From an uncultured Clostridia bacterium (GTDB lineage Bacteria > Bacillota > Clostridia > Christensenellales > Borkfalkiaceae): DNA of 64,000 nt. The notes beneath the pieces were generated by a model. The model saw only the letters and a program-made list of their open reading frames with translations, had not been told where the DNA came from and made no database searches. Location: the NCBI GenBank assembly GCA_944368925.1, contig CALVXG010000004.1:62001-126000 (forward strand). Reading direction: 5' to 3'. Shown one piece after another: positions 1 to 64,000 of the stretch; the first letter of the stretch is position 1, and the number at the start of each line of letters is the position of its first letter. Made by a program: the position numbers and the translations under genes.

Positions 1-602
1 CCGTTCTGACCGTGTTTTTATGCACCGTCTTCGGAATGTTCTGGGACGGCTTCGAATCTCCCTTCTCCGCGCTGGATCTTTTGTGGATCAACATCATCAT
101 GGACGGCCCGCCCGCACTCACGCTGGGACTGGAACCTATCCGCGACGATCTGATGAGCCGCAAGCCTACAGGCCGTACGGAGAGTATCGTCAGCCGCGAA
201 ATGCTCGCGCGCATCGCCGTGAACGGCGTGTTCGTCTGCCTTGTGTGCCTTGCGCAGATGAAATGGAATTTCATCGGCATCGAAGCCGATGAAGTCTCCA
301 CGGCCGTGTTTACCATGTTCGTGCTTTTCCAGCTTTTCAACGCGTTTAACTGCCGCGAGCTGGGCGACAAGAGCATTTTTCCGTACCTTACGAAAAACAA
401 ACTCATGCTCGGCGCATTTGTCGTCGCGTTCGGCTTGCAGATTCTCATCACGCAGTTCGGCGGCGCCGTGTTCGATACCGTTCCTCTGGAATTCGTCGAT
501 TGGCTCAAAGTGTTCGGCGTTGCCGTTTCCGTCGTCGTGTTGGACGAAATCGTCAAACTGCTGCGCCGCGCTTTTGTGAAAAAACGCGCCGTTGCGGCAT
601 GA
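1..602 (+). CDS. Calcium-translocating P-type ATPase, C-terminal part (5' end outside window)
   Basis: The frame is open from the first bases, so this is the 3' end of a longer gene; about 196 residues are visible. The segment WINIIMDGPPALTLGLEP matches the conserved sixth transmembrane segment of PMCA/SERCA-like P2-type ATPases, where the Asn and Asp help bind Ca2+. Several further hydrophobic segments follow and the protein ends in a basic tail, KKRAVAA. The phosphorylation and nucleotide-binding domains must lie upstream. The likely role is ATP-driven export of Ca2+, or possibly Mn2+, across the cytoplasmic membrane. The gene stops at TGA 600-602 and is followed by two hairpin terminators. 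The family is clear; the ion is inferred. Confidence 0.85.
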   Translation, partial: VLTVFLCTVFGMFWDGFESPFSALDLLWINIIMDGPPALTLGLEPIRDDLMSRKPTGRTESIVSREMLARIAVNGVFVCLVCLAQMKWNFIGIEADEVSTAVFTMFVLFQLFNAFNCRELGDKSIFPYLTKNKLMLGAFVVAFGLQILITQFGGAVFDTVPLEFVDWLKVFGVAVSVVVLDEIVKLLRRAFVKKRAVAA

Positions 603-623
603 CCTGCTCTTTCGCATTCCGCG

Positions 624-660
624 CCCGCCGCAAATTTTGCGGCGGGCACGGCTGAATTTT
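624..660 (+). terminator. Hairpin behind the P-type ATPase gene
   Basis: An 8-bp GC-rich stem (CCCGCCGC / GCGGCGGG, 624-646) is followed by an interrupted T-rich stretch. It is weaker than the next hairpin at 680-724 and may be a first, leaky stop. Confidence 0.5.
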
Positions 661-679
661 TTGAAAAATTGATATACGT

Positions 680-724
680 GTGTGCGTCTTGCCGCATTTT
701 TTCGGCAAGACGCACACTTTTTTT
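680..724 (+). terminator. Rho-independent terminator
   Basis: A perfect 15-bp stem (680-694 with 703-717) has a T-rich loop and is followed directly by a run of eight T. This is a textbook intrinsic terminator for the P-type ATPase transcript. Confidence 0.88.
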
Positions 725-970
725 GTCTTCTTGGGGTATCGATAAAATTTCGTCAGACAGGAAAGGGCGCGTCTGAAAACGGAGAAAGGTAAGGCAAGAT
801 CTTGGAAGCGTAAAAGGGCATGGCGCAAAAAGAGCTGGAAAGCAGGGCAACGAAACAAAATCGCGAGCGATGAGAAGGAAAAAAAGATTTATAAAAACAG
901 CAAAATCAAAAAAGCAGAAGAGAGGATAGGGAAAAATGAACGGAAACATTGCAAAGAACGGGAAAAGCAC
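725..970. other. Gene-free purine-rich spacer
   Basis: About 245 bases strongly biased to A and G on the plus strand. I see no convincing reading frame, tRNA or promoter in it. Short open frames exist but lack family resemblance. Confidence 0.5.
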
Positions 971-1009
971 AGAAAGGGGCGGCGGAAAATTTTTCCGCCG
1001 CCCCTTTCT
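971..1009. terminator. Long inverted repeat, possible bidirectional terminator
   Basis: The arms AGAAAGGGGCGGCGGAAAA and TTTTCCGCCGCCCCTTTCT are complementary over 19 bp. The stem is very strong, but only a short T-rich stretch follows on either strand, so termination is probable rather than certain. Confidence 0.5.
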
Positions 1010-1046
1010 GTATTTACTCTCATTTGTTTCAGGAGAACCTGCTTGG

Positions 1047-1124
1047 TTGATTTTTGTGCTTTTGATCTATACTATTATAAAATAACCAATAGTTAGTTGT
1101 CAAGCAAAAACTAACCGTTGGTTA
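1047..1124 (+). promoter_or_regulatory. Promoter and dyad operator candidate upstream of the XRE gene
   Basis: TTGATT (1047-1052) and TATACT (1068-1073) could be -35/-10 boxes, with a short 15-nt spacer. Downstream lies a 14-bp inverted repeat with 12 matching positions: TAACCAATAGTTAG (1083-1096) and CTAACCGTTGGTTA (1111-1124). A dyad between promoter and start codon is the usual place for an autoregulatory XRE repressor site. Operator use is inferred. Confidence 0.45.
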
Positions 1125-1136
1125 TATTATAGGAGC

Positions 1137-1349
1137 ATGAAAACAAACGAAATCAAGGAGAGACTGCGGGAGGAGATTCTCCGCAGCGGTATGACGAAGG
1201 CGGAAATTGCAAAAAAAGTGGGCGTATCGCCCGAGATGATCACGCAATATTGCACGACGGGAAAACTGCCGCGCCTGGATACGTTTGCGGCGCTGTGCGA
1301 GGCGCTGGACGTTTCGGCAAATTATATCCTGGGGCTCAAAGATATCTGA
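1137..1349 (+). CDS. Small XRE-family helix-turn-helix regulator
   Basis: A 70-residue protein made almost entirely of one Cro/C1-type HTH domain: residues 18-40 (GMTKAEIAKKVGVSPEMI) give helices 2 and 3, and the end, LDVSANYILGLKDI, is the typical closing helix of this family. It should bind DNA as a dimer; the dyad at 1083-1124 is its most likely target. AGGAG lies only one base before the ATG, unusually tight, but no other in-frame start gives a complete domain. The gene stands alone between a spacer and a non-coding direct repeat. What it controls besides itself is unknown. Confidence 0.8.
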   Translation: MKTNEIKERLREEILRSGMTKAEIAKKVGVSPEMITQYCTTGKLPRLDTFAALCEALDVSANYILGLKDI

Positions 1350-1376
1350 CGTCCGAAAATAAGCACGCGGGCGAAC

Positions 1377-1549
1377 CTGCAAAAAACCGTACGCGAAAGG
1401 ACGGGAAATCGGACTTGCCGTGCCGCTTTAAATTGCGGGGAAGCGGGCGGCCTTTGAACGGGCAAAAGAGGTCGCGGTGCAGGTGAATCTGCAAAAAACC
1501 GTACGCGAAAGGACGGGAAATCGGACTTGCCGTGCCGCTTTAAATTGCG
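1377..1549 (+). repeat. 61-bp perfect direct repeat, period 112
   Basis: Bases 1377-1437 recur without change at 1489-1549. The bases between and after the copies are also similar but degenerate (GAACGGGCAAAAGAGG versus GTACGGGCATAAGAGG), so the ancestral unit was about 112 bp. A period of 112 is not a multiple of three, which argues against a repeated protein-coding segment. It lies between the XRE stop and the hydrogenase promoter. Confidence 0.85.
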
Positions 1550-1642
1550 AGGAGACGGAGGGCTTTCGTACGGGCATAAGAGGGTGTGCGGGTGGCAGGG
1601 CGGAAACGGGTAAAAAACGGAGGGCGGAATTTGTAAAAACCG

Positions 1643-1671
1643 TTGACAGTTTTCCGCCTTTCGTTTATAAT
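1643..1671 (+). promoter_or_regulatory. Consensus promoter of the hydrogenase operon
   Basis: TTGACA (1643-1648), a 17-nt spacer and TATAAT (1666-1671): an exact match to the housekeeping sigma consensus. Transcription should begin near 1678, giving a leader of about 165 nt before the first start codon. Confidence 0.85.
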
Positions 1672-1678
1672 AGTTATG

Positions 1679-1845
1679 ATACAAAATCGATAAAAATTTA
1701 TCGAATCATTGCCGCGCGAGGGGGAAAGGCCGAAGCGCGGTTTCGGCGTGTCCTGAAAGGTGTGACGAGAGAGCGGTTCGGCGCGGGAGAGCGCGTTGTG
1801 CGGGCGCGGAGGGATGCGGAAAAAACATATCGAGAGGTGGAAGCG
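1679..1845 (+). promoter_or_regulatory. Long GC-rich leader of the hydrogenase operon
   Basis: The untranslated stretch contains a CGATAAA/TTTATCG dyad at 1688-1703 and complementary CCGCGC/GCGCGG segments around 1712-1740. I could not match it to a known riboswitch. It ends in GAGGTGG, the ribosome-binding site for the 1846 gene. Confidence 0.35.
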
Positions 1846-2091
1846 ATGGTATTGAAAGTGTGTGTGGGGAGTTCCTGTCATCTGCGCGGGTCGTACGACG
1901 TGATCGAGGAAATGAAGCGGCTGATCAAGAAATACGGAGTGGAAGACAAGGTCGATCTGCAGGCGACGTTCTGTGTGGGGAATTGTACCAACGGGGTGAG
2001 CGTATTGGCGGACGAGATGCTCTTGCACAATGCGAACAAGGACAACTGCGAGGAATTGTTTCTGACGCAGGTATATCCGCTCATAAAGTAA
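1846..2091 (+). CDS. Thioredoxin-like [2Fe-2S] ferredoxin (NuoE/HndA-like)
   Basis: 81 residues. Four cysteines, C6, C11, C43 and C47, reproduce the C-x4-C ... C-x3-C pattern of the thioredoxin-fold 2Fe-2S domain of complex I 24-kDa subunits and hydrogenase HndA/HydC-type subunits. It lacks the helical N-terminal part of full NuoE. It should carry one 2Fe-2S cluster and pass electrons in the cytoplasm. The start at 1846 is preceded by GAGGTGG at a 7-nt distance; the longer upstream reading of the frame would run through the promoter. It opens an operon with a sensory hydrogenase 16 nt downstream, so it probably feeds or reads that protein. Confidence 0.88.
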   Translation: MVLKVCVGSSCHLRGSYDVIEEMKRLIKKYGVEDKVDLQATFCVGNCTNGVSVLADEMLLHNANKDNCEELFLTQVYPLIK

Positions 2092-2107
2092 AGGCGGGGG
2101 AGAGGAA

Positions 2108-3811
2108 ATGATCCGTTATCTCGATTTTAAGGATGCGCGCTGCAAAGATTGTTACAAATGTCTGCGCGAATGTCCCGTGAAGGCGATCAAGGTGGTCGAC
2201 CATCATGCGAAGATCATCGAAAACCGCTGCATACTGTGCGGGCATTGTACGGAAGTATGTCCGCAGAATGCAAAGAGCGTGCATACGGAGCGTGCGGAAG
2301 TGGAGAAACTGCTTGCGGGCGGGAACGTTGTGGCGTCGGTGGCGCCGTCGTTTGTATCCTCCTTCAATTTGCAAGATTTTTCGGTCATGAAACTTGCGTT
2401 GGGCAGGCTGGGGTTTGCGGACGCGGAAGAGACGAGCATCGGCGCGCGGGAAGTGACGGCGCAGTACAAAAGACTTTTGGAAAGCGGTACATACAAAAAT
2501 TTTATAACCTCGTGCTGTCCTGCGGTGAATACGATGATCGAGCTGTACTATCCGAAGGCGCTGGATTATCTTGCGCCCGTGGATACGCCCATGATCGCGC
2601 ATGCGAAGATGATCCGCAAAAAGAGAAAGAATGCGAAGGTCGTCTTTATCGGGCCGTGCATTGCCAAAAAGCGGGAAGCGCACGAGAGCGGCGTTGTGGA
2701 CGGCGTGCTGACCTTTGAAGATCTTGCCGCGATGTTTGCGGACAAGGGGATCGTGCTGGACGAGATCGCACATCTTTCCGAGCATGCTTCGGGCGGAGTG
2801 AACCGCGCGAAGTACTATCCGATCAGCCGCGGGATCATCAAATCGTTCGAAAATTACGTGGACGGGTATGAGTTTGTCGCGGTGGACGGGACGAAAAAGT
2901 GCAAGGAAGTGCTGGAAAACATCGAGAGCCTTTCGGGCATGTTTATCGAAATGAACAGCTGTGATTCGGCGTGCGTGAACGGGCCGTGTTCGCTGGCGTT
3001 GAAGGCGGGAGCGCTCAAAGCGAACGCGGATATCCGCAAGTATGTCAACAAGGATCTGCAGGAGCACGCTTCGGCGGAGTACGCGCCCGTGACGGACATT
3101 GATTTTACCTGCATGCACGAGCGCAAGCGCACGGAAGATTTCATACCTACCGACCGACAGCTGAAGGAGATCCTCGCAAAGACGGGGAAGACAAAACCCG
3201 AAGATATGCTCAACTGCGGCGCGTGCGGATACGACACCTGTCTGGAAAAGGCATGGGCGGTCGCCAACGGGTACGCGAACATCGAAATGTGCGTGCCGTA
3301 CATGCGCGAGCGGGCGGAGAGCATGTCGTACGAGATCATACAGACCAGCCCGAACGGGATCGTGTTGCTGGACAGCGATCTCAATATTATGGAGATCAAC
3401 GGCAAAGCGAAAGAGCTTTTAGGAATTCACGATTACGACGTAAAGGGCAAGGGAATTTCCCATTATTTCAATCCGACGGACTTTGTGCTTGCTGCGAACG
3501 ACAATAAAAATATTTACAACAAGAAAGTATTTCTGGAAAAGACGGGGAATTATATCGAACTGACGATCATCGTTCTCAAAGACGGGAAGGGTACGTACGC
3601 GGTGATGAAGGACATCACGCAGGAGACCAAATCGGAAGAGCAGTTGGACAAAGTGAAGCTGGAGACGCTTGCGACGACGGACGAAGTGATCAAAAAACAG
3701 ATGCGCGTGGCGCAGGAGATCGCGTCGCTGCTCGGGGAAACGACGGCGGAAACGAAGGTGGCCCTTTTGAAACTGAAAAAGACTCTGCAGGGCGAAGACG
3801 GAGGCAAGTGA
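2108..3811 (+). CDS. Sensory [FeFe] hydrogenase with 4Fe-4S and PAS domains (HydS-type)
   Basis: 567 residues. Order: two 4Fe-4S ferredoxin motifs (C12-C22 and C41-C51); a hydrogenase H-cluster domain (about 75-330) with TSCCP at 134-138, GPCIAKKRE at 182-190 and EMNSCDSACVNGPC at 281-294; an FeS domain with C370, C373, C378 and C395; a PAS domain (about 408-505); and a C-terminal coiled coil. Catalytic hydrogenases usually have TSCCPxW and a GCxxGGGQP-like third motif; here Trp is replaced by Val and the third motif is altered. This is the pattern of the non-bulk, regulatory hydrogenases that carry PAS domains. It is probably a cytoplasmic H2 or redox sensor signalling to the phosphatase encoded 1 nt downstream. 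Confidence 0.85.
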   Translation: MIRYLDFKDARCKDCYKCLRECPVKAIKVVDHHAKIIENRCILCGHCTEVCPQNAKSVHTERAEVEKLLAGGNVVASVAPSFVSSFNLQDFSVMKLALGRLGFADAEETSIGAREVTAQYKRLLESGTYKNFITSCCPAVNTMIELYYPKALDYLAPVDTPMIAHAKMIRKKRKNAKVVFIGPCIAKKREAHESGVVDGVLTFEDLAAMFADKGIVLDEIAHLSEHASGGVNRAKYYPISRGIIKSFENYVDGYEFVAVDGTKKCKEVLENIESLSGMFIEMNSCDSACVNGPCSLALKAGALKANADIRKYVNKDLQEHASAEYAPVTDIDFTCMHERKRTEDFIPTDRQLKEILAKTGKTKPEDMLNCGACGYDTCLEKAWAVANGYANIEMCVPYMRERAESMSYEIIQTSPNGIVLLDSDLNIMEINGKAKELLGIHDYDVKGKGISHYFNPTDFVLAANDNKNIYNKKVFLEKTGNYIELTIIVLKDGKGTYAVMKDITQETKSEEQLDKVKLETLATTDEVIKKQMRVAQEIASLLGETTAETKVALLKLKKTLQGEDGGK

Positions 3812-3812
3812 G

Positions 3813-4973
3813 ATGGCGCTTTGTCTGGAAAGCGGGTATACGTCCCTGAATAAAAAGAACGAAGAGCTGTGCGGCGACCGTGTGGAGAGCACGGTTTGCG
3901 GCGATTATACGACGCTGGTTCTGGCGGACGGGCTGGGCAGCGGCGTAAAGGCGAATATCCTTTCCACGCTCACGTCCAAGATCCTTTGCACGATGGTATC
4001 CAACGAGATCGACATCGAAGAGTGCGTGGAAACGATCCTGTCCAGTCTTCCCGTGTGCAAGGTGCGCGGGGTCGCCTATTCGACCTTTTCCGTCATACAC
4101 ATGAACAGCGAGGGAAAGGGGTATCTTTTCGAGTTTGACAATCCGCAGGCGATCTTTATCCGCGACTGCAAGTGCCGCGATTTTGCGCGGGAAGAGATGA
4201 ACGTATTGGGAAAAACGGTCTACAAGACGGCGCTCGATCTGCAGGCGGGGGACGTCGTGGTGGTGATGAGCGACGGCGTGATCCATGCGGGGATCGGCAT
4301 GACGCTCAACCTCGGCTGGCAGCGTCCCGAAGTCATGGAATTTCTGGACAACAACGTCAAACCCGGCATGAGTGCGCGGGCGATCGCCTGTCTTCTGGCG
4401 GGGGTGTGCAACGATCTGTATCTGGGCGAGCCGGGGGACGATACGACGGTCGCCGCGGTGAAAGTGCGCGAAAAGCTCAACGTATCGCTGATGATCGGGC
4501 CGCCCGTCGACAAATCGAAGGACGATTTCTATATTTCGCGGTTTTTGTCGGGGGAGGGCAAGAAAGTGGTGTGCGGCGGTACGAGCTCGCAGATCGTGGC
4601 AAGGCACTTAAAGACGACGGTGCGCGCGTCCTTTGATTTTCCAGACCGCGACGTTCCGCCCATCGGTTTTATCGACGGCATCGACCTCACGACGGAGGGT
4701 GTTTTGACGATGCGCAAACTTTTGGAGCTTTCCGAAAAGTACGTATCTCCCAAAGATCTCACGCCCAAAACGTTTACGAAAAAAGACGGCGCGTCTTTGC
4801 TCGCGCAGATGCTGTTCGAAGAGGCCACGGACGTACATTTTTACGTCGGGCAGAGCATCAATGCGGCGCACCAGGGACTTCCCATCGACATCACGATGAA
4901 ACTGAAACTGGTGGAAAGTCTGGCCGCAAACCTGAAAAAAATGGGTAAAAACGTATTGATCGATTACGATTGA
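3813..4973 (+). CDS. SpoIIE-family PP2C-type Ser/Thr phosphatase with extra C-terminal domain
   Basis: 386 residues. The first 220 carry metal-binding PP2C motifs: ADGLGSG (38-44), MSDGV (152-156) and PGDDTT (207-212). The last 160 residues (from about VREKLNVSLMIGPP) form a separate domain that I do not recognise from its motifs, with no further kinase or receiver signature. Proteins of this type occur beside PAS-bearing sensory [FeFe] hydrogenases in Clostridia. The start codon is one base after the sensor stop and uses GGAGG inside the sensor's last codons, so the two are probably translationally coupled. The phosphoprotein substrate is not encoded nearby. The catalytic role is well supported; the H2-signalling role is inferred from position. 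Confidence 0.85.
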   Translation: MALCLESGYTSLNKKNEELCGDRVESTVCGDYTTLVLADGLGSGVKANILSTLTSKILCTMVSNEIDIEECVETILSSLPVCKVRGVAYSTFSVIHMNSEGKGYLFEFDNPQAIFIRDCKCRDFAREEMNVLGKTVYKTALDLQAGDVVVVMSDGVIHAGIGMTLNLGWQRPEVMEFLDNNVKPGMSARAIACLLAGVCNDLYLGEPGDDTTVAAVKVREKLNVSLMIGPPVDKSKDDFYISRFLSGEGKKVVCGGTSSQIVARHLKTTVRASFDFPDRDVPPIGFIDGIDLTTEGVLTMRKLLELSEKYVSPKDLTPKTFTKKDGASLLAQMLFEEATDVHFYVGQSINAAHQGLPIDITMKLKLVESLAANLKKMGKNVLIDYD

Positions 4974-5044
4974 AAGGAGTGCGCGGCCGCATCGGCGTGC
5001 GGCGCTTCGAAGAATATAGTGCAGAGAAGAGAGGCATGTAAACC

Positions 5045-6493
5045 ATGGCAGACAAACGAATTTTTGATACGGCGGTACAGAAACTCAAATACGACGTGCT
5101 CAAAGCGGTGATCCGCAACGAATACGAGCATTGTTACGACAACATTTACATAGACATTCCCAAGGAGATCTCTCCCGGCCCCAAAGCGACGATGCGTTGC
5201 TGTATTTTCAAGGAGCGCGCCATCGTGCAGGAGCGGATCAAGCTGGCGCAGGGCGGGGACAAAAACAACCCGAACGTCGTGGAAGTGATCGACATTGCGT
5301 GCGACGAGTGTCCGATCGGCGGCATCTTTGTTACGCCCGCCTGCCGCGGGTGTATCGTGCACCGGTGCAAGGAGGTCTGCCCGCGCGACGCCATTCAGAT
5401 CATCGATCACAAGGCGGTCGTCGATAAGTCCAAGTGCATCGAATGCGGAAAGTGCACGCAGGCTTGCCCTTACGGCGCGATCATCGCGCAGAAGCGCCCC
5501 TGCGTCAATTCCTGCAAAGTCAAGGCCATTTCCGTCGGCGAAGACAAAAAGGCGGTCATCGACAATCAGAAATGTATTTCCTGCGGCGCGTGCGTGTACC
5601 AATGCCCGTTCGGCGCGATCGTCGATAAATCGATGATCCTCGAGAGCATCGACATCTTAAAAAATTCCGAAAACAATCAGAAATACCACGTGTATGCGGT
5701 CATTGCCCCTTCGATCGTCAGCCAGTTTAAATACGCGAAGATCGAACAGGTCGTGACGGGCATGCGCAAACTCGGCTTCCACCAGGTGGTCGAAGCGGCG
5801 CTCGGTGCGGACATCACCCTCTACCACGAAGCGGAAGAGTGGAAGGAAAAGGGGGTTCTGACGACTTCCTGCTGTCCCTCGTTTGTAATGTTCGTGGAGA
5901 AAAATTTCCCCGAACTTGCCAAATATGTCAGCCATTCCGTATCCCCGATGGTGGAAGCGGCGCTGCTCATCAAGCGCACCGACCCGACGGGAAAAGTGAT
6001 CTTTATCGGCCCCTGCGCCAGCAAGAAAGCGGAATACAAGCTACCGAAAACGCAGGGCGCCATCGATTCCGTGCTTTCGTTCGAAGAGCTGCAGGCGTTT
6101 TTGGACGCGCGCCATATCGACGTGGCGGCTTTGGAAGAGACGAGCTTGGACAACGCGTCTTTCTACGGAAGGATCTTTGCAAAGAGCGGCGGCATAGCGC
6201 AGGGCATTGCGGACGTCGCAAAGGAAATGGGCGTGGAAGGCGTGCGCCCGCTCGCCATGAACGGGATCGACGAATGCCGCGCCGCGCTGACAAAACTCAA
6301 ATTCAACCGCGCGAGCGAAAACTTTTTCGAGGGCATGGCGTGCGACGGCGGCTGTCTCAACGGCCCTCTGTGCCTCAACCACGGCCCGAAAAACGTGGTC
6401 GACGTGGATAAGTACGGTGCTTCGGCAAAGGAAAAGACCATCGACAATTCCGTAAAATTGTATAAGCTGTCCTTCGGGAACAAGAAGGACTGA
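5045..6493 (+). CDS. Monomeric [FeFe] hydrogenase with N-terminal ferredoxin domains
   Basis: 482 residues. The N-terminal half holds several 4Fe-4S motifs (cysteines at 100-112, 131-141 and 177-187, plus C153 and C157). The H-cluster domain follows, with TTSCCPSF (273-280), GPCASKKAE (322-330) and EGMACDGGCLNGP (429-441), keeping all four cluster cysteines. The arrangement resembles the group B fermentative hydrogenases. It should catalyse reversible proton reduction with ferredoxin electrons, disposing of reductant as H2. A 71-nt gap with a small hairpin separates it from the phosphatase gene; no new promoter is obvious, so it is probably the last gene of the same operon. The H-cluster maturases HydE, HydF and HydG are not in this window. 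Confidence 0.9.
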   Translation: MADKRIFDTAVQKLKYDVLKAVIRNEYEHCYDNIYIDIPKEISPGPKATMRCCIFKERAIVQERIKLAQGGDKNNPNVVEVIDIACDECPIGGIFVTPACRGCIVHRCKEVCPRDAIQIIDHKAVVDKSKCIECGKCTQACPYGAIIAQKRPCVNSCKVKAISVGEDKKAVIDNQKCISCGACVYQCPFGAIVDKSMILESIDILKNSENNQKYHVYAVIAPSIVSQFKYAKIEQVVTGMRKLGFHQVVEAALGADITLYHEAEEWKEKGVLTTSCCPSFVMFVEKNFPELAKYVSHSVSPMVEAALLIKRTDPTGKVIFIGPCASKKAEYKLPKTQGAIDSVLSFEELQAFLDARHIDVAALEETSLDNASFYGRIFAKSGGIAQGIADVAKEMGVEGVRPLAMNGIDECRAALTKLKFNRASENFFEGMACDGGCLNGPLCLNHGPKNVVDVDKYGASAKEKTIDNSVKLYKLSFGNKKD

Positions 6494-6511
6494 GCGTTTT
6501 CCCGATATAAT

Positions 6512-6548
6512 CCCGCCCCCGCGCCGATTTCGGCGCGGGGGCGGGGTT
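6512..6548 (+). terminator. Terminator of the hydrogenase operon
   Basis: A perfect 15-bp GC stem (6512-6526 with 6531-6545) has an ATTT loop and is followed by GTTTG. The T-tract is short but the stem is extremely stable. Confidence 0.75.
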
Positions 6549-6589
6549 TGCCTGCGGGCGGGGCCCGTTTATTTCATTTCATCGCAATA

Positions 6590-6850
6590 GCAAGGGCAAA
6601 ACGGCGCATAAAAGTGCGCCGTTTTGTTTCGGGTTTTTCCGAAACAAAAAAAGCTATGCCGTTTGGTGCGTTTTATCGTTTTTATGCCGCGGCGAAATAA
6701 GAACAAAGAAAAAAGCGCACTCCTATGCGCCGTTTTGTTTCGGGTTTTGCCGAAACAAAGTAAACTATGCCATTCGGTGCTGTTTGTCGTCTTTTTGCCG
6801 CGCCGAAATAAGAACAAAGAAAAAGCGCACTCCTGTGCGCCGTTCGGGTT
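6590..6850. repeat. 111-bp tandem repeat, about 2.3 copies, each with two hairpins
   Basis: The element TGCGCCGTTTTGTTTCGGG begins at 6615 and 6726, and a decayed copy begins at 6836, so the period is 110-111 bp. Each unit contains a TTTGTTTCGG/CCGAAACAAA hairpin. The first is also preceded by an AAACGGCGCA/TGCGCCGTTT hairpin. Because 111 is divisible by three, open frames with a 37-residue repeat appear on both strands (plus 6624-6908, minus 6569-6817). Neither has a good ribosome-binding site or a recognisable fold, so I treat the stretch as a non-coding repeat. Confidence 0.75.
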
Positions 6851-6865
6851 CGGGGAAAAACAAAA

Positions 6866-7066
6866 TCAGATATGCCTTCCGATCAGTTCGTCCAGGCTGA
6901 TGCCGTAAAAATCGGCGATCCGGATGCACATTTCGATCGAAGGCGTGACAACCCCGCGTTCCCAGCGGTAAATATTCTGATGATTGACTCCGAGCGCCTT
7001 TGCCAGCTCGTACGCATTCATGCCTCTCTGCTCCCGGTTGTCTTTGAGTGATTCCGCGATATTCAT
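6866..7066 (-). CDS. XRE-family helix-turn-helix regulator
   Basis: 66 residues from the ATG at 7066 (MNIAESLKDNREQRG). The HTH is typical of SinR/Xre-like repressors: NAYELAKALGVNHQNIYRWERG forms the DNA-reading helices, and PSIEMCIRIADFYGISLDELIG the stabilising ones. An in-frame ATG six codons upstream (7084) is possible, but the later start fits the usual family length. No clear Shine-Dalgarno site precedes either. Dyads at 7067-7080 and 7107-7120 may be its own operators. It lies between the 111-bp repeats and the divergently transcribed DUF1846 gene. Targets are unknown. Confidence 0.8.
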   Translation of the reverse strand: MNIAESLKDNREQRGMNAYELAKALGVNHQNIYRWERGVVTPSIEMCIRIADFYGISLDELIGRHI

Positions 7067-7120
7067 GTGAATATTATCACACAAAAATGTCTAAATGTCA
7101 TGATTTGCACAAAAGTGTGC
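7067..7120 (-). promoter_or_regulatory. Two dyads upstream of the XRE gene, operator candidates
   Basis: GTGA-ATATTA-TCAC (7067-7080) abuts the start codon, and GCACA-AAAG-TGTGC (7107-7120) lies 27 bases further out. Their position suits autoregulation; nothing more can be shown from the sequence. Confidence 0.35.
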
Positions 7121-7311
7121 CTATAGAAATATGATTTTTTTACTAAAAAAAAGGACGATCGGGCAGGTGTGAGCGGCATTCGGGGCATGGGGGACTCGGG
7201 AAAGAAATTTTTTATAAAAAAAGCGTTGCGTAGGGCCGAATGGGGGGCGAGGGTAGGGAAAAGAAGTGAAAGGGAACAAAGAGAAAAAGGAGAAAAAATA
7301 ACGCGCTTGCG

Positions 7312-7340
7312 TTGCAATCTTTTTCGGCGTGTGCTATAAT
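7312..7340 (+). promoter_or_regulatory. Promoter of the DUF1846 gene
   Basis: TTGCAA (7312-7317), a 17-nt spacer and TATAAT (7335-7340), 35 nt ahead of the start codon. Confidence 0.75.
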
Positions 7341-7375
7341 AGACAGGAGTTTTTTTGAGTGAATGAGGTAATCGA

Positions 7376-8860
7376 ATGAAGAAGGGTTTCGATAACGATC
7401 TGTATATCCGTTTGCAGAGCGAGAAGATTTTGGAGAGGATCAAAAAGTTTGACAACAAATTGTATCTGGAATTCGGCGGGAAGTTGTTTGACGATATGCA
7501 TGCCTGCCGCGTATTGCCGGGGTTTGAGTCGGACGCGAAGTGTAGGATCCTGATGAAACTCAAAGACGAGTCGGAGATTATTTTTGTGATCAGCGCGGCG
7601 GATCTGGAGCGAAACAAAATTCGGGCAGATTTCGGAATTCCGTACGGGACGGACGTACTGCGTCTGATCGACAAGATGCGCGGGCTGGGGCTGAACATGA
7701 ACAGCGTGGTGGTGACGCAGTATTTGGGTCAGCCTGCCGCGGACAAATTTATCAACAAGCTGAAAAATCACGGTTTGAAGACGTACATACACCGCAAGAC
7801 GAAGGGATATCCGACGGAAGTGGACGTGATCGTATCGGACGAGGGGTACGGAGCGAACCCGTACATTGAGACGACGAAGCCGCTGGTGGTGGTCACGGCG
7901 CCGGGGCCGGGGAGCGGAAAGCTGGCGACCTGTCTTTCGCAGCTGTATCACGAATACAAGCGCGGCGTGCGGGCGGGGTACGCGAAGTTTGAAACGTTCC
8001 CGATCTGGAACTTGCCTTTGCGGCACCCCGTGAACGTGGCGTACGAAGCGGCGACGGCGGACCTTGGGGACATCAACATGATCGACCCGTACCATTTGGA
8101 AGCGTACGGTGTTACCACGGTCAATTATAACCGCGATATCGAGTGTTTCCCGATCGTAAAGAGTATTCTGACCAAGATCACGGGCGACGAAAACACGTAC
8201 AAATCTCCGACGGACATGGGCGTGAACATGGCGGGATTCGGGATCGTGGACGACGAAGCGTGCCGTGAAGCGGCGCGGCAGGAGATCATCCGCCGCTATT
8301 ACAAGGCGGAATGTGATTATAAAATGGGAAACGGCGGCGCGGAAGCGGTGGAGCGCATCCGTATTCTGATGAACGAAAACAAGATCGAGTCTTCCGAGCG
8401 GAAAGTGACGCGCTGTGCGCTGGAGCGCGCGGAGGCGAGCGGCTGCGCGGCGGTTGCGATTGAATTGCAGGACGGCAGGGTTATCACGGGGAAATCGGGC
8501 AAGCAGATGACGGCATGTTCGAGCGCGGTGCTCAACGCCGTGAAGGCGCTCTCCAACATAGCGGACGAAATGCTGCTCTTGTCGCCCGTCGTGCTCGCGC
8601 CGATCATACGGCTGAAAAAGGAAGTACTGCGCGAAGACAAAGTGAAGCTGTCTTTGGGCGACGTGCTTACGGCGCTTTCGATCTGTGCGGCGACCAACCC
8701 CGTCGCGGAAAAAGCGATGGATATGCTCGTGCAGCTGCGCGGCTGCGATGCGCACGCTTCCTGTATTCTGCCCGAAAGCGACATTTCCGTCGTGCGCAAG
8801 CTGGGTATCAATCTGACCTGCGAACCGGAATTCGGCAGCAAAGACCTGTACGGATTCTGA
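7376..8860 (+). CDS. DUF1846 domain-containing protein
   Basis: 494 residues, the normal length of the DUF1846 family, which the protein fits along its whole length (N-terminal KKGFDNDLYIRLQSEKI and the VTAPGPGSGKLATCLSQLYHE segment near residue 180). The latter resembles a phosphate-binding loop (GPGSGK), so nucleotide binding is possible. No signal peptide or membrane segment is visible, so it is cytoplasmic. The family is widespread in Firmicutes and its reaction is not established to my knowledge. GAGGT lies 7 nt before the ATG. It has its own promoter and is followed 79 nt later by a CvpA-like gene on the same strand. Confidence 0.85.
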   Translation: MKKGFDNDLYIRLQSEKILERIKKFDNKLYLEFGGKLFDDMHACRVLPGFESDAKCRILMKLKDESEIIFVISAADLERNKIRADFGIPYGTDVLRLIDKMRGLGLNMNSVVVTQYLGQPAADKFINKLKNHGLKTYIHRKTKGYPTEVDVIVSDEGYGANPYIETTKPLVVVTAPGPGSGKLATCLSQLYHEYKRGVRAGYAKFETFPIWNLPLRHPVNVAYEAATADLGDINMIDPYHLEAYGVTTVNYNRDIECFPIVKSILTKITGDENTYKSPTDMGVNMAGFGIVDDEACREAARQEIIRRYYKAECDYKMGNGGAEAVERIRILMNENKIESSERKVTRCALERAEASGCAAVAIELQDGRVITGKSGKQMTACSSAVLNAVKALSNIADEMLLLSPVVLAPIIRLKKEVLREDKVKLSLGDVLTALSICAATNPVAEKAMDMLVQLRGCDAHASCILPESDISVVRKLGINLTCEPEFGSKDLYGF

Positions 8861-8939
8861 GATTCGTTTAAAAACTGTACAGACAGGCAATACATTTTGT
8901 ATTGTTTCGCCGCGCCGTGCGCGGAATTTGGAGGAAAAA

Positions 8940-9527
8940 ATGCAGACTTTGGACGTTATTACCGTTATTGCGGCGATCGTGCTGGCTTTGCTCGGTTTGC
9001 TGCTCGGTTTCGGCAAAACGCTCAGATTTTTTACGAAAGGTATTTTCGGCGTCGTTCTGTCCGTCTTTGTATGCGCGACGTTCGGCGGCATGATCGCGGG
9101 GATCCCCGCCGTTGCGGAATGGATCGGCCTTTTAAATACGAAACTCGGGGAAAGCTGGAGCTTTTTGGAAACCATACACCTTGCGACCGTGATCTATTAC
9201 GTGGTGCTCTTCTTTGCCGTACAGATCGTGCGCATCATCATCGTAAAGTGCGTGGCGGGTGTGTTCGAAGCGGACATATTGCCCATGCGCATCGTCAATA
9301 AATTGTTGGGCATGGCCCTCATGGTGGCGGCGGTGCTCCTTCTCACCCTTTTGGTGCTCGCGGTGTTCCGCATCGTGGAAGATACGGCGTTCGTGCAGAA
9401 TATTCTGGCGAAAATAAACGGAACCTTTCTCGGCACGCTGTACGAAAATAACCCCGTAAAATTTGTGGTGGATACGGGAACTGCGGAAGAGGCGGCCCGA
9501 TTCTTGTCTCGTTCCCTGTTGTTTTGA
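8940..9527 (+). CDS. CvpA-family membrane protein
   Basis: 195 residues starting at MQTLDVITVIAAIV; GGAGG sits just before this ATG, whereas the frame's earlier TTG lies within the ribosome-binding region. Four hydrophobic segments (about 4-24, 29-55, 75-100 and 115-145) and the GLLLGFGKTLRFFTKG motif fit the CvpA (colicin V production) family. These are inner-membrane proteins of unclear biochemical function, linked in other bacteria to envelope stress and cell-surface phenotypes. The C-terminal 45 residues are polar. It is probably cotranscribed with the DUF1846 gene and stops just before a bidirectional terminator. Confidence 0.75.
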   Translation: MQTLDVITVIAAIVLALLGLLLGFGKTLRFFTKGIFGVVLSVFVCATFGGMIAGIPAVAEWIGLLNTKLGESWSFLETIHLATVIYYVVLFFAVQIVRIIIVKCVAGVFEADILPMRIVNKLLGMALMVAAVLLLTLLVLAVFRIVEDTAFVQNILAKINGTFLGTLYENNPVKFVVDTGTAEEAARFLSRSLLF

Positions 9528-9545
9528 TAAAAACGATCGATGTTT

Positions 9546-9592
9546 AAAAAGAGGCGTCTGTCCGCACTGAATGCGGACAGACGCCTCTTTTT
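9546..9592. terminator. Bidirectional terminator between converging operons
   Basis: A near-perfect 20-bp stem (arms 9546-9565 and 9572-9592) starts with five A and ends with five T, so it works on both strands. It closes the cvpA-like transcript and the polyamine operon, whose last stop codon overlaps its edge. Confidence 0.9.
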
Positions 9593-10700
9593 ACAGCCTG
9601 CTTTTGAAATCTTTGTAGGAAAAAGAGCGGATCTTTTCGATGCTGCCGTCCGATTTTTGCAGACAGATCGAGGGCAGGGGCATTCCGTTGAACGTGTTGG
9701 TCTTGACCATCGTATAGAGTGCCATGTCTTCGAAGATCAGCTCGTCGCCCTCTTTCAAGGGCGCGCCGAAAGAGTAATCGCCGATGATATCGCCCGCAAG
9801 GCAGGTGGGGCCGCCCAGGCGGTACGTATAGGGCTTTTCGCCCGCTTTTCCGCTCCCTTGCAGGGGCGGGCGGTAGGGCATTTCGATCACGTCGGGCATA
9901 TGGCAGGCGGCGGACGTATCCAAAATCGCGATGTCCATGCCGTTTTTCATTGTGTCCAGCACGCGCGTGTGCAGCGTGCCCGCGTTGAGCACCGCCGCTT
10001 CTCCCGGTTCGAGATAGACGTGCACGCCGTACTCTTTTTTCAATTCCGTCACGATGCGGATCAGCCTTTCGACGTCGTAATCGGCGCGCGTGATATGGTG
10101 GCCGCCGCCCAGGTTCAGCCACTTCATCTTGTACAGATATTTTCCGAATTTGTCGCAAAAAGCGCGTACCGTTGTTTCCAAATCGTCGCTGTTTTGTTCG
10201 CAGAGGGTGTGAAAATGCAACCCGTCCAGCAGGGGAAGCACGCTCTCGTCAAAGTTTGCAAGCGTCGTTCCGAGGCGCGACGCGGGCGCGCAGGGGTCGT
10301 AGATCGCATGGCCTTCCTGCGTGGAGCATTCGGGGTTGATGCGAAGCCCGACGCAAGTCCCCGCCGCTTTGCAAAGCGGCGCAAACTTTTTTACCTGCGC
10401 GGGCGTGTTGAAGACGATATGATCGCAGATCTTTATCAGCTTTCGGATATCTTCCCTGCGGTACGCGGGGGAATAGACGTGCACTTCGCCGCCGAATTTC
10501 TCTTTGGCGAGCCTCGCTTCGTACAGTCCGCTCGCCGTGCTGCCCGCAAGGTATTGCGAAAATAAGGGGTAGGTCTGGTAGATCGAATACGCCTTCTGCG
10601 CGAGCAAAATCTTGCAGCCCGCGCGCTGCGAGACTTCTTTGAGCAGGGATAGATTTTCGATGAGTTTTTTCTCATCGATCAGAAAATACGGCGTTTTCAT
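9591..10700 (-). CDS. nspC: Carboxynorspermidine/carboxyspermidine decarboxylase
   Basis: 369 residues from the ATG at 10700 (MKTPYFLIDEKKL). It is a fold-III, alanine-racemase-like PLP decarboxylase: LAQKAYS near residue 36 carries the Schiff-base lysine; GLHFHTLCEQN, NLGGGHHIT, LEPGEA and the C-terminal GPTCLAGDIIGDY segments are family signatures. It removes CO2 from carboxyspermidine (or carboxynorspermidine) to give the polyamine. The start overlaps the TGA of the partner dehydrogenase by one base (TGATG), strong evidence of coupled translation. This is the last gene of the polyamine operon. Substrate preference among the carboxy-polyamines cannot be read from the sequence. Confidence 0.92.
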   Translation of the reverse strand: MKTPYFLIDEKKLIENLSLLKEVSQRAGCKILLAQKAYSIYQTYPLFSQYLAGSTASGLYEARLAKEKFGGEVHVYSPAYRREDIRKLIKICDHIVFNTPAQVKKFAPLCKAAGTCVGLRINPECSTQEGHAIYDPCAPASRLGTTLANFDESVLPLLDGLHFHTLCEQNSDDLETTVRAFCDKFGKYLYKMKWLNLGGGHHITRADYDVERLIRIVTELKKEYGVHVYLEPGEAAVLNAGTLHTRVLDTMKNGMDIAILDTSAACHMPDVIEMPYRPPLQGSGKAGEKPYTYRLGGPTCLAGDIIGDYSFGAPLKEGDELIFEDMALYTMVKTNTFNGMPLPSICLQKSDGSIEKIRSFSYKDFKSRL

Positions 10701-11902
10701 CAGTCGACGAGCACAGGGTTGAAGTCTTCTTTCCAGGGAAGTCCCCATTTATTGAGCGCGTCCATGAACGGATCGGGATCGAACTCTTCGATGTTGTACA
10801 CGCCGGGTTTCGTCCAGGTGCCGTTCATGACAAGCATGGCTCCGATCATCGCGGGAACGCCCGTGGTGTAAGAGATCGCCTGCGACCCCACTTCCTTGTA
10901 GCATTCCTGGTGATCGCAGATATTGTACAGGTAATAGGTCTTGTCCTTGCCGTCCTTCTTGCCGCGGAAGATGCAGCCGATGTTCGTCTTGCCCTTCGTG
11001 CGCGGCCCTAAAGAAGCGGGGTCGGGCAGAACCGCTTTCAGAAATTGCAGGGGGACGATCTCTTTTCCCTCGTAGAGAATGGGTTTGATGGAGGTCATGC
11101 CCACGTCTTCGAGACATTTCAGATGCGTGAGATAGCTCTGCCCGAAGGTCATGAAAAAGCGGATGCGCTTGATCCCGGGGATATTGAGCGCAAGGCTTTC
11201 GAGCTCTTCGTGGTGCAGAAGGTACATATCTTTTTTGCCGACGCCGTCGAAGTTGTATTCGCGTTTGATCTCCATGGGTTTGGTTTCCACCCAATGCCCG
11301 TCTTCCCAGTAGGAACCGTTGGCGGAAACTTCGCGGATGTTGATTTCGGGATTGAAGTTGGTCGCGAACGGATACCCGTGATCACCGCCGTTGCAGTCGA
11401 GAATGTCGATATAATTGATCTCGTCAAAGTGATGTTTGAGCGCGTACGCCGAAAACACGCCCGTCACTCCCGGGTCGAACCCGCTCCCCAACAGCGCGCA
11501 GATGCCCGCTTCCTTGAATTTTTCGCGGTACGCCCACTGCCATTTGTATTCGAATTTCGCGGTGTCTTCGGGTTCGTAGTTCGCCGTGTCCACGTAGTGT
11601 ACCTTTGTTTTCAGGCACGCGTCCATGATCTTGAGATCCTGGTAGGGCAGGGCGAGGTTCAGCACCACGTCGGGACGGAATTTTTCGATGAGAGCCACCA
11701 GCTCGTCCACGTTGTCCGCATTGACCTGCGCGGTCTGAATCTTGGTTTTGGTCGTGCCTTGCAGTTTTTCTTTGAGCGCGTCGCATTTGGATTTCGTGCG
11801 GCTCGCGATCATGATCTCGTCAAACGCCGCGCTGTTCTGGCAGCATTTGTGTATGGCGACGGACGCAACGCCGCCGCAGCCGATAATAAGTGCTTTTCCC
11901 AT
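10700..11902 (-). CDS. Carboxynorspermidine/carboxyspermidine dehydrogenase (saccharopine dehydrogenase family)
   Basis: 400 residues. The Rossmann motif IIGCGGVASV (5-14) opens the protein, and the saccharopine-dehydrogenase-like C-terminal domain continues through LGSGFDPGVTGVFSAYA and SYTTGVPAMIGA. The enzyme condenses aspartate beta-semialdehyde with a diamine (putrescine or diaminopropane) and reduces the product with NADPH to carboxyspermidine or carboxynorspermidine, the step before nspC. GAGG precedes the ATG by 8 nt. A 113-nt gap separates it from the agmatinase-like gene. An attractive alternative substrate is agmatine, giving carboxyaminopropylagmatine, because arginine decarboxylase and a ureohydrolase lie in the same operon. 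Confidence 0.9.
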   Translation of the reverse strand: MGKALIIGCGGVASVAIHKCCQNSAAFDEIMIASRTKSKCDALKEKLQGTTKTKIQTAQVNADNVDELVALIEKFRPDVVLNLALPYQDLKIMDACLKTKVHYVDTANYEPEDTAKFEYKWQWAYREKFKEAGICALLGSGFDPGVTGVFSAYALKHHFDEINYIDILDCNGGDHGYPFATNFNPEINIREVSANGSYWEDGHWVETKPMEIKREYNFDGVGKKDMYLLHHEELESLALNIPGIKRIRFFMTFGQSYLTHLKCLEDVGMTSIKPILYEGKEIVPLQFLKAVLPDPASLGPRTKGKTNIGCIFRGKKDGKDKTYYLYNICDHQECYKEVGSQAISYTTGVPAMIGAMLVMNGTWTKPGVYNIEEFDPDPFMDALNKWGLPWKEDFNPVLVD

Positions 11903-12015
11903 GATAATACCTCTTATTAAAAATCAGTTTTGCGCCCAAACGGCGCGAAAAATCAAAGAATTTGGTGCCCCCGCAAAGCAATGCGAAGGGCTTTTTTCGG
12001 CCCGCAAAAGATCGG

Positions 12016-12894
12016 TTACAAGGCGGAATTTTTTTCGCCGTACACCGAGAGAGCGATAAGCATTTCGCGCACGATCTTGCAGGCGACGGCGGTCGAAGCG
12101 CCGCTCTGGTCGTAATGCGGGGAGAGTTCGTTGACGTCCGCCGCCACGACGCGAAGGGAAGAGCAGGCCGAAGTCAGGGCGCGGCGGAGCGCGTCAAAGG
12201 TCACGCCGCCCGGTTCGGGGGTTCCCGTCCCCGGGAATACGGAAGGATCCAGAACGTCCAGATCGACCGTCAGATACACGGGCTTTCCGCGAAGGGCGGT
12301 GAGGGTATCTTCCAGGCCGTCCAAATCGAATTTGTGCGTAAAGACGTGTTCTTTGCCCCAGACAAATTCCGATTTGTCTCCCGAACGGATCCCGTACTGA
12401 AAGATTTTGCCGTCGCCGACGAGCTCGTGGCAGCGCCGCAGCACGCAGGCGTGGGACAGGCGCGCGCCGAGATAATCGTTGCGAAGGTCTGCGTGCGCGT
12501 CGAAGTGAAGAATGTGCAGGTCGGGGTATTTTTTGACCGCCGCACGCACGCTTCCGAGCGTCACGAGGTGTTCGCCGCCGATCAGAAAGGGGAGCTTCCC
12601 GTCCGATAAAATCGTCTTTGCGCGCTTTTCGATGTCCGCAAGGGCGATCTTCGCGTCGCCGAAACAAAGTTCGGGATCGCCGCTGTCAAAGACGGAAAAT
12701 TCCGAAAGCTCTCTGTCCTGGTATGGGGAATACAGTTCCAGACCGTACGATTCGCGGCGGATCGCCGCGCTCGCAAACCTCGTTCCGGGACGGAACGAGG
12801 TGGTGGAATCGAAGGGTGCGCCGAATAAGACGATTTTCGCGTCTTTGTAATCGGCGTCGCAGCCCATGAAAGTTTCAACGTTCTTTTTCAACAT
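12016..12894 (-). CDS. speB: Agmatinase-family ureohydrolase
   Basis: 292 residues from the ATG at 12894; a TTG two codons earlier is the alternative, and GAGGAG lies 10 nt upstream of the ATG. All binuclear manganese ligands of the arginase/agmatinase family are present: GGEH (H109), DAHAD (D132, H134, D136) and DLDVLDPS (D211, D213). It should hydrolyse agmatine to putrescine and urea in the cytoplasm. The start lies inside the 3' end of speE (20-nt overlap). Because the ureohydrolase family also includes aminopropylagmatine hydrolases, and both aminopropyl routes are encoded here, the true substrate could be an aminopropylated agmatine. Confidence 0.88.
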   Translation of the reverse strand: MLKKNVETFMGCDADYKDAKIVLFGAPFDSTTSFRPGTRFASAAIRRESYGLELYSPYQDRELSEFSVFDSGDPELCFGDAKIALADIEKRAKTILSDGKLPFLIGGEHLVTLGSVRAAVKKYPDLHILHFDAHADLRNDYLGARLSHACVLRRCHELVGDGKIFQYGIRSGDKSEFVWGKEHVFTHKFDLDGLEDTLTALRGKPVYLTVDLDVLDPSVFPGTGTPEPGGVTFDALRRALTSACSSLRVVAADVNELSPHYDQSGASTAVACKIVREMLIALSVYGEKNSAL

Positions 12895-13735
12895 CTTCAA
12901 GCATCTCCTCGACGTACGCGGGCAGGTAAAACGCGCCGCGGTGCAACGTCGTCGTATAATATTTGCATTTCAGACCCCGTGCGTTCCAGCGCGCCTCGTC
13001 CAGATCGCGCAGGGGGTGATACTTCTTCGTGGAAAACCCGAACAGCCAATGCCCCGACGGATAGGTCGGAATGTGCGCCTGGTAAATGCGCGAAAAGGGG
13101 AACGATTCGATGATCCGCTTGTGCGCGCGCTGCATGGCGAGCGCGTCCTGTTCGTAAAAGGGGCTTTCGTGCTGGTTGACCATGATCCCGTCCTCATGCA
13201 GGGCTTTAAAGCAGCTCCCGTAAAATTCGCGGGAAAAAAGTCCCTCGCCCGGGCCGAACGGATCGGTGGAGTCTACGATGATCAGATCGTATTCGTCCTT
13301 TTTGCGGCGGATAAATTTGAGTCCGTCCTGTATGTATATGTTCACGCGCGGGTCGCCCATCTTGCAGGAAGTAAAGGGCAGGTATTCCTTGCTCGCTTCG
13401 ATGACTTCCTCGTCGATCTCCACAAGATCGATGCGCCCGATCTCGGGATAGCGCGTCAGCTCGCGGATCACGCCGCCGTCGCCCGCGCCGATGACCAGCA
13501 CGTCTTTCACGTGCGGATGCACCGCCATCGGCACGTGCGTGATCATTTCATGGTAGATAAATTCGTCTTTCTCGGTGAGCATGAGATATCCGTCCAGCAC
13601 CAGAATGCGCCCGAACGCGGGCGTATCGAAAATATCGATGCGCTGGTAATCGCTCGTCGCGCTGTATACCTGCTTGTCCACGCGGATGCTCAGCTTTACG
13701 TCGTTGGTGTGTTTTTCGGAAAACCAAAAATCCAT
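12875..13735 (-). CDS. speE: Spermidine synthase (polyamine aminopropyltransferase)
   Basis: 286 residues from the ATG at 13735, with AAGGAG 9 nt upstream; the frame's earlier start at 13765 has no such site. The short N-terminal beta domain is followed by the aminopropyltransferase Rossmann domain: VIGAGDGGVIRE (81-92) binds decarboxylated SAM, and DSTDPFGPGEGL contains the catalytic aspartates. It moves the aminopropyl group from decarboxylated SAM to putrescine, yielding spermidine and methylthioadenosine. It is flanked by speA upstream and the agmatinase-like gene downstream. Family members can also accept cadaverine or agmatine. Confidence 0.93.
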   Translation of the reverse strand: MDFWFSEKHTNDVKLSIRVDKQVYSATSDYQRIDIFDTPAFGRILVLDGYLMLTEKDEFIYHEMITHVPMAVHPHVKDVLVIGAGDGGVIRELTRYPEIGRIDLVEIDEEVIEASKEYLPFTSCKMGDPRVNIYIQDGLKFIRRKKDEYDLIIVDSTDPFGPGEGLFSREFYGSCFKALHEDGIMVNQHESPFYEQDALAMQRAHKRIIESFPFSRIYQAHIPTYPSGHWLFGFSTKKYHPLRDLDEARWNARGLKCKYYTTTLHRGAFYLPAYVEEMLEDVEKER

Positions 13736-13801
13736 TTTGAGTGGCTCCTTGTAAGGTCTGTTCAAAAAAGAACGGTACGTATCTGCATTTTTATTGCGAA
13801 A

Positions 13802-15253
13802 TCATTCGATCAGCACGTTCAGCCGTTCGATTTTCGCGTTTTCGGGGCCTGTCAGCTGGCAGCCCTTTTCCTTTGCGTAGCGTATGTATTCGAGAATTTT
13901 TTCCGTCACGCGTTCGCCCGGCGCCAAAATGGGAATGCCGGGGGGATAGCACATGACAAATTCGCTGCACACCCGACCCGCGGTTTCCTCGATGGGCAGC
14001 GATTCTTTGGGCGCATAGAACGCAAACTGCGGCGTCACCGCAACGTCGGGGGCGATGTATTCGTTTTCCATCATGCCCGTGCGGTCTTTGGAATACAGCC
14101 TTCCGATCTCGCTGAGCGCGGAAACCAGCCGCTCCACGTCGCGGCGCCTGTCGCCGATCGAAAGGTAGGCGAGAATGTTTCCCAAATCCCCGAATTCGAT
14201 CTGAATATCGTATTCGTCGCGCAAAATGTCGTACACTTCGATGCCCGCAAGCCCTAAATCGAGCGTATGCACGGAAAGTTTGGTCTGGTCAAAATCGAAT
14301 ACGCTGTCCCCGTTTATAAGCTCTTTGGAAAAGGCGTACCACCCGCCCAAATCGTTGATCTCCTCGCGCGCATAGTCGGCAAGGTCGCATACGCCGTCAA
14401 ACGCCTGCTTCCCGCGCAGGGCAAGGTTTCGGCGCGAAATGTCCAGACTGGATAAGAGAAGATAACTCGCGCTCGTCGTCTGCGTGAGGTTGATGATCTG
14501 CCGCACATGGTCGGCGTTGACCCGCGGCCCCGCCAGAAGCAGGGAACTCTGCGTCAGGCTCCCGCCCGATTTGTGCATGGAGACCGCCGCCATGTCCGCG
14601 CCCGCCGCCATGGCGGAAACGGGAAGATTTTCCCCGAAATAAAAGTGCGTTCCGTGCGCTTCGTCCGCAAGCACGAGCATGTTGTGCCTGTGCGCCAGCT
14701 CCACGATCGAACGAAGATCCGAACAGATCCCGTAATAAGTGGGATTGTTGACGAGAATGGCTTTCGCGTCGGGGTTGCTCTCGATGGTGCTTTTCAGCTG
14801 CGCAAGGCTCATGCCGAGCGGAATGCCCAGCCTTGTGTCGCATTCGGGGTTTACGTACACGGGGATCGCCCCGCAAAGCACAAGCGCCCCCATCACGCTG
14901 CGGTGTACGTTGCGCGGCAGAATGATCTTTTGCCCCGCCTGCACCACGGACATGACCATGCTCTGCACCGCAGACGTCGTGCCCCCGACCATCAAAAAGG
15001 CGTTTGCCGCACCGAACGCGTCGGCGGCAAGTTTTTCCGCGTCGCGTATCACGGATACCGGATGACACAGATTGTCCAAAGGCTTCATGGAATTTACGTC
15101 CATGCTCACGCACTTTTCCCCCAACAGGCGCGCAAGTTCGGGGTTGCCTCTGCCGCGCTTGTGCCCCGGTACGTCAAAGGGTACGACCCGCATTTTTCCG
15201 AATCGGTCGAGCGCTTCGTAAATGGGCGCCCTCTGTTGTGCTTCAAGATCCAT
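13802..15253 (-). CDS. speA: Biosynthetic-type arginine decarboxylase, aspartate-aminotransferase fold
   Basis: 483 residues from the ATG at 15253 (AAGGAG 6 nt upstream). It belongs to the fold-I Orn/Lys/Arg decarboxylase family of the short Gram-positive type: FDVPGHKRG (26-34), LADEAHGTHF with the PLP-binding D197, and SMHKSGGS with the PLP lysine K228. It lacks the N-terminal wing domain of the E. coli inducible enzymes. In Bacillus the equivalent enzyme decarboxylates arginine to agmatine. With a ureohydrolase and spermidine synthase downstream, arginine is the best substrate guess; lysine or ornithine cannot be excluded from motifs alone. Confidence 0.88.
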   Translation of the reverse strand: MDLEAQQRAPIYEALDRFGKMRVVPFDVPGHKRGRGNPELARLLGEKCVSMDVNSMKPLDNLCHPVSVIRDAEKLAADAFGAANAFLMVGGTTSAVQSMVMSVVQAGQKIILPRNVHRSVMGALVLCGAIPVYVNPECDTRLGIPLGMSLAQLKSTIESNPDAKAILVNNPTYYGICSDLRSIVELAHRHNMLVLADEAHGTHFYFGENLPVSAMAAGADMAAVSMHKSGGSLTQSSLLLAGPRVNADHVRQIINLTQTTSASYLLLSSLDISRRNLALRGKQAFDGVCDLADYAREEINDLGGWYAFSKELINGDSVFDFDQTKLSVHTLDLGLAGIEVYDILRDEYDIQIEFGDLGNILAYLSIGDRRRDVERLVSALSEIGRLYSKDRTGMMENEYIAPDVAVTPQFAFYAPKESLPIEETAGRVCSEFVMCYPPGIPILAPGERVTEKILEYIRYAKEKGCQLTGPENAKIERLNVLIE

Positions 15254-15462
15254 CGCAGTCTCCTTCTTTCTTATACGTTTCCGCATCGGAAACGTGCGCC
15301 GCATGCGGCCGCAATCTGCGCGCGGGAAATGCTTTGCCCGCGCACTCGTATTTTAAGTTTCTCAATGATTTTGTTCCCCGCAAGGGGAAGAGCGGAACGC
15401 TTTTCCCGCAAAATTCCGCGGGCGCGGTTTTTGCAAAGACAGGCTTTGCGGGAGTTTGCCGC
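15254..15462 (-). other. Structured spacer between speD and speA
   Basis: 209 nt on the transcribed strand with several short hairpins, including CGTTTCCG/CGGAAACG (15271-15291) just ahead of the speA ribosome-binding site and a GCGCGGG/CCCGCGC pair (about 15319-15343). No T-tract follows them, so they may protect or tune the mRNA rather than terminate it. No gene is visible. Confidence 0.4.
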
Positions 15463-16221
15463 TCAATAAATGTTTCTCCCGTTGAAGATTTCGATCATTT
15501 CCTTTCGCAGGCTGTCGAGAATCTCCTGCTTTCTTGCGGGGGGAAGCTCTTCGGCATTCTGGTTGAACAGATAATTTTTCAGATCGATCTCCCGCAGCAG
15601 CATTTTGGTGTGGAAGATATTGGCGGAATAGACGTTCACGTCGATGGCGTCGTATTTTTGCAGGGTGGGTTGGGAAATAAAATTCTGAATGGAATTGATT
15701 TTCAGATCGTTGAAAATTTTCCGTCCGTCCATGCTGCGCGTAAAGCCGCGGACGCGGTAGTCCATGGTGATGATGTCCGAATCGAACGACCCGATCAGAT
15801 AGTCGAGCGTGGAAAGAGGGGTGATCGTGCCGCAGGTCGCCACGTCGATATCCACGCGGAAAGTCGCCAGCGACGTTTCGGGGTGGTATTCGGGATAGGT
15901 ATGGACGGTCACGTGGCTCTTGTCTAGATGCGCCACCTGCGTTTTTCCCTCGACGGGGATCATGGCAAGATCGGAGATGAGAAGCGTCACCGACGCCCCC
16001 TGCGGTTCGTAATCTTGGCCCGAAATGTTTAAAACCTTCGCCCCGATCATGGAAGTAAGGTTGGTCAATATCTCCGTTAAGCGCTTGGAATTGTATTGAT
16101 GGTCGATGTACGATATGTATTCTTTCTTTTCCTGCGGGGTCTTCGCATAGCAGATATCGTAAATATTGAAGCTGAGCGACTTCGTAAGATTGTTGAATCC
16201 GTACAATTTTAGCTTTCTCAT
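15463..16221 (-). CDS. speD: S-adenosylmethionine decarboxylase proenzyme, E. coli type
   Basis: 252 residues from [10 protein letters not shown] at 16221. [16 protein letters not shown] holds the self-cleavage site before S102, which becomes the pyruvoyl cofactor. The downstream [16 protein letters not shown] and [14 protein letters not shown] segments match the long E. coli-type enzyme rather than the short Bacillus form. It makes decarboxylated SAM, the aminopropyl donor for SpeE. No strong Shine-Dalgarno site precedes the ATG. It heads the operon, behind a leader of about 330 nt that contains two intrinsic terminators, so its expression is probably controlled by attenuation. Confidence 0.93.
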
Positions 16222-16247
16222 GGCAGTACCGTCCGTAAAAATGACAT

Positions 16248-16277
16248 AAAAAAAGGATAAAGCAAACCGCTTTATCC
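16248..16277 (-). terminator. Terminator 2 in the speD leader
   Basis: On the minus strand, GGATAAAGC pairs with GCTTTATCC (9 bp, 5-nt loop) and is followed by seven T (16254-16248). It stands only 27 nt upstream of the speD start codon, so it must be regulated or leaky. Confidence 0.8.
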
Positions 16278-16316
16278 TGTAAATGTCGTAATACACCCGT
16301 TCTTCTCAGGACATAC

Positions 16317-16350
16317 AAAAAAGCGTCCCATAGCAAATACGTATGCGCTT
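16317..16350 (-). terminator. Terminator 1 in the speD leader
   Basis: On the minus strand, AAGCG plus CATA pairs with TATG plus CGCTT around a small bulge, followed by six T (16322-16317). It is weaker than the second hairpin; together they form a tandem attenuator. Confidence 0.6.
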
Positions 16351-16560
16351 ATTGACCGTTTCACAAGTTTTGTGCGGATCGCACCGGTTATAAAGTAACC
16401 AACTTATAAAATTTGAGCTTTTAACTCAATCAATAAGGCGGTAAAACCGCCGATCGGCATTCGACCCGGCTGTCCGTATGGCCTCAACCCGTTGGGGTGG
16501 TCGGTATTTGCATGTGACTTCTCTCCGGTATCCCTTCAACAAAAATCCATTGCATTTTGA

Positions 16561-16589
16561 ATTATACGGAATTTTCACCGTTCTGTCAA
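16561..16589 (-). promoter_or_regulatory. Consensus promoter of the polyamine operon
   Basis: On the minus strand: TTGACA (16589-16584), a 17-nt spacer and TATAAT (16566-16561). A perfect match to the housekeeping consensus, placed 340 nt upstream of the first start codon. Confidence 0.85.
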
Positions 16590-16628
16590 ACATTCCGAAG
16601 CCGTTTTTCGGGAAAATTTGCCGCACGG

Positions 16629-16656
16629 TTGACTTTTTTCCGTATTTTGCTATACT
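16629..16656 (+). promoter_or_regulatory. Promoter of the DUF1294 gene
   Basis: TTGACT (16629-16634), a 16-nt spacer and TATACT (16651-16656). A GGGCGGG/CCCGCCC hairpin (about 16689-16708) lies in the leader. It diverges from the speD promoter. Confidence 0.7.
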
Positions 16657-16780
16657 GATACCCGAGAAACCGTTTCTTTGCAAAAAAGCGGGCGGGCAAA
16701 CCCGCCCGAAAAATCTGCCGAAAAAGCGCGGAAAGAAACGGAAAAGAGCGCCCGCCTATGTTGCGGGCAGAGGAGGAGTT

Positions 16781-17056
16781 ATGGAGGCCTGGAAAATTTA
16801 TTTGTGCGTGATCGCCGTCATCTCGCTGATCGCTTTTTTCCTGTACGCTTCGGATAAGGCCAAGGCAAAGAGAGGTGCGTGGCGCATTCCCGAAAAAGTA
16901 TTGCTCGGTTTTTCTTTTTTCGGGGGAGCCGTCGGCGGTACGCTCGCCATGTTTCTGTTTCGCCATAAAACCAGGCACTGGTACTTCTGGGCCGTCAATT
17001 TTCTGGGCCTTGCCTGGCAGATCGCGGCGCTCGTTCTGATCGTTTTATATCTGTAA
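16781..17056 (+). CDS. DUF1294 membrane protein
   Basis: 91 residues starting at MEAWKIYLCVIAV, with AGGAGGAG immediately upstream. Three hydrophobic segments (about 5-23, 43-60 and 70-90) surround the family signature KRGAWRIPEKVLLGFSFFGGAVGG and RHKTRHWYF. DUF1294 proteins are small integral membrane proteins of unknown function, found across Firmicutes. It has its own promoter and no partner gene. I see no terminator immediately behind it. Confidence 0.85.
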   Translation: MEAWKIYLCVIAVISLIAFFLYASDKAKAKRGAWRIPEKVLLGFSFFGGAVGGTLAMFLFRHKTRHWYFWAVNFLGLAWQIAALVLIVLYL

Positions 17057-17175
17057 AATCGGGAGAGATTTCCCGCGCGGTCGTTTGCCGTTTGAGACAA
17101 ATCGCCCGCGCTGGCAGCCGTAATTTCCGAAAAACTTATTCGGCCCAAGCCTGTCGCAAACGCGGAACCTTGCCC

Positions 17176-17265
17176 CGCGCGGGCGCGTCGCGGTTGCCAA
17201 AAGGTATGTGCGGCTTGGGTCTGCCGTTATTCCCGAACAGTTCGCGCGGGCGCGTCGCGGTTGCC
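17176..17265 (+). repeat. 23-bp direct repeat in a GC-rich spacer
   Basis: The element GCGGGCGCGTCGCGGTTGCC (with three further matching bases at its 5' end) occurs at 17176-17198 and 17243-17265, period 67. The surrounding 300 nt between the DUF1294 gene and the GntR promoter contain other partial copies but no credible gene. Confidence 0.6.
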
Positions 17266-17351
17266 GAAGCGCTTGCCTTGCGCGGGCCGATTGTAATTTA
17301 TGAACCGTTCGCCCTGTTGGGAGCCATGCACAAAAATTTTTTATTTAGGGC

Positions 17352-17455
17352 TTGACAAAGCGCAGAATCTGTGCTATGCTTGTATCAGTCAAGTAGTACA
17401 ACGCACCGCGTGCGTTCTTTTTTTCGGCACATATTGTACTATTCAGGTAGTACAA
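17352..17455 (+). promoter_or_regulatory. Promoter and two matched GntR/YtrA-type operators
   Basis: TTGACA (17352-17357), a 17-nt spacer and TATGCT (17375-17380). Operator 1 (17380-17401) has arms TTGTATCA and TAGTACAA; operator 2 (17434-17455) has perfect arms TTGTACTA and TAGTACAA. Both have 8-bp arms and a 6-nt spacer. Operator 1 covers the transcription start. Between them lies a small CGCAC/GTGCG hairpin followed by a T-rich run, possibly a weak attenuator. The GntR protein encoded just downstream is the obvious ligand. Confidence 0.8.
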
Positions 17456-17471
17456 TAATGAGGAGACAAGG

Positions 17472-17834
17472 ATGAATTTCAAGAGCAACGAAACGATTTA
17501 TTCGCAGATAACTGAATATATCAAGAAGCAGATCTTTTCGGGCTCATACGGATGCGGGACGCGGCTGCCGGCGATACGGGATTTGGCGGTGAAGTGTCGG
17601 GTGAATCCGAACACGATCGTGCGGGTGTATGCGGAGCTTTCGGAGGAGAAGCTGATATACACGGACAGCACGAACGGGAAGTTTGTGACGGCGGATGCGG
17701 AATTCATAGCGCAAAAGAAGCGTGCGTTTCTGGAAGAGAAAGCGGCGGCGTTTGCGGGAGAGATGCGGGAAGCGGGGCTTGACGGCGAAGAAGTGACGAA
17801 GATGTTGCAGGAAGTGTTCCGTAAGGGGCAATGA
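17472..17834 (+). CDS. GntR-family transcriptional regulator, YtrA subfamily
   Basis: 120 residues. The winged HTH occupies residues 8-75 (IYSQITEYIKKQIFSG, then GTRLPAIRDLAVKCRVNPNTIVRVYAEL and the wing). Only about 45 residues of helix follow, far too short for a ligand-binding domain; this is the YtrA architecture, whose members repress an adjacent ABC transporter operon in response to envelope-active compounds. The two dyads upstream and the ABC ATPase gene 9 nt downstream fit that model. GAGGAG precedes the ATG. The inducing signal is not visible. Confidence 0.9.
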   Translation: MNFKSNETIYSQITEYIKKQIFSGSYGCGTRLPAIRDLAVKCRVNPNTIVRVYAELSEEKLIYTDSTNGKFVTADAEFIAQKKRAFLEEKAAAFAGEMREAGLDGEEVTKMLQEVFRKGQ

Positions 17835-17843
17835 GGAGAGGAG

Positions 17844-18506
17844 ATGAAAGAGTACAAGATCAGCGGGATCGAAAAGCGGTACGGAAAGAAAGAGGTATTG
17901 TGTGGGGCGGACTTATGCGCAGAAGCGGGCAGTTTTGTGGGAATTTTAGGGCTGAACGGGACGGGCAAGACGACGCTTTTGAACATTTTGGGGAACGTAG
18001 ACCGCAATTTTACGGGGGAGATTTCCGTGCGGGGGAAGGACGTGGCGTATATGCGCACGCGCATGGCCTTTCCCGAATGGCGCAAGGTGAAAGAACTGTT
18101 GGATTTTTACGGCAGGTTTTACAAATTTGACCGTAAAAAGGCGGAACGTATGTTGGAAAACACGTCGATACGCAAGAATGCGCGGCTGCGTGCGCTGAGT
18201 GCGGGAATGCAGCGGCAGATCAATTTCATATGCAATTTTTGTGTAGATTCGCAGGTTTTGCTTTTGGACGAACCGCTGACGAATCTGGATCTTGTTTTTC
18301 GCGGGGTGATCGTGGATTCGCTGATTGAGCGGGCGATGGAGGAGCGCGTGATCGTCGTGGCGACGCATGAGATCAAGGAATTTGAAAACCTGTTTACCCA
18401 TGTGACGGTGCTCAAAGACGGGTTGCTCGGGCCGCTTACGGATGTGGAGGAGCTGCGCGGGCGCGGGATGAGTGTGGAAGAGTTTTACGGGGGTAGCCTG
18501 CAATGA
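17844..18506 (+). CDS. ABC transporter ATP-binding protein
   Basis: 220 residues, one nucleotide-binding domain. Walker A is GLNGTGKTT (36-44), the signature is LSAGMQRQ, Walker B is VLLLDEPLTNLD, and the switch histidine lies in VVATHEIKEFE. The signature is degenerate (LSxGMxRQ), as in YtrB/BcrA-like ATPases. It is expected to energise the permease encoded next, which overlaps it by 4 nt (ATGA). Substrate unknown; in YtrA-controlled operons these systems often relate to cell-wall stress. Confidence 0.9.
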   Translation: MKEYKISGIEKRYGKKEVLCGADLCAEAGSFVGILGLNGTGKTTLLNILGNVDRNFTGEISVRGKDVAYMRTRMAFPEWRKVKELLDFYGRFYKFDRKKAERMLENTSIRKNARLRALSAGMQRQINFICNFCVDSQVLLLDEPLTNLDLVFRGVIVDSLIERAMEERVIVVATHEIKEFENLFTHVTVLKDGLLGPLTDVEELRGRGMSVEEFYGGSLQ

Positions 18507-19333
18507 TGCGGAAAATATTTCTTACGGAATGGAAAGAGCACGCGTTTGTCTGTGCGGCGGGACTTATTGTCTGTCTGATCGGGGTGATCGGGTATTCGTT
18601 GGCGGGGATCGGCGCGGAGGACTGGTATCGTGCGGATCTGGCGGAGGGAGTGTTTGCGTTTTTGAACATTGCAAGTTATGCCGTGCCGCTTATTCTGCTT
18701 GTGATGGCGATATTTGCCTTTCGCTCTTATTATCGGCAGGCGGGACTGACGGAAGGGAAGATTGTGCAGGGTGCGCTCTTCAACCTGTTTGTCTGGACGA
18801 CGATTTTTCTTGCCGCGCTCATGCTTTTGGCGACGGCGTTTGATTTTGCGTATTTTGCGGGGGCGGAAGCCGTACGGGGACAGACGGTGCCGCAATGTAT
18901 GCTTCTTTCCCTGCGCGAACACGGGGTATACCGTCTGTTGTTTGCGCCGTCCGTGGCGGTGACGATGTCGCTTTTTTACGTCATGTATGACCTTATCCGA
19001 CTTTCGGTCCTCCGACCTCGCCACGTCTTTTACAAAATTCTTCTGACGGTGCTCATGCTCGGGTTTCTTTTTTTATACCAATACATGGTGTATTGTGCGG
19101 CCGTATCGCCGGGAATTTTGCTGGAAGCATCCTGGCTGGTGCCGCCCGATTCGGTGCTGCCCGTCGTGCCTGCTTTGGCGGAAGTTTGGGGTGATGACGT
19201 GAAAAACGTACATTATTTTGCGGCGCCGATACTGAATCTGATCTTTATTGCGGGGGAACTGTGTTTTGCGGTTCTGTACTATGGTTTTGTGAAAGTGGCG
19301 GGGAGGTGCAAAAATGAGATGGAAGAATCGTAA
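18503..19333 (+). CDS. ABC transporter permease-like membrane protein
   Basis: 276 residues with about six hydrophobic segments (near 14-36, 52-72, 85-110, 147-165, 175-197 and 240-262). No soluble domain is present. It has no strong sequence signature of its own; the ABC ATPase overlapping its 5' end identifies it as the probable membrane partner, as a homodimer. Its last 20 nt overlap the start of the giant repeat protein gene, so four genes from the regulator onward form one tightly packed operon. Function is inferred from context. Confidence 0.7.
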   Translation: MMRKIFLTEWKEHAFVCAAGLIVCLIGVIGYSLAGIGAEDWYRADLAEGVFAFLNIASYAVPLILLVMAIFAFRSYYRQAGLTEGKIVQGALFNLFVWTTIFLAALMLLATAFDFAYFAGAEAVRGQTVPQCMLLSLREHGVYRLLFAPSVAVTMSLFYVMYDLIRLSVLRPRHVFYKILLTVLMLGFLFLYQYMVYCAAVSPGILLEASWLVPPDSVLPVVPALAEVWGDDVKNVHYFAAPILNLIFIAGELCFAVLYYGFVKVAGRCKNEMEES

Positions 19334-22300
19334 GTCAGCCGTCGTGGCTTTGGCGATCGGTGCGGTGCTGTGTATTGCGTTTTTCTTTTTCGGTATGTAT
19401 CTGACGAGCTATTGGGTGCATCGTTCCGAAGGGTTTGACGGAGACTCGCTTTTTTTGGAAATGCAGGTGGGGGAAACGTACGATCTGCAAAAATATACGG
19501 GCAAATACGGCGGGCAGGTAAAATTGACGTCCAACGCGTACAGAAATGAAGTTGACGGAGCGGTATCTTTGGATGCGCAGGGCAATCTGCACGCATTGAA
19601 AGCGGGAATATACCGATTCAATGTGAGCGTCACGTACGATACGGCGCTGTTTAAGACGAGCGTAAAATCGCTTGCCAGCATAGATCTTCTCGTACACGAT
19701 TATGAATTTGACGATTACAAGCCCGTAGAGTCGTACGCGGATCTTACGGGTTCGCCGAACGGGAAATACATTCTTGCAAAAGATTTCACGGTTCATAGGG
19801 ACGCTTATAGCGAATTGAAGACTTTTTCGGGCATATTGGCTAACCCCGAAGGACACACGATCGAAGTCGCCGATGATTTTCCTCTGTTTGAGGAGATAGA
19901 GCGAAACAGCGTGGTAAAAGGGCTTTGTGTAAAGTCGGACGCAGACGGGTTTCATTGGCAAGAAAACGACGGGACGGGTATGTCAGGCGGAATGGTAGCC
20001 GTTCGCCTGAACCAATACAGCGTTGTCTGCGACTGCAAAGTGGAAGCGGATATTTACGGCGATACTTCATGCAACGGGTATTTCGGGTCGAATTCGGGAA
20101 GCGTATTGCGCTGTGAATTTCGCGGAACGCGGTTCGGGTTAGAAGATGACGCGAACATATATCAAAGTTTTGCGATTGCAGCCGGGGGAGACATACGGGA
20201 CTGCACGGTGTATGCGGACGGATACAGAGGAAACAGCCGCAATCTGTTGGAACGGGTGAGCGTGTTTCATGCGATAATACCTTCTTTGATTAGTCCTCCG
20301 GAAACGGTTTCTTTTTCAGTAAACGGCAATCGGGTGTTCGATCTTTCGGGCGAACACGAGATCGATTTCGGGAAAATAATTTCTTACAAAGCGGTGTATC
20401 GTACTGCGGAGCAAGCGGATCCGCTTGAAGTAAAGCGGTTCGCGGGCTGCGTGGCGGAATTTCCGGTCGGAATGAAAGAGCTGTTGGAAAGTGAGAACGC
20501 GGAATATACGGGCTGCACGGACAGCGAGGGCGGAACCTATTCGGCAGAGGAGACGTGTTTTTTGCCCGATGCGGAGAACGTGCTGGTTGAAATTGACGTC
20601 CGATACAGGCAAACGCGTTTTGAAGAAACGGGTTCGGGGTGGATCGATTCGATTTATCCTTCGGAAAGTGTGGTGCAGCTTCCCGAGGGAAAAGATCTCG
20701 TAAACCGTATCTCTTTCGGAATGTTCAGTCCGAAGGAAATTACGTTGAAGCTGGCGGCGGATACGCAACTTCAGGGTGATACGCTGTTTTTGCAGGCAAC
20801 GAGGGCTTACACCGATGAAGAGACTATGGAAATCGGCCTGGACCTTAGCGCTTCGCTCGTGTACGAACAGCGTGCGGACGGGGTGTATCGTACGGATAAC
20901 GGAATGCTTTGCCGTTATGACAAAGAGATTTCGGACGGAACGATGACGATTCCCGACGGGGTGACGCAGATGTCGGGCGATCCGTTCGGGCCGCTCGTCT
21001 TTGAAAAGCTAAATACCAACGATCTGGCAGAGATTCCTTATCCGTCGTACGGAGAGTGGCGCGGACGGGTCAAAACGATCCGTTTCGGGGCGGCGGCAAA
21101 CTTAACGAATGTTTGGGATCCTCTCAATTCTTTCGACGCGCTGAAAACCATCGAAACGGAAGAGCGGACGGACGGCTATTTTGCGGAGAACGGCATACTT
21201 TGTACCGAGAGTTCGTATATTTACGTTCCGTGTGCGTATGCCGAGGGCGAAACGATCTTGCTGAAAGGAAAAGATATCGGCAAGTATGCTTTACAGAGAA
21301 ATCTTGCCGAGGAAATCATTCTCGAAGACGTAGGGAAAGTCGAAGCAGATGCTTTTTATATGACGTATTGCCCGAAGGTCATCGTCCGCGGCAGCGGAAC
21401 GCAGATCGAAAAATGGGCGTTCAACAGATGCTACGGGCTGACCGAATTTTCTGCCGAGGGGAAAGTCAGTCTGCAATCGGAGGCGTTCGACTTGTGCCCG
21501 GATCTGCAGACGATCGAACTGAACGAAAATTTTGAGTCTGTCGCTTATGATGCGGTGTCGAAATGCTCTTCGTTTGCCGGATATACCCGGGCGGAAGGCT
21601 GTGATAAATTCACTCTTTCGGACGGAGTTCTCTTTGTCGGGGGCAAGGCGCTCTTACCGTCGGTATGGATGAAGGAACACGAAACGCTCGTCGTCCCTGC
21701 GGGGATTTCCGACGTGCAGATCTTTTCGGAAAATATTCTTGCATATTCTGCATTCCGCACCGTGCTTCTGAACAAGGATGTTCAGAACATCAGCGCCTAC
21801 GACGTGCCCGTCTCGGCCTATGCGCTCGCGCAGGAGAGCGCGTATTTGAAGGTGCAGGACGGCGTTCTGTTCAATGCGGACGGCACAAAACTTCTTGCTT
21901 ACCCGAAAAACAGCAAGGAAAGTTCTTATACCGTACCCGACAGCGTGAATTCGATAGCCGCCCGTGCTTTTTTTGGCGCGGAATATCTGCGCCGCATTGC
22001 GGTCGGAAAGAATACGGAGCAGATCGGCGCGTATGCGTTCTCGCAAACGACGCTCTCTGAAATCGAATTTGGCGAAGCGCTCGTCGGCATCGGCGAATAC
22101 GCCTTTTCTACGGCAAATTTGTCCGAGGTGACGCTTGCGCTTCCGCAAAGTTTAGAAACGATCGGAAATTATGCGTTTTACAATAGTGAGCTGCACAACG
22201 TTATTTGGCCTTCGGGACTTACGGAGATCCCGCAAAGTGCTTTCCGATACGCAAGCATCGATGAAATTATTCTGCCCGAAGGGCTTTTGTCGATCGGTAA

Positions 22301-23573
22301 CGATGCATTCGGATGGACGGAAATCGAGAGGATCGAATTGCCCGAAAGCTTGCTATTTATCGGCGAAAAGGCGTTTGCGTGCGCTTCGCTTACCGAAATA
22401 ACTCTCAACAAAAATCTGGAAGAGGTGGGCGATCAGGCGTTTTATAATTGTAAAAATCTCGCAGCGGTTACGGCGCTGGGAAACGCCGTCGCGTTCGGGA
22501 AAGAATGTTTTGAGGGTACGCCTTTCCTCGCGGAGGGAAAAACTGCCGAAAACGGCGCGATCTATCTCGGAAACACGATGCTCGGTCTTTTCGGAGAAGG
22601 GGAAAACGTGGAAGTCAGATACGGCACGACAGAAGTCAAATCGCTGAAAAGCGTGAACGTGAAAAAACTGAAACTTCCCGCGACCCTTACCGTGATGCCT
22701 TCCGTCGAAGATCTTCCGTATCTGGAACAGCTCTGGATCGGCGTCGCACCGCAGGGAGCGGAAGAAACCGTCGTCGATGCGGGCAACGCAAAATTCAAGG
22801 CAAAATCTGATCATCTTTATATCTGGTTCCCCAAACACGTTACGTTCGTGGGAAGTCTGGGCGAAGACGTGTATATCTGTTACGACGGAACGCCGGAGGA
22901 ATTTTCGCAGTATGCACGGCTTAATAACTTCAGCGAGTATTATGACCGCGTCTACTATTACAGCGAAAGCGGCGGCCGCCAGACCTGGTGCTACGACAGC
23001 GGAGGAAATATGTACTTGCGCTCGAAGGCCTTATCGGACGGGTTCACCTATGAATATTCGTACGACGAAAACGGTTTTTGCTGTACGATCGTCGGATATA
23101 ACGTCGCTTACGGCAGCAGCGTGGTGATCCCGAAAACAGATCCGCGCGGACTGAAGATCAGCGTCGTTTCGGGACTTTGCGAAGAGCGCCTCAAAGAGGT
23201 GCATATCGAGGGTGTGGATGTGTATATGGAAGGCTCTTTTAATGTGGAGCGCCTGTATATTGCCGCGGACTGCAATGTTTCCGTTTGGTCGAGTATCGTG
23301 AATCCCACGATCACATATCTCTTTACCGATGCCGCTTACGGTAATTTCTTAATATGTTATGATATCGAAAATATCGTGGTGGGAAAAAACGTGCAAGAGT
23401 TGTATTTCGGGTGGCAGACAAAAGCTTATTACGAGGGCACGCCCGAACAGTGGAGCGAGGGAGAAATTTCCGGTAAGGCGCCGTACGCCTATTACAGCGA
23501 GGACGGCAATTACCCCGACGACGGCAACCTCTATTGGAAATACGAAGGCGGGCTCCCCGTTTTGTGGAACTGA
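19314..23573 (+). CDS. Giant membrane-anchored BspA-like leucine-rich-repeat protein
   Basis: 1,419 residues. A basic N-terminus (MRWKNRKS) and one hydrophobic segment (about 8-33) indicate a signal anchor, with the rest outside the membrane. Residues 40-130 look like a bacterial Ig-like or pilus-like beta domain, and further beta-rich modules follow. BspA-type LRR_5 repeats of about 23 residues occur weakly near 645-740 and clearly at about 870-1065, with the recurring core IGxYAF / IGNDAF / IGEKAF. No LPxTG, SLH or choline-binding anchor is seen at the C-terminus. BspA-like proteins mediate adhesion in other bacteria. It is cotranscribed with, and overlaps, the permease gene, which is unusual. 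Its function here is open. Confidence 0.8.
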   Translation: MRWKNRKSAVVALAIGAVLCIAFFFFGMYLTSYWVHRSEGFDGDSLFLEMQVGETYDLQKYTGKYGGQVKLTSNAYRNEVDGAVSLDAQGNLHALKAGIYRFNVSVTYDTALFKTSVKSLASIDLLVHDYEFDDYKPVESYADLTGSPNGKYILAKDFTVHRDAYSELKTFSGILANPEGHTIEVADDFPLFEEIERNSVVKGLCVKSDADGFHWQENDGTGMSGGMVAVRLNQYSVVCDCKVEADIYGDTSCNGYFGSNSGSVLRCEFRGTRFGLEDDANIYQSFAIAAGGDIRDCTVYADGYRGNSRNLLERVSVFHAIIPSLISPPETVSFSVNGNRVFDLSGEHEIDFGKIISYKAVYRTAEQADPLEVKRFAGCVAEFPVGMKELLESENAEYTGCTDSEGGTYSAEETCFLPDAENVLVEIDVRYRQTRFEETGSGWIDSIYPSESVVQLPEGKDLVNRISFGMFSPKEITLKLAADTQLQGDTLFLQATRAYTDEETMEIGLDLSASLVYEQRADGVYRTDNGMLCRYDKEISDGTMTIPDGVTQMSGDPFGPLVFEKLNTNDLAEIPYPSYGEWRGRVKTIRFGAAANLTNVWDPLNSFDALKTIETEERTDGYFAENGILCTESSYIYVPCAYAEGETILLKGKDIGKYALQRNLAEEIILEDVGKVEADAFYMTYCPKVIVRGSGTQIEKWAFNRCYGLTEFSAEGKVSLQSEAFDLCPDLQTIELNENFESVAYDAVSKCSSFAGYTRAEGCDKFTLSDGVLFVGGKALLPSVWMKEHETLVVPAGISDVQIFSENILAYSAFRTVLLNKDVQNISAYDVPVSAYALAQESAYLKVQDGVLFNADGTKLLAYPKNSKESSYTVPDSVNSIAARAFFGAEYLRRIAVGKNTEQIGAYAFSQTTLSEIEFGEALVGIGEYAFSTANLSEVTLALPQSLETIGNYAFYNSELHNVIWPSGLTEIPQSAFRYASIDEIILPEGLLSIGNDAFGWTEIERIELPESLLFIGEKAFACASLTEITLNKNLEEVGDQAFYNCKNLAAVTALGNAVAFGKECFEGTPFLAEGKTAENGAIYLGNTMLGLFGEGENVEVRYGTTEVKSLKSVNVKKLKLPATLTVMPSVEDLPYLEQLWIGVAPQGAEETVVDAGNAKFKAKSDHLYIWFPKHVTFVGSLGEDVYICYDGTPEEFSQYARLNNFSEYYDRVYYYSESGGRQTWCYDSGGNMYLRSKALSDGFTYEYSYDENGFCCTIVGYNVAYGSSVVIPKTDPRGLKISVVSGLCEERLKEVHIEGVDVYMEGSFNVERLYIAADCNVSVWSSIVNPTITYLFTDAAYGNFLICYDIENIVVGKNVQELYFGWQTKAYYEGTPEQWSEGEISGKAPYAYYSEDGNYPDDGNLYWKYEGGLPVLWN

Positions 23574-23589
23574 AAAATTAAAAAAGCTG

Positions 23590-23627
23590 CCGCAGGCGCC
23601 GCGCATGAAAATGCGCGGCGCCTGCGG
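23590..23627 (+). terminator. Terminator of the GntR-ABC-LRR operon
   Basis: A perfect 17-bp GC stem (23590-23606 with 23611-23627) closed by a GAAA tetraloop. The T-tract is weak (TACGTTTTG). Confidence 0.75.
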
Positions 23628-23681
23628 TACGTTTTGCGGCGGCCGAATTTGCGGGAGAAACGGGATTTGGGTGTGATTTCG

Positions 23682-23710
23682 TTTACAAATCTGTGCGCGC
23701 ATGGTATAAT
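23682..23710 (+). promoter_or_regulatory. Promoter of the ketopantoate reductase family gene
   Basis: TTTACA (23682-23687), a 17-nt spacer and TATAAT (23705-23710), 30 nt ahead of the ATG. Confidence 0.8.
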
Positions 23711-23739
23711 CTGAAGAAAAAAAGACGGGGTAAAAGAGT

Positions 23740-24747
23740 ATGAAGTGTGCCATTTACGGCGCGGGCGCGATGGGTACGGTGCTCGGCGCATACATTGCCA
23801 AAGCGGGTGTGGAGATTGATCTCGTCAACCGCAACAAGGAACATATTCAAGCGCTTAAAGAGAACGGGGCGCATATTATCGGGACGGTGGACTTCACGCA
23901 GAAAGTGAACGCGCTGCTGCCCGAAGAGATGACGGGGCAGTATGATATCATTCTGCTCATGACCAAGCAGAGATACAATGCGGACATCGTCGCATTTTTA
24001 AAAGACAAGTTGAAAGAGGACGGCGCGCTCTGCACCTGTCAGAACGGATTGCCCGAACCGAAGATCGCGCAGATGATCGGCGCCGATCGCACGCTGGGGT
24101 GTGCGATCGCCTGGGGTGCGACCTTTCACGGAAAGGGCGTTTCCGAACTGACGAGTGATCCCGCGGCTCTCACCTTTTCGCTTGGGGCACTCGGCAAAGG
24201 GAACCACTTGCAGGACGTAAAAAAACTGCTCGAATGTATGGGGACGGTCGTCGTGGAGAAAAACTTTATCGGGGCCAGGTGGTCGAAACTTCTCATAAAC
24301 AGCGCCTTTTCGGGCCTTTCCACCGTCACGGGTGGCACGTTCGGCGAGGTTTCCAAAGAAAAACGTGCGCGCACCGTCGCCCAGCGCATCATGAAAGAGT
24401 GCATCGACGTCGCCAAAGCCGCGGGCATTCAGATCGAACCCGTGCAGGGGCACAAGATCGACAAACTGTTCGATTACAAGGGGAAACTTAAAAAAGCGCT
24501 GTCTTTTGCCCTCATTCCCGTCGCGATGAAAAAACACGCGCGGCTGATTTCCAGCATGCTGCAGGATCTTCGCGCAGGAAAAATGTGCGAGATCGACTTT
24601 ATCAACGGCGTCGTCTGCGAATACGGCAAAAAATACGGCGTTCCCACTCCCTGCAACGCGCGCACGGTGGAGATCGTGCACGGCATCGAGCAGGGCAAAT
24701 ATTCCATCCGTTTCGACAACGTCGACCTCTACAAAGACGTGCTCTGA
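23740..24747 (+). CDS. 2-dehydropantoate 2-reductase family protein
   Basis: 335 residues, normal for ApbA/PanE. The Rossmann motif YGAGAMGTVLGAYIAKAG (5-22) binds NADPH. The conserved MTKQRYNAD and QNGLPEP segments and the C-terminal helical domain with KLLINSAFSGLS follow; K and N of this motif belong to the active site. PanE reduces ketopantoate to pantoate for coenzyme A synthesis. Many paralogues in Clostridia act on other 2-oxo acids, and no panB or panC gene is close, so I do not assign the symbol. It stands alone between a promoter and a 36-bp palindrome. Confidence 0.85.
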   Translation: MKCAIYGAGAMGTVLGAYIAKAGVEIDLVNRNKEHIQALKENGAHIIGTVDFTQKVNALLPEEMTGQYDIILLMTKQRYNADIVAFLKDKLKEDGALCTCQNGLPEPKIAQMIGADRTLGCAIAWGATFHGKGVSELTSDPAALTFSLGALGKGNHLQDVKKLLECMGTVVVEKNFIGARWSKLLINSAFSGLSTVTGGTFGEVSKEKRARTVAQRIMKECIDVAKAAGIQIEPVQGHKIDKLFDYKGKLKKALSFALIPVAMKKHARLISSMLQDLRAGKMCEIDFINGVVCEYGKKYGVPTPCNARTVEIVHGIEQGKYSIRFDNVDLYKDVL

Positions 24748-24761
24748 TCTGCTTTTTCTTT

Positions 24762-24797
24762 CGCCCCGCGCAAAAACGGCCGTTTTTGCGCGGGGCG
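24762..24797. terminator. 36-bp perfect palindrome, terminator
   Basis: The arms CGCCCCGCGCAAAAACGG and its complement meet without a spacer, so the loop forms from the central bases. It follows the reductase gene by 14 nt and is followed by a short T-rich stretch. Confidence 0.65.
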
Positions 24798-24811
24798 ATG
24801 ATTTTTGCGCC

Positions 24812-25015
24812 GCCTTTTCCAAACAACGGGAGCCATGTCAAAAAATTCCCCGCACATGTGGGGCGTTTCGGCCGTGCGCATATCCGGACAGCGCGGGCAG
24901 TATTACGAAAAAATTTTGTTCCTGCGGGGCGTTTTGGGCGCGTGTAAATTCAAACAACGCGGGCGGCATGACAAAAAATTCCCTGCGCATGCAAGGCTTT
25001 TCGGCCGCGCAAGCA
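24812..25015. repeat. Three degenerate 65-bp tandem repeats
   Basis: Related units begin near 24812, 24877 and 24943: each has an ACAACGGG- or ACAACGCGGG-like block followed by CATG-A-AAAAAATT, then a GC block and TTTCGGCCG. The period is 65-66 bp. Copies one and three are most alike and copy two has diverged. No open frame explains them, and both neighbours end or begin outside. Confidence 0.65.
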
Positions 25016-25022
25016 AAAACCG

Positions 25023-25068
25023 AAAAAGAGGGCGCGCCTCCCGATTTCGGGAGGCGCGCCCTCTTTTT
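25023..25068. terminator. Bidirectional terminator
   Basis: A perfect 21-bp stem (25023-25043 with 25048-25068) begins with AAAAA and ends with TTTTT. It serves the minus-strand membrane protein gene and any transcript coming from the left. Confidence 0.88.
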
Positions 25069-25089
25069 CAGACGGAAGATTCCGCTTTT

Positions 25090-25929
25090 TTATTCGGTGC
25101 GGCAAACCGCGTCCGCTTCGTTCTTTTCTTTTTCGGGGTCGTAAGGGAGGAAAATTTCCGCATCGCGCACTTTTCTTTTGTTCAGCTCGGCAATGCGTTC
25201 CGTAAAGGAAATGGGGGTACGTCGTGCAAGATTTTCGCCCAAACGCGAAGTGATCTTTGCATAAATACAGAAAATGGGGACGGCTCCCAGATTGGTTTCG
25301 AGCAGCGAATTGACGGCGAGCGTCATCAGCTTGTCCCAGGCGGACGCAAATTCCGCGCTGCGTATTCCGCCGATCAGCAGGGCCGCTTCCCACGCAAACT
25401 GCGCGAGGATCCCGCCTGCCAAAAGCCACCCGAGCGGAAACCTTTTCGCGCGTTCCGTCTGCCGAAAGTTGTAAACGATCGCAGACCCGTACCCCAAAAA
25501 CAGGATCAGCGCCATATAGCCGTGGTACGCGCCCGTCGTGCGCTGTATGGTCACCGTCGGGAAGTTTTGTCCGAACGTCTCCGCCAGCATGGGCGCACAC
25601 AGCCACCATGCCCAGATCAGCAGACACCATTCGGGCAAATGCTCGTCTTTTTTCATCCATAACCATAAAAAAGCGAAGTTTGTGATGCCGTAGCTGAAAG
25701 ACATCCACAAAAGCACCCAAAAAAGATTCCCGCCTTCGATGCTCCGCGCATGGCAGAGCAGGTGAAAAATTCCGTAGTCCACGAGCATATACAGCACGCC
25801 GCCCGCAAGCGCAAACAGGAGAGTAAGATGCCGTTTGCGGAAAAACAAAAGGGCGCAAAACAAAACCAAAAAACCTGTGTCCAGGTATATGTAAAGGGTG
25901 TTGAAAACCCTCTGCGCAACAATTTCCAT
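25090..25929 (-). CDS. Polytopic membrane protein of unknown function
   Basis: 279 residues from the ATG at 25929, which has AAGGAGG 6 nt upstream. About seven to eight hydrophobic segments are visible (for example TGFLVLFCALLFF, LTLLFALAGGVLYMLV and WCLLIWAWWLCAPML), followed by a charged C-terminal tail of about 50 residues (TERIAELNKRKVRDAEIF). It is rich in tryptophan and aromatic residues. I do not recognise the family. It has its own promoter at 25990-26018, divergent from the zinc-ribbon protein gene. Confidence 0.65.
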   Translation of the reverse strand: MEIVAQRVFNTLYIYLDTGFLVLFCALLFFRKRHLTLLFALAGGVLYMLVDYGIFHLLCHARSIEGGNLFWVLLWMSFSYGITNFAFLWLWMKKDEHLPEWCLLIWAWWLCAPMLAETFGQNFPTVTIQRTTGAYHGYMALILFLGYGSAIVYNFRQTERAKRFPLGWLLAGGILAQFAWEAALLIGGIRSAEFASAWDKLMTLAVNSLLETNLGAVPIFCIYAKITSRLGENLARRTPISFTERIAELNKRKVRDAEIFLPYDPEKEKNEADAVCRTE

Positions 25930-25989
25930 GCGTTCCTCCTTTCGGCGCACCGCCCGATGAAAATTTTGTCATACTTTTTTATTACATTC

Positions 25990-26018
25990 AGTATACGGCA
26001 AAAGGTGGGGCAAGTCAA
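25990..26018 (-). promoter_or_regulatory. Promoter of the minus-strand membrane protein gene
   Basis: On the minus strand: TTGACT (26018-26013), a 17-nt spacer and TATACT (25995-25990). Confidence 0.75.
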
Positions 26019-26087
26019 GAGAAAGGGGAAAAACGGGACAAAAAAGGGCAGAAAATTGAAAATTTTGGCGCGGAAACTGGCAGTTTC

Positions 26088-26117
26088 TTGACAAAAGGAA
26101 AGCAAATATTTTATAAT
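26088..26117 (+). promoter_or_regulatory. Promoter of the zinc-ribbon protein gene
   Basis: TTGACA (26088-26093), an 18-nt spacer and TATAAT (26112-26117), 34 nt ahead of the chosen start. Confidence 0.8.
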
Positions 26118-26151
26118 AAATAAAAGTCAGATTTGTTTCGGGAGAGTGGGA

Positions 26152-27363
26152 ATGAGAGACAATTCGGATCTGTTTGACGACATCGTCCCGTCCGATGCGG
26201 CAAAAGCGGAACAACCTGCGCCGCAGAGCGAAGCGAGCGGGCAATGGGGAGAAAATCCGGAAAACCGTACTTCCGTCATGAAATGTCCTTCCTGCGGGGC
26301 GGACATGATCTATGACGCGGAGAGCGGGAAGCTTCTGTGCGAGCATTGCGGAACGCAGAAAGAGATCGCGGGGAAGACGAGCGAAGAACTGGATTTTGAG
26401 CGGCTGCTCACGGACAAAGGCGGCTGGAAGGAATCGCACGTATTCCGCTGTGAAAACTGCGGGGCGCAGGAGGTTCTGGACAAGAACGAGATCGCGAAGC
26501 AATGCCCGTTCTGCGGGGCGACGAACATTGTGGAAACTTCCGAGCTTCCCGATATCCGTCCGAACGCGGTCGTACCTTTCCGCGTGGCGCTCAAAGATGC
26601 GGCTTCTGCCGTAAAAACGTGGGTACGTAAGCGGCTTTTCGCGCCGCAGAAGTTCCGCAAGAGCGCAAAACCCGAAAAGATGCAGGGCGTGTATATGCCC
26701 GCGTTTTCCTTCGATTCGCAGACGTATTCCTACTACACGGCGGTGCTGGGCAAGCACTATTACGTGACGCGCCGCGTGAACGGGAGGACGGTGCAGGAGA
26801 GACGCACCCGTTATTTTACGGTGAGCGGCAATTTCGATATGTTTTTTGACGACGTGCTCATACAGGCGAGCGGGAGCATCGATCAGAAATCGCTGAACAA
26901 ATTACAGCCCTTTCAGACGAACGACAGCCGCGAATACACGGGCGCGTACCTGAGCGGATACACCGCCACGCAGAACAGCAAGAGCGGTTTGGAGTGCTGG
27001 GAGGAGGCGAAGGACGTGATCGCGGGCCGTTTGCGTTCGGCCATTTTAAGCCGCTATGTGTACGACGAAGTTTCTTCGTTCCGTATTTCCACGCAGTATG
27101 CGGGGATCACGTTCAAGTACATATTGCTTCCCGTGTACGTAGGGCATTGCAAATGGCATACGAAAATCTATAATTTTTTCGTGAACGGGCTGAATGGCAA
27201 GGTTACGGGCAAAGCGCCCGTTTCGCCGCTGAAAGTGATCATCACGATCCTGATTGCGGCGGGCGTTCTGGTCGGGCTGTATTTCCTGTTCCGTCTTTAC
27301 GGTTCAGATGCGGACGCGGCAGAATATCTGGCGATCGCAGGGAAAACATGCGGAATATTATAA
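26152..27363 (+). CDS. TFIIB-type zinc-ribbon membrane protein
   Basis: 403 residues from the ATG at 26152; a GTG two codons earlier is possible. Two zinc ribbons are visible: C45-C48 with C63-C66, and C100-C103 with C118-C121. A long beta-rich middle part (YMPAFSFDSQTYSYYTAVLGKHY, then FQTNDSREYTGAYLSGYTAT) resembles a family of clostridial zinc-ribbon proteins of unknown function. One transmembrane segment lies near the C-terminus (IITILIAAGVLVGLYFLF). The bulk is probably cytoplasmic and anchored by that segment. It is monocistronic, with another promoter immediately behind it. Confidence 0.75.
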   Translation: MRDNSDLFDDIVPSDAAKAEQPAPQSEASGQWGENPENRTSVMKCPSCGADMIYDAESGKLLCEHCGTQKEIAGKTSEELDFERLLTDKGGWKESHVFRCENCGAQEVLDKNEIAKQCPFCGATNIVETSELPDIRPNAVVPFRVALKDAASAVKTWVRKRLFAPQKFRKSAKPEKMQGVYMPAFSFDSQTYSYYTAVLGKHYYVTRRVNGRTVQERRTRYFTVSGNFDMFFDDVLIQASGSIDQKSLNKLQPFQTNDSREYTGAYLSGYTATQNSKSGLECWEEAKDVIAGRLRSAILSRYVYDEVSSFRISTQYAGITFKYILLPVYVGHCKWHTKIYNFFVNGLNGKVTGKAPVSPLKVIITILIAAGVLVGLYFLFRLYGSDADAAEYLAIAGKTCGIL

Positions 27364-27391
27364 ATCGGTTATTTTTTTGTCAAGCGTTGTC

Positions 27392-27420
27392 TTGCGGAAT
27401 TTTCGCATTTGGTTTATAAT
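27392..27420 (+). promoter_or_regulatory. Promoter of the GH78-like gene
   Basis: TTGCGG (27392-27397), a 17-nt spacer and TATAAT (27415-27420). The leader is about 110 nt. Confidence 0.65.
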
Positions 27421-27538
27421 AAAATCGGTTGAGTGTACACGGGGTACGGGGAAGCCGTATTTTCGTGCGAAAAAGAAAATGAAAAAACAGAATGGCGGGG
27501 CAGAAACTACATTGTATTTCTTCCCGGGAGGGGCAAGC

Positions 27539-29155
27539 ATGAAAGAGGATAAGAGGGTCCGTACGCTTGTGACGCCCGTCCGCATCTTGATGGCGGAAGG
27601 GGTTGACGACGCGGAGAATCTTCTGCGCGAAGCGGATCAGATCGGATTGAATGAAAAGGTATTTGCGAGAGTACACGGAAAGGCGCGTATTCTTTTGGAT
27701 TTCGGAAAGGAACTGCACGGTGCGCTGCGCATCGTGACGGGGTACGGTACGGAAGGTTCGCCCGTGCATATGCGGTTGGGCGAATCGGTCGGCGAGGCGG
27801 TGTCGCCTTTGGGTACGAAGGGGAGCACAAACAATCACAGCCTGCGCGACATGACCGTGCCGCTGTCCATTTTGTCGGACATGGAATTCTTTTGCAGCGG
27901 ATTCCGTTTCGCGTATCTCGAATTTCCCGAAGAGGACACGGAATTCCGTCTCAAAGCGATCAACGCGGTGTATATTCACAACGCGCGCCCGCAGGCGGGG
28001 TCGTTCCGCTGCTCGGACGAACTGATCAACCGCATTTACGATACGGCGGCGTATACCGTTCAGCTGTGCGCGCAGGACTATATCTGGGACGGCATCAAGC
28101 GCGACCGTCTCGTGTGGATCGGGGATATTTATCCCGAAATGCGTGCGCTCCTGTCCGTCTGTGCGGATGACGGGTGCATCACCAAATCGCTCGATTTTGT
28201 AAAGAACGAAACGCCTTTGCCCGCGTGGATGAACAGTTACCCCATGTACAGCATGTGGTGGCTGATCATTCTGTGCGATTATTATAAGATCACGGGCAAT
28301 CTCGATTATATCCTGGCGCAGAAAGAGTATATGGTGGGGCTGCTCGAACAGATCGACGCGTGCATTGCGGACGACGGAAGTTTTGATTTCGGAATGAACT
28401 TCATCGACTGGCCGACGCACGAACAGCCGGACGAACCGGAAGGGGTGCGCTGCCTTTGCAGGCTCTGCGCAGACCGTGCGGAACAGCTGGAAAAACTTTG
28501 CGGACGCGACGGGTCGCTTTCGAGACATATCCGCAAGAAGATGGATAAGAAAGACGTTCCCGTGCAGGATAAAAAACAGATCGTCGCGCTGAAATATTTC
28601 TCGGATACGGCGCTTTCCGCCGACGAGAAAAAACTTCTCGTGGAAAACGGGGCGAAAGGCTTTTCTACGTTCATGAGTTACTTCCTGCTCGGCGCGCTGA
28701 GCGAAAACGCGGGCATGGACAAAGCGCTTGCGGCTTTAAAAGAATATTACGGCGGCATGCTGAAAATGGGCGCCACGACGTTCTGGGAAGACTTCGACGT
28801 GGACTGGATGGAAAATTCCTGCCCCGTAGATCGTCTCTGCAAGGAAGGAGAACGCGACATTCACGGCGATTTCGGAAGATATTGCTACATAGGCTATCGG
28901 CACAGCCTCTGCCACGGATGGTCGGCGGGCGTCATTCCTTTCCTGCTCGATCGCGTGGTCGGCGTCAAAATCGAAGAAGCGGGTTACAAAAAGGTGACCG
29001 TTTCGCCCGATCTGGGTTCGCTTACTTTCCTTGAAGCGGAGATCCCTACGCCCGCAGGCGTATTGAAGATTTCCTGCAAGAAAGAAAACGGAAAAGTCAG
29101 GACAAACGTGCAGGCTCCCGCAGGCTGCGTTGTAAACGTCATCGAAAAAAACTGA
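27539..29155 (+). CDS. Alpha-L-rhamnosidase-like glycoside hydrolase (GH78-type)
   Basis: 538 residues from the ATG at 27539, which has GGGAGGGG 6 nt upstream; the open frame extends upstream through the promoter and is not used. An N-terminal beta domain is followed by an (alpha/alpha)6 barrel. The region near 183-195, DGIKRDRLVWIGD, corresponds to the catalytic-acid region of GH78 (consensus DCPxRERxGWxGD), and YSMWWLIILCDYYKITGN is the next barrel helix. The C-terminal beta sandwich ends TPAGVLKISCKKENGK. There is no signal peptide, so it acts on oligosaccharides inside the cell. It is shorter than secreted rhamnosidases. The exact sugar is uncertain; terminal rhamnose is the family rule. 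Confidence 0.78.
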   Translation: MKEDKRVRTLVTPVRILMAEGVDDAENLLREADQIGLNEKVFARVHGKARILLDFGKELHGALRIVTGYGTEGSPVHMRLGESVGEAVSPLGTKGSTNNHSLRDMTVPLSILSDMEFFCSGFRFAYLEFPEEDTEFRLKAINAVYIHNARPQAGSFRCSDELINRIYDTAAYTVQLCAQDYIWDGIKRDRLVWIGDIYPEMRALLSVCADDGCITKSLDFVKNETPLPAWMNSYPMYSMWWLIILCDYYKITGNLDYILAQKEYMVGLLEQIDACIADDGSFDFGMNFIDWPTHEQPDEPEGVRCLCRLCADRAEQLEKLCGRDGSLSRHIRKKMDKKDVPVQDKKQIVALKYFSDTALSADEKKLLVENGAKGFSTFMSYFLLGALSENAGMDKALAALKEYYGGMLKMGATTFWEDFDVDWMENSCPVDRLCKEGERDIHGDFGRYCYIGYRHSLCHGWSAGVIPFLLDRVVGVKIEEAGYKKVTVSPDLGSLTFLEAEIPTPAGVLKISCKKENGKVRTNVQAPAGCVVNVIEKN

Positions 29156-29234
29156 CGAAAATTTTTGCGGAATTTTTTCTTACGGGTATGGAAGACGGGC
29201 TTTGTTTTCCAAGATAAATAAATTTTTCGATGGA

Positions 29235-29347
29235 AAGAGGCGCGGATTATTGCCGCGCCTCTTTTGAAACGGCCACCGCCCGCAATGCACATTGCGGGCG
29301 GCGGCAGGGGTAAAAAGCGCCCGTCGGGGAAACCGACGGGCGCTTTT
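29235..29347 (+). terminator. Three consecutive hairpins behind the GH78-like gene
   Basis: Stem 1: AAGAGGCGCGG/CCGCGCCTCTT (29235-29263), then T. Stem 2: CCGCCCGCAATG paired with its complement (29276-29301). Stem 3: AAAAGCGCCCGTCGG paired with its complement around a GAAA-containing loop (29313-29346), ending in T4. Stems 1 and 3 have terminator form. Confidence 0.7.
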
Positions 29348-29459
29348 GCTGCTGATTTTTTGCAGGCGCTTTTGCAGATTCTGTGTTTTTTACGGTCGTT
29401 TGCTTAATCGCGCCGGGATAAATTTTTTCAAACTTTTTACAAAGATTTTCATAAAAGTA

Positions 29460-29468
29460 TGGTATAAT
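29460..29468 (+). promoter_or_regulatory. Extended -10 promoter abutting the DUF3810 start codon
   Basis: TGGTATAAT (29460-29468) is an extended -10 element; no good -35 sits at 17 nt. The expected transcription start coincides with the ATG at 29475, implying a leaderless or nearly leaderless mRNA. Confidence 0.55.
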
Positions 29469-29474
29469 GGAGGC

Positions 29475-30569
29475 ATGAAAGGAAGGTTATTGTACCGACG
29501 GCGTTGGACGCGCCTGCAAAAACTATGCGTTGCGGGGCTTGTCTGTGCGGTCATATTTCTGACGGCGCAGGTGCCTTTCCTCGCGGAATATTTTTATGCG
29601 CGCGGCGTTACGCGGGCGCTCGGCTTTTGGCTGAGCCGCATTACGGGCCTTTTTTCGGTGTCGTTTTATGAAATCACGGCGATCTTGCTGGGAATGGGCG
29701 CCGTTTTTCTGGCGGTGCGCTTTTTTATCGGACTGGGGAAGAGACAATTCGCGCGCGTTCTGCACGGGTTGTACCGTTTGGCGATGGCGGTGCTCATCGT
29801 GCTGGCGCTGTTCGGAATTTTGTATTCGCCTCTGTATGCGCGCGAGTCCGTGTACGGCGCGTTGGAACTTTCATCGGGCGGGACGGTCACGGAGGAAGAC
29901 GTATCGGAAGCGGCGGAATACTATGTGCGCGAGCTGAACAGTCTTGCGGGGGAGTTTTCGCGCGATGAACGCGGGAACGTGATCGCGCCCGATTCCTTTA
30001 GCGAGACGGCAAGGCGGATCAATGCGGAATTTTCGGGTTACGGCGATTATTTTGCGTCTTATAACGTTCGGGTAAAGGGGGTGGCGCTTTCGGTGCCGAT
30101 GAGTTATCTCGGCATAACGGGCATATATTTCCCCTTTTATGCGGAGGCCAACGTCAACACGAATATTCCGAGTTATACCCTGCCCGTGACGATGGCGCAC
30201 GAGATAACGCACGCGAAGGGCGTTTCGCGCGAAAACGAGGCGAACGTGACGGCGTATGTATTGTGTATCCGTTCGCAGGACAGCTATCTTAAGTACAGCG
30301 GTCTGATGAGTGCGGTTTCCGTCACGCTGAACGCGTTGGGGAAGGAAGAGTTCGAAAAACTCTACGCGCAGCTTCTGCCCGAGGTGCGGCAGGAATACCG
30401 CAACGCCAACGAGCATTATAAAAAATATGAAGGGATCGTTGACGAGATCTCCGGGTTTTTCAACGATCTGTTTTTGAAGGCGAACGGGATACAGGACGGC
30501 ACGCGCAGTTACGGCAGGACGACGCAGAGCCTCGTGGAGCTCTATCGCTGCTTAAGCGGCGCGCAATGA
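29475..30569 (+). CDS. DUF3810 family putative membrane zinc metallopeptidase
   Basis: 364 residues. Three membrane segments occupy the first 120 residues (about 17-38, 63-85 and 97-115). The external or cytoplasmic domain carries HEITH (242-246) and a downstream ENEAN (252-256), together an HExxH-plus-Glu zinc site as in gluzincin-type peptidases. DUF3810 proteins are not biochemically characterised as far as I know; peptidase activity is inferred from these ligands. GGAGG is only one base from the ATG and the -10 box ends six bases before it, an arrangement discussed in the findings. It ends 77 nt before the feo terminator and promoter. Confidence 0.8.
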   Translation: MKGRLLYRRRWTRLQKLCVAGLVCAVIFLTAQVPFLAEYFYARGVTRALGFWLSRITGLFSVSFYEITAILLGMGAVFLAVRFFIGLGKRQFARVLHGLYRLAMAVLIVLALFGILYSPLYARESVYGALELSSGGTVTEEDVSEAAEYYVRELNSLAGEFSRDERGNVIAPDSFSETARRINAEFSGYGDYFASYNVRVKGVALSVPMSYLGITGIYFPFYAEANVNTNIPSYTLPVTMAHEITHAKGVSRENEANVTAYVLCIRSQDSYLKYSGLMSAVSVTLNALGKEEFEKLYAQLLPEVRQEYRNANEHYKKYEGIVDEISGFFNDLFLKANGIQDGTRSYGRTTQSLVELYRCLSGAQ

Positions 30570-30646
30570 GCCTTCAGAATTTGCCCGCGGCTTTCCCTCG
30601 GGGAGCGCGGACGGGAAAGCGGAAAGAAATACCTGTCAGAATTTTT

Positions 30647-30681
30647 GCGCGGCGTCGGCCATTGGTTGACGCCGCGCTTTT
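30647..30681 (+). terminator. Terminator overlapping the feo promoter
   Basis: A 10-bp stem GCGCGGCGTC (30647-30656) with GACGCCGCGC (30668-30677), followed by TTTT. Its right arm contains most of the -35 box of the feoA promoter. Confidence 0.65.
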
Positions 30682-30694
30682 GAGGTGTTATAAT
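30665..30694 (+). promoter_or_regulatory. Promoter of the feo operon
   Basis: TTGACG (30665-30670), an 18-nt spacer and TATAAT (30689-30694). No convincing Fur or DtxR box was found by eye. Confidence 0.75.
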
Positions 30695-30732
30695 ATGTAA
30701 CCGAAAAAAGAGGTATTGCAAAGGAGTAAACA

Positions 30733-30957
30733 ATGCAGTTGAGCGATGCGAAGATCGGCGGGAAGTACATAGTGGAGAGCATTTCTTTGCCGTTTGAGAT
30801 GGAGCGGCACCTGGAGGCGTTGGGAATGACCGATCATGCGCCCGTATCGGTATTAAACCGCAAGGGCAAGGGGATACTGATCATCAAACTGCGCGGGACG
30901 AGGCTGGCGCTCGGGAGCAACATAACGAAAAATATCGGCGTGAGGGAAGCGGAATGA
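30733..30957 (+). CDS. feoA: Ferrous iron transport protein A
   Basis: 74 residues with the SH3-like FeoA fold: MQLSDAKIGGKYIVESI, RHLEALGMTDHAPVSVLNRKGKGILIIKLRGTRLALG. FeoA is a small cytoplasmic partner needed for full FeoB activity. AAGGAG precedes the ATG by 7 nt. Its last four bases overlap the feoB start (ATGA), the normal operon order feoA-feoB. Confidence 0.95.
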   Translation: MQLSDAKIGGKYIVESISLPFEMERHLEALGMTDHAPVSVLNRKGKGILIIKLRGTRLALGSNITKNIGVREAE

Positions 30958-33002
30958 GCGAAGAATTGCAAGAGATGACCATCGGGTTTATCGGAAACCC
31001 GAACTGCGGGAAGACGACGCTGTTCAACGCATACACGGGGGCGAACCTGAAAGTGGCGAACTGGCCGGGCGTGACGGTGGAGAAAGTTGAAGGCGCGATC
31101 CGCGACCACAATCAGAAAATTCACCTGGTGGATCTGCCGGGTACATATTCGCTGACGTCGTATACGATGGAAGAGACGGTCGCGCGGAACTTTATTTTGA
31201 GCGACGAAGTGGACGTCGTGATCAACGTAGTGGACGCGTCGGTATTGGAGCGCAGCCTGTATCTGACGCTGCAGCTTCTGGAACTCGGGAAGCCTGTCGT
31301 GATGGCGCTGAACATGATGGATATCGTGCAAAAGCGCGGCATGGAGATCGATATGCACCGCCTGCCGGAGATGCTGGGGATCCCCGTGATCCCCGTCACG
31401 GCGCGCAAGCGCCGCGGCCTGGACGTTTTGTTGCATGCGGCGATCCATCACCGCGGGCACAAGCCTTCCGAGGGGTTGGTGCACGATCATGCGTACAAAT
31501 CGGCGCACCCGAACGATCACGCCGAATACGCGATGGTGTATTCGGACGAGATCGAGGACAAGATCGACAAGATTATCGCCGCATTGCAGAAAAAATATCC
31601 CGATCTTCCCAACTATCGCTGGCACGCGATCAAACTGTTGGAAGGGGATAAGGAGGTCAGCGAAAAATGCCCCGTAGAACTGGGAGACGTGCTCGATAAA
31701 AACTATGAATCAGAGATCATCAACCAGAAATACGATTTTATCGGGGAAATCATTCACGAAGTGCTCTTGCACAAGAAAGAGCAGGACATTCTGACGGAAA
31801 AGATCGACCGCGTGCTGACCCACAGGATCTGGGGAATTCCCGTATTTTTGGGGATCATGGCGCTGGTGTTTTTCCTTACTTTCTTTGTGGGCGATTGGAT
31901 CAAGGGCTTTTTCGAGCTTGCGATCGGCTGGATCTCGAACGCGGCGCAAACGGGACTGGATTCCGTCGGGGCGAGCAGGATCATTACCTCCCTCGTCGTG
32001 GACGGCATCATCGGCGGCGTCGGCATGATCCTTACATTTCTGCCCAACATCTTTATTCTCTTCCTTGCGCTGGCGTTTTTGGAAGACAGCGGGTATATGT
32101 CCCGCGTGGCGTACGTCATGGAAGGTCTGATGAGCAGGCTCGGCCTTTCGGGCAAAGCGTTCATACCCATGCTTCTCGGGTTCGGCTGCACCGTCCCCGC
32201 GATCATGGCTTCCCGCGCGCTGGAAAACAAGCGCGACCGCATCAAAGTCATGCTCGTGACGCCGTTCATGAGCTGCAGCGCGCGCCTGACCGTGTATATC
32301 CTCTTTGCCGAAATGTTCTTCGGCAGCTACGCGATGCTCGCCGCGTATTCCATGTACGTCATCGGTATCCTCGTGGCGATCGGTATTTCCGCGATCCTGC
32401 ACCTGATCGATAAAAAACGCAACGCCAACTACCTCATCATCGAACTTCCCGAATACAAGCTGCCCGACGCGCATACCGTCGCCATCTATGTCTGGGAAAA
32501 GGTCAAAGACTACCTCGTCAAAGCGGGCACGACCATCTTTATCGCGACCATCGTCATCTGGGCCCTGCTTTACTTCGGCCCGCAGGGCTTTGCGGAGGAT
32601 ATGTCTTCGAGTTTCGGCGCTTACATCGGCAAATTCCTCGTGCCCGTCTTCGTTCCTATCGGACTCGGGTTCTGGCAGATCGTCGTCGCGCTCATCGCGG
32701 GTATCTCCGCAAAGGAAGTCGTCGTATCCAGCTGCGCCGTCCTCTTCGGTATCGTCAACGCGAGCAGCGCCGAGGGCATGCAGCAGTTCGCGTCCGTGCT
32801 TTCTTCCATCGGGTTCGGCCAGCTGAACGCCTTCTGTCTCATGGTGTTCTGCCTGCTCTATATCCCTTGCGCGGCTACGCTCGCCACCATTCACAAAGAG
32901 TCCAAAAGCTGGAAGTGGACAGGCTTTGTCGCCCTGTTCCAGCTGGTCGTGGCGTGGGTGATCACGTTCGCCGTCTACCAGATCGGCTGCCTGTTCGTGT
33001 AG
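30954..33002 (+). CDS. feoB: Ferrous iron transport protein B
   Basis: 682 residues. An N-terminal G domain carries G1 GNPNCGKTT (14-22), G3 DLPG (60-63) and G4 NMMD (120-123), followed by the helical GDI-like region. The membrane part (about 275-682) has the Gate motifs, including GCTVPAIMASR, and about eight or more transmembrane segments. It imports Fe2+ across the cytoplasmic membrane under anoxic conditions, which suits the iron-rich hydrogenases encoded at the left of the window. It is coupled to feoA by a 4-nt overlap and followed 7 nt later by a small cysteine-rich protein gene. Confidence 0.96.
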   Translation: MSEELQEMTIGFIGNPNCGKTTLFNAYTGANLKVANWPGVTVEKVEGAIRDHNQKIHLVDLPGTYSLTSYTMEETVARNFILSDEVDVVINVVDASVLERSLYLTLQLLELGKPVVMALNMMDIVQKRGMEIDMHRLPEMLGIPVIPVTARKRRGLDVLLHAAIHHRGHKPSEGLVHDHAYKSAHPNDHAEYAMVYSDEIEDKIDKIIAALQKKYPDLPNYRWHAIKLLEGDKEVSEKCPVELGDVLDKNYESEIINQKYDFIGEIIHEVLLHKKEQDILTEKIDRVLTHRIWGIPVFLGIMALVFFLTFFVGDWIKGFFELAIGWISNAAQTGLDSVGASRIITSLVVDGIIGGVGMILTFLPNIFILFLALAFLEDSGYMSRVAYVMEGLMSRLGLSGKAFIPMLLGFGCTVPAIMASRALENKRDRIKVMLVTPFMSCSARLTVYILFAEMFFGSYAMLAAYSMYVIGILVAIGISAILHLIDKKRNANYLIIELPEYKLPDAHTVAIYVWEKVKDYLVKAGTTIFIATIVIWALLYFGPQGFAEDMSSSFGAYIGKFLVPVFVPIGLGFWQIVVALIAGISAKEVVVSSCAVLFGIVNASSAEGMQQFASVLSSIGFGQLNAFCLMVFCLLYIPCAATLATIHKESKSWKWTGFVALFQLVVAWVITFAVYQIGCLFV

Positions 33003-33009
33003 GTGCGCC

Positions 33010-33156
33010 ATGTGGTGGATCGGAATTCTCATCGCCGCGGTTCTCGCCGCGTGGGCTGTGTGCGCCGTCATTTACCTCGTGCGCCGCAGAAAACATCGCA
33101 AAAACAAGTGCGACGGCTGTCCGTTTCGCAATTCGGACAAGTGTGACAAAAATTAA
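33010..33156 (+). CDS. FeoB-associated Cys-rich membrane protein
   Basis: A 48-codon gene starting at ATG 33010 (MWWIGILIAAVLAAW). One transmembrane helix (about 3-24) is followed by a basic stretch RRRKHRKNK and a cysteine motif CDGCPFRNSDKC, the pattern of the FeoB-associated Cys-rich family. It begins 7 nt after the feoB stop. The cysteines probably bind Fe2+ or an Fe-S cluster at the cytoplasmic mouth of FeoB; this role is inferred. Length and position agree with relatives in Clostridia. Confidence 0.88.
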   Translation: MWWIGILIAAVLAAWAVCAVIYLVRRRKHRKNKCDGCPFRNSDKCDKN

Positions 33157-33161
33157 TGAAA

Positions 33162-33190
33162 GCGGGCCTTTTTAAGGCCCGCCTTCTTTC
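33162..33190 (+). terminator. Terminator of the feo operon
   Basis: GCGGGCCTT (33162-33170) pairs with AAGGCCCGC (33174-33182), followed by a T-rich stretch (CTTCTTTC). A second AAATTTCGGC/GCCGAAAAATTT-type hairpin follows at about 33197-33221. Confidence 0.75.
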
Positions 33191-33339
33191 TTTGAAAAAT
33201 TTCGGCTTCGCCGAAAAATTTATGTACGTTGTACGGTTTTTAAAGCAAAAACGAGGCAATGCAGACGGAAAAAAGGAGAGAAAACGCGCAAAGGGCAGGG
33301 CGGTCGCGGAAAGAAATTTCGGAAAAATCGAAAAAATGC

Positions 33340-33370
33340 TTGACTTGGAGTCGGCTTTAAGTTTTATAAT
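33340..33370 (+). promoter_or_regulatory. Promoter of the alcohol dehydrogenase gene
   Basis: TTGACT (33340-33345), a 19-nt spacer and TATAAT (33365-33370). The spacer is long, so activity may depend on a regulator. Confidence 0.6.
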
Positions 33371-33415
33371 AGAGAAAAAACAGCGCGTTGAAGCGTGCGG
33401 AAAGGAGAATGGAAA

Positions 33416-34582
33416 ATGTTAGGTAATTTTACGTACTGCAATCCCACGAAATTGTATTTCGGGAAAAACGCTTTGGAGGGGCTGAAAGAGGAGCTTCCCA
33501 AATACGGGAAGAACGTACTTTTGGTATACGGGGGCGGCTCGATCAAGAAAAACGGGATCTATGACGCCGTGACAAAAGTGCTGAAAGAGTGCGGGAAGAC
33601 CGTCTTCGAAGATGCGGGAGTCATGCCGAACCCGACGACGGAGAAGATGAAAGAGGGCATCGCGCGGGCGCGTGCGGCAAAAGCGGATCTGATTTTGGCG
33701 GTCGGCGGCGGCTCGGTCATCGACTATGCGAAGGGCGTGTCGGTTTCGGTGCATTGCGAGGAAGATTTCTGGGAGAAATATTATCTGCGCATGGAAGAGC
33801 CGACGTGTGAGGTCGTGCCCGTGGGAGCGGTGCTCACGATGGTAGGCACGGGCAGCGAGATGAACGGCGGTTCGGTCATCACCAACCACGCGCAGAAGCT
33901 GAAGATCGGGAAAGTTTTCGGGGAAAACGTATTCCCGAAATTTGCGATTCTCAACCCCGAGTATACGTTTACGCTCCCGAAATACCAGATGATCGCGGGA
34001 TTTTTCGATATACTCTGCCACATTCACGAACAGTATTTTTCGGGCACGGACGACAACACGAGCGATTACGTGATGGAAGGTCTGATGCGTTCGCTCATTC
34101 ACAGCGCGAACATAGCGGTCAAGGACCCGAAAGACTACGAAGCGCGCAGCAACATCATGTGGACGGCGACGTGGGCGCTGAATACGTTTGTGGCGATGGG
34201 CAAGACGACGGACTGGGAAGTGCATATGATCGGGCAGGCGGTCGGCGCATACACGGACGCGACGCACGGCATGACGCTGGCGGCGGTCACGCCCGCGTAT
34301 ATGCGGCACATTCTCCCGTACGGGCTGAAAAAGATCGCGCGGTATGCCGTGAACGTGTGGGGCGTCGATCCGGACGGAAAGAGTGAGGAAGAGACGGCAA
34401 AAGAAGGCCTGAAGGCGTTGGAGCAGTGGATGCGCTCCATCGGGCTCGTGATGGATTTAAAGACGCTGGGCGTCACGGAAGAGATGATCCCCGGCATTGC
34501 GGACAGTACGTACATCATGCAGGGCGGATACAAAGTGCTCACGAAAGAGGAAGTCATCGAGATCCTCAAAGAGAGCATGTAA
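33416..34582 (+). CDS. Iron-containing alcohol dehydrogenase (butanol dehydrogenase/YqhD type)
   Basis: 388 residues from MLGNFTYCNPTKLYFG; AAGGAG lies 10 nt upstream. The family signatures are present: LVYGGGSIKKNG (dinucleotide site), ILAVGGGSVIDYAKG, and the metal-binding region ending in HMIGQAVGAYTDATHGMTLA. The usual aspartate and histidine ligands lie in FFDILCHIHEQYF and in the later histidines. It reduces aldehydes with NAD(P)H at the end of alcohol fermentation, or removes toxic aldehydes. It is monocistronic with a strong terminator. Substrate chain length is not readable. Confidence 0.92.
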   Translation: MLGNFTYCNPTKLYFGKNALEGLKEELPKYGKNVLLVYGGGSIKKNGIYDAVTKVLKECGKTVFEDAGVMPNPTTEKMKEGIARARAAKADLILAVGGGSVIDYAKGVSVSVHCEEDFWEKYYLRMEEPTCEVVPVGAVLTMVGTGSEMNGGSVITNHAQKLKIGKVFGENVFPKFAILNPEYTFTLPKYQMIAGFFDILCHIHEQYFSGTDDNTSDYVMEGLMRSLIHSANIAVKDPKDYEARSNIMWTATWALNTFVAMGKTTDWEVHMIGQAVGAYTDATHGMTLAAVTPAYMRHILPYGLKKIARYAVNVWGVDPDGKSEEETAKEGLKALEQWMRSIGLVMDLKTLGVTEEMIPGIADSTYIMQGGYKVLTKEEVIEILKESM

Positions 34583-34597
34583 CGAAAAACAGAATCG

Positions 34598-34672
34598 GCG
34601 CCGCGCCCGTTTCGGGCGCGGCGGGAGCCGTGCAAAGGGGCAGGCGGAATTATTCCGCCTGCCCCTTTTTTT
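34598..34672 (+). terminator. Double terminator behind the alcohol dehydrogenase gene
   Basis: Hairpin 1: CGCCGCGCCCG/CGGGCGCGGCG (34598-34622). Hairpin 2: AAAGGGGCAGGCGG paired with its complement (34634-34668), followed by further T. The second is a classic intrinsic terminator. Confidence 0.85.
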
Positions 34673-34772
34673 AAAAAAAGCGCATTCCGCGAAAGAAAAG
34701 GGCGGTTTTTGTAAAAATACCGCCCGAAACACACGATTTTTCGTGAGATTGGCGAAAAATACGGCAGATAAC

Positions 34773-34801
34773 TTGTAAATGCGGGCGGCGTGTGGTATAC
34801 T
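34773..34801 (+). promoter_or_regulatory. Promoter of the DUF5058-M20 operon
   Basis: TTGTAA (34773-34778), a 17-nt spacer and TATACT (34796-34801), with TG one base upstream of the -10 box. Confidence 0.7.
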
Positions 34802-34853
34802 TTTTAACAGAGGCAAAGTTTTGGCTTTGTAATAAAATATTGCGGGGTTTTTT

Positions 34854-35573
34854 ATGATTTTACAGCTCAATGCGGCGCAGTTTGACAAGAACGCACCCGT
34901 TCTTTACGTCATTGTGGCGCTGATCCTTGCAGTTGTCGTGGCGCAGGCGGTGTTTTTTCTTGTGCGCGCCTATCGCCGCGGCGTGAAGATCGGAATGTCC
35001 AAAGCCGTTCTCAACAAAACCATGGTGCGGGCAGCCGTATTTACGGTCGCGCCTGCGGTGGCGATCCTCGTGGGCATCGTCGCCCTTTCGCAGAAGCTCG
35101 GCATACCGCTGCCGTGGCTGCGGCTTTCCGTCATCGGCAGTTTCAGTTACGAAACGATCGCCGCCAACATCTTTGAAGGCAACGTCACCGACGCGACGAT
35201 CTATGTGACCGTTGCACTGGTCATGACCTGCGGAATGCTGGTATCCATGTTCCTGCCGCTCATTACGGGCAAAAAGATACAGCGCGGGCTCATGCGGATG
35301 CGTCAGCGCGACAAAAAATGGGGCGAAATCTTCATGACCGCGCTCTTTCTCGGAATGATCTCCGCGTTTTTGGGATATATTTTCGGGGGCGTGGGGGAAG
35401 GTTCGCACGGCTGGATCCCCGTCCTCGTCTTTCTGGTCTCCGCGATCGTCATGGCGCTGTGCGGCCTTTTGCTGAAAGTGACAAAATGGCGCTGGATCAA
35501 CGATTACGCGCTTCCGTTCTGTATCATTGTGGGTATGATCTCGGCGGTTCCCATTACCATGCTGTTGGGTTGA
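34854..35573 (+). CDS. DUF5058 family membrane protein
   Basis: 239 residues with about six transmembrane segments (near 16-40, 60-82, 112-135, 158-178, 186-206 and 218-236). It matches the DUF5058 family, known only by sequence. It opens a three-gene operon with a second polytopic membrane protein (14 nt downstream) and a membrane-bound M20 peptidase. Two small membrane proteins plus a peptidase suggest uptake of a peptide or acylated amino acid coupled to hydrolysis. That is inference; no transporter signature is visible. GGGG about 8 nt before the ATG serves as a weak ribosome site. Confidence 0.75.
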   Translation: MILQLNAAQFDKNAPVLYVIVALILAVVVAQAVFFLVRAYRRGVKIGMSKAVLNKTMVRAAVFTVAPAVAILVGIVALSQKLGIPLPWLRLSVIGSFSYETIAANIFEGNVTDATIYVTVALVMTCGMLVSMFLPLITGKKIQRGLMRMRQRDKKWGEIFMTALFLGMISAFLGYIFGGVGEGSHGWIPVLVFLVSAIVMALCGLLLKVTKWRWINDYALPFCIIVGMISAVPITMLLG

Positions 35574-35587
35574 GGAGGTGACTATCG

Positions 35588-36355
35588 ATGAAAAATATTC
35601 GTTCGTTTGACGACAATACGCATCTGTTCGGCAGGATCTGGGGCGTGGTGGCGGCGCTGCTCATCCTGTCTTACCCCTTTATTTGTCTGGTGATTTTCGG
35701 AGCGGGCATCGACTGGAAAGTGTTTGCTTCGGGAATTTCCATCATCGTCATGTACTGCGCGGTCGGCGCGGTGGAGACCTTTACCTACTCGCCCATGCTC
35801 GGTTCTGGCGGTACGTACCTCGGTTTTGTGACGGGGAACCTTTCCAACCTGAAAGTTCCCTGCGCGCTCAACTGCATGGAGCAGGCGGGCGTGGAAAAGG
35901 GGACGGAAGAGGCGGAGATCATCTCCACCATTTCCATTGCAATCTCATCCATCGTCACGATGGTGATCCTCATCCTCGGCGTCGTGCTGATCAGTTTTCT
36001 CACTCCCATTTTCGAAAACGAGAGCCTTGCGCCCGCGTTTGACAACGTTCTTCCCGCGCTGTTCGGCGGAATGGCGGTCGTCTACATTTCCAAGAACTGG
36101 AAGATCTCCGTCATCCCCTGCGTGCTGATGCTGCTCGTGTTCATCATTTCTTCGTACGCGACGGGCAGCGGCGACCTTGCGGGAACGCTGATCGGGATCA
36201 TGGTACCCGTGGGCGTGATCGTGACGGTCGGGTCGGCGCGGATCATGTATAAAAAAGGCTGGCTGGGCGAACAGGGCGGCGTGCAGGCGGCGCCCGCGGA
36301 GCAGGGCGAGCAGAAAAAAGAGCAGAACGGAAAGGGCGGGGAGGAAAACAAATGA
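35588..36355 (+). CDS. Polytopic membrane protein, partner of DUF5058
   Basis: 255 residues with about six hydrophobic segments, followed by a hydrophilic tail of about 30 residues rich in Gln, Glu, Gly and Lys (AAPAEQGEQKKEQNGKGGEENK). The segment EAEIISTISIAISSIVTMVILILGV is strongly helical. I do not recognise a named family. Its start lies 14 nt after the DUF5058 stop with GAGGAGG upstream, and its end overlaps the M20 peptidase start by 4 nt, so the three proteins probably act together. Confidence 0.7.
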   Translation: MKNIRSFDDNTHLFGRIWGVVAALLILSYPFICLVIFGAGIDWKVFASGISIIVMYCAVGAVETFTYSPMLGSGGTYLGFVTGNLSNLKVPCALNCMEQAGVEKGTEEAEIISTISIAISSIVTMVILILGVVLISFLTPIFENESLAPAFDNVLPALFGGMAVVYISKNWKISVIPCVLMLLVFIISSYATGSGDLAGTLIGIMVPVGVIVTVGSARIMYKKGWLGEQGGVQAAPAEQGEQKKEQNGKGGEENK

Positions 36356-37794
36356 CCTGGCTGTATGTTCTGATCGCCGTACTGATCGTTCTGATCCTGG
36401 TAAGCATTCCCGTCGTCAGAGCGATGCGGTTTCGTCCGAAAAAGCAGGAGACGTATCCGGATTTTCCCGTAAAATGCGACGAGGAAAAGGCGGTTTCGGA
36501 TCTTGCGGAAATGGTGCGCTGCAAGACGGTTTCGGACACGGACGAGAGCAAGGAAGACGAGAAAGAGTTCGAAAAGTTCGAAAAATTGCTTCCCGCGCTC
36601 TTTCCGAACGTATACCGCGTGTGCGAATTTGAAAAACTGAGCAAGCGCTCGCTTCTGTTTCGCTGGAAGGGGAAAGATTCCTCGGTGAGCCGCGTGCTGA
36701 TGGCGCATTACGACGTGGTTTCGGCGGAGCAGTCGCTTTGGAAAAAGCCCGCATTCGAAGGGATCGTGGAAGACGGGGTGCTCTGGGGCAGGGGCACGCT
36801 GGACACGAAAGGGACGCTCAACGGCGTGATGCAGGCGGCGGAACAGCTGATCAAAGAGGGGTTTGTTCCGAAAAACGATATATATCTCGCCTTTTCGGGC
36901 AACGAGGAGACAAACGGGTACGGCGCGCCGACCATCGTAAAATATTTCAAAGAGAAGGGGATCCGTCCCGCGCTCGTGTGCGACGAGGGCGGCGCGGTGG
37001 TGGACAAGGTCTTTCCCGGCGTCAGTGCGCCGTGCGCGCTCATCGGGATCGCGGAAAAGGGACTTTGCAACGTGCGCTTTTCGGTGGAAGGAAAGGGCGG
37101 CCACGCGAGCGCGCCGCCGCCGCATACGGCGGTGGGCAAGCTCAGCAAGGCCTGCGCCGCCGTGGAAAACCGTCCCTTTCCCGCCCGCATTTCCAAACCC
37201 GCCCGCGAGCTTTTCGATACGCTGGGCAGGCATTCCACCTTTGTCTATCGGCTGATCTTTGCCAATCTCGGGCTGTTCCGCGGCGCTCTGGACGCGATCT
37301 GCAAAAAGAGCGGCGGCGAGCTGAACGCCCTCATGCGCACGACGGTCGCCTTTACGCAGATGAGCGGGAGCAAGGGCATGAACGTTCTTCCGCCGTACGC
37401 GGAAATGGTGGCGAACCTGCGCATCATGTGCGGCGAAAGCGTGGACGATTGCGTGAAATACTTAAAAGAAACCATCGGCGACGACGAGATCAAAACGGAA
37501 GTCGTGTACGGCATGAACCCTTCGAACGTTTCCGAAACGGAGGGGGAAGCGTGGGACATGATGAAGCGTGCGATTTCGCAGACGTGGAAAGAGACGCTCG
37601 TGGCCCCGTATCTGATGCTTGCGTGCAGCGATTCCCGCCATTACGGCGAAATTTCCGACCACGTATATCGTTTTTCCGCGATGGCGCTCTCCAAAGAAGA
37701 GCGCGCGAGCATTCACGGAAACGACGAAAAAATTCCACTGGAAAAGATCGTGCGCACGGTCGCGTTTTACCTGCGCCTCATTTCTCAGTTTTAA
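36352..37794 (+). CDS. Membrane-anchored M20-family metallopeptidase
   Basis: 480 residues. A hydrophobic N-terminal helix (about 3-22) anchors it. The di-zinc M20 ligands are in place: MAHYD (H119, D121), GRGTLDTKG (D151) and GNEETNG (E185, E186); the dimerisation domain begins near GKGGHASAPPPHTA. It resembles dipeptidase or carboxypeptidase relatives (PepV/CPS1-like). It should cleave small peptides or N-acyl amino acids at the membrane. It overlaps the preceding membrane protein gene by ATGA. Which side of the membrane the catalytic domain faces is not certain. Confidence 0.88.
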   Translation: MTWLYVLIAVLIVLILVSIPVVRAMRFRPKKQETYPDFPVKCDEEKAVSDLAEMVRCKTVSDTDESKEDEKEFEKFEKLLPALFPNVYRVCEFEKLSKRSLLFRWKGKDSSVSRVLMAHYDVVSAEQSLWKKPAFEGIVEDGVLWGRGTLDTKGTLNGVMQAAEQLIKEGFVPKNDIYLAFSGNEETNGYGAPTIVKYFKEKGIRPALVCDEGGAVVDKVFPGVSAPCALIGIAEKGLCNVRFSVEGKGGHASAPPPHTAVGKLSKACAAVENRPFPARISKPARELFDTLGRHSTFVYRLIFANLGLFRGALDAICKKSGGELNALMRTTVAFTQMSGSKGMNVLPPYAEMVANLRIMCGESVDDCVKYLKETIGDDEIKTEVVYGMNPSNVSETEGEAWDMMKRAISQTWKETLVAPYLMLACSDSRHYGEISDHVYRFSAMALSKEERASIHGNDEKIPLEKIVRTVAFYLRLISQF

Positions 37795-38233
37795 AACATC
37801 GTTTTTTCCTTATCTGCGCCGCCGCGCATATGCGCGGCGGCGCAGATTTCGTTTTTTCGGGCATTTTTGCGGAAAAAAACGCCCGTATGCGTTTTGCCGC
37901 ATATGTGTTTTGCCGCACGCGTCGGTTTTCCGACGCGTGCGGAGGCGTTTGCGGCGAAAAATGTACACCGTTCCGCAAAAATAAGCGACAAAGAAAAGCG
38001 AAGCCCTTGCGCCGACGCGCAAGGGCTTCGCTTGTTGGTTTGGAAGGGCGCGGAGTTTTTCGCCGTCAAAATGCGGTACCGAAGGACGTTTGGGCGGGCA
38101 AAGTGTGCTTTGCGCCATGTTTTTGCGGAAAAAGATTCCCGAAAAGCGCGCTTGGCGTGCGCGCGCGGCGGCGCGCCCGCGCGCATTGCGCGCGAAAATT
38201 ATAGGGCGCGCGGCCGCAGATGGGTGCGAGCCA
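37795..38233. repeat. Hairpin-rich gene-free spacer
   Basis: Three strong inverted repeats follow one another: a 36-bp perfect palindrome (37812-37847), CCGCACGCGTCGG with its complement (37913-37942), and a 17-bp stem AAGCGAAGCCCTTGCGC with its complement (37996-38033). The short motif TTTGCGGAAAAA also recurs. The first follows the M20 gene and is followed by TTTTTT, so it may terminate that operon. No credible gene is seen in about 440 nt. Confidence 0.65.
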
Positions 38234-38262
38234 TTGACAACGCCGCAAAAAAATGTTAAGAT
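38234..38262 (+). promoter_or_regulatory. Promoter of the YitT/DUF1003 operon
   Basis: TTGACA (38234-38239), a 17-nt spacer and TAAGAT (38257-38262) with an upstream TG (extended -10). Confidence 0.75.
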
Positions 38263-38333
38263 AGGAAGGAGTGGTACCGCAAAACAGAAGGCTGTTTGGT
38301 GCGGCGGGGCCCGCAGGGCGGGCGGAGGAGAAT

Positions 38334-39233
38334 ATGAATCGACTGAGATTGCGTCAGAACATTGTGGATTGTCTGATCGTGGCGGTGCTGGCTTTGCTGC
38401 TTGCGCTCAATTACCAGCTGTTTATCGTCAAGAACGCATTTGCGCCCGCGGGATTTAACGGGATTGCGACGATGATCGAGTACAAGAGCGGATTCAGCGT
38501 GGGGTATTTTTCGCTGATCGTGAACGTTCCGCTCTGTCTTTTTGCGTATTTCTTTATCAATCACGAATTTGCAATCAAAACGGGCGTATTTTCGATTGTG
38601 TACTCGGTTGCGCTGCTGCTTTTGCGGCTGGCCGATCTTTCGGCGTTTCAGTATGACGCGCAGGGGGTGGACACCATATTCCCCGCGCTGATTTCGGGGG
38701 CGATCGGCGGGTTTGTGTACGGCCTTACGTTCCGCAGGAATTCGTCCACGGGCGGGGCGGACGTCGTGGCGAAATACGTCAGCAAAGTCGATCCTGTTCT
38801 GAATTTTTTCTGGATCAACTTTCTCATCAACGCCGTCATAGCGGTGGCTTCGTATTTTGTGTACGCGCAGCCGGGCGAAAACGGTGTGCTCATTTACAAT
38901 TACAAACCCGTGTGTCTTTGCATGCTCTACTGTTTTTTGTCGAGTTTTGTGGGGAACATGATCATTAAAGGCTCCAAATCTGCCTATAAATTTTTCATTA
39001 TCACGCTGCACGCGGACGAGATCGACCGCGAGATTATGGAAAAACTCCGGCATACGGCGACCCGTCTGACGGCGCGCGGCGCATATACCAATGCCGAGCG
39101 GGACGTGATTGTCTGCGTGGTGAACAAGCGTCAGCTGGTGGAGTTCAAAGACATTCTGAAAAAGTACGACGATACGTTTGCATACGTCGAAACGGTGTAC
39201 GAGACGATCGGAAATTTCAGGCGCGCGCGCTGA
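38334..39233 (+). CDS. YitT family membrane protein (DUF161 plus DUF2179)
   Basis: 299 residues from the ATG at 38334, which has GGAGGAG 6 nt upstream. Five to six transmembrane segments (first at about 13-35) include the STGGADVVAKYVS motif of the DUF161 domain. The last 80 residues (FFIITLHADEIDREIMEKLRHTATRLTARGAY) form the ferredoxin-like cytoplasmic DUF2179 domain. YitT-type proteins are common in Firmicutes and their transport substrate is not firmly established. The DUF1003 gene follows 25 nt later. Confidence 0.88.
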   Translation: MNRLRLRQNIVDCLIVAVLALLLALNYQLFIVKNAFAPAGFNGIATMIEYKSGFSVGYFSLIVNVPLCLFAYFFINHEFAIKTGVFSIVYSVALLLLRLADLSAFQYDAQGVDTIFPALISGAIGGFVYGLTFRRNSSTGGADVVAKYVSKVDPVLNFFWINFLINAVIAVASYFVYAQPGENGVLIYNYKPVCLCMLYCFLSSFVGNMIIKGSKSAYKFFIITLHADEIDREIMEKLRHTATRLTARGAYTNAERDVIVCVVNKRQLVEFKDILKKYDDTFAYVETVYETIGNFRRAR

Positions 39234-39258
39234 CAAACGTGCGTTCTTCGGAGACGTT

Positions 39259-39795
39259 ATGAAAGAAAACAAGAAGCTGATCAGCGAAATATTGGAAGAC
39301 GTCCGCCGCGACATGACGGACGAAGAGATCATGAATCTTCTGGCCGGCAGCAAGGTGTCGGTGAATACGGTGAAGGAAAGCCGAAAAAAATATACGGTGG
39401 GGCAGAAAGCCGCCGATAAGATTGCCAAATTTGCGGGAAGCTGGGCGTTTATCTTTTCGTTTGTCGGCGTTCTCATCGCATGGATGGTCATCAACGCGGT
39501 TTTGGCTTCGAAGGCGTTCGACCCGTATCCGTTTATTCTTCTCAACCTCGTGCTTTCCTGCGTGGCGGCGATTCAGGCGCCGCTCATCATGATGAGCCAG
39601 AACCGCCAGGAAGAAAAAGACCGCCGCCGTGCGGAAAACGACTACAAGGTCAACCTGAAAACGGAAATTCTGATCGAGGATCTGCACAACAAAATGAACC
39701 GCATCCTCGCAAGACAGGAGACGATTTTGCACATACTGCGCGAAGAATCTCCTCAACAGCCGTCCGAGCAGCCTTCCGAAGAGAAGAAACAGTAA
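39259..39795 (+). CDS. DUF1003 membrane protein
   Basis: 178 residues from MKENKKLISEIL. The family core is FAGSWAFIFSFVGVLIAWMVIN, then PYPFILLNLVLSCVAAIQAPLIMMSQNRQ, giving two transmembrane helices, and KDRRRAENDYKVNLKTEILIEDLH, a polar helix. The N-terminal 50 residues and the Gln/Pro/Glu-rich tail are cytoplasmic. DUF1003 has no established role. GGAG lies 5 nt before the start. It is probably cotranscribed with the YitT gene. Confidence 0.85.
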   Translation: MKENKKLISEILEDVRRDMTDEEIMNLLAGSKVSVNTVKESRKKYTVGQKAADKIAKFAGSWAFIFSFVGVLIAWMVINAVLASKAFDPYPFILLNLVLSCVAAIQAPLIMMSQNRQEEKDRRRAENDYKVNLKTEILIEDLHNKMNRILARQETILHILREESPQQPSEQPSEEKKQ

Positions 39796-39832
39796 AAATG
39801 CGGCGCGTTTGCGGGAATACCGTGCAAAAGAA

Positions 39833-39861
39833 TGGACATCTGTCGGGGAAAATGTTAAAAT
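39833..39861 (+). promoter_or_regulatory. Promoter of the O-antigen ligase-like gene
   Basis: TGGACA (39833-39838), a 17-nt spacer and TAAAAT (39856-39861) with an upstream TG (extended -10). The leader is about 115 nt. Confidence 0.6.
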
Positions 39862-39983
39862 GGCAAAAGCCCTTGCAGAGCGTGAAACCGAAAAAGCAGG
39901 CACGGGGCGGGAAAACCGCGGCGTAGCGGGTTTTTGGTGCAAGAAAAAAGAAAGGAAACGGCAAAGACGGGAGCCGCAAGAGA

Positions 39984-41483
39984 ATGATTATGCTTTATGA
40001 AAGAATCGAAAAAATCCGTGAAAACACGGTCGTGCATAAAATAACAGATTTTCTGGACGGGAACCTGTATCCGATCGTGTATGCGGTATTGGCGCTCGTC
40101 TGTTCGTTTACGGGGCTGGAATTGCCGTTTTATATTCTGACGGCGCTGGCGGCGATCTTCGGAACGGTTTTCTGCCGCGATACGAAATCGCTGATGGTTC
40201 CGCTCGTCATGGCGGTGTACGCGGTCAGCCAAAAGCACACGCCGCAGCCGCCGTATAACTCCGGCTATCTGAACGAACCCGCCGTTTTAGCGACGCTCGG
40301 CGTTCTGTTTGCTCTGGTGCTTGCGGCGACGATCTTCCGCATGATCGCATACAAGGGGACGGGCAACGTGTTCCGCACGCCGACCAAGGCGCGCTGGGGA
40401 CTGTTCGCGCTGGGCGCGGCGCTCATTCTCAACGGCATTTTTTACAGCGGCTATACGATCGCGAACCTCGTGCTGGGGATCGTGATCGCGTTTTCGTTCC
40501 TTTATTTTTACATTTATTTCTACAATACCGCGCAGTGGACGCAGGATACGCCCAAATACATTGCGCGCGTACTCGTTCTGGCGAGCGCGGTCATCCTCGT
40601 ACAGCTTGCGGAGATGTTCATATTCGACGATCCGCTGAACAAAAACCAGTTCGTGCTCGGGTGGGGGATGAGCAACAACATCGGCGGGATGCTCGCCATG
40701 TTTCTGCCCGCCTTTTTCTATCTCGCCTACAAGAGCCGTTTCGGCCCCGCATTTTACGTGCTCGGATTTGTTTCGTTTGCGGGGGTGGTGCTCACGCTCA
40801 GCCGCACGTCCGTGTTTGTGGGCGGGGCGGTGCTCATCGCCTGCATGATCTTTCTGAGCATAAAGGGCAAATACGTGCGCTTTGTCCGCATTTTCAACGT
40901 TGCCCTCGTTATCGTTCTGATCTGCTTTGTCTTCGTGCCGAACGAGCTGTGGCGCGTCTTCAAATATTACATCGAACACGGGTTCAACGATTCGGGACGG
41001 CGGTATATCTGGGAAAACGGTCTGAAAAATTTCCTGCGCGCGCCCGTCTTCGGCGTGGGGTTCTATACGCCCATCGCGCCCGATTGGTCTTACAACATCG
41101 AAAACTGGTTTTTCCCCGACATGTATCACAATACCTACATTCAGATGCTCGCGTCCTGCGGGATTTTGGGCGTTGCGGCGTACACGTTCCATCTCGTGCA
41201 GGGGGCGATCCTCATTTTCCGCAAACCTACGGCGGAACGCATTTTTTTCTTTCTCGTGATTCTGATTCTCAGCGGCATGAGCATGGCGGACAATCATCTG
41301 TTCCACGTATTCCCGACGCTCGTGTACTCCATGCTGATCGCCATGTGCGAAAAAGATTACGAAGCGTGCGCGGGTCGTTGCGCTGCGGCGCAGGGCGGCG
41401 TGGACGCCGCACAGAGCGTGCCCGCTTGCGCGCAGGACGGGAAAAATAACGGAAATATTCCGATGCCTGACACAAAACGTTGA
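39984..41483 (+). CDS. O-antigen ligase/polymerase family membrane protein
   Basis: 499 residues with about 12 transmembrane helices. The Wzy_C-like core spans about 230-420, including the large external loop HGFNDSGRRYIWENGLKNFLRAPVFGVGFY, where the arginine- and histidine-containing (R/H)xxxW(x)nG(l) pattern of ligases and polymerases is seen. It would join or polymerise undecaprenyl-linked glycans on the outer face of the membrane. It precedes the polysaccharide cluster but has its own promoter. A second, unrelated Wzy-like protein is encoded at 54130, so this one may be a ligase attaching the chain to its carrier. The C-terminal 45 residues are polar and Ala/Cys-rich. Confidence 0.78.
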   Translation: MIMLYERIEKIRENTVVHKITDFLDGNLYPIVYAVLALVCSFTGLELPFYILTALAAIFGTVFCRDTKSLMVPLVMAVYAVSQKHTPQPPYNSGYLNEPAVLATLGVLFALVLAATIFRMIAYKGTGNVFRTPTKARWGLFALGAALILNGIFYSGYTIANLVLGIVIAFSFLYFYIYFYNTAQWTQDTPKYIARVLVLASAVILVQLAEMFIFDDPLNKNQFVLGWGMSNNIGGMLAMFLPAFFYLAYKSRFGPAFYVLGFVSFAGVVLTLSRTSVFVGGAVLIACMIFLSIKGKYVRFVRIFNVALVIVLICFVFVPNELWRVFKYYIEHGFNDSGRRYIWENGLKNFLRAPVFGVGFYTPIAPDWSYNIENWFFPDMYHNTYIQMLASCGILGVAAYTFHLVQGAILIFRKPTAERIFFFLVILILSGMSMADNHLFHVFPTLVYSMLIAMCEKDYEACAGRCAAAQGGVDAAQSVPACAQDGKNNGNIPMPDTKR

Positions 41484-41502
41484 CACGTTCGTCACGGTCG
41501 CC

Positions 41503-41531
41503 TTGACAAACGCGCGCGAATATTGTAAAAT
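41503..41531 (+). promoter_or_regulatory. Promoter of the glm/polysaccharide operon
   Basis: TTGACA (41503-41508), a 17-nt spacer and TAAAAT (41526-41531). No glmS-ribozyme-like element is visible between it and the first gene. Confidence 0.75.
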
Positions 41532-41584
41532 CGATGTGCCTTTAATATCATAAAAAATGTTTATTCTAAATAAAATCGGACGGA

Positions 41585-42274
41585 ATGGTGACTGACAAGA
41601 TGGATGATCGGGAAGGTTTGAAGATCGTAAATTTATACGACCTGTCGCACACGGCGGCGGGGGAGTATCTGAAAGGGTTCGAATACCCGTGGGAAGCGCT
41701 GGCGGGGCTGAAGGAATTTATTGCGGCCCTGGGCGAGCGGCTGAATAAAGAGGAATACGAGCAGGTGCGCCCGCAGGTGTGGGTGCATAAGACGGCGAAG
41801 ATCGCCCCGACGGCGTACCTGGGCGCGCCGTGCATTATCGGAGCGGAAACGGAAGTACGTCATTGTGCGTTTGTGCGCGGGAGCGCGCTTGTCGGGAAGA
41901 ACTGCGTGGTCGGGAACTCGGCGGAACTGAAAAACGCGATCCTGTTCGACAACGTGCAGGTGCCGCATTTCAACTACGTCGGGGACAGCATACTCGGGTA
42001 CAGGTCGCACATGGGAGCGGGGTCGGTGACGTCCAACGTGAAGTCGGACAAGACGCCCGTCGGCGTGCGCTATGGCGGAGAAAAGCTGGAAACGGGACTC
42101 AAAAAATTCGGCGCGATGCTGGGAGATTTTGTGGAAGTGGGCTGCAACAGCGTGCTCAATCCCGGCACGGTCGTGGGCAGGCATACGAACATTTATCCGC
42201 TTTCGTGCGTGCGGGGGTACGTCCCTGCGGAGAGCATTTACAAGAGCGCGGACGCGGTTGTAAGAAAAAGTTGA
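41585..42274 (+). CDS. Left-handed beta-helix nucleotidyl-sugar acetyltransferase-like protein (GlmU C-terminal type)
   Basis: 229 residues. From about residue 65 the sequence shows hexapeptide repeats of the left-handed beta-helix (VWVHKTAKIAPTAYLGAPCIIGAETEVRHCAFVRG and GDFVEVGCNSVLNPGTVVG), most like the C-terminal half of GlmU; HFNYVGDSILGYRSHMGAGSVTSN mirrors the GlmU active-site loop. The pyrophosphorylase domain is absent. It lies 13 nt before glmM and then glmS, so acetylation of glucosamine-1-phosphate is plausible. The uridylyltransferase would then be elsewhere. An in-frame ATG at 41600 is an alternative start. Confidence 0.75.
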   Translation: MVTDKMDDREGLKIVNLYDLSHTAAGEYLKGFEYPWEALAGLKEFIAALGERLNKEEYEQVRPQVWVHKTAKIAPTAYLGAPCIIGAETEVRHCAFVRGSALVGKNCVVGNSAELKNAILFDNVQVPHFNYVGDSILGYRSHMGAGSVTSNVKSDKTPVGVRYGGEKLETGLKKFGAMLGDFVEVGCNSVLNPGTVVGRHTNIYPLSCVRGYVPAESIYKSADAVVRKS

Positions 42275-42287
42275 AAAGGAATTTACG

Positions 42288-43673
42288 ATGGGAAGATATT
42301 TCGGAACGGACGGATTCCGCGGCGAGGCGAACAAGACGCTGACCGCGGAACACGCATATAAAACAGGCAGATTTTTAGGCTATTACTACGGAGAATTGCG
42401 GCGGCGCAGGGGAGAGAATACCCCTGCGCGCGTCGTGATCGGCAAGGACACGCGCCGCTCGAGCTATATGTTCGAGTACGTACTGGCGGCGGGGCTGTGC
42501 GCATCGGGGGCGGACGCGTATATTCTGCACGTCACCACGACGCCGTCGGTCGCGTACATTGCGCGCGTGGACGATTTCGACTGCGGGATCATGATTTCGG
42601 CGAGCCACAATCCCTATTACGACAACGGGATCAAGCTGATCAACAACAACGGCGAAAAGATGGACGAAGCGACCATTTCGCTGGTGGAAGACTACATTGA
42701 CGGGAAACTGGAGCTGTTCGGCGAGAAGGTTGACGAAGTGCCGTACGCGCAGCGGGAGAAGATCGGCAAGACGGTGGACTATGCCTCGGGCAGAAACCGT
42801 TACATCGGGTATCTGATCTCGATCGGAATGTATTCGTTCAAGGGCAAGCACGTGGGGCTGGACTGTGCGAACGGATCGGCATGGAACATCGCAAAATGCG
42901 TGTTCGAGGCGCTGGGTGCGAAAGTGACGGTCATCAATGCGGAGCCGAACGGGTTCAACGTGAACGAGAACGCGGGTTCGACGCATATCGAGGGACTTTG
43001 CCGCCTGGTGAAAGAGAAGGGGCTGGACGTGGGGTTTGCCTACGACGGTGACGCCGACCGCTGCATCTGCGTGGACGAGAACGGAAACGTGGTGGACGGC
43101 GACGGAATTTTGTATATTTACGCGACGTACATGAAAGAGCGCGGAAAACTTCTGAAAAATACGGTCGTGACGACGATCATGAGCAATCTCGGGCTTTATA
43201 AGGCGTTCGACGAAGAAGGCATCGCATACGCGAAGACGGCAGTCGGGGACAAATACGTCTACGAATATATGCAGCAGCACGGCTGCAGGATCGGCGGGGA
43301 GCAGTCGGGGCATATTATTTTTTCCAAATATGCGACGACGGGCGACGGGATTTTGACGAGCCTGAAGATCATGGAAGTGATGATGGCGAAAAAGGCGACG
43401 CTGTCGCAGCTGGCGGCGCCCATGCACGTATATCCGCAGGTGACGATCAACGTGCGCGTAGCGGACAAAGCCGCGGTGCGGCAGGATGCGGACGTGCAGG
43501 CGGCGGTCAAGAGCGCGGAGCGCGAATTGGGCGAAGATGGCAGGATCCTCGTGCGCGAATCGGGTACGGAACCCGTGATCCGCGTGATGGTGGAAGCGCT
43601 TTCGAAAGAAGATTGCGAGCGGCTGGCGGGATCGGTCGCCGAGACGATCCGTAAAAAAGGCTATGCCGTATAG
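42288..43673 (+). CDS. glmM: Phosphoglucosamine mutase
   Basis: 461 residues. MGRYFGTDGFRGEAN opens the protein; ISASHNP holds the phosphorylated serine (S106); DGDADR (253-258) binds Mg2+; GEQSGH and the C-terminal RESGTEPVIRVM bind the sugar phosphate. It interconverts glucosamine-6-phosphate and glucosamine-1-phosphate for UDP-GlcNAc synthesis. AAAGGA precedes the ATG. It sits between the beta-helix gene and glmS, forming a hexosamine module at the head of the polysaccharide operon. Confidence 0.95.
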   Translation: MGRYFGTDGFRGEANKTLTAEHAYKTGRFLGYYYGELRRRRGENTPARVVIGKDTRRSSYMFEYVLAAGLCASGADAYILHVTTTPSVAYIARVDDFDCGIMISASHNPYYDNGIKLINNNGEKMDEATISLVEDYIDGKLELFGEKVDEVPYAQREKIGKTVDYASGRNRYIGYLISIGMYSFKGKHVGLDCANGSAWNIAKCVFEALGAKVTVINAEPNGFNVNENAGSTHIEGLCRLVKEKGLDVGFAYDGDADRCICVDENGNVVDGDGILYIYATYMKERGKLLKNTVVTTIMSNLGLYKAFDEEGIAYAKTAVGDKYVYEYMQQHGCRIGGEQSGHIIFSKYATTGDGILTSLKIMEVMMAKKATLSQLAAPMHVYPQVTINVRVADKAAVRQDADVQAAVKSAERELGEDGRILVRESGTEPVIRVMVEALSKEDCERLAGSVAETIRKKGYAV

Positions 43674-43682
43674 GACGAAGGT

Positions 43683-45518
43683 ATGTGCGGCATAACAGGA
43701 TATACGGGAAACAGGCAGGCGGCGCCCATTCTTCTGGACGGGCTGAAAAAGCTGGAATACCGCGGATACGATTCCGCGGGGATCGCGGTGCGCGGGCCGT
43801 CGGGAAAGGTGACGCTCGTCAAGGCGAAGGGCAGGCTGAAAAGCCTTGTCGAAAAGACGGACGACGGCAGGACGGTTCCGGGCACCTGCGGCATCGGGCA
43901 TACGCGCTGGGCGACGCACGGCGAGCCGTCGGAGACCAATGCGCACCCGCATCACAACGACGAAAAGACGCTGTTCGGCGTGCATAACGGCATCATCGAA
44001 AACTATGCCGACCTTTACAGAAAACTGACGAACGCGGGGTATTCTTTCTATTCGCAGACGGACACGGAAGTGGCGGTCAAGCTGATTGATTACTATTTCA
44101 AAAAATGGAAAGACCCGCTGGACGCGCTGATCAGTTTCATGCTGCGCGTGCGCGGATCGTATGCGATGGCGGTGATGTTCGACGAATATCCCGACGAAAT
44201 TTTCGTTGCGCGCAAGGACAGCCCGATGATCATCGGTGTGGGAGAGGGGGAGACCTTTCTTGCGTCCGACGTGCCGGCGATCCTGCGCTACACCCGTGAC
44301 GTGTATTATATCGGCAACATGGAGATCGCGCGGCTCAACAAGGGCAAGGCGGAGTTTTACGATCTGGACAAAAACGCGCTGCAGAAAGAGCGCGTGCATA
44401 TCGACTGGAACGAAGAGGCGGCGGAGCGCGGCGGATTCAAGCATTTCATGATGAAAGAGATCCACGAGCAGCCGCGCGCCGTGCGCGACACGATCGGCGA
44501 AGCCGTGCGCGGGAAGAAGATCGATCTTTCGGGGACGGGACTTACCGAGGAGCGGATCCGCGCCCTGCGCGAAATACAGGTCGTAGCCTGCGGTTCGGCG
44601 TACCACGCGGGAATGGTCATGCAGTACGTGACCGAAAAACTGGCGCGCATTCCCGTGCGGGTGGAGCTTGCAAGCGAATTCCGTTACCGCGATCCCATTG
44701 TGAACGAAGACACGCTGGTCGTCGTGATCAGCCAGTCTGGGGAAACGGCGGACAGCCTCGCCGCCCTGCGCGAAGCAAAGCGCAGGAAGGCCGCGACGCT
44801 TGCGATCGTCAACGTCGTAGGCTCGTCCATCGCGCGCGAAGCGGACATGGTCTTTTATACCAAAGCGGGGCCCGAGATCGCCGTCGCCACGACAAAAGCG
44901 TACAGCACGCAGCTGGCGGCAGGATATCTTCTGGCGGTGCAGTTCGCGTACGTGCGCGGAGAGATCAAAAAAGAGAGATACGAAGCGCTGATCGAAAGCC
45001 TGTGCGGCTTGCCGGATAAGATCGAAGCGGTTCTGGACGAAAAGGAAGCGTTGCAGCAGTTTGCGGCGAAAATTGCCAACAACCGCGACATTTTCTTTAT
45101 CGGCAGGGGCGTCGATTACGCCGTGAGCATGGAAGGAAGCCTGAAACTCAAAGAGATCAGCTACATTCATTCGGAAGCGTACGCGGCGGGCGAGCTCAAA
45201 CACGGCACGATCAGCCTCGTCGAGGACGGCACGCTGGTCGTGGGTGTTCTCACGCAGGAAGATCTCCTCGAAAAGACGCTGAGCAACATGGTGGAAGTAC
45301 ACAGCCGCGGCGCTTATCTGATGGCGCTCACGTCGGCGGGCAACTATTTCGTGGAGGATAAGGCCGAATTTACCGTCTACGTTCCCAAAACGGAACCGCT
45401 GTTTTCCGCGGTGCTCGCCGTGGTGCCGCTGCAGCTGCTCGCTTACTACGTCAGCGTTGCGCGCGGACTGGACGTCGACAAGCCCAGAAACCTCGCCAAG
45501 AGCGTTACGGTCGAATAA
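43683..45518 (+). CDS. glmS: Glutamine-fructose-6-phosphate aminotransferase (isomerizing)
   Basis: 611 residues, full length. The N-terminal glutaminase domain starts at the catalytic Cys2 (MCGITGYTG), with GHTRWATHG and HNGIIENY. Two SIS domains follow (about 285-425 and 455-600), and it ends DKPRNLAKSVTVE as expected. It makes glucosamine-6-phosphate, the first committed step to UDP-GlcNAc. It begins 9 nt after glmM. In many Firmicutes glmS is controlled by a self-cleaving ribozyme; there is no room for one here. Confidence 0.97.
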   Translation: MCGITGYTGNRQAAPILLDGLKKLEYRGYDSAGIAVRGPSGKVTLVKAKGRLKSLVEKTDDGRTVPGTCGIGHTRWATHGEPSETNAHPHHNDEKTLFGVHNGIIENYADLYRKLTNAGYSFYSQTDTEVAVKLIDYYFKKWKDPLDALISFMLRVRGSYAMAVMFDEYPDEIFVARKDSPMIIGVGEGETFLASDVPAILRYTRDVYYIGNMEIARLNKGKAEFYDLDKNALQKERVHIDWNEEAAERGGFKHFMMKEIHEQPRAVRDTIGEAVRGKKIDLSGTGLTEERIRALREIQVVACGSAYHAGMVMQYVTEKLARIPVRVELASEFRYRDPIVNEDTLVVVISQSGETADSLAALREAKRRKAATLAIVNVVGSSIAREADMVFYTKAGPEIAVATTKAYSTQLAAGYLLAVQFAYVRGEIKKERYEALIESLCGLPDKIEAVLDEKEALQQFAAKIANNRDIFFIGRGVDYAVSMEGSLKLKEISYIHSEAYAAGELKHGTISLVEDGTLVVGVLTQEDLLEKTLSNMVEVHSRGAYLMALTSAGNYFVEDKAEFTVYVPKTEPLFSAVLAVVPLQLLAYYVSVARGLDVDKPRNLAKSVTVE

Positions 45519-45545
45519 AACAAGGGTTATTTTACGGAGAAAGTT

Positions 45546-47375
45546 ATGAGTAAATTTCGCCCCGGAGTAAAAGATATCGTGATCATCGCCGTCTGCGATT
45601 TTATCGCGCTGACGCTTTCGATGCTCGTCTCCATGCTCATCGTGCACGCGGAGATTATCTGGGACTGGGATCTTTTATATTGGTATCTGTGCAACATTCT
45701 GACGGTTGCCGTCTTCTTTATTCTCTTCCGCCTGTACTCGCTCTCGCTGAGTACCGTCGGAATCATCGACACCATCAAGGTCGTTGCCGCGGGACTTTGT
45801 GTTCTCGGCATGAACGTCGTGTATATTTTCTTTTTCGACGAGGTCTGCGGCGTGCGCACGTGCATACTGTATGCGCTCATGCTCACCATTCTGGTGCTGT
45901 TGATCCGCTTTTCCAAGCGCATTTACGCCGCCTATAAATACATCGTGAAAAAGGACGACGAGAAAAAGATCCGCACGATGATCGTGGGCGGCGGCGACGC
46001 CGGCGCCATGCTCATGCGCGAGATCCAGACCAGCGACAAGATCGATTACAACCCCGTCTGCATCGTCGACGACGATCCCGCAAAACAGGGCAAGAGCGTC
46101 GGCAACGTCATGATCGTGGGCACTACGAACGATATCAAAAAAATAGCGGAAGAGTACAAGGTCGAGGAGATCCTCATCGCCATGCCGTCCGCCCCGAAAA
46201 AGAAGATACAGAAAATCTTCGATATCTGCAAGACGACCAAGTGCAAGGTCAAGATCCTTCCTGGCATCTACCAGATCGTCAAGGGCGAGGCGAGCGTTTC
46301 CGCCCTGCGTCCCGTGCAGATCATCGACCTTTTGGGCAGGGAACAGATCAAGGTCAACCTCGACGAGATTGTCGGCTACATCGAGGGGCGCGTCGTTCTG
46401 ATCACGGGCGGCGGCGGTTCCATCGGCAGCGAGCTTTGCCGCCAGATCGCCGTTCACAAACCGAAAAAGCTGATCGTTCTGGATATTTACGAAAACAACG
46501 CCTACGACATCGAACAGGAATTGAAGCGCCATCACCCCGAACTCGATCTTCTCACGCTGATCGCGAGCGTGCGCGACAAGGGCAAAATGGAGGACGTCTT
46601 TGCAAAATACCGTCCCGAGATCGTCTTCAACGCGGCGGCGCACAAACACGTGCCGCTCATGGAGACCAGTCCCAACGAGGCGGTGAAGAACAACGTGTTC
46701 GGCACGCTGAACGTCGCCAAATGCGCGGACAAGTACGGCGTGAAGACGTTCGTGCAGATCTCGACGGACAAGGCGGTCAACCCGACCAACGTCATGGGCG
46801 CGACCAAGCGTATCTGTGAGATGATCATTCAGACGCTCGGGCGTCACAGCAAGACGAATTTCGTGGCGGTGCGGTTCGGAAACGTGCTCGGTTCCAACGG
46901 TTCGGTGATCCCGCTGTTTGAAAAGCAGATCGCGGAAGGTGGCCCCGTGACCGTGACGCACAAGGACATCATCCGCTATTTCATGACGATACCCGAAGCG
47001 GTTTCGCTGGTCTTGCAGGCGGGCGCTTACGCAAAGGGCGGTCAGATCTTCGTGCTGGATATGGGCGATCCCGTACGTATCTACGATCTTGCGTACAATC
47101 TGATCAAACTTTCGGGGCTCGAACCGGGGGTGGACATCGAGATCAAGTGCACGGGCCTTCGTCCGGGCGAAAAACTCTACGAAGAGCGGCTGATGGACGA
47201 GGAAGGCATGCAGACGACGGCGAACGGGCTGATCAACATTGCCAATCCCATCGACATCGACGAGGGATTTCTTTGGGCGGAATTGGACAAACTGTATAAG
47301 GCGGCGTATGAAGAGACTCCCGACATGAAGGAGCTTGTCGCAGAGCTTGTGACTACATACAAGCCGCAGGAATAA
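45546..47375 (+). CDS. Membrane-bound nucleotide-sugar 4,6-dehydratase (PglF/CapD/WbpM type)
   Basis: 609 residues. Four N-terminal transmembrane segments (about 10-33, 45-65, 75-98 and 105-122) precede a first Rossmann-like region (IVGGGDAGAMLMREI, about 145) and the SDR domain with TGGGGSIGSELCRQI (about 285). The catalytic Tyr of ordinary SDRs is replaced by Met in MGATKR, as in PglF/FlaA1-type inverting or retaining dehydratases. It should convert UDP-GlcNAc to a 4-keto-6-deoxy sugar, the substrate for the DegT aminotransferase at 49027. The start is 27 nt after glmS, preceded by GGAG. Confidence 0.9.
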   Translation: MSKFRPGVKDIVIIAVCDFIALTLSMLVSMLIVHAEIIWDWDLLYWYLCNILTVAVFFILFRLYSLSLSTVGIIDTIKVVAAGLCVLGMNVVYIFFFDEVCGVRTCILYALMLTILVLLIRFSKRIYAAYKYIVKKDDEKKIRTMIVGGGDAGAMLMREIQTSDKIDYNPVCIVDDDPAKQGKSVGNVMIVGTTNDIKKIAEEYKVEEILIAMPSAPKKKIQKIFDICKTTKCKVKILPGIYQIVKGEASVSALRPVQIIDLLGREQIKVNLDEIVGYIEGRVVLITGGGGSIGSELCRQIAVHKPKKLIVLDIYENNAYDIEQELKRHHPELDLLTLIASVRDKGKMEDVFAKYRPEIVFNAAAHKHVPLMETSPNEAVKNNVFGTLNVAKCADKYGVKTFVQISTDKAVNPTNVMGATKRICEMIIQTLGRHSKTNFVAVRFGNVLGSNGSVIPLFEKQIAEGGPVTVTHKDIIRYFMTIPEAVSLVLQAGAYAKGGQIFVLDMGDPVRIYDLAYNLIKLSGLEPGVDIEIKCTGLRPGEKLYEERLMDEEGMQTTANGLINIANPIDIDEGFLWAELDKLYKAAYEETPDMKELVAELVTTYKPQE

Positions 47376-47411
47376 AAGAAATGAGGGGAAAAGCGAAAAG
47401 GAGACGGTAGA

Positions 47412-48767
47412 ATGGAAAACGAAGAAGATATCATCACGATCGGCGATATATTCCGCATGATCCGAAAGCGGATCTGGGCGGTGGCGGCGGTGACCGTCGC
47501 GTTCGGGATTCTGTTTTTCTGTTTGGTGCAGTTCTGGTACAACGGCAATCATCAGAATTATCAGATGAGTTATTACATTTCGTTTCCGGGACTGACGGCA
47601 GGCCCGTCGCAGAGCACGTATCCCGACGGGACGGCGTTCCGTGCGGAGGACACGATTTCTCTGGAGATTCTCAGTCAGATCAAGGAGCAGGGGGGCGGCG
47701 CGTTCGACTCGGTCGACGTGGAAGCGATGCTCGAGAACGACGATATTTCCATTACGCAGACGAATCTGAACACGTCGGCGGCGACGGCGGACGTGCAGAC
47801 GGACGCGCTGATGAAACTCACGGTCGGCACGGAATATTTTAAAGATTCGAAGCAGGCGCAGGAATTTCTCTCGCAGATTGCGCAGTACCCCGTGACGCAC
47901 GCGCAGACTTTGGTCAGCGAAGCGGCGTACGACACCTATCTGAACAATTTCCGCAACAGCCAGGTCACGCAGTACGAGCAGAAGATCAATTTTCTGATTT
48001 CGCAGCACGAATATCTTCTCAATCAGTACGACGCGCTGATTCTGACGAAGGGCGCCTATTTTACGATCACGTACGTCGGTGCGGACGGTAAAACTGTGAG
48101 CGGTACGCTGGATTCGTATCGTTCCCGTTGCGACGCTGTGTTCAATGAAGATACGCAGAAAACCGTGCTGGATGAATTGAGCGTAAAGGGGTATATTTAC
48201 AACCTTGCGGCATATATTGCGGAAGCACCCGATAATTTGGAGATTCTGGAACAGAGAATCAAGAATTTACAGATACAGATCGATCAGTACCAGACTATAC
48301 TGGACGAACTGACATCGAGCGGCGCGGATTCGGCGCTGACGGAGAATATCCGTATCAAGATTGTGGAGTTGTATCAGGAAAAGGTATCCTGCGAAACGGA
48401 AGCGGCGCAGATCGAAGAAAACGTCAAACTTACGGAAGAAGAAAATGCGGCGCGGAACAAGAGTTTCGACGATAAGCTCAACCGCTATTGCAGTTTATTG
48501 GAAGGGCAGACGCAGATCTTCAAAAACGTACAGATGAAGTTTTTTGAGCAGCAGTCGTATTTCCGCCTGCAAAGCAAAAAACTTGCGGTGACGGGCGGCG
48601 TAAGTTCGGTCGTTGCAGGCATCGGCGGGCTTTTGGTCGGCTTCGTATGCGCGGGCGTCGTCGTGTTCATCATCGATCTTCCCGCCTATAAAATGAACAA
48701 AGCGGCATTGGCCGCGGGCGCATCTTCTGCCGCTCCGAAAAAGGAAGACGACGCGGATAAGGCATAA
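47412..48767 (+). CDS. Wzz-like polysaccharide chain-length/co-polymerase protein
   Basis: 451 residues. Two transmembrane helices bracket the protein (about 20-43 and 393-420). Between them is a long external part rich in helix and coiled coil (ILEQRIKNLQIQIDQYQTILDEL and SCETEAAQIEENVKLTEEEN). The N-terminal segment ITIGDIFRMIRKRIW is typical of Wzz/CapA-type proteins. It probably sets chain length together with the Wzy protein encoded downstream. No tyrosine-kinase domain is fused and none is encoded nearby. AAGGAG precedes the ATG. Confidence 0.8.
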   Translation: MENEEDIITIGDIFRMIRKRIWAVAAVTVAFGILFFCLVQFWYNGNHQNYQMSYYISFPGLTAGPSQSTYPDGTAFRAEDTISLEILSQIKEQGGGAFDSVDVEAMLENDDISITQTNLNTSAATADVQTDALMKLTVGTEYFKDSKQAQEFLSQIAQYPVTHAQTLVSEAAYDTYLNNFRNSQVTQYEQKINFLISQHEYLLNQYDALILTKGAYFTITYVGADGKTVSGTLDSYRSRCDAVFNEDTQKTVLDELSVKGYIYNLAAYIAEAPDNLEILEQRIKNLQIQIDQYQTILDELTSSGADSALTENIRIKIVELYQEKVSCETEAAQIEENVKLTEEENAARNKSFDDKLNRYCSLLEGQTQIFKNVQMKFFEQQSYFRLQSKKLAVTGGVSSVVAGIGGLLVGFVCAGVVVFIIDLPAYKMNKAALAAGASSAAPKKEDDADKA

Positions 48768-48894
48768 CGTATGCGAAAATGCGTGTAAAAGAGCGGCAAT
48801 GCGAAAAGTATATGGCGGCTCGGAGAGTTTTTTGTGAAAGAAAGGAAAAACTTTTTGAGCGAACGCTCTTCCGATAGCTTTGCCGCACGGAATG

Positions 48895-48903
48895 TGTTAG
48901 AAT
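48895..48903 (+). promoter_or_regulatory. Possible internal promoter before the aminotransferase gene
   Basis: TGTTAGAAT is an extended -10 element, but no good -35 box is found. It lies in the only sizeable gap (259 nt, 48768-49026) of the polysaccharide cluster; a GAGCG/CGCTC hairpin lies upstream at 48857-48868. Otherwise this gap holds nothing recognisable. Confidence 0.35.
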
Positions 48904-49026
48904 AGTATGCGAGAGAGTTATTTTCCTGTTTATTGCCATAAGGCGGGGCAGGGCGGCTCTCTTGTATTTCTATATTCGGAACGGTTTTTAAAAGAGAAAT
49001 TTGCGAAAGACACGATACAGTGAGGT

Positions 49027-50244
49027 ATGAGAGAGATGAATATCAAGTTTTCCCCTCCCGACATAACGGAGGCGGAAATAAACGAAGTTGTTGCGGCGCT
49101 GCGCTCGGGCTGGATCACGACGGGGCCGCGCACGAAAGAATTTGAAAAGCGGATCGCGGCGTATTGCGGCACCCAAAAGGCGGTGTGCCTGAACTCGGCG
49201 ACGGCGGGACTGGAACTTGTCCTGCGCATTCTGGGCGTGGGGGAGGGAGACGAAGTCATCACGTCCGCCTACACCTATACGGCGAGCGCGAGCGTGGCCG
49301 AGCACGTGGGCGCGAAACTCGTGCTGTGCGACATCGGCGAAGACGGCCTGCAAATGGATTACGAAAAGCTCGCTTCGCTGATCACGGAGCGCACGAAAGT
49401 GATCATTCCCGTGGACATTGCGGGAATCGTGTGCGATTACGACAAGGTGTTCGCGATCGTAAAAGAGAAAAAACCGCTGTTCCGCCCGAAGAACGACTTG
49501 CAGCGTTTATTCGGCAGGATCGTCGTGCTGGCGGACGCGGCGCACAGCTTCGGCGCGGTGAAAGACGGAAAGCGGAGCGGAAGTTTTGCAGATTTTTCCT
49601 CGTTCAGTTTTCACGCGGTCAAGAATCTGACCACGGCGGAAGGGGGCGCGGTCGTCTGGAAAGAGAGACAGGGTTTGGACAGCGAATGGCTGTACAAGCA
49701 GTTCATGCTTTGGTCGCTGCACGGGCAGAGCAAGGACGCACTCACGAAAAACCAGCTAGGCGCGTGGGAATACGACATCGCCATGTGCGGCATGAAGTGC
49801 AACATGACGGACATCATGGCGGCGATCGGGCTTGCGCAGCTGAACAGGTACGAAGGCTTGCTCGCGCGGCGGCGTCAGATCATCGCAAGATACAATGAGG
49901 GGCTTGGCAGAGAGGCGAAAGTTTTGGAGCATTACGGCCCTTCGCACGCGGGGAGCGGGCATCTGTACATGACGAACGCGTATGCGATAAAAGACGAGCA
50001 AATGCGGAATACTGTGATCGTGGAAATGGCAAAGCGGGGGATTGCGACCAACGTGCATTACAAGCCGCTGCCCATGTTCACGGCGTACAAAAAGATGGGG
50101 TTTTCCGTCAAAGATTATCCCAACGCCTACAAGCGGTACGCGAACGAGATCACATTGCCCCTGCATACCTTGCTGACGGACGAAGAAGTCGGCTATATCA
50201 TAGAGAATTTTAAAGAATGTCTGGCGGAGGTCGCGAAGAAATGA
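49027..50244 (+). CDS. DegT/DnrJ/EryC1/StrS-family sugar aminotransferase
   Basis: 405 residues. The PLP lysine is K199 in SFHAVKNLTTAEGG; the aspartate pairing with PLP lies in VLADAAHSFGA; SGWITTGPRTKEFE and LNSATAGLELVL are further family marks. A 20-residue insertion near KEKKPLFRPKNDLQRLFG is unlike the shortest members. It transfers an amino group from glutamate to a nucleotide 4-keto sugar, most likely the product of the dehydratase at 45546, giving UDP-4-amino-4,6-dideoxy-GlcNAc. ATG 49036 is an alternative start. It overlaps the next gene by ATGA. Confidence 0.9.
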   Translation: MREMNIKFSPPDITEAEINEVVAALRSGWITTGPRTKEFEKRIAAYCGTQKAVCLNSATAGLELVLRILGVGEGDEVITSAYTYTASASVAEHVGAKLVLCDIGEDGLQMDYEKLASLITERTKVIIPVDIAGIVCDYDKVFAIVKEKKPLFRPKNDLQRLFGRIVVLADAAHSFGAVKDGKRSGSFADFSSFSFHAVKNLTTAEGGAVVWKERQGLDSEWLYKQFMLWSLHGQSKDALTKNQLGAWEYDIAMCGMKCNMTDIMAAIGLAQLNRYEGLLARRRQIIARYNEGLGREAKVLEHYGPSHAGSGHLYMTNAYAIKDEQMRNTVIVEMAKRGIATNVHYKPLPMFTAYKKMGFSVKDYPNAYKRYANEITLPLHTLLTDEEVGYIIENFKECLAEVAKK

Positions 50245-50921
50245 CGGAAGATCTTGCAGCCGGCGCGCTTTCGGAAAATCGGGAAGCGGACGAATTCGGC
50301 GAGATCCTGCGAAGGAAAAAGGCGACGCTGTTTTTCAAGCGGTTTTTTGACATATTTGCGTCCTTTTTCGGGCTGATCGTGCTGTTTGTGCCCTTTTTGT
50401 GCATTGCGCTGGCGATCAAGCTGACTTCGCGCGGGCCCGTGTTTTTCCGCCAGGTGCGCGTGGGAAAGAACGGGAAGGAGTTCCGCATTTTCAAATTCCG
50501 CACGATGGTTTCGGACGCGGAGAAAAAGGGACTTCAGATCACGGTGGGGAAGGACAGCCGCGTGACGTTTGTCGGCAAAGTGCTGCGAAAGACGAAAATG
50601 GACGAATTGCCCCAGCTTCTCAACGTTTTTGCGGGGCAGATGAGTTTTGTGGGGCCGCGGCCGGAAGTGCCGCACTATGTGGGCATGTACGACGAATACC
50701 AGCGCAACGTGCTGCGGGTGCGCCCGGGGATCACGGAGCTTGCGTCCATCGTCTACCGCGACGAGAACGAAGTGCTCGGGCAGAGCGAAGACCCCGAAAA
50801 AACGTATATCGAAGAGATCATGCCCAAGAAGATCGAGCTGAACCTGCAATATATCCGAAAGATGAGCGTTTGGTACGATATTAAGCTGATTTTCGAGACG
50901 TTTGCGGCGATTTTGAGGTAA
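50241..50921 (+). CDS. Undecaprenyl-phosphate sugar-1-phosphate transferase (PglC/WcaJ type)
   Basis: 226 residues from the ATG at 50241, which overlaps the aminotransferase stop and has GGAGG 10 nt upstream. One membrane hairpin (FDIFASFFGLIVLFVPFLCIALAI) is followed by the conserved catalytic core: GPVFFRQVRVGKNGKEFRIFKFRTMV, KMDELPQLLNVF, MSFVGPRPE and RPGITELASI. It moves sugar-1-phosphate from a UDP sugar to undecaprenyl phosphate, starting the repeat unit. Immediate neighbours make the UDP-4-amino sugar, so this is the probable first sugar. Confidence 0.92.
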   Translation: MTEDLAAGALSENREADEFGEILRRKKATLFFKRFFDIFASFFGLIVLFVPFLCIALAIKLTSRGPVFFRQVRVGKNGKEFRIFKFRTMVSDAEKKGLQITVGKDSRVTFVGKVLRKTKMDELPQLLNVFAGQMSFVGPRPEVPHYVGMYDEYQRNVLRVRPGITELASIVYRDENEVLGQSEDPEKTYIEEIMPKKIELNLQYIRKMSVWYDIKLIFETFAAILR

Positions 50922-50925
50922 ACAA

Positions 50926-52002
50926 ATGGAACAACGAGTACGCGTATCCCTTTGCGTGATCGCCTTGAACGAAGAAAAATACATCGGCGGTCTTTTGGAA
51001 AATATCCGCGCGCAGGATTACGACCATAAGGACATGGAAGTCATTCTCGTGGACGGCGGTTCGTCCGATCAAACGAAAGCCATGATGGAAGAATTCCGCG
51101 ATGCGGAAACTTCCTTTGCGCGGGTAGAGGTTTTGGACAATCTCAAAAGGATCCAGCCTGCGGGCTGGAACGTCGCCATCCGCGCGTCGCGCGGCGAGCT
51201 CATCATCCGCGTGGACGCGCACGCGGAGATCCCTTCCGATTTCGTGCGGCAGAACGTCGCCTGCATCGACGGGGGCGAAGACGTCTGCGGCGGCCCGCGC
51301 ACCAACATCACGGACGGCGCGCAGTTCGGCAGGAAAGTGCTTTTGATGGCGGAAAATTCCATGTTCGGCAGCGGCATCGCCGCATACCGCACCGCGGGAG
51401 AAAAGAAATACGTGCGCACGGTCGCGCACGCCTGCTACAAGCGCGAAGTGTTTGAAAAAGTCGGGCTGTTCAACGAAACGCTCCTGCGTTCGGAAGACAA
51501 CGAAATGCATTACCGTATCCGCAAAGCGGGGTACAAGATCTGTATGTCCGATCAGATCCGCTCCCGCTACCAGACGCGCACGACCCTCAAAAGAATGCTG
51601 CGGCAAAAGTACGGCAACGGTAAGTGGATCGGCATCACGTCGGCGGGGCTCACGCCGAAAATTTTTTCGCTCTATCACTTCGTGCCGTTTGCGTTCGTGC
51701 TGGCGGCCCTGGCGTGCCTTGTGCTGTTCGCGCTCGCGTTTTTGCCGCAGCTGCCGTATTGGCTCGGCATTCCGTTTGTAGCGGGAGTCTTGCTGTATCT
51801 TCTGCTCGATCTCGCGCTGACTTTGAAAAGCTGCAAAGATTATAAGGAATGGCGCGCCCTGTTCGTGCTCCCGTTTCTCTTTCCGCTCCTGCATTTTTCT
51901 TACGGATTCGGAACGCTGGCGGGGTTTTTCTGCTTTAAAACGATCAAAAAGCTGAAAGAGCAGAAAAAGAGCGGAACGGACAAAAAAACACTGGACGTAT
52001 AG
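50926..52002 (+). CDS. Family 2 glycosyltransferase with C-terminal membrane helices (ExoA-like)
   Basis: 358 residues. A GT-A domain (VSLCVIALNEEKYIGGLLENI, VDGGSSDQT, RVDAHAEI as the metal site, and EDNEMHYRIRKAGY) is followed by three hydrophobic segments (about 245-300). The layout is that of ExoA of succinoglycan synthesis. It adds a sugar from a nucleotide donor to the lipid-linked chain on the inner membrane face. It begins 4 nt after the transferase stop. Donor and linkage are unknown. Confidence 0.9.
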   Translation: MEQRVRVSLCVIALNEEKYIGGLLENIRAQDYDHKDMEVILVDGGSSDQTKAMMEEFRDAETSFARVEVLDNLKRIQPAGWNVAIRASRGELIIRVDAHAEIPSDFVRQNVACIDGGEDVCGGPRTNITDGAQFGRKVLLMAENSMFGSGIAAYRTAGEKKYVRTVAHACYKREVFEKVGLFNETLLRSEDNEMHYRIRKAGYKICMSDQIRSRYQTRTTLKRMLRQKYGNGKWIGITSAGLTPKIFSLYHFVPFAFVLAALACLVLFALAFLPQLPYWLGIPFVAGVLLYLLLDLALTLKSCKDYKEWRALFVLPFLFPLLHFSYGFGTLAGFFCFKTIKKLKEQKKSGTDKKTLDV

Positions 52003-52082
52003 CGCAAATTTTGTCAAAAAGTCGGCGCCGTGCGTGCGATAGGGCGTTTTGGCGGGAAGAAAAAAGAAAGGAAAAGACAAGA

Positions 52083-53036
52083 ATGAAAGTTTCGGTGATC
52101 GTTCCCGTGTACAAGACGGAGCAATATCTGCGCGCGTGCGTGGAAAGCCTTTTGACGCAGACGTATAAAGATCTTCAGATTCTGCTCATCGACGACGGGA
52201 GTCCCGATCGAAGCGGGGCGATCTGCGACGAATATGCAAAAAAAGATGCGCGCGTTCGGTGCATTCACAAGCAAAACGGAGGCCTGAGCAGCGCGCGCAA
52301 CTGCGGCATCGAGGCGGCGGCGGGGGAATACCTTGCGTTCGTCGATTCGGACGACGTTGTGGATAGTGAGATGATCTCTCTGCTCGTTCGCAACCTCGAA
52401 AAGAACGGCGCAGATCTTTCGGGAATGGCGTACCGCAATTTTTCGGGGGAGTGTCCAAAGGCCTCGCGGGAAACAAAATGCGAAGTGATCCGCGGCCGAA
52501 GCAAGGTCGAGCGGTATCTTCTGCGGGAAAACCGTCTGTACTGCGTGGTGCGGTATCTGTACAAAAAGGAGACGCTCGGGACGCTGCGGTTCGACGAGCG
52601 GATCCGCCTCGGGGAAGACCAGGATTTCATTTTCCGCTACGGGCAGAAATGTTCGGTGCTCGCGATGAGCGACTACGACGGCTATTTTTACAGACAGAAC
52701 ATGCAATCTATGTCGAACGGGAGCCTGCGCGAAAGTCACACTTTCGATCTGGAAAACCGCAAGGCAATCGCGCAAGCGGCGCAGGCGTGCAACCGCGCGT
52801 ATGCGCGGACGCATTATCTGAAAGGCGTCATCGCGTTTGCCGTGCGCGGGATCCTGTACGGCGAGGAGAAAGAGGGCTATGTCGCCGCATACCGCAAGAT
52901 CGTAAAGAAAAGTTTTTGGAAAATTCTGTTCGGGAAGGGCATGCCCTTTTCGTATAAGGGTATGGCGCTGCTGCTGTGTCTGCCCGAAAAATCGGCGTAC
53001 AAGAGCGTGCGCGCGCTGGCAAAGGGAAGACTATGA
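52083..53036 (+). CDS. Family 2 glycosyltransferase
   Basis: 317 residues from MKVSVIVPVYKTEQYL. The GT-A core is complete: IDDGSPDRSGAICDEYA, NGGLSSARNCGIEAA, FVDSDD as the metal-binding triad, and a LGEDQDFIFRYG segment with the catalytic base. It resembles capsule and teichoic-acid glycosyltransferases of Firmicutes. There is no membrane segment, so it is a peripheral cytoplasmic enzyme. It overlaps the next glycosyltransferase by ATGA. The acceptor and donor sugars are unknown. Confidence 0.9.
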   Translation: MKVSVIVPVYKTEQYLRACVESLLTQTYKDLQILLIDDGSPDRSGAICDEYAKKDARVRCIHKQNGGLSSARNCGIEAAAGEYLAFVDSDDVVDSEMISLLVRNLEKNGADLSGMAYRNFSGECPKASRETKCEVIRGRSKVERYLLRENRLYCVVRYLYKKETLGTLRFDERIRLGEDQDFIFRYGQKCSVLAMSDYDGYFYRQNMQSMSNGSLRESHTFDLENRKAIAQAAQACNRAYARTHYLKGVIAFAVRGILYGEEKEGYVAAYRKIVKKSFWKILFGKGMPFSYKGMALLLCLPEKSAYKSVRALAKGRL

Positions 53037-54133
53037 AAAAGATTCTGGTTGTGGGAATGAGCCGCACCGTGGCGGGCGTCGGGGCGGTAATACTCAACGT
53101 CGTGAGCAATCTCGACCGCACAAAGTACGAACCCGTGGTTCTGATGACGTACGAATCGGAGTCGAGAAAGACGCTCGAACAGATGCACGTGCGCATCGAA
53201 AAGGTGACGCCCTTCGGCGAGAGCCGCCGCAGATACCGCCGCGACGTGGAAAAGGTCTTTCAAAAAGAGCATTTCGATTACGTGTGGATCAATAACACGA
53301 GCAAGGTAAACGTCGATATTTTTAAGATCGCGAAAAAGTACGGCGCGGTGACGATCGCGCATTCGCACGGCGAGAGCGTGGAAGGGCCGCTGTACAAGCG
53401 GATCGCGTTCCGTCTGATCGAGCTGTTCACGACGCCCGTGTTTTATCGGAACCTGGACATCGCAATGGCGTGTTCGGAAAGTTCGGCAAACTATTTTTAC
53501 AGTAAAAAGTACCGCAAAACGCACCGCGTTTACGTCATGCCCAACAGTATCGACGTGCAAAAATTCGTGTTCGATAAAGAGGCGCGCGAGAGCGTGCGGC
53601 AGGAATTTTGCTGGAGCGGGCAGGATACGGGCATGATTTTTGTCGGGCGGCTGACGCAGGTCAAAAACCCCGTGCTTTTGCTCAAAGCGATGCGTCGTCT
53701 TCCCGATCGGTACAAGCTTTTGTTTGTCGGGAGCGGGGAATTGCAGGAAGATTTGGAGCAAAAGACGCGGGAATACGGCTTGAAAGAGCGGGTCACTTTT
53801 GCGGGAAGCAGGAGGGACGTCGGGCGGCTTTTGAGCGGCGCGGATCTGTTTTTGCTCCCGTCCTTTCACGAGGGGCTCCCCGTGAGCGCGCTCGAAGCGC
53901 AGACGAACGGCCTGCCGTGCATTCTGTCCGACACGGTGACAAGAGAATGTATGCTTTTGCCCTCCTGCCGCATGGCCGCCTGCGACAGGGAAGATGCGTG
54001 GGCGGAAACCATTGCGGCCGTAAGCCCGCAGGAAAGGCTCCTGCGCGAAGAGGTACCGACGGAAGTAAAAGGGGCGGACAACGCGGAGTATGTCGCAAAG
54101 TTTGTAAAGATTTTGGAGCAGTACGCAAAATGA
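53033..54133 (+). CDS. Family 4 glycosyltransferase
   Basis: 366 residues, GT-B fold. The C-terminal domain carries FVGRLTQVKNPVLLLKAM, LLFVGSGELQEDLEQ, VTFAGSRRDVGRLLSGADLFLLPSFHEGLPVSALEAQ (with the EX7E-type motif) and GLPCILSD. The N-terminal domain has VAGVGAVILNV for the acceptor. It is a retaining transferase acting on the lipid-linked chain. It is coupled by 4-nt overlaps on both sides (52083 gene and wzy). Confidence 0.92.
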   Translation: MKKILVVGMSRTVAGVGAVILNVVSNLDRTKYEPVVLMTYESESRKTLEQMHVRIEKVTPFGESRRRYRRDVEKVFQKEHFDYVWINNTSKVNVDIFKIAKKYGAVTIAHSHGESVEGPLYKRIAFRLIELFTTPVFYRNLDIAMACSESSANYFYSKKYRKTHRVYVMPNSIDVQKFVFDKEARESVRQEFCWSGQDTGMIFVGRLTQVKNPVLLLKAMRRLPDRYKLLFVGSGELQEDLEQKTREYGLKERVTFAGSRRDVGRLLSGADLFLLPSFHEGLPVSALEAQTNGLPCILSDTVTRECMLLPSCRMAACDREDAWAETIAAVSPQERLLREEVPTEVKGADNAEYVAKFVKILEQYAK

Positions 54134-55647
54134 AGCAGAACACGGCATGGAAAAATCAAAATACCATGGTCATACAGGTTCTCATGATCCTTTCGGGGCT
54201 CGTGGAACTTTTATGTCTTTTTTTCCATGCTTTCGATAAAGAATTCTGCAATATATGCATGTTCTTTAACAGCTATGTTCTCATTCTTCTGATCGCGCTC
54301 TATTTTCTTTTTGCGGGGATCAACCTGCATTATCTGTGCTTTGTATTTTTTGCCTGCTTTTTCATCTTTCTGATGGGGCAGAAAATGTTTGTCTATTTCG
54401 AGACGGGCGGGTATGACGAATATCTGACCTTCCAGTTTCTCAAACTGGATCCCGACGAATATTTTGTATTCGCGCAGCTGATGTACGGGACGATCCTGTT
54501 TGTGTTTCTCGGGTATCAGTTCGGCAGAAAGTTTTTCAAAAAGGAGGCTTCGCCCCTTCGCGAGGACGACGCCTTTGCCGCCGCAGCCGCAGAGCGCAGG
54601 CAGAACGCGCTTTTTCGCGGTTACCGCAGAATTTTGTGGGTCTTGTTCGCGGTTTGCTTTCTCTGCTCGTTCTACATGCAGCTGAAAATCGTGATCGAAA
54701 AGGCGGACGTTTCCTATACGGACGGCTATCTGATCAACGTCGACGTCAATCCCGTGATCAAGGCGGGCAACTATCTGTTCCCGGGCTTTGCCTTTTTGCT
54801 CTTGGCTTCGCGCCCGAAAAAATGGGAAATGCTGGTCGTGCTCGTGCTTTTTGCGGTCGTGGAAGGGGGAATTCAGCTTCTGATCGGGCGGCGCGCCGTG
54901 CTTGCGTCCGTCGCGCTGTTCGTCGTGTGGTATCTGGTCTATTATTTCGGCTATCAGAAAAAGAAGATGCCGTCAAGATATCTGTTTATACTCGTGATTC
55001 TCGCGGTGGTGGGAATGCTTTTGTTCTGGTTCGTGGAACGGGTGCGTTCGGACAGCGACGAAGCCTTCGGTTTTTTCGGCGCCATCCGCGATTTCATGGT
55101 GTCCACGGGCGGGTCGGATTCGGTCATCGCCAACACCATTCACCGCGCGCACGATTTCCCGAAAAGCGGGATCGTGTACCTTCTCAACCCCATCAAAGAG
55201 GCGCTGTTCAACAACGTGCTCGTGCGTAAATTCATCGAGATCTTTACGGGGTATGCCGCCCCTTCGCTGGCGCAGGGGGAAGAATACGTGCAGGCGCACG
55301 ACTCCTTTGCGCATTGGATCTCTTATCTTGTCAACAGCGAGCTGTATTGCAACGGCTACGGAATGGGCACCTCTTTCGTGGCGGAATTGTATCTCGCGTT
55401 CGGCAGGATCGGCGTGCTGTTCGGGTCGGCGGGCATCGGACTGCTCATTTTCAAACTCAGCAAGACAAATATCCGCAGCCTGTCGGTGGGCAGTACGGCG
55501 CTCAAAATGCAGCTGATCTATTACCTGTTCACGCTGCCCCGTTCGGGAGTGTTCGACTGCGCGACCAATCTGTTGTATTTGCTCTGCGCGGTGCTTATCT
55601 TCCGTCTGCTCTGTTTTGCATTCGGTCTGCGCGCAAGGAAAAATTGA
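54130..55647 (+). CDS. wzy: Oligosaccharide repeat-unit polymerase
   Basis: 505 residues with about 11-12 transmembrane helices and a large external loop (about 330-430: GGSDSVIANTIHRAHDFPKSG and GYAAPSLAQGEEYVQAHDSFAHW). This is the topology of Wzy/EpsK-like O-antigen polymerases, although sequence signatures in this family are weak. It should link repeat units at the outer membrane face, working with the flippase 3 nt downstream and the Wzz-like protein. The gene symbol is used by function. Confidence 0.8.
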   Translation: MKQNTAWKNQNTMVIQVLMILSGLVELLCLFFHAFDKEFCNICMFFNSYVLILLIALYFLFAGINLHYLCFVFFACFFIFLMGQKMFVYFETGGYDEYLTFQFLKLDPDEYFVFAQLMYGTILFVFLGYQFGRKFFKKEASPLREDDAFAAAAAERRQNALFRGYRRILWVLFAVCFLCSFYMQLKIVIEKADVSYTDGYLINVDVNPVIKAGNYLFPGFAFLLLASRPKKWEMLVVLVLFAVVEGGIQLLIGRRAVLASVALFVVWYLVYYFGYQKKKMPSRYLFILVILAVVGMLLFWFVERVRSDSDEAFGFFGAIRDFMVSTGGSDSVIANTIHRAHDFPKSGIVYLLNPIKEALFNNVLVRKFIEIFTGYAAPSLAQGEEYVQAHDSFAHWISYLVNSELYCNGYGMGTSFVAELYLAFGRIGVLFGSAGIGLLIFKLSKTNIRSLSVGSTALKMQLIYYLFTLPRSGVFDCATNLLYLLCAVLIFRLLCFAFGLRARKN

Positions 55648-55650
55648 GAC

Positions 55651-57204
55651 ATGGGAAATTATAAACAACTGACAAAAAACACCGCCATCTTTGCGATCGG
55701 TTCGTTCAGCGTCAAAGTCATTCAGTTTTTTCTGATGCCGATCGTCACGATCGCCATGACGGCGGAACAGTACGGCACGGCGGAATCGCTGGTGAGTCTG
55801 ACGGAGCTGATCATTCCGCTCTGCACGCTGGGCTTGCAGGACGCGGTATTCCGCTTCGTGATGCTGCCGGACGTCAATTCCAAAAACGTCCTTTCCACGA
55901 CGATGGCCATCGTGTTCGGCGGTTTTCTGCTCGTCTGCGGCGGCGCGGCGATCGCGGCGCTCAAAATGGACGCGAGACTGTGCCTGCTGTTTGCGGTATT
56001 GTATCTTTGCGTGGCGCTTTCCAACATCTGGGGACAATTCGTGCGCGGCAGCGGCAGGGTGAAAACCTTTGCGTTCAGCGGCATTTTACAGGCTCTGATG
56101 CTGGCGGGTGCGACGGCGATCTTCGTGTACTGGAAACATTGGGGAGCGTACGGGTATCTCTTGTCGCTGATCGCGGCCTATCTGAGCTCTTTGATCGTAT
56201 TGTTCTTTGCAGGCGGCACTTTCCGTGCGATCGGCTTTAAGGGGTTCGACAAAGCATTGTGCAAAAAGATGCTGCGTTACGCCCTGCCGCTCATACCGAA
56301 CATGCTGTGCTGGTGGTTCATTCAGGTAGTGAACCGCTACATTATCATCTATTTTGACGGAGAAGCGGGCGCGGGGTTGTACATTGCCACGTCCAAGATC
56401 GCCACGCTGATCAACATTTTCGGGACGATTTTTTTGCAGGCTTGGACGATCGCGACCGTCAAGAGCATGAACGACGAGGACAAAGGGGAATTCAATACCA
56501 ATATTTTCCGTATCTATTCGACCTTTCTGATCTGCGCGGCGAGCGCGCTGATGTTTATTTTGCCCCTCGTTTCGGGATTTTTGCTGCAGGGGGAATTTGC
56601 CGGTTCCTGGCGGTATTCCGCCATCGGCGTATTCACGGCGATCATCAGCTGCTACGCTTCCTTTTTCGGGGCGTATTACGGCGCGGCGCTCAAAACAAAA
56701 ATGGTCATGATCTCGACCGTCGCGGGCGCGGTGACGAATGTGATCGCGACCGTCCTGTTCGTTTGGCTTTGGGGGATCTCGGGCGCGTTCTTCGGGAGCC
56801 TTCTCGGCTATATCGTGCTGACGGCGATCCGCATTGTCGATACGCAGAAATATTCCCAGATGTCGTTCGGCTGGGTCAAAGAGATCTTTATTCTCCTGAT
56901 CCTTCTCGCGCAGGCGCTCTTCGTTTTGTGGAGCGGAAAGTTTTCGATGGGCGTCTATTACGGGGTGCAGGCGGCGTTTTTGGCGATCGTGGCGGCGCTC
57001 AAATGCAAAGATCTTATCCGAATCGTAAAGATGATCGTGCAGCTTTTGAAAAACCGTAAAAAGTACCCCGTACCGCAGGGCGGAGAGGAAAATGCTTCCG
57101 CATCGGAAATTTGTGCAGGAGAGAATGCCGAAAAAGAGGGAGAAAGTTCGGCCGTAAAATGCGACGGGCAAAGGGAAGAAGGAGAGACAAAAGATGGGCA
57201 ATGA
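55651..57204 (+). CDS. wzx: Lipid-linked oligosaccharide flippase (MATE-like polysaccharide transporter)
   Basis: 517 residues with 12-14 transmembrane helices in the Wzx pattern: NYKQLTKNTAIFAIGSFSVKVIQFFLMPIV at the N-terminus, RYALPLIPNMLCWWFIQVVNRYII in the middle. The last 55 residues are hydrophilic and Glu/Gly-rich and overlap the start of licD by 11 nt. It moves undecaprenyl-linked repeat units to the outer face. Confidence 0.93.
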   Translation: MGNYKQLTKNTAIFAIGSFSVKVIQFFLMPIVTIAMTAEQYGTAESLVSLTELIIPLCTLGLQDAVFRFVMLPDVNSKNVLSTTMAIVFGGFLLVCGGAAIAALKMDARLCLLFAVLYLCVALSNIWGQFVRGSGRVKTFAFSGILQALMLAGATAIFVYWKHWGAYGYLLSLIAAYLSSLIVLFFAGGTFRAIGFKGFDKALCKKMLRYALPLIPNMLCWWFIQVVNRYIIIYFDGEAGAGLYIATSKIATLINIFGTIFLQAWTIATVKSMNDEDKGEFNTNIFRIYSTFLICAASALMFILPLVSGFLLQGEFAGSWRYSAIGVFTAIISCYASFFGAYYGAALKTKMVMISTVAGAVTNVIATVLFVWLWGISGAFFGSLLGYIVLTAIRIVDTQKYSQMSFGWVKEIFILLILLAQALFVLWSGKFSMGVYYGVQAAFLAIVAALKCKDLIRIVKMIVQLLKNRKKYPVPQGGEENASASEICAGENAEKEGESSAVKCDGQREEGETKDGQ

Positions 57205-58027
57205 AGATACGCTGAAAGCAAAACTTCTGGACATGGCAAAAGTGTTTCATGAATTTTGCACGGAGCACGGGCTTACTTATTTTATGATCGGCGGCACGAT
57301 GCTGGGCGCGGTGCGGCACAAGGGGTTTATTCCCTGGGACGACGATATGGATTTCGGAATGCTGCGCAAGGACTACGACCGCATGATGCAGCTGCGCGCA
57401 CAGCTCCCGCAGGGGTATTCGTTCAACGATTATAAGACGGCGGAGGGATACAAATACGGTTTTTGCAAGATGTACGACGAGAACACGACGTACATCGAAT
57501 CGGCGCAGGACACGCGGCTGATCGGCGGGGTATTTATCGATATTTTCCCGCTGGACAACATCGGGGACGATCGTAAGCGGGCGGAAAACACGATGCGCAA
57601 GATCCGCAGGCGGAAATGGATCATCAACGGGATCTATCAGAAAGGGAAACGGACGACCCTCATAAAAACGCTGGGTACGAAAGCGCTGCAAATCTTGCCC
57701 GAAACGCCGCGCTGGTTCGATTGGCCGTATAAATTGGTCAAAAAATACAAGGACGTACCTACAAAATACATCACCAACGTCTACGGCGTGGCAAACGAGA
57801 GGGAAGTGATCCCGCTCGATTTTGTGGGGACGCCGAAGCTGTACGATTTTGAAGATACGCAGTTTTACGGCGTGGAAAAGTACGACGAATATCTCACGCG
57901 GATCTACGGCGATTACATGACGCCCCCGCCCGAAGACAAGCGGGGCGGGCATTCGATCTGCTTCGTAGATTACGATACGCCGTACAAAGAGTATATCCGC
58001 AAAGAACAGAGGAAGAGAAAGGAATGA
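57194..58027 (+). CDS. licD: LicD-family phosphotransferase
   Basis: 277 residues. The nucleotidyltransferase-type active site is YFMIGGTMLGAVRHKGFIPWDDDMD (30-53), the LicD hallmark with D49, D50, D51 and D53. LicD proteins attach phosphocholine, or other phospho-alditol groups, from a CDP donor to a polysaccharide. Here CDP-ligand synthesis genes (58024 and 58662) follow directly, with ATGA overlap, so the group transferred may be a phospho-alditol rather than choline. No choline uptake or kinase genes are seen in the window. Confidence 0.9.
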   Translation: MGNEDTLKAKLLDMAKVFHEFCTEHGLTYFMIGGTMLGAVRHKGFIPWDDDMDFGMLRKDYDRMMQLRAQLPQGYSFNDYKTAEGYKYGFCKMYDENTTYIESAQDTRLIGGVFIDIFPLDNIGDDRKRAENTMRKIRRRKWIINGIYQKGKRTTLIKTLGTKALQILPETPRWFDWPYKLVKKYKDVPTKYITNVYGVANEREVIPLDFVGTPKLYDFEDTQFYGVEKYDEYLTRIYGDYMTPPPEDKRGGHSICFVDYDTPYKEYIRKEQRKRKE

Positions 58028-58665
58028 ATATAGCAGTGGTGCTGGCGGGCGGCGTCGGGAGCCGTTACGGCGGGGATATGCCCAAACAATATTGTATACT
58101 GAAAGGGAAAGAGGTCATTTCCTACGCGATCGAAGCGGCCAAAAAGAGCAAAAAGACGGACAAAGTGCTCGTCGTATGCGACAAAAGTTATCAAAAAAGA
58201 ATTGCGGAAACGTACGGCACGGAAGTCTGCGACGGCGGAAGTACGCGCAATCTTTCCGTATACAACGCGCTCGCGTACATCAAAGAGCGCGGGTATGCCT
58301 GCAAAAAGGTCATTTTTCTCGATTCGGCGCGGCCGCTCATCCGCGCGGAGCTGATCGACGATTATATGGACAAGCTCGATGCGTACGACTGCGTCATCAC
58401 GGGCCAGAAAATCGTGGACAGTCTCGGAAAGACGGGCATGCGGTATGTCAACAGGGAGGAGTATTACCTCATTCAGACGCCCGAAGCCTGCAATTTTTCC
58501 CTTCTTTGCAGCAGTTTCGATAAGGATTCCGACCGCACGGCGATTTGTCAGCTGATGCCCGAAAACAGTTCGCTGTACGTCAGCTATGCCATGAAAAACA
58601 ACATGAAAGTGACGTATATGGGCGATCTGGAACTGATCGGAAGATTTTTGGAAGAGGACGTATGA
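58024..58665 (+). CDS. IspD/TarI-family cytidylyltransferase
   Basis: 213 residues. Signatures: VVLAGGVGSRYGGDMPKQY (6-23) for CTP binding, CDGGSTRNLSVYNAL, LDSARPLI, and ITGQKIVDSLGKTG. It could be 4-diphosphocytidyl-methylerythritol synthase (ispD) or ribitol/glycerol-type TarI. Position between licD and a fused cytidylyltransferase-reductase favours a CDP-alditol for polymer decoration. It overlaps both neighbours by 4 nt. It is clearly a paralogue of the genes at 58662 and 63046. Confidence 0.85.
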   Translation: MNIAVVLAGGVGSRYGGDMPKQYCILKGKEVISYAIEAAKKSKKTDKVLVVCDKSYQKRIAETYGTEVCDGGSTRNLSVYNALAYIKERGYACKKVIFLDSARPLIRAELIDDYMDKLDAYDCVITGQKIVDSLGKTGMRYVNREEYYLIQTPEACNFSLLCSSFDKDSDRTAICQLMPENSSLYVSYAMKNNMKVTYMGDLELIGRFLEEDV

Positions 58666-59945
58666 ATATCGGAGTGATCTTGTCCGCGGGCGACAGCAAG
58701 CGTTTCGGCGGATCCATGAACAAACAGTATCTCAAACTCAACGGTACGGAAGTGGTCGCGTACACGATCAAGGCGATGCGCGCCTGCAGGGCGATCGACG
58801 AAATTTTGCTGGTCGCCGATCGGGAAGAGTACGAAGCGGGGTATATTTCCCAAAAGTACAACGTGCGCTGCATTGCGGGCGGCGAAACGCGCAACCGCTC
58901 GATCTATAACGCGATCTGCTTTATCCGCGAAAATTATCCGTGCGATAACGTCGTCTTTCACGACAGCGTGCGGCCGCTCTTTCCCGCCAAGAAATTCGAC
59001 GAGATCTTCGAAAACCTGCAAACGCACGACGCCGTCATCACCGTCGCCCCGATCAACGACGCGCTGGTGGATACAGGTTTCCGCCCCGAAAACAGGGAGA
59101 ATTTTCAGCTGGTGCAAGCGCCCGAAGCGTTTCATTTTTCTCTTCTCAAAGATTTCGATCCCGCGCGCAAGGATCTTGCGATCGTCTCGCAGGTCGGAAC
59201 CTGCGATATTCTGAAAATGCCTTCGGACGTCTTCAACATGAAGATAACCTATCCCGAAGACCTCTTTATTGCAGAACAGCTCACGCGCCTGCATTATTAC
59301 AGCGTCAACCACAACGACAAATTCCTGCAAAGACAGAACCCGCAGAGCGTCCTGCTCCTCGGCGGTTCGGGCGGGGTGGGGCAGGCGATCGAAAAATACC
59401 TCACCGAGCATCACATTTTGTTCCGCGCGCCGCGGCACAGCGAACTCGATCTTTCCAAAATGACGGTACAGGATATTCGCGATTATTGCGGCGATTTCAT
59501 GCCTGCCGCCGTCATCAATGCGGCGGCGGTGTACTACGACGACAACGACGGTCTGTCCGCCACGTTCGACGAGATCTTCAACGTGAACGTCAAGGCGAAC
59601 GAGATCCTCATCGAATATGCCCTGTCTTTGGACAGGCGTGTCAACCTCGTCTTTATGAGCAGCAGCTCCTCGACCAGGGGAAGGGAAAAACTGACAAACT
59701 ATTCCGCGGCAAAGGCGGCGCTCAACAGCATCGTGGAATCGCAGTCGAGGGTGCTCGCGGAGCGCGGCGTTTATCTCAATGCCGTGATCCCCGAAAAAGT
59801 CAACACCCCGCTGATCGAAAAGCTCCATAAAACCAAGATCAACCCGCGCGAACTTCTCGAACCCGAGGACGTCATCTGTGCGATCATGTATTTCGCCTCC
59901 TCCGACGAATACGGCCAGCTGGTGCATATCCGCAAGGGGCTTTGA
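58662..59945 (+). CDS. Bifunctional cytidylyltransferase/short-chain reductase (TarI-TarJ-like fusion)
   Basis: 427 residues. Residues 1-220 repeat the cytidylyltransferase fold (ILSAGDSKRFGGSMNKQY, GGETRNRSIYNAI, HDSVRPLF). From about 229 an SDR domain follows: LLLGGSGGVGQAIEKYL for NAD(P)H, MSSSSST, and YSAAK (about 346-350) as the catalytic Tyr-Lys pair. Fusions of this form make CDP-ribitol-like compounds by reducing a pentulose phosphate and coupling it to CMP. It is the last gene of the cluster, overlapping the previous one by ATGA and followed by a terminator. Confidence 0.88.
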   Translation: MNIGVILSAGDSKRFGGSMNKQYLKLNGTEVVAYTIKAMRACRAIDEILLVADREEYEAGYISQKYNVRCIAGGETRNRSIYNAICFIRENYPCDNVVFHDSVRPLFPAKKFDEIFENLQTHDAVITVAPINDALVDTGFRPENRENFQLVQAPEAFHFSLLKDFDPARKDLAIVSQVGTCDILKMPSDVFNMKITYPEDLFIAEQLTRLHYYSVNHNDKFLQRQNPQSVLLLGGSGGVGQAIEKYLTEHHILFRAPRHSELDLSKMTVQDIRDYCGDFMPAAVINAAAVYYDDNDGLSATFDEIFNVNVKANEILIEYALSLDRRVNLVFMSSSSSTRGREKLTNYSAAKAALNSIVESQSRVLAERGVYLNAVIPEKVNTPLIEKLHKTKINPRELLEPEDVICAIMYFASSDEYGQLVHIRKGL

Positions 59946-59985
59946 TCAAAAAATTATGCAACGTTCCCTAAAAAATAAAGCGATT

Positions 59986-60029
59986 GCGGGAGCGCGGCGC
60001 GCAAATTCGCGCCGCGCTCCCGCTTTTTT
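59986..60029 (+). terminator. Terminator of the polysaccharide operon
   Basis: A perfect 16-bp stem (59986-60001 with 60008-60023) with a CAAATT loop and six T. Confidence 0.92.
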
Positions 60030-60045
60030 CGCGTCTGAATTTATA

Positions 60046-60086
60046 CGGGGGCCGTCCGCAAAGGATTTGCGGACGGCCCCCGTTTT
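60046..60086 (+). terminator. Second terminator
   Basis: A perfect 16-bp stem (60046-60061 with 60067-60082) followed by TTTT. It insulates the tail-fibre pair from the polysaccharide operon. Confidence 0.85.
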
Positions 60087-60134
60087 ACCCGGCCGCGGAA
60101 CGCGAAAAGGGGCAGATTTTCCTGTCGGGCAATC

Positions 60135-60163
60135 TTGCTTCGGGCGGTTTTGTTTTTTATAAT
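60135..60163 (+). promoter_or_regulatory. Promoter of the tail-fibre pair
   Basis: TTGCTT (60135-60140), a 17-nt spacer and TATAAT (60158-60163), 60 nt before the ATG. Confidence 0.7.
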
Positions 60164-60223
60164 GAAAAGGCAAACGCGGTACGGAAATTCTCCGTCCGCA
60201 TTTAAAATCGGGAGGGAGAAAAC

Positions 60224-61876
60224 ATGATTTATTATTTCGATTCGGCGGGGAAATCGTTCCGATGCGTGCCGGAGCGCATCCGCCAGGGTTCGTCGGAAGC
60301 GAATTCGCTGACGCTGATCGCGCCGTTTGACGACAGCGCGCAGCTTGCGGTTTCCTTCTGTCTGCCCACGGGGGAAAGTACGCCGCGCTATTATATGCAG
60401 TTTATCGGGAGCATGGGCGGCTCCGTGACGGCGGAGGGCGGCAAGTTGTACGGTTGGAGGACGCTGCTTCCTGCGTTGGTCACGGCGCGGTTCGGGCTGG
60501 TGGCCGCGCAGTTTTTCCGCGTGGGGACGCAGGGGGACATTATGGCGACGGAAAAAGTGCTCTTTACCGTCGAGCAGGGAGTGGCTCCGTCCTTGCCGGA
60601 AGTTTCCGACAGCGACAGCATGCTGCAGATCCTGTCGGTGATCTCGCAGCTTCACACGGACGTAAAAAACGCGGCGTATGCCGCCCGCGCCCTGTACGGG
60701 TGGAACGAAACGTACGAGTACTCGGTAAACGAGATTGTGTATTGTCCCGATTCCTACGAACGGGGAAGTTTTGTCCGTTCGCTGATTTCGGAAAATACGA
60801 ACGCGCCGTACGACGCGCAGGGAAAACTGAATACGCAGTATTGGGAAGAGGTCTGCCGTTTTGACGATGCGTTCGAGCAGGCGGCCGCGGCGGAACAGGC
60901 GAAGGCCGCCGCGCAGCAATCGGCCGCCGCGGCGTCGTCGAGCGCGGCCGCGGCGGCGACGGCGGAGGAATCGGCCGTAAACAGCGCCGCGGCTGCGGCG
61001 GAGAATAAAAATGCGTGTGCGCAGGCGGCACAGAGCGCCCGCGAGAGCGCGCAGGCGGCGCAGGAAGCATTGGAACAAGCGCAGCAGATCGTGGGCGGCG
61101 ATTTTGCACAGCGGGCAGACCTGGAAAAAATCATCGACGGTACGACAAAAGTAGGATCGGCCGTCCGTGCGGACAGCGCGGCGTCTGCGGACAATGCGAC
61201 GTACGCCATCAGTGCGGCCAATGCGACGAATGCCGCCAGCGCCCAGACGGCGGTCAAAGCGACGCAGGACGCGAGCGGCAACGTGCTGACGGCAACGTAT
61301 GCAACGAAGACGGAACTTTCCGCAAAGCAGGATAAACTTCCGGCAAATATCGTGATCGGAAAAACGCTGACGTCCCTATCTTCGGGACAAAAATACATCG
61401 GATGCGCGCTCTCGGGCGTGACGGTTTCGGCCGCGGGGAGTTATTATCTTGTCAACTGCACGGGCAGCATTACGGTGAGCGGCACGTCCGCGAAAGTGTA
61501 TATGACGGGCTGTCCGTCGCTGACGGTCAGCGGCATCACGTCGGGCAACTGGATCAACGTGTTTGTGGACGGCGTCGCAAATTACGAGGGGATGTCCCGC
61601 TTTTTAAACGGCGTGCAGATCGTGAAAAATTCGTTGTTCGGAAATGCGAATGCACCGTCCGAAAAGACGGTCACTTTTCCCGTAGCCTTTTCTTCGGATA
61701 ATTACACGCTCGCCGTCGCTCCGAATATTCCCGACACAGACTATAAATATTACAAAGCGATGCCCGCCGTGGAGCACGTTTCGGCATCGCAGTTCAAGCT
61801 CAAATTTGTCAGTTTCGACGGCGGCGAGCAGGTCTCGCCCGCGGTAGATTACATTGCGATCGGAAAATGGAAATAG
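60224..61876 (+). CDS. Phage-type tail fibre/baseplate upper protein
   Basis: 550 residues. Residues 1-125 look like the BppU-type N-terminal baseplate attachment domain (LTLIAPFDDSAQLAVSF, GWRTLLPALVTARFGLVAAQFF). About 215-290 is an extremely Ala-rich coiled coil, probably trimeric. The C-terminus (VTFPVAFSSDNYTLAVAPN and VDYIAIGKW) resembles the receptor-binding knob of tail fibres. GGGAGG precedes the ATG. No capsid, portal, tail-tube or lysis gene lies nearby, so this is a prophage relic or part of a retained particle encoded elsewhere. Confidence 0.75.
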   Translation: MIYYFDSAGKSFRCVPERIRQGSSEANSLTLIAPFDDSAQLAVSFCLPTGESTPRYYMQFIGSMGGSVTAEGGKLYGWRTLLPALVTARFGLVAAQFFRVGTQGDIMATEKVLFTVEQGVAPSLPEVSDSDSMLQILSVISQLHTDVKNAAYAARALYGWNETYEYSVNEIVYCPDSYERGSFVRSLISENTNAPYDAQGKLNTQYWEEVCRFDDAFEQAAAAEQAKAAAQQSAAAASSSAAAAATAEESAVNSAAAAAENKNACAQAAQSARESAQAAQEALEQAQQIVGGDFAQRADLEKIIDGTTKVGSAVRADSAASADNATYAISAANATNAASAQTAVKATQDASGNVLTATYATKTELSAKQDKLPANIVIGKTLTSLSSGQKYIGCALSGVTVSAAGSYYLVNCTGSITVSGTSAKVYMTGCPSLTVSGITSGNWINVFVDGVANYEGMSRFLNGVQIVKNSLFGNANAPSEKTVTFPVAFSSDNYTLAVAPNIPDTDYKYYKAMPAVEHVSASQFKLKFVSFDGGEQVSPAVDYIAIGKWK

Positions 61877-61888
61877 GAGAAAGACAAC

Positions 61889-62242
61889 ATGAAGTGGAAA
61901 AACGGATTTTATTGTGACGGCGAAGCCCCGGAAGGCGCCGTCGATCTCACGGACGAAGTGTACGAAGCGCTGCTGCGCGGCCAGCAAGAGGGGATGACCA
62001 TTCAGGAGGAGAACGGATTTCCCGCTTTGCAGGATAAGCGGCCGAGTGCAGAAGAAATCGAACAAAAAAGGCAATACCTTTCCGACAAGCGCCGCCTTGT
62101 CAGCCTTACCGAGGACATCGTACAGTACGCCGCAGGCGAGGACGTCCCCTCATTTTCGGAGCGAAAGGAGGAATTTATCCGCCTGCACAACGCCGTGCGC
62201 CTCTACGAGGGAAAACCGGAACGCACCCTTCGCACAGATTAA
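61889..62242 (+). CDS. Tail-fibre assembly chaperone-like protein
   Basis: 117 residues starting 12 nt after the fibre gene, with AGGAG upstream. The first 60 residues (VDLTDEVYEALLRGQQEGMTIQEENGFPALQDKRPS) follow the usual pattern of tail-fibre assembly proteins. The remainder is helical and charged. Such proteins are encoded directly behind fibre genes and help the fibre trimer fold. The assignment rests on this position and pattern, not on a strong signature. Confidence 0.6.
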   Translation: MKWKNGFYCDGEAPEGAVDLTDEVYEALLRGQQEGMTIQEENGFPALQDKRPSAEEIEQKRQYLSDKRRLVSLTEDIVQYAAGEDVPSFSERKEEFIRLHNAVRLYEGKPERTLRTD

Positions 62243-62296
62243 ACGAAATGCGCAGCTTTACTTTGCAAAGACGTGAAAGCCGAGTGCAGTTTTTGC

Positions 62297-62334
62297 CCGT
62301 CCCTTGCGGCGCAAAGCGGCGCCGCGCGGGACGG
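62297..62334 (+). other. Hairpin behind the tail-fibre pair
   Basis: CCGTCCC (62297-62303) pairs with GGGACGG (62328-62334) around an inner GCGGCGC/GCGCCGC stem. No T-tract follows, so termination is doubtful. Confidence 0.35.
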
Positions 62335-62420
62335 CGTGCGGGAAATTGAAGACAAATGCGTCATAAACCTCCAAATTCCGACATGGAATATACCACTGCA
62401 AAAAGAGCGAGGGTATCGGA

Positions 62421-62588
62421 ATGTAGGAGTATATGGAGCGCCGCGCGCGGCAATGCGCGGAGTATATCCTGAAAACGGGGACGACGGTGCGCGATTGCGC
62501 GAAACACTTTAACATCAGCAAATCGACCGTACATACGGTAGTAATGATTCAGAACGTTTTATATGGATGGTTCAGTAAGCCCGTCTAG
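62421..62588 (+). pseudogene. spoIIID: Truncated spoIIID with nonsense codon 2
   Basis: Reading from ATG 62421 gives M-stop-EYMERRARQCAEYIL, and on through TTVRDCAKHFNISKSTVH. This aligns without gaps to the first 38 residues of SpoIIID (its HTH, ending SKSTVHKD). Codon 2 is TAG where relatives have Lys or His. Similarity stops after 62534; the frame then runs 17 unrelated codons to TAG 62586-62588. The domain after the HTH is missing. A 51-residue product could start at the internal ATG 62433. SpoIIID is the mother-cell DNA-binding protein of sporulation, so this copy is non-functional. Confidence 0.82.
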
Positions 62589-62603
62589 CGGCGGCAGAAA
62601 CTT

Positions 62604-62642
62604 ATATGCACCCCAAAAGTTGGAGACTTTTGGGGTGCATAT
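62604..62642. repeat. Palindrome resembling two abutted insertion-sequence ends
   Basis: The arms ATATGCACCCCAAAAGT (62604-62620) and ACTTTTGGGGTGCATAT (62626-62642) are perfect complements around TGGAG. TGCACCCCAAAAGTTGGA-like ends are familiar from IS3-family elements. No transposase lies between or beside them. It could also act as a terminator, since T follows. It sits exactly where the base composition changes. Confidence 0.5.
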
Positions 62643-62969
62643 TTTTATGTCAGGAGAAAAGAATTTTAATAAAAGTATGGCGCAAAGTTTAAAATATTCG
62701 TAAGAATGCAGTTGTATTTCTCACCACTGGTATTATCCTTGAACTAATCTATTCCCAACACTTTGAGGGTGGTTTGAATAAAATATGACGAAAAATATTC
62801 TCGCTGCAGTTGTTGCGGATGTGTTTTTTACCGCAGTAACATTTATTGGAAATAATGTTGAAGTGGTTTTTCTTACCCCAACATTTGTTATATAGTATTT
62901 TTTATACTTTTTCTGTTTCTAACCTATTGTCATATTGTAAATAATATTGTGGTTTTGTGTCTAATTTTG
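62643..62969. other. AT-rich spacer without a convincing gene
   Basis: The sequence becomes strongly AT-rich. A 36-codon frame at 62785-62895 lacks a ribosome-binding site, and an 18-codon frame starts near 62647. Neither is supported. Confidence 0.5.
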
Positions 62970-62998
62970 TTGAAATATGTATTGATTTATGTTATACT
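62970..62998 (+). promoter_or_regulatory. Promoter of the AT-rich cytidylyltransferase gene
   Basis: TTGAAA (62970-62975), a 17-nt spacer and TATACT (62993-62998), 47 nt before the ATG. Confidence 0.7.
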
Positions 62999-63045
62999 AA
63001 CAACATAAAATAATTGCGTAAAATTATATAATTAGAGGAGCTTAT

Positions 63046-63696
63046 ATGAATATAGGCGTTGTTTTGGCTGGCGGAATAGGTAGCCGATTTGGGAGTAAGA
63101 CACCAAAGCAATATCAAACACTTTGTGGGAAAGAAGTTATTTCATATGCGATTTCTGCATTAAAAAATTGTGAAATTATAGATAAAGTTATAGTTGTTGC
63201 GTCCAAAGATCTGTTTGAAAAATTGAAAAATCAATATGATGTCATTGTTGTTGAAGGAGGTAGTACGAGAAATCAATCTTTGTATAGTGCTTTATCCTAT
63301 ATTGCAGATAATTTTGATTGTGATAAAATTATTATTTTGGAAGCGGCAAGACCGATGATTACTCCTGATATTGTAAAATTTTATTTGGAAAAATTAAACG
63401 AATATGATGCAGTTATTACAGGTCAACATATTACAGACAGCCTTGGAAGCTTTAAGCAACATGTAGTAAATCGTAGTGATTATTATTTGTTACAAGCTCC
63501 AGAGGCATTTGATTTTAAACTTTTATATAAACATTTTGATTTGAATTCGGATATTACGGCAACAAATCAACAGCTGCCTTCGGATACAAAATTATTTGTA
63601 AATTTTAATTTTGAGGATAATTATAAGATAACGTATCATAATGATTTGCAATATTGTGAAGATTTAATGAAAGGGCGGCAAAACAATGAAATATAA
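63046..63696 (+). CDS. IspD/TarI-family cytidylyltransferase (AT-rich, probably acquired)
   Basis: 216 residues. VVLAGGIGSRFGSKTPKQY (6-24), VEGGSTRNQSLYSAL, EAARPMITPDIV and ITGQHITDSLGSF mark the family. It is a close paralogue of the 58024 product but uses AT-rich codons (AAA, GAT, TTA), unlike the rest of the window. The usual Asp of the DxARP motif is Glu here. AGGAG precedes the ATG. It overlaps the following HAD gene by 11 nt. A role in CDP-alditol synthesis for another surface polymer is likely. Confidence 0.85.
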   Translation: MNIGVVLAGGIGSRFGSKTPKQYQTLCGKEVISYAISALKNCEIIDKVIVVASKDLFEKLKNQYDVIVVEGGSTRNQSLYSALSYIADNFDCDKIIILEAARPMITPDIVKFYLEKLNEYDAVITGQHITDSLGSFKQHVVNRSDYYLLQAPEAFDFKLLYKHFDLNSDITATNQQLPSDTKLFVNFNFEDNYKITYHNDLQYCEDLMKGRQNNEI

Positions 63697-64000
63697 ACTG
63701 ATAGCTTTTGATCTGGACGGAACATTGACGCAGCACAAGTCAAAAATCGATCTTGAGAACATGAATTTGCTGAATGAACTGAAAAAATCATATCGATGCT
63801 TGATGGTAGGAGCCGGTAGCTGTGAAAGAATTTATAAACAAATGAATGAATTTCCTATAGAAATTATTGGGAATTATGGGATGCAACAATCTCGTGTAGC
63901 AGATGGAAAATTGGATTTGGTAAAAAATGACCGATATATTGCGGACAGAGTTTTTTTTGATACTGCGGTTTATGAATTAAGGAAGTTGACGGGCTACACG
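63686..64000 (+). CDS. HAD-superfamily phosphatase, N-terminal part (3' end outside window)
   Basis: The first 105 residues are visible, beginning MKYKLIAFDLDGTLTQHKSKI. DLDGTLT is HAD motif I with both catalytic aspartates; the VGAGSCERIYKQM segment is near the motif II region. Layout suggests a Cof-like or phosphomannomutase-like HAD phosphatase. It overlaps the cytidylyltransferase gene by 11 nt and shares its AT-rich codons, so the two were probably acquired as a unit. The substrate may be a sugar or alditol phosphate feeding the cytidylyltransferase. Confidence 0.82.
   Translation, partial: MKYKLIAFDLDGTLTQHKSKIDLENMNLLNELKKSYRCLMVGAGSCERIYKQMNEFPIEIIGNYGMQQSRVADGKLDLVKNDRYIADRVFFDTAVYELRKLTGYT

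Follow-up and report, generated by a model that had tools for sequence, protein, structure and literature searches.

Polyamines are abundant, bind RNA and have long been expected to have riboswitches. The accepted spermidine class, a variant of the SAM-I riboswitch, comprises 13 examples and acts as an OFF switch via termination; its authors state, in the accessible part of their report, that more such classes seem sure to await discovery (PMC10853860). A separate thread of earlier work concerns Streptococcus pneumoniae, for which a tiling array places between SP0915 and SP0916 a transcript, SN20, listed at 318 nt and with a promoter and a terminator predicted for it (PMC2887815), and for which the sRNA F59, detected by RNA-seq, maps between the same two genes (PMC3395615), upstream of SP_0916; the latter is an arginine decarboxylase (PMC7531197; all three sources as far as their accessible text goes). 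From its name and place, we infer that the Rfam entry SpF59 corresponds to this F59. Furthermore, a possible speD leader RNA of Bacillus subtilis is listed in the accessible text of PMC3574147.

The DNA analysed here, referred to as the window, is a stretch of 64 kb from an uncultured Clostridia bacterium. Its minus strand carries four polyamine genes behind a promoter and leader:

16561..16589, minus strand: promoter, TTGACA (16589-16584), 17 nt, TATAAT (16566-16561), a 12/12 match
16222..16553, minus strand: speD leader; inferred start about 7 nt past the -10 box, end one base before the ATG
15463..16221, minus strand: speD, adenosylmethionine decarboxylase (TIGR03331, above cut-off)
13802..15256, minus strand: speA-type amino acid decarboxylase of the Orn/Lys/Arg family (all listed NCBIfam matches below cut-off)
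12875..13735, minus strand: speE, polyamine aminopropyltransferase (above cut-off)
12016..12894, minus strand: speB, agmatinase (TIGR01230, above cut-off)

Together, speD-speA-speE-speB form a spermidine operon behind the leader. A first-pass annotation of this DNA had described a perfect promoter followed by about 330 nt of structured leader before speD, and both descriptions hold: the leader measures 332 nt from its predicted start to the speD ATG at 16221, and the promoter recurs with 11/12 or 12/12 matches, 55-96 nt 5' of the RNA core, in all 18 loci of the genus that share the window's 3' end (the window's copy included; hereafter the window's type). Counted over the whole of 15000-18500, promoter-like sites (6, compared with 2.8 +/- 1.9 in shuffles) and terminator-like sites (10, compared with 5.9 +/- 2.4) are only mildly in excess.

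The upstream half of the leader had been reported to match no recognizable riboswitch class. This is true of riboswitch classes as such, but the segment 16503-16454 matches the complete 54-nt model (positions 1-54) of the Rfam family RF02440 (SpF59 sRNA), scoring 65.8 bits where the gathering cut-off is 37.2. Across the 64-kb window, RF02440 is the only Rfam family at the gathering cut-off, with no T-box or other cis-regulator; within the leader, no SAM riboswitch family of Rfam matched, and SAM-I gave no match at E-values up to 5, up to 1 or at the gathering cut-off. Likewise, RF02440 was the sole family reaching its cut-off within the RNA of all 20 family loci scanned. A match to rli52 in one locus (L190; 23.4 bits against a cut-off of 70) did not recur at E-values up to 1 in four further loci and was dismissed as chance.

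Conservation, however, reaches far beyond RF02440: it extends about 120 nt further 3' and takes in a helix, P1, that joins the two ends. Comparison of the sequences indicates that RF02440 represents one optional domain (P2) within a conserved RNA. The latter measures about 170-200 nt and has helices P1-P8, which in the window are arranged as follows:

16504..16511, minus strand: P1 5' strand GCAAAUAC, pairing with 16340-16333 (partner-swap test, 83 non-redundant loci)
16454..16503, minus strand: P2 domain, the RF02440 match, with GACC/GGUC, hairpin P2a, conserved GGCCAUACGGACAGCC and UGCCGA
16437..16451, minus strand: P3 hairpin GGCGG/CCGCC (alignments)
16428..16436, minus strand: P4 5' strand UUAUUGAUU, pairing with 16357-16349
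16415..16427, minus strand: P5 hairpin GAGU/GCUC (alignments)
16401..16407, minus strand: P6 5' strand AUAAGUU (alignments)
16386..16400, minus strand: P7 hairpin GGUUA/UAACC (alignments)
16372..16384, minus strand: P8 hairpin GUGC/GCAC (sequence and energy fold; variable in the family and omitted from the covariance models)
16363..16369, minus strand: P6 3' strand AACUUGU; in loci from other genera, the covarying partner of the terminator 5' arm
16349..16357, minus strand: P4 3' strand GGUCAAUAA (alignments)
16333..16340, minus strand: P1 3' strand GUAUUUGC (partner-swap test)

In this architecture, P1 (GCAAAUA/UAUUUGC) closes the RNA, P4 encloses P5 and P6, and P6 in turn encloses P7 and P8. 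The family was assembled as 161 loci, collected by RNA sequence alone and not by gene. A MAFFT consensus of the 155 loci with enough flank (153 of them distinct) is conserved, from 5' to 3', as GACC...GGCCAUACGGACAGCCGGGUC..UGCCGA, then the P3 hairpin, then UUAUUGAUUGAGUUAAAAGCUCAAAUUUUAUAAGUUGGUUACUU..AACC ahead of a variable hairpin, and lastly AACUUGUGAAACGGUCAAUAAGAGUAGUAAAAGU and ..UUGCUAUAUAGACUCUG. We therefore reject RF02440 as the whole functional unit, since conservation exceeds it on this scale and some members lack the P2 domain. A frame of 18 codons (MPIGG... in the window) can also be read in the conserved stretch that runs, in the window's genus, from AUGCCGAUCGGC to UUUUAUAA (16404-16460, minus strand). 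It is apparently a by-product of RNA conservation, because in other loci the frame is interrupted or begins, in many cases, with CTG or a different codon.

The proposed helices were examined for covariation, as the earlier annotation had suggested for the leaders of relatives, and compensatory change was found. When 100 copies (98 of the 161 loci plus L177 and L180) were aligned to our covariance model R1, an alignment that leans towards the model, 96.6% of cells were paired, compared with 88.3% in shuffles and 27-41% with slid partners, and 31 of 44 pairs had changes on both sides, compared with 12.4 in shuffles. In a MAFFT alignment of 48 sequences (A2), the corresponding figures were 96.4% and 15 of 44, neither of which was reached in any of 500 shuffles; this set and a second one of 45 (A4) were hand-picked for moderate length and clear ends. 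Most of the covariation is carried by P2, P2a, P3 and P5. P4 and P6 are nearly invariant, and because they are so conserved, no pair of either helix has both-side changes on A2 or A4, the alignments not fitted to the model. Since the register of P1 differs between groups and the helix is misregistered between them in the joint alignment A1, it was assessed by partner swapping, for which 142 loci had the anchor and flank: in 83 non-redundant loci of these, a locus's own strands paired at -17.4 kcal/mol, foreign strands at -13.3 +/- 0.39 kcal/mol, and the own partner reached the top 10% of partners in no more than 39 of the 83. In energy folding of the window's growing transcript, P1, P2, P2a and P4-P8 are present at lengths of 225-283 nt, and the minimum-energy fold of the full 332-nt leader keeps P5-P8 and loses P1 and P4. 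By these sequence comparisons, the leader contains a conserved, structured, aptamer-like domain.

The RNA is widespread and modular. A match to RF02440 occurs in 26 of the 101 relatives and in 18 of the 398 genomes of the phylum (own genome included); model R1 finds the RNA in 35 and 21 of these, respectively, i.e. in 9 and 3 more, and the core model R2, built without the P2 domain, in 20 of the 398. A single exact 19-mer occurs in at least 118 stretches of public genomes and metagenome-assembled genomes (MAGs), and the matches listed include Paenibacillus, Bacillus, Neobacillus, Faecalibacterium, Blautia, Gemmiger, Acidaminococcus, Phascolarctobacterium and many MAGs. Ten regions (L183-L192) were read individually, none of which matches RF02440 at E-values up to 10. 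Seven of them (L183-L188 and L190), all upstream of speD or speA, have, by eye, no RF02440 domain and retain P1, P3-P7 and a 3' element. In L191 and L192 the RF02440 domain is altered, and L189 is cut by a contig end. The window's type, with 18 loci, is the mirror case: the RF02440 domain is present, and both parts of the 3' element, GAGUAGUAAAAGU and CUAUAUAGACUCUG, are missing.

Several individual copies deserve mention. In one genome (G021), speD occurs twice, both times with an RNA copy of its own: L020 on contig C1 is of the window's type (P2 domain present, 3' element absent), L187 on contig C14 of the opposite type (P2 domain absent, 3' element present). Another speD leader (L182; G320:C60, 1501-1681), left out of the analysis at an E-value of 6.6e-4, has the 3' half only (AACUUGUGAAUUGGUCAAUAAGAGUAGUAAAAGU, UAUUUGCUAUAUAGACUCUG and a CGCAAGU terminator); its P4 is seemingly replaced by a new short helix, and it seems to be a natural minimal or a decayed version. 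Divergent copies upstream of speD in a Spirochaetes MAG (L090, with an altered P6, AUAAGCG/CGCUUGU) and a Synergistaceae MAG (L118) are labelled outside Bacillota and may reflect either a wider spread or mis-binned contigs. Finally, L053 is apparently truncated, and the P2 core of L026 carries unusual changes.

The genes downstream are almost without exception polyamine genes. By gene context, the 161 loci divide into 65 with speD, 44 with speA, 29 with a carboxyspermidine dehydrogenase (CASDH)-like and 16 with a potA-like gene, one unassigned (L054) and six with less than 600 nt of downstream sequence, so that 154 of the 155 loci with at least 600 nt have a polyamine gene downstream. These classes were assigned by tblastn with polyamine references only (E-value up to 1e-8, start within 1 kb), and the telling figure is therefore that just one of the 155 roomy loci lacks a match. 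The gene starts lie at most 644 nt from the RNA, with a mechanical open reading frame of at least 70 aa intervening in 9 of 154 cases. Read by eye, four potA loci continue with potB-, potC- and potD-like frames and six CASDH loci with nspC. NCBIfam models, applied to the four window proteins, L057, L046, L105, the potB and potD of L123 and the nspC of L088, were passed at their cut-offs by this nspC and by the potA of L046 and of L105; the tested CASDH (418 of 800 bits), speA, potB and potD were listed below their cut-offs, the L123 potB and potD having the models of those names as their best matches.

Within the window's genus, the speD in question is found in 22 of 40 genomes, all 22 of which carry the RNA; conservation of the leader among relatives, on which the first-pass annotation had made its reading depend, is thus observed. 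Five further genomes of the genus have the RNA without this speD, upstream of speA (L002, L005, L024, L188, L189), and the 13 genomes without the RNA are all also without speD. Among the 101 relatives, the RNA occurs somewhere in 27 of the 33 genomes with speD and is absent from six. At L018 (G061:C2), the RNA and CASDH are separated by a fragment resembling the start of speD, SGFNNLSKALSFDIY, which may be what is left of a speD that has decayed behind the switch.

The pairs speD-speE and CASDH-nspC represent alternative routes to spermidine, which have in common their product and the putrescine branch, not SAM or decarboxylated SAM; CASDH and nspC make (nor)spermidine without either of the latter, and potABCD imports spermidine and putrescine. 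As two spermidine routes and import stand behind one RNA, the signal should be spermidine rather than SAM. Judged from gene context, spermidine is the one signal to which all these genes should answer, with putrescine in second place.

The regulatory part of the leader comprises the following elements:

16248..16278, minus strand: intrinsic terminator AGGATAAAGC-GGTTT-GCTTTATCCT-TTTTTT, with a 10-bp stem, GGUUU loop and U tract
16317..16350, minus strand: weak candidate for a 'first terminator', -5.3 kcal/mol, with a long loop, overlapping the P1 3' strand
16276..16283, minus strand: candidate antiterminator strand UUUACAGG, overlapping the terminator arm, which could pair with CUUGUGAA at 16367-16360

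Two intrinsic terminators had originally been called, the first of them without a stated position; one of the two survives. The terminator at 16278-16248 is strong, with a stem of -12.8 kcal/mol, and has counterparts throughout the family: of the 142 leaders used for this control, 138 have a terminator-like hairpin in the interval from RNA to gene, compared with 41.5 expected from dinucleotide shuffles, at a median distance of 42 nt from the gene (138 terminators among 154 gene-assigned loci). By contrast, the upstream hairpin at 16350-16317 is weak and not conserved: a hairpin directly before a T run occurs at this place in 2 of the 18 loci of the window's type (the window, -5.3, and L011, -4.6 kcal/mol), and of the other 16, three have forms of -4.3 to -4.7 kcal/mol before a broken T run and 13 have none. 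This hairpin is probably not a terminator. A second candidate for the upstream position, the P3 hairpin at 16451-16437, is listed among the terminator-like sites, unlike the hairpin at 16350-16317, and has no continuous T run. Tandem terminators were accordingly rejected as a conserved feature.

Potential antiterminators were sought with an offset scan, in which the terminator 5' arm was paired with 14-nt windows along the RNA, comparing own with foreign arms and presetting no site. The 18 loci of the window's type were treated apart from the rest. In 66 non-redundant loci outside this type, the only region with |z| >2.5 was -30..0 from CAATAAG (best z -9.7), which is the P8/P6 3' strand. The P6 3' strand finds its best complement at the terminator 5' arm in 103 of 120 leaders outside the window's type, compared with 32.4 expected, and strand and arm change together, as in L043 (UCACUUG/CAAGUGA), L031 (ACACUUGU/AUGAGUGU) and L002 (AACUUGUG/CGCAAGUU). 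Because they share a strand, P6 and this antiterminator are mutually exclusive. Outside the window's genus, an antiterminator pattern is thus supported by covariation between the P6 3' strand and the terminator 5' arm.

Within the genus, the same P6-strand test is near chance (10 of 18, compared with 6.6 expected), and the offset scan of 11 loci places its best offset elsewhere, at +22 (z -2.5). The segment -30..-16 gives 16 of 18, compared with 9.9 expected, as the best of 19 segments tried; in this and the P6-strand test, the beginning of the stem was assigned manually for L001, L015 and L026. Swapping 15 arms, cut to 12 nt and with that of L015 hand-set, yields z -2.6 at -24 (5/500), uncorrected for about 65 offsets. 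In the window's own copy, GCGG (16270-16267) could additionally pair with CCGC (16377-16374), and the duplex of CUUGUGAA and CCGC with UUUACAGG and GCGG has a predicted energy of -13.0 kcal/mol. These results are only suggestive, and an antiterminator step is plausible in the window's genus.

Taken together, the leader is probably a cis-acting, transcription-terminating riboswitch of a candidate class, with spermidine or a close polyamine as its most likely ligand; spermidine itself, predicted from the genes, is the likely assignment. Binding of spermidine would stabilize the P4/P6 fold, and with P6 formed, its 3' strand could not open the terminator, so that transcription would stop (OFF). 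When spermidine is scarce, the P6 3' strand would instead pair with the terminator arm, no terminator would form, and speD-speA-speE-speB would be transcribed. In the window's own copy, this antiterminator step is extrapolated from the family, with only weak backing from the genus.

The same attenuator might respond to another metabolite, i.e. putrescine, agmatine, decarboxylated SAM, MTA or SAM, and as speD and speA make precursors and potABCD also imports putrescine, such a ligand would fit part of the pathway. We nevertheless hold this to be rather improbable, given the 29 CASDH-like and 16 potA-like loci, and given that CASDH and nspC work without SAM or decarboxylated SAM. For SAM in particular, the products of these genes do not use it and no SAM family matched the leader, and we thus disfavor it as the ligand; of the original proposal of a polyamine or SAM attenuator, the polyamine-pathway attenuator is well supported by gene context and the conserved terminator, while the SAM half is not. 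Somewhat less probable still is that the conserved RNA serves as the binding site of a polyamine-sensing regulatory protein that controls termination. A long conserved RNA with a terminator is also typical of protein-bound leaders and the same pattern could arise, but the complex, highly conserved, multi-branched fold is more typical of metabolite aptamers.

The type label of RF02440 ('Gene; sRNA') suggests a trans-acting small RNA, and short transcripts have been reported in S. pneumoniae (PMC3395615, PMC2887815; accessible text). This reading is very unlikely for the family at hand: the RNA lies upstream of, and co-directional with, a polyamine gene in 154 of 155 roomy loci, with a terminator-like hairpin at a median of 42 nt before the gene, and an attenuator would likewise yield a short terminated transcript. 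Leader-peptide attenuation or ribosome arrest, for which the stretch readable as 18 codons in the window's genus could be invoked, is scarcely credible and was rejected, as no short frame is conserved: among 158 loci, 69 have ATG at the 'start', 74 have CTG and 15 have AAG, ACG or AGG, and only 36 of the 158 have a frame of 15-25 codons from an ATG.

We lean, with some reservation, towards regarding the RNA as a second, independent and far more widespread natural class of spermidine riboswitch, about 200 nt long and modular, with an optional 5' domain (the SpF59 fragment) and P6 as the switching helix, that governs both synthesis routes and import across Bacillota. It precedes the genes of two spermidine routes and of polyamine import in common gut and soil genera (Faecalibacterium, Blautia, Paenibacillus, Bacillus), which makes the question of the ligand directly testable. 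No description of the full RNA was found in the open-access literature, our coverage of which was partial, so that it may have been noticed earlier; a search for terms in the accessible text of PMC11109978, PMC7266159, PMC6429828, PMC8040213 and PMC4438229 found no mention.

Compared with known systems, the leader is, by score, a member of RF02440 (SpF59 sRNA, 'ldcC RNA'), whose whole 54-nt model is matched by the window. This entry covers the P2 domain only and is typed as sRNA, not as cis-regulatory, unlike the leader RNA proposed here; the entry is thus fragmentary, its typing as sRNA is open to doubt, and what is catalogued as an 'sRNA' seems to be an optional part of a larger RNA with a cis-regulatory role. 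Other polyamine-linked leaders resemble it in part, as far as the accessible text of the respective reports goes. The odc1 motif is also a structured RNA upstream of an ornithine decarboxylase gene, but it is alpha-proteobacterial, consists of a hairpin and a pseudoknot, and is thought to act translationally with a uORF (PMC8632094). The Escherichia coli speFL arrest peptide (mentioned in PMC10319736) likewise exerts polyamine-linked leader control, but does so via a translated leader peptide, whereas the leader RNA family has no conserved peptide. A parallel in logic is the spermidine riboswitch, which, in the accessible part of its description, precedes polyamine biosynthesis genes in Gram-positive bacteria and turns expression OFF by termination with an alternative antiterminator, as we propose here (PMC10853860). 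Nevertheless, that riboswitch adopts the four-stem SAM-I fold, while the leader RNA has another sequence and fold, lies outside this known class and, with at least 118 stretches compared with 13 reported examples, is far more common.
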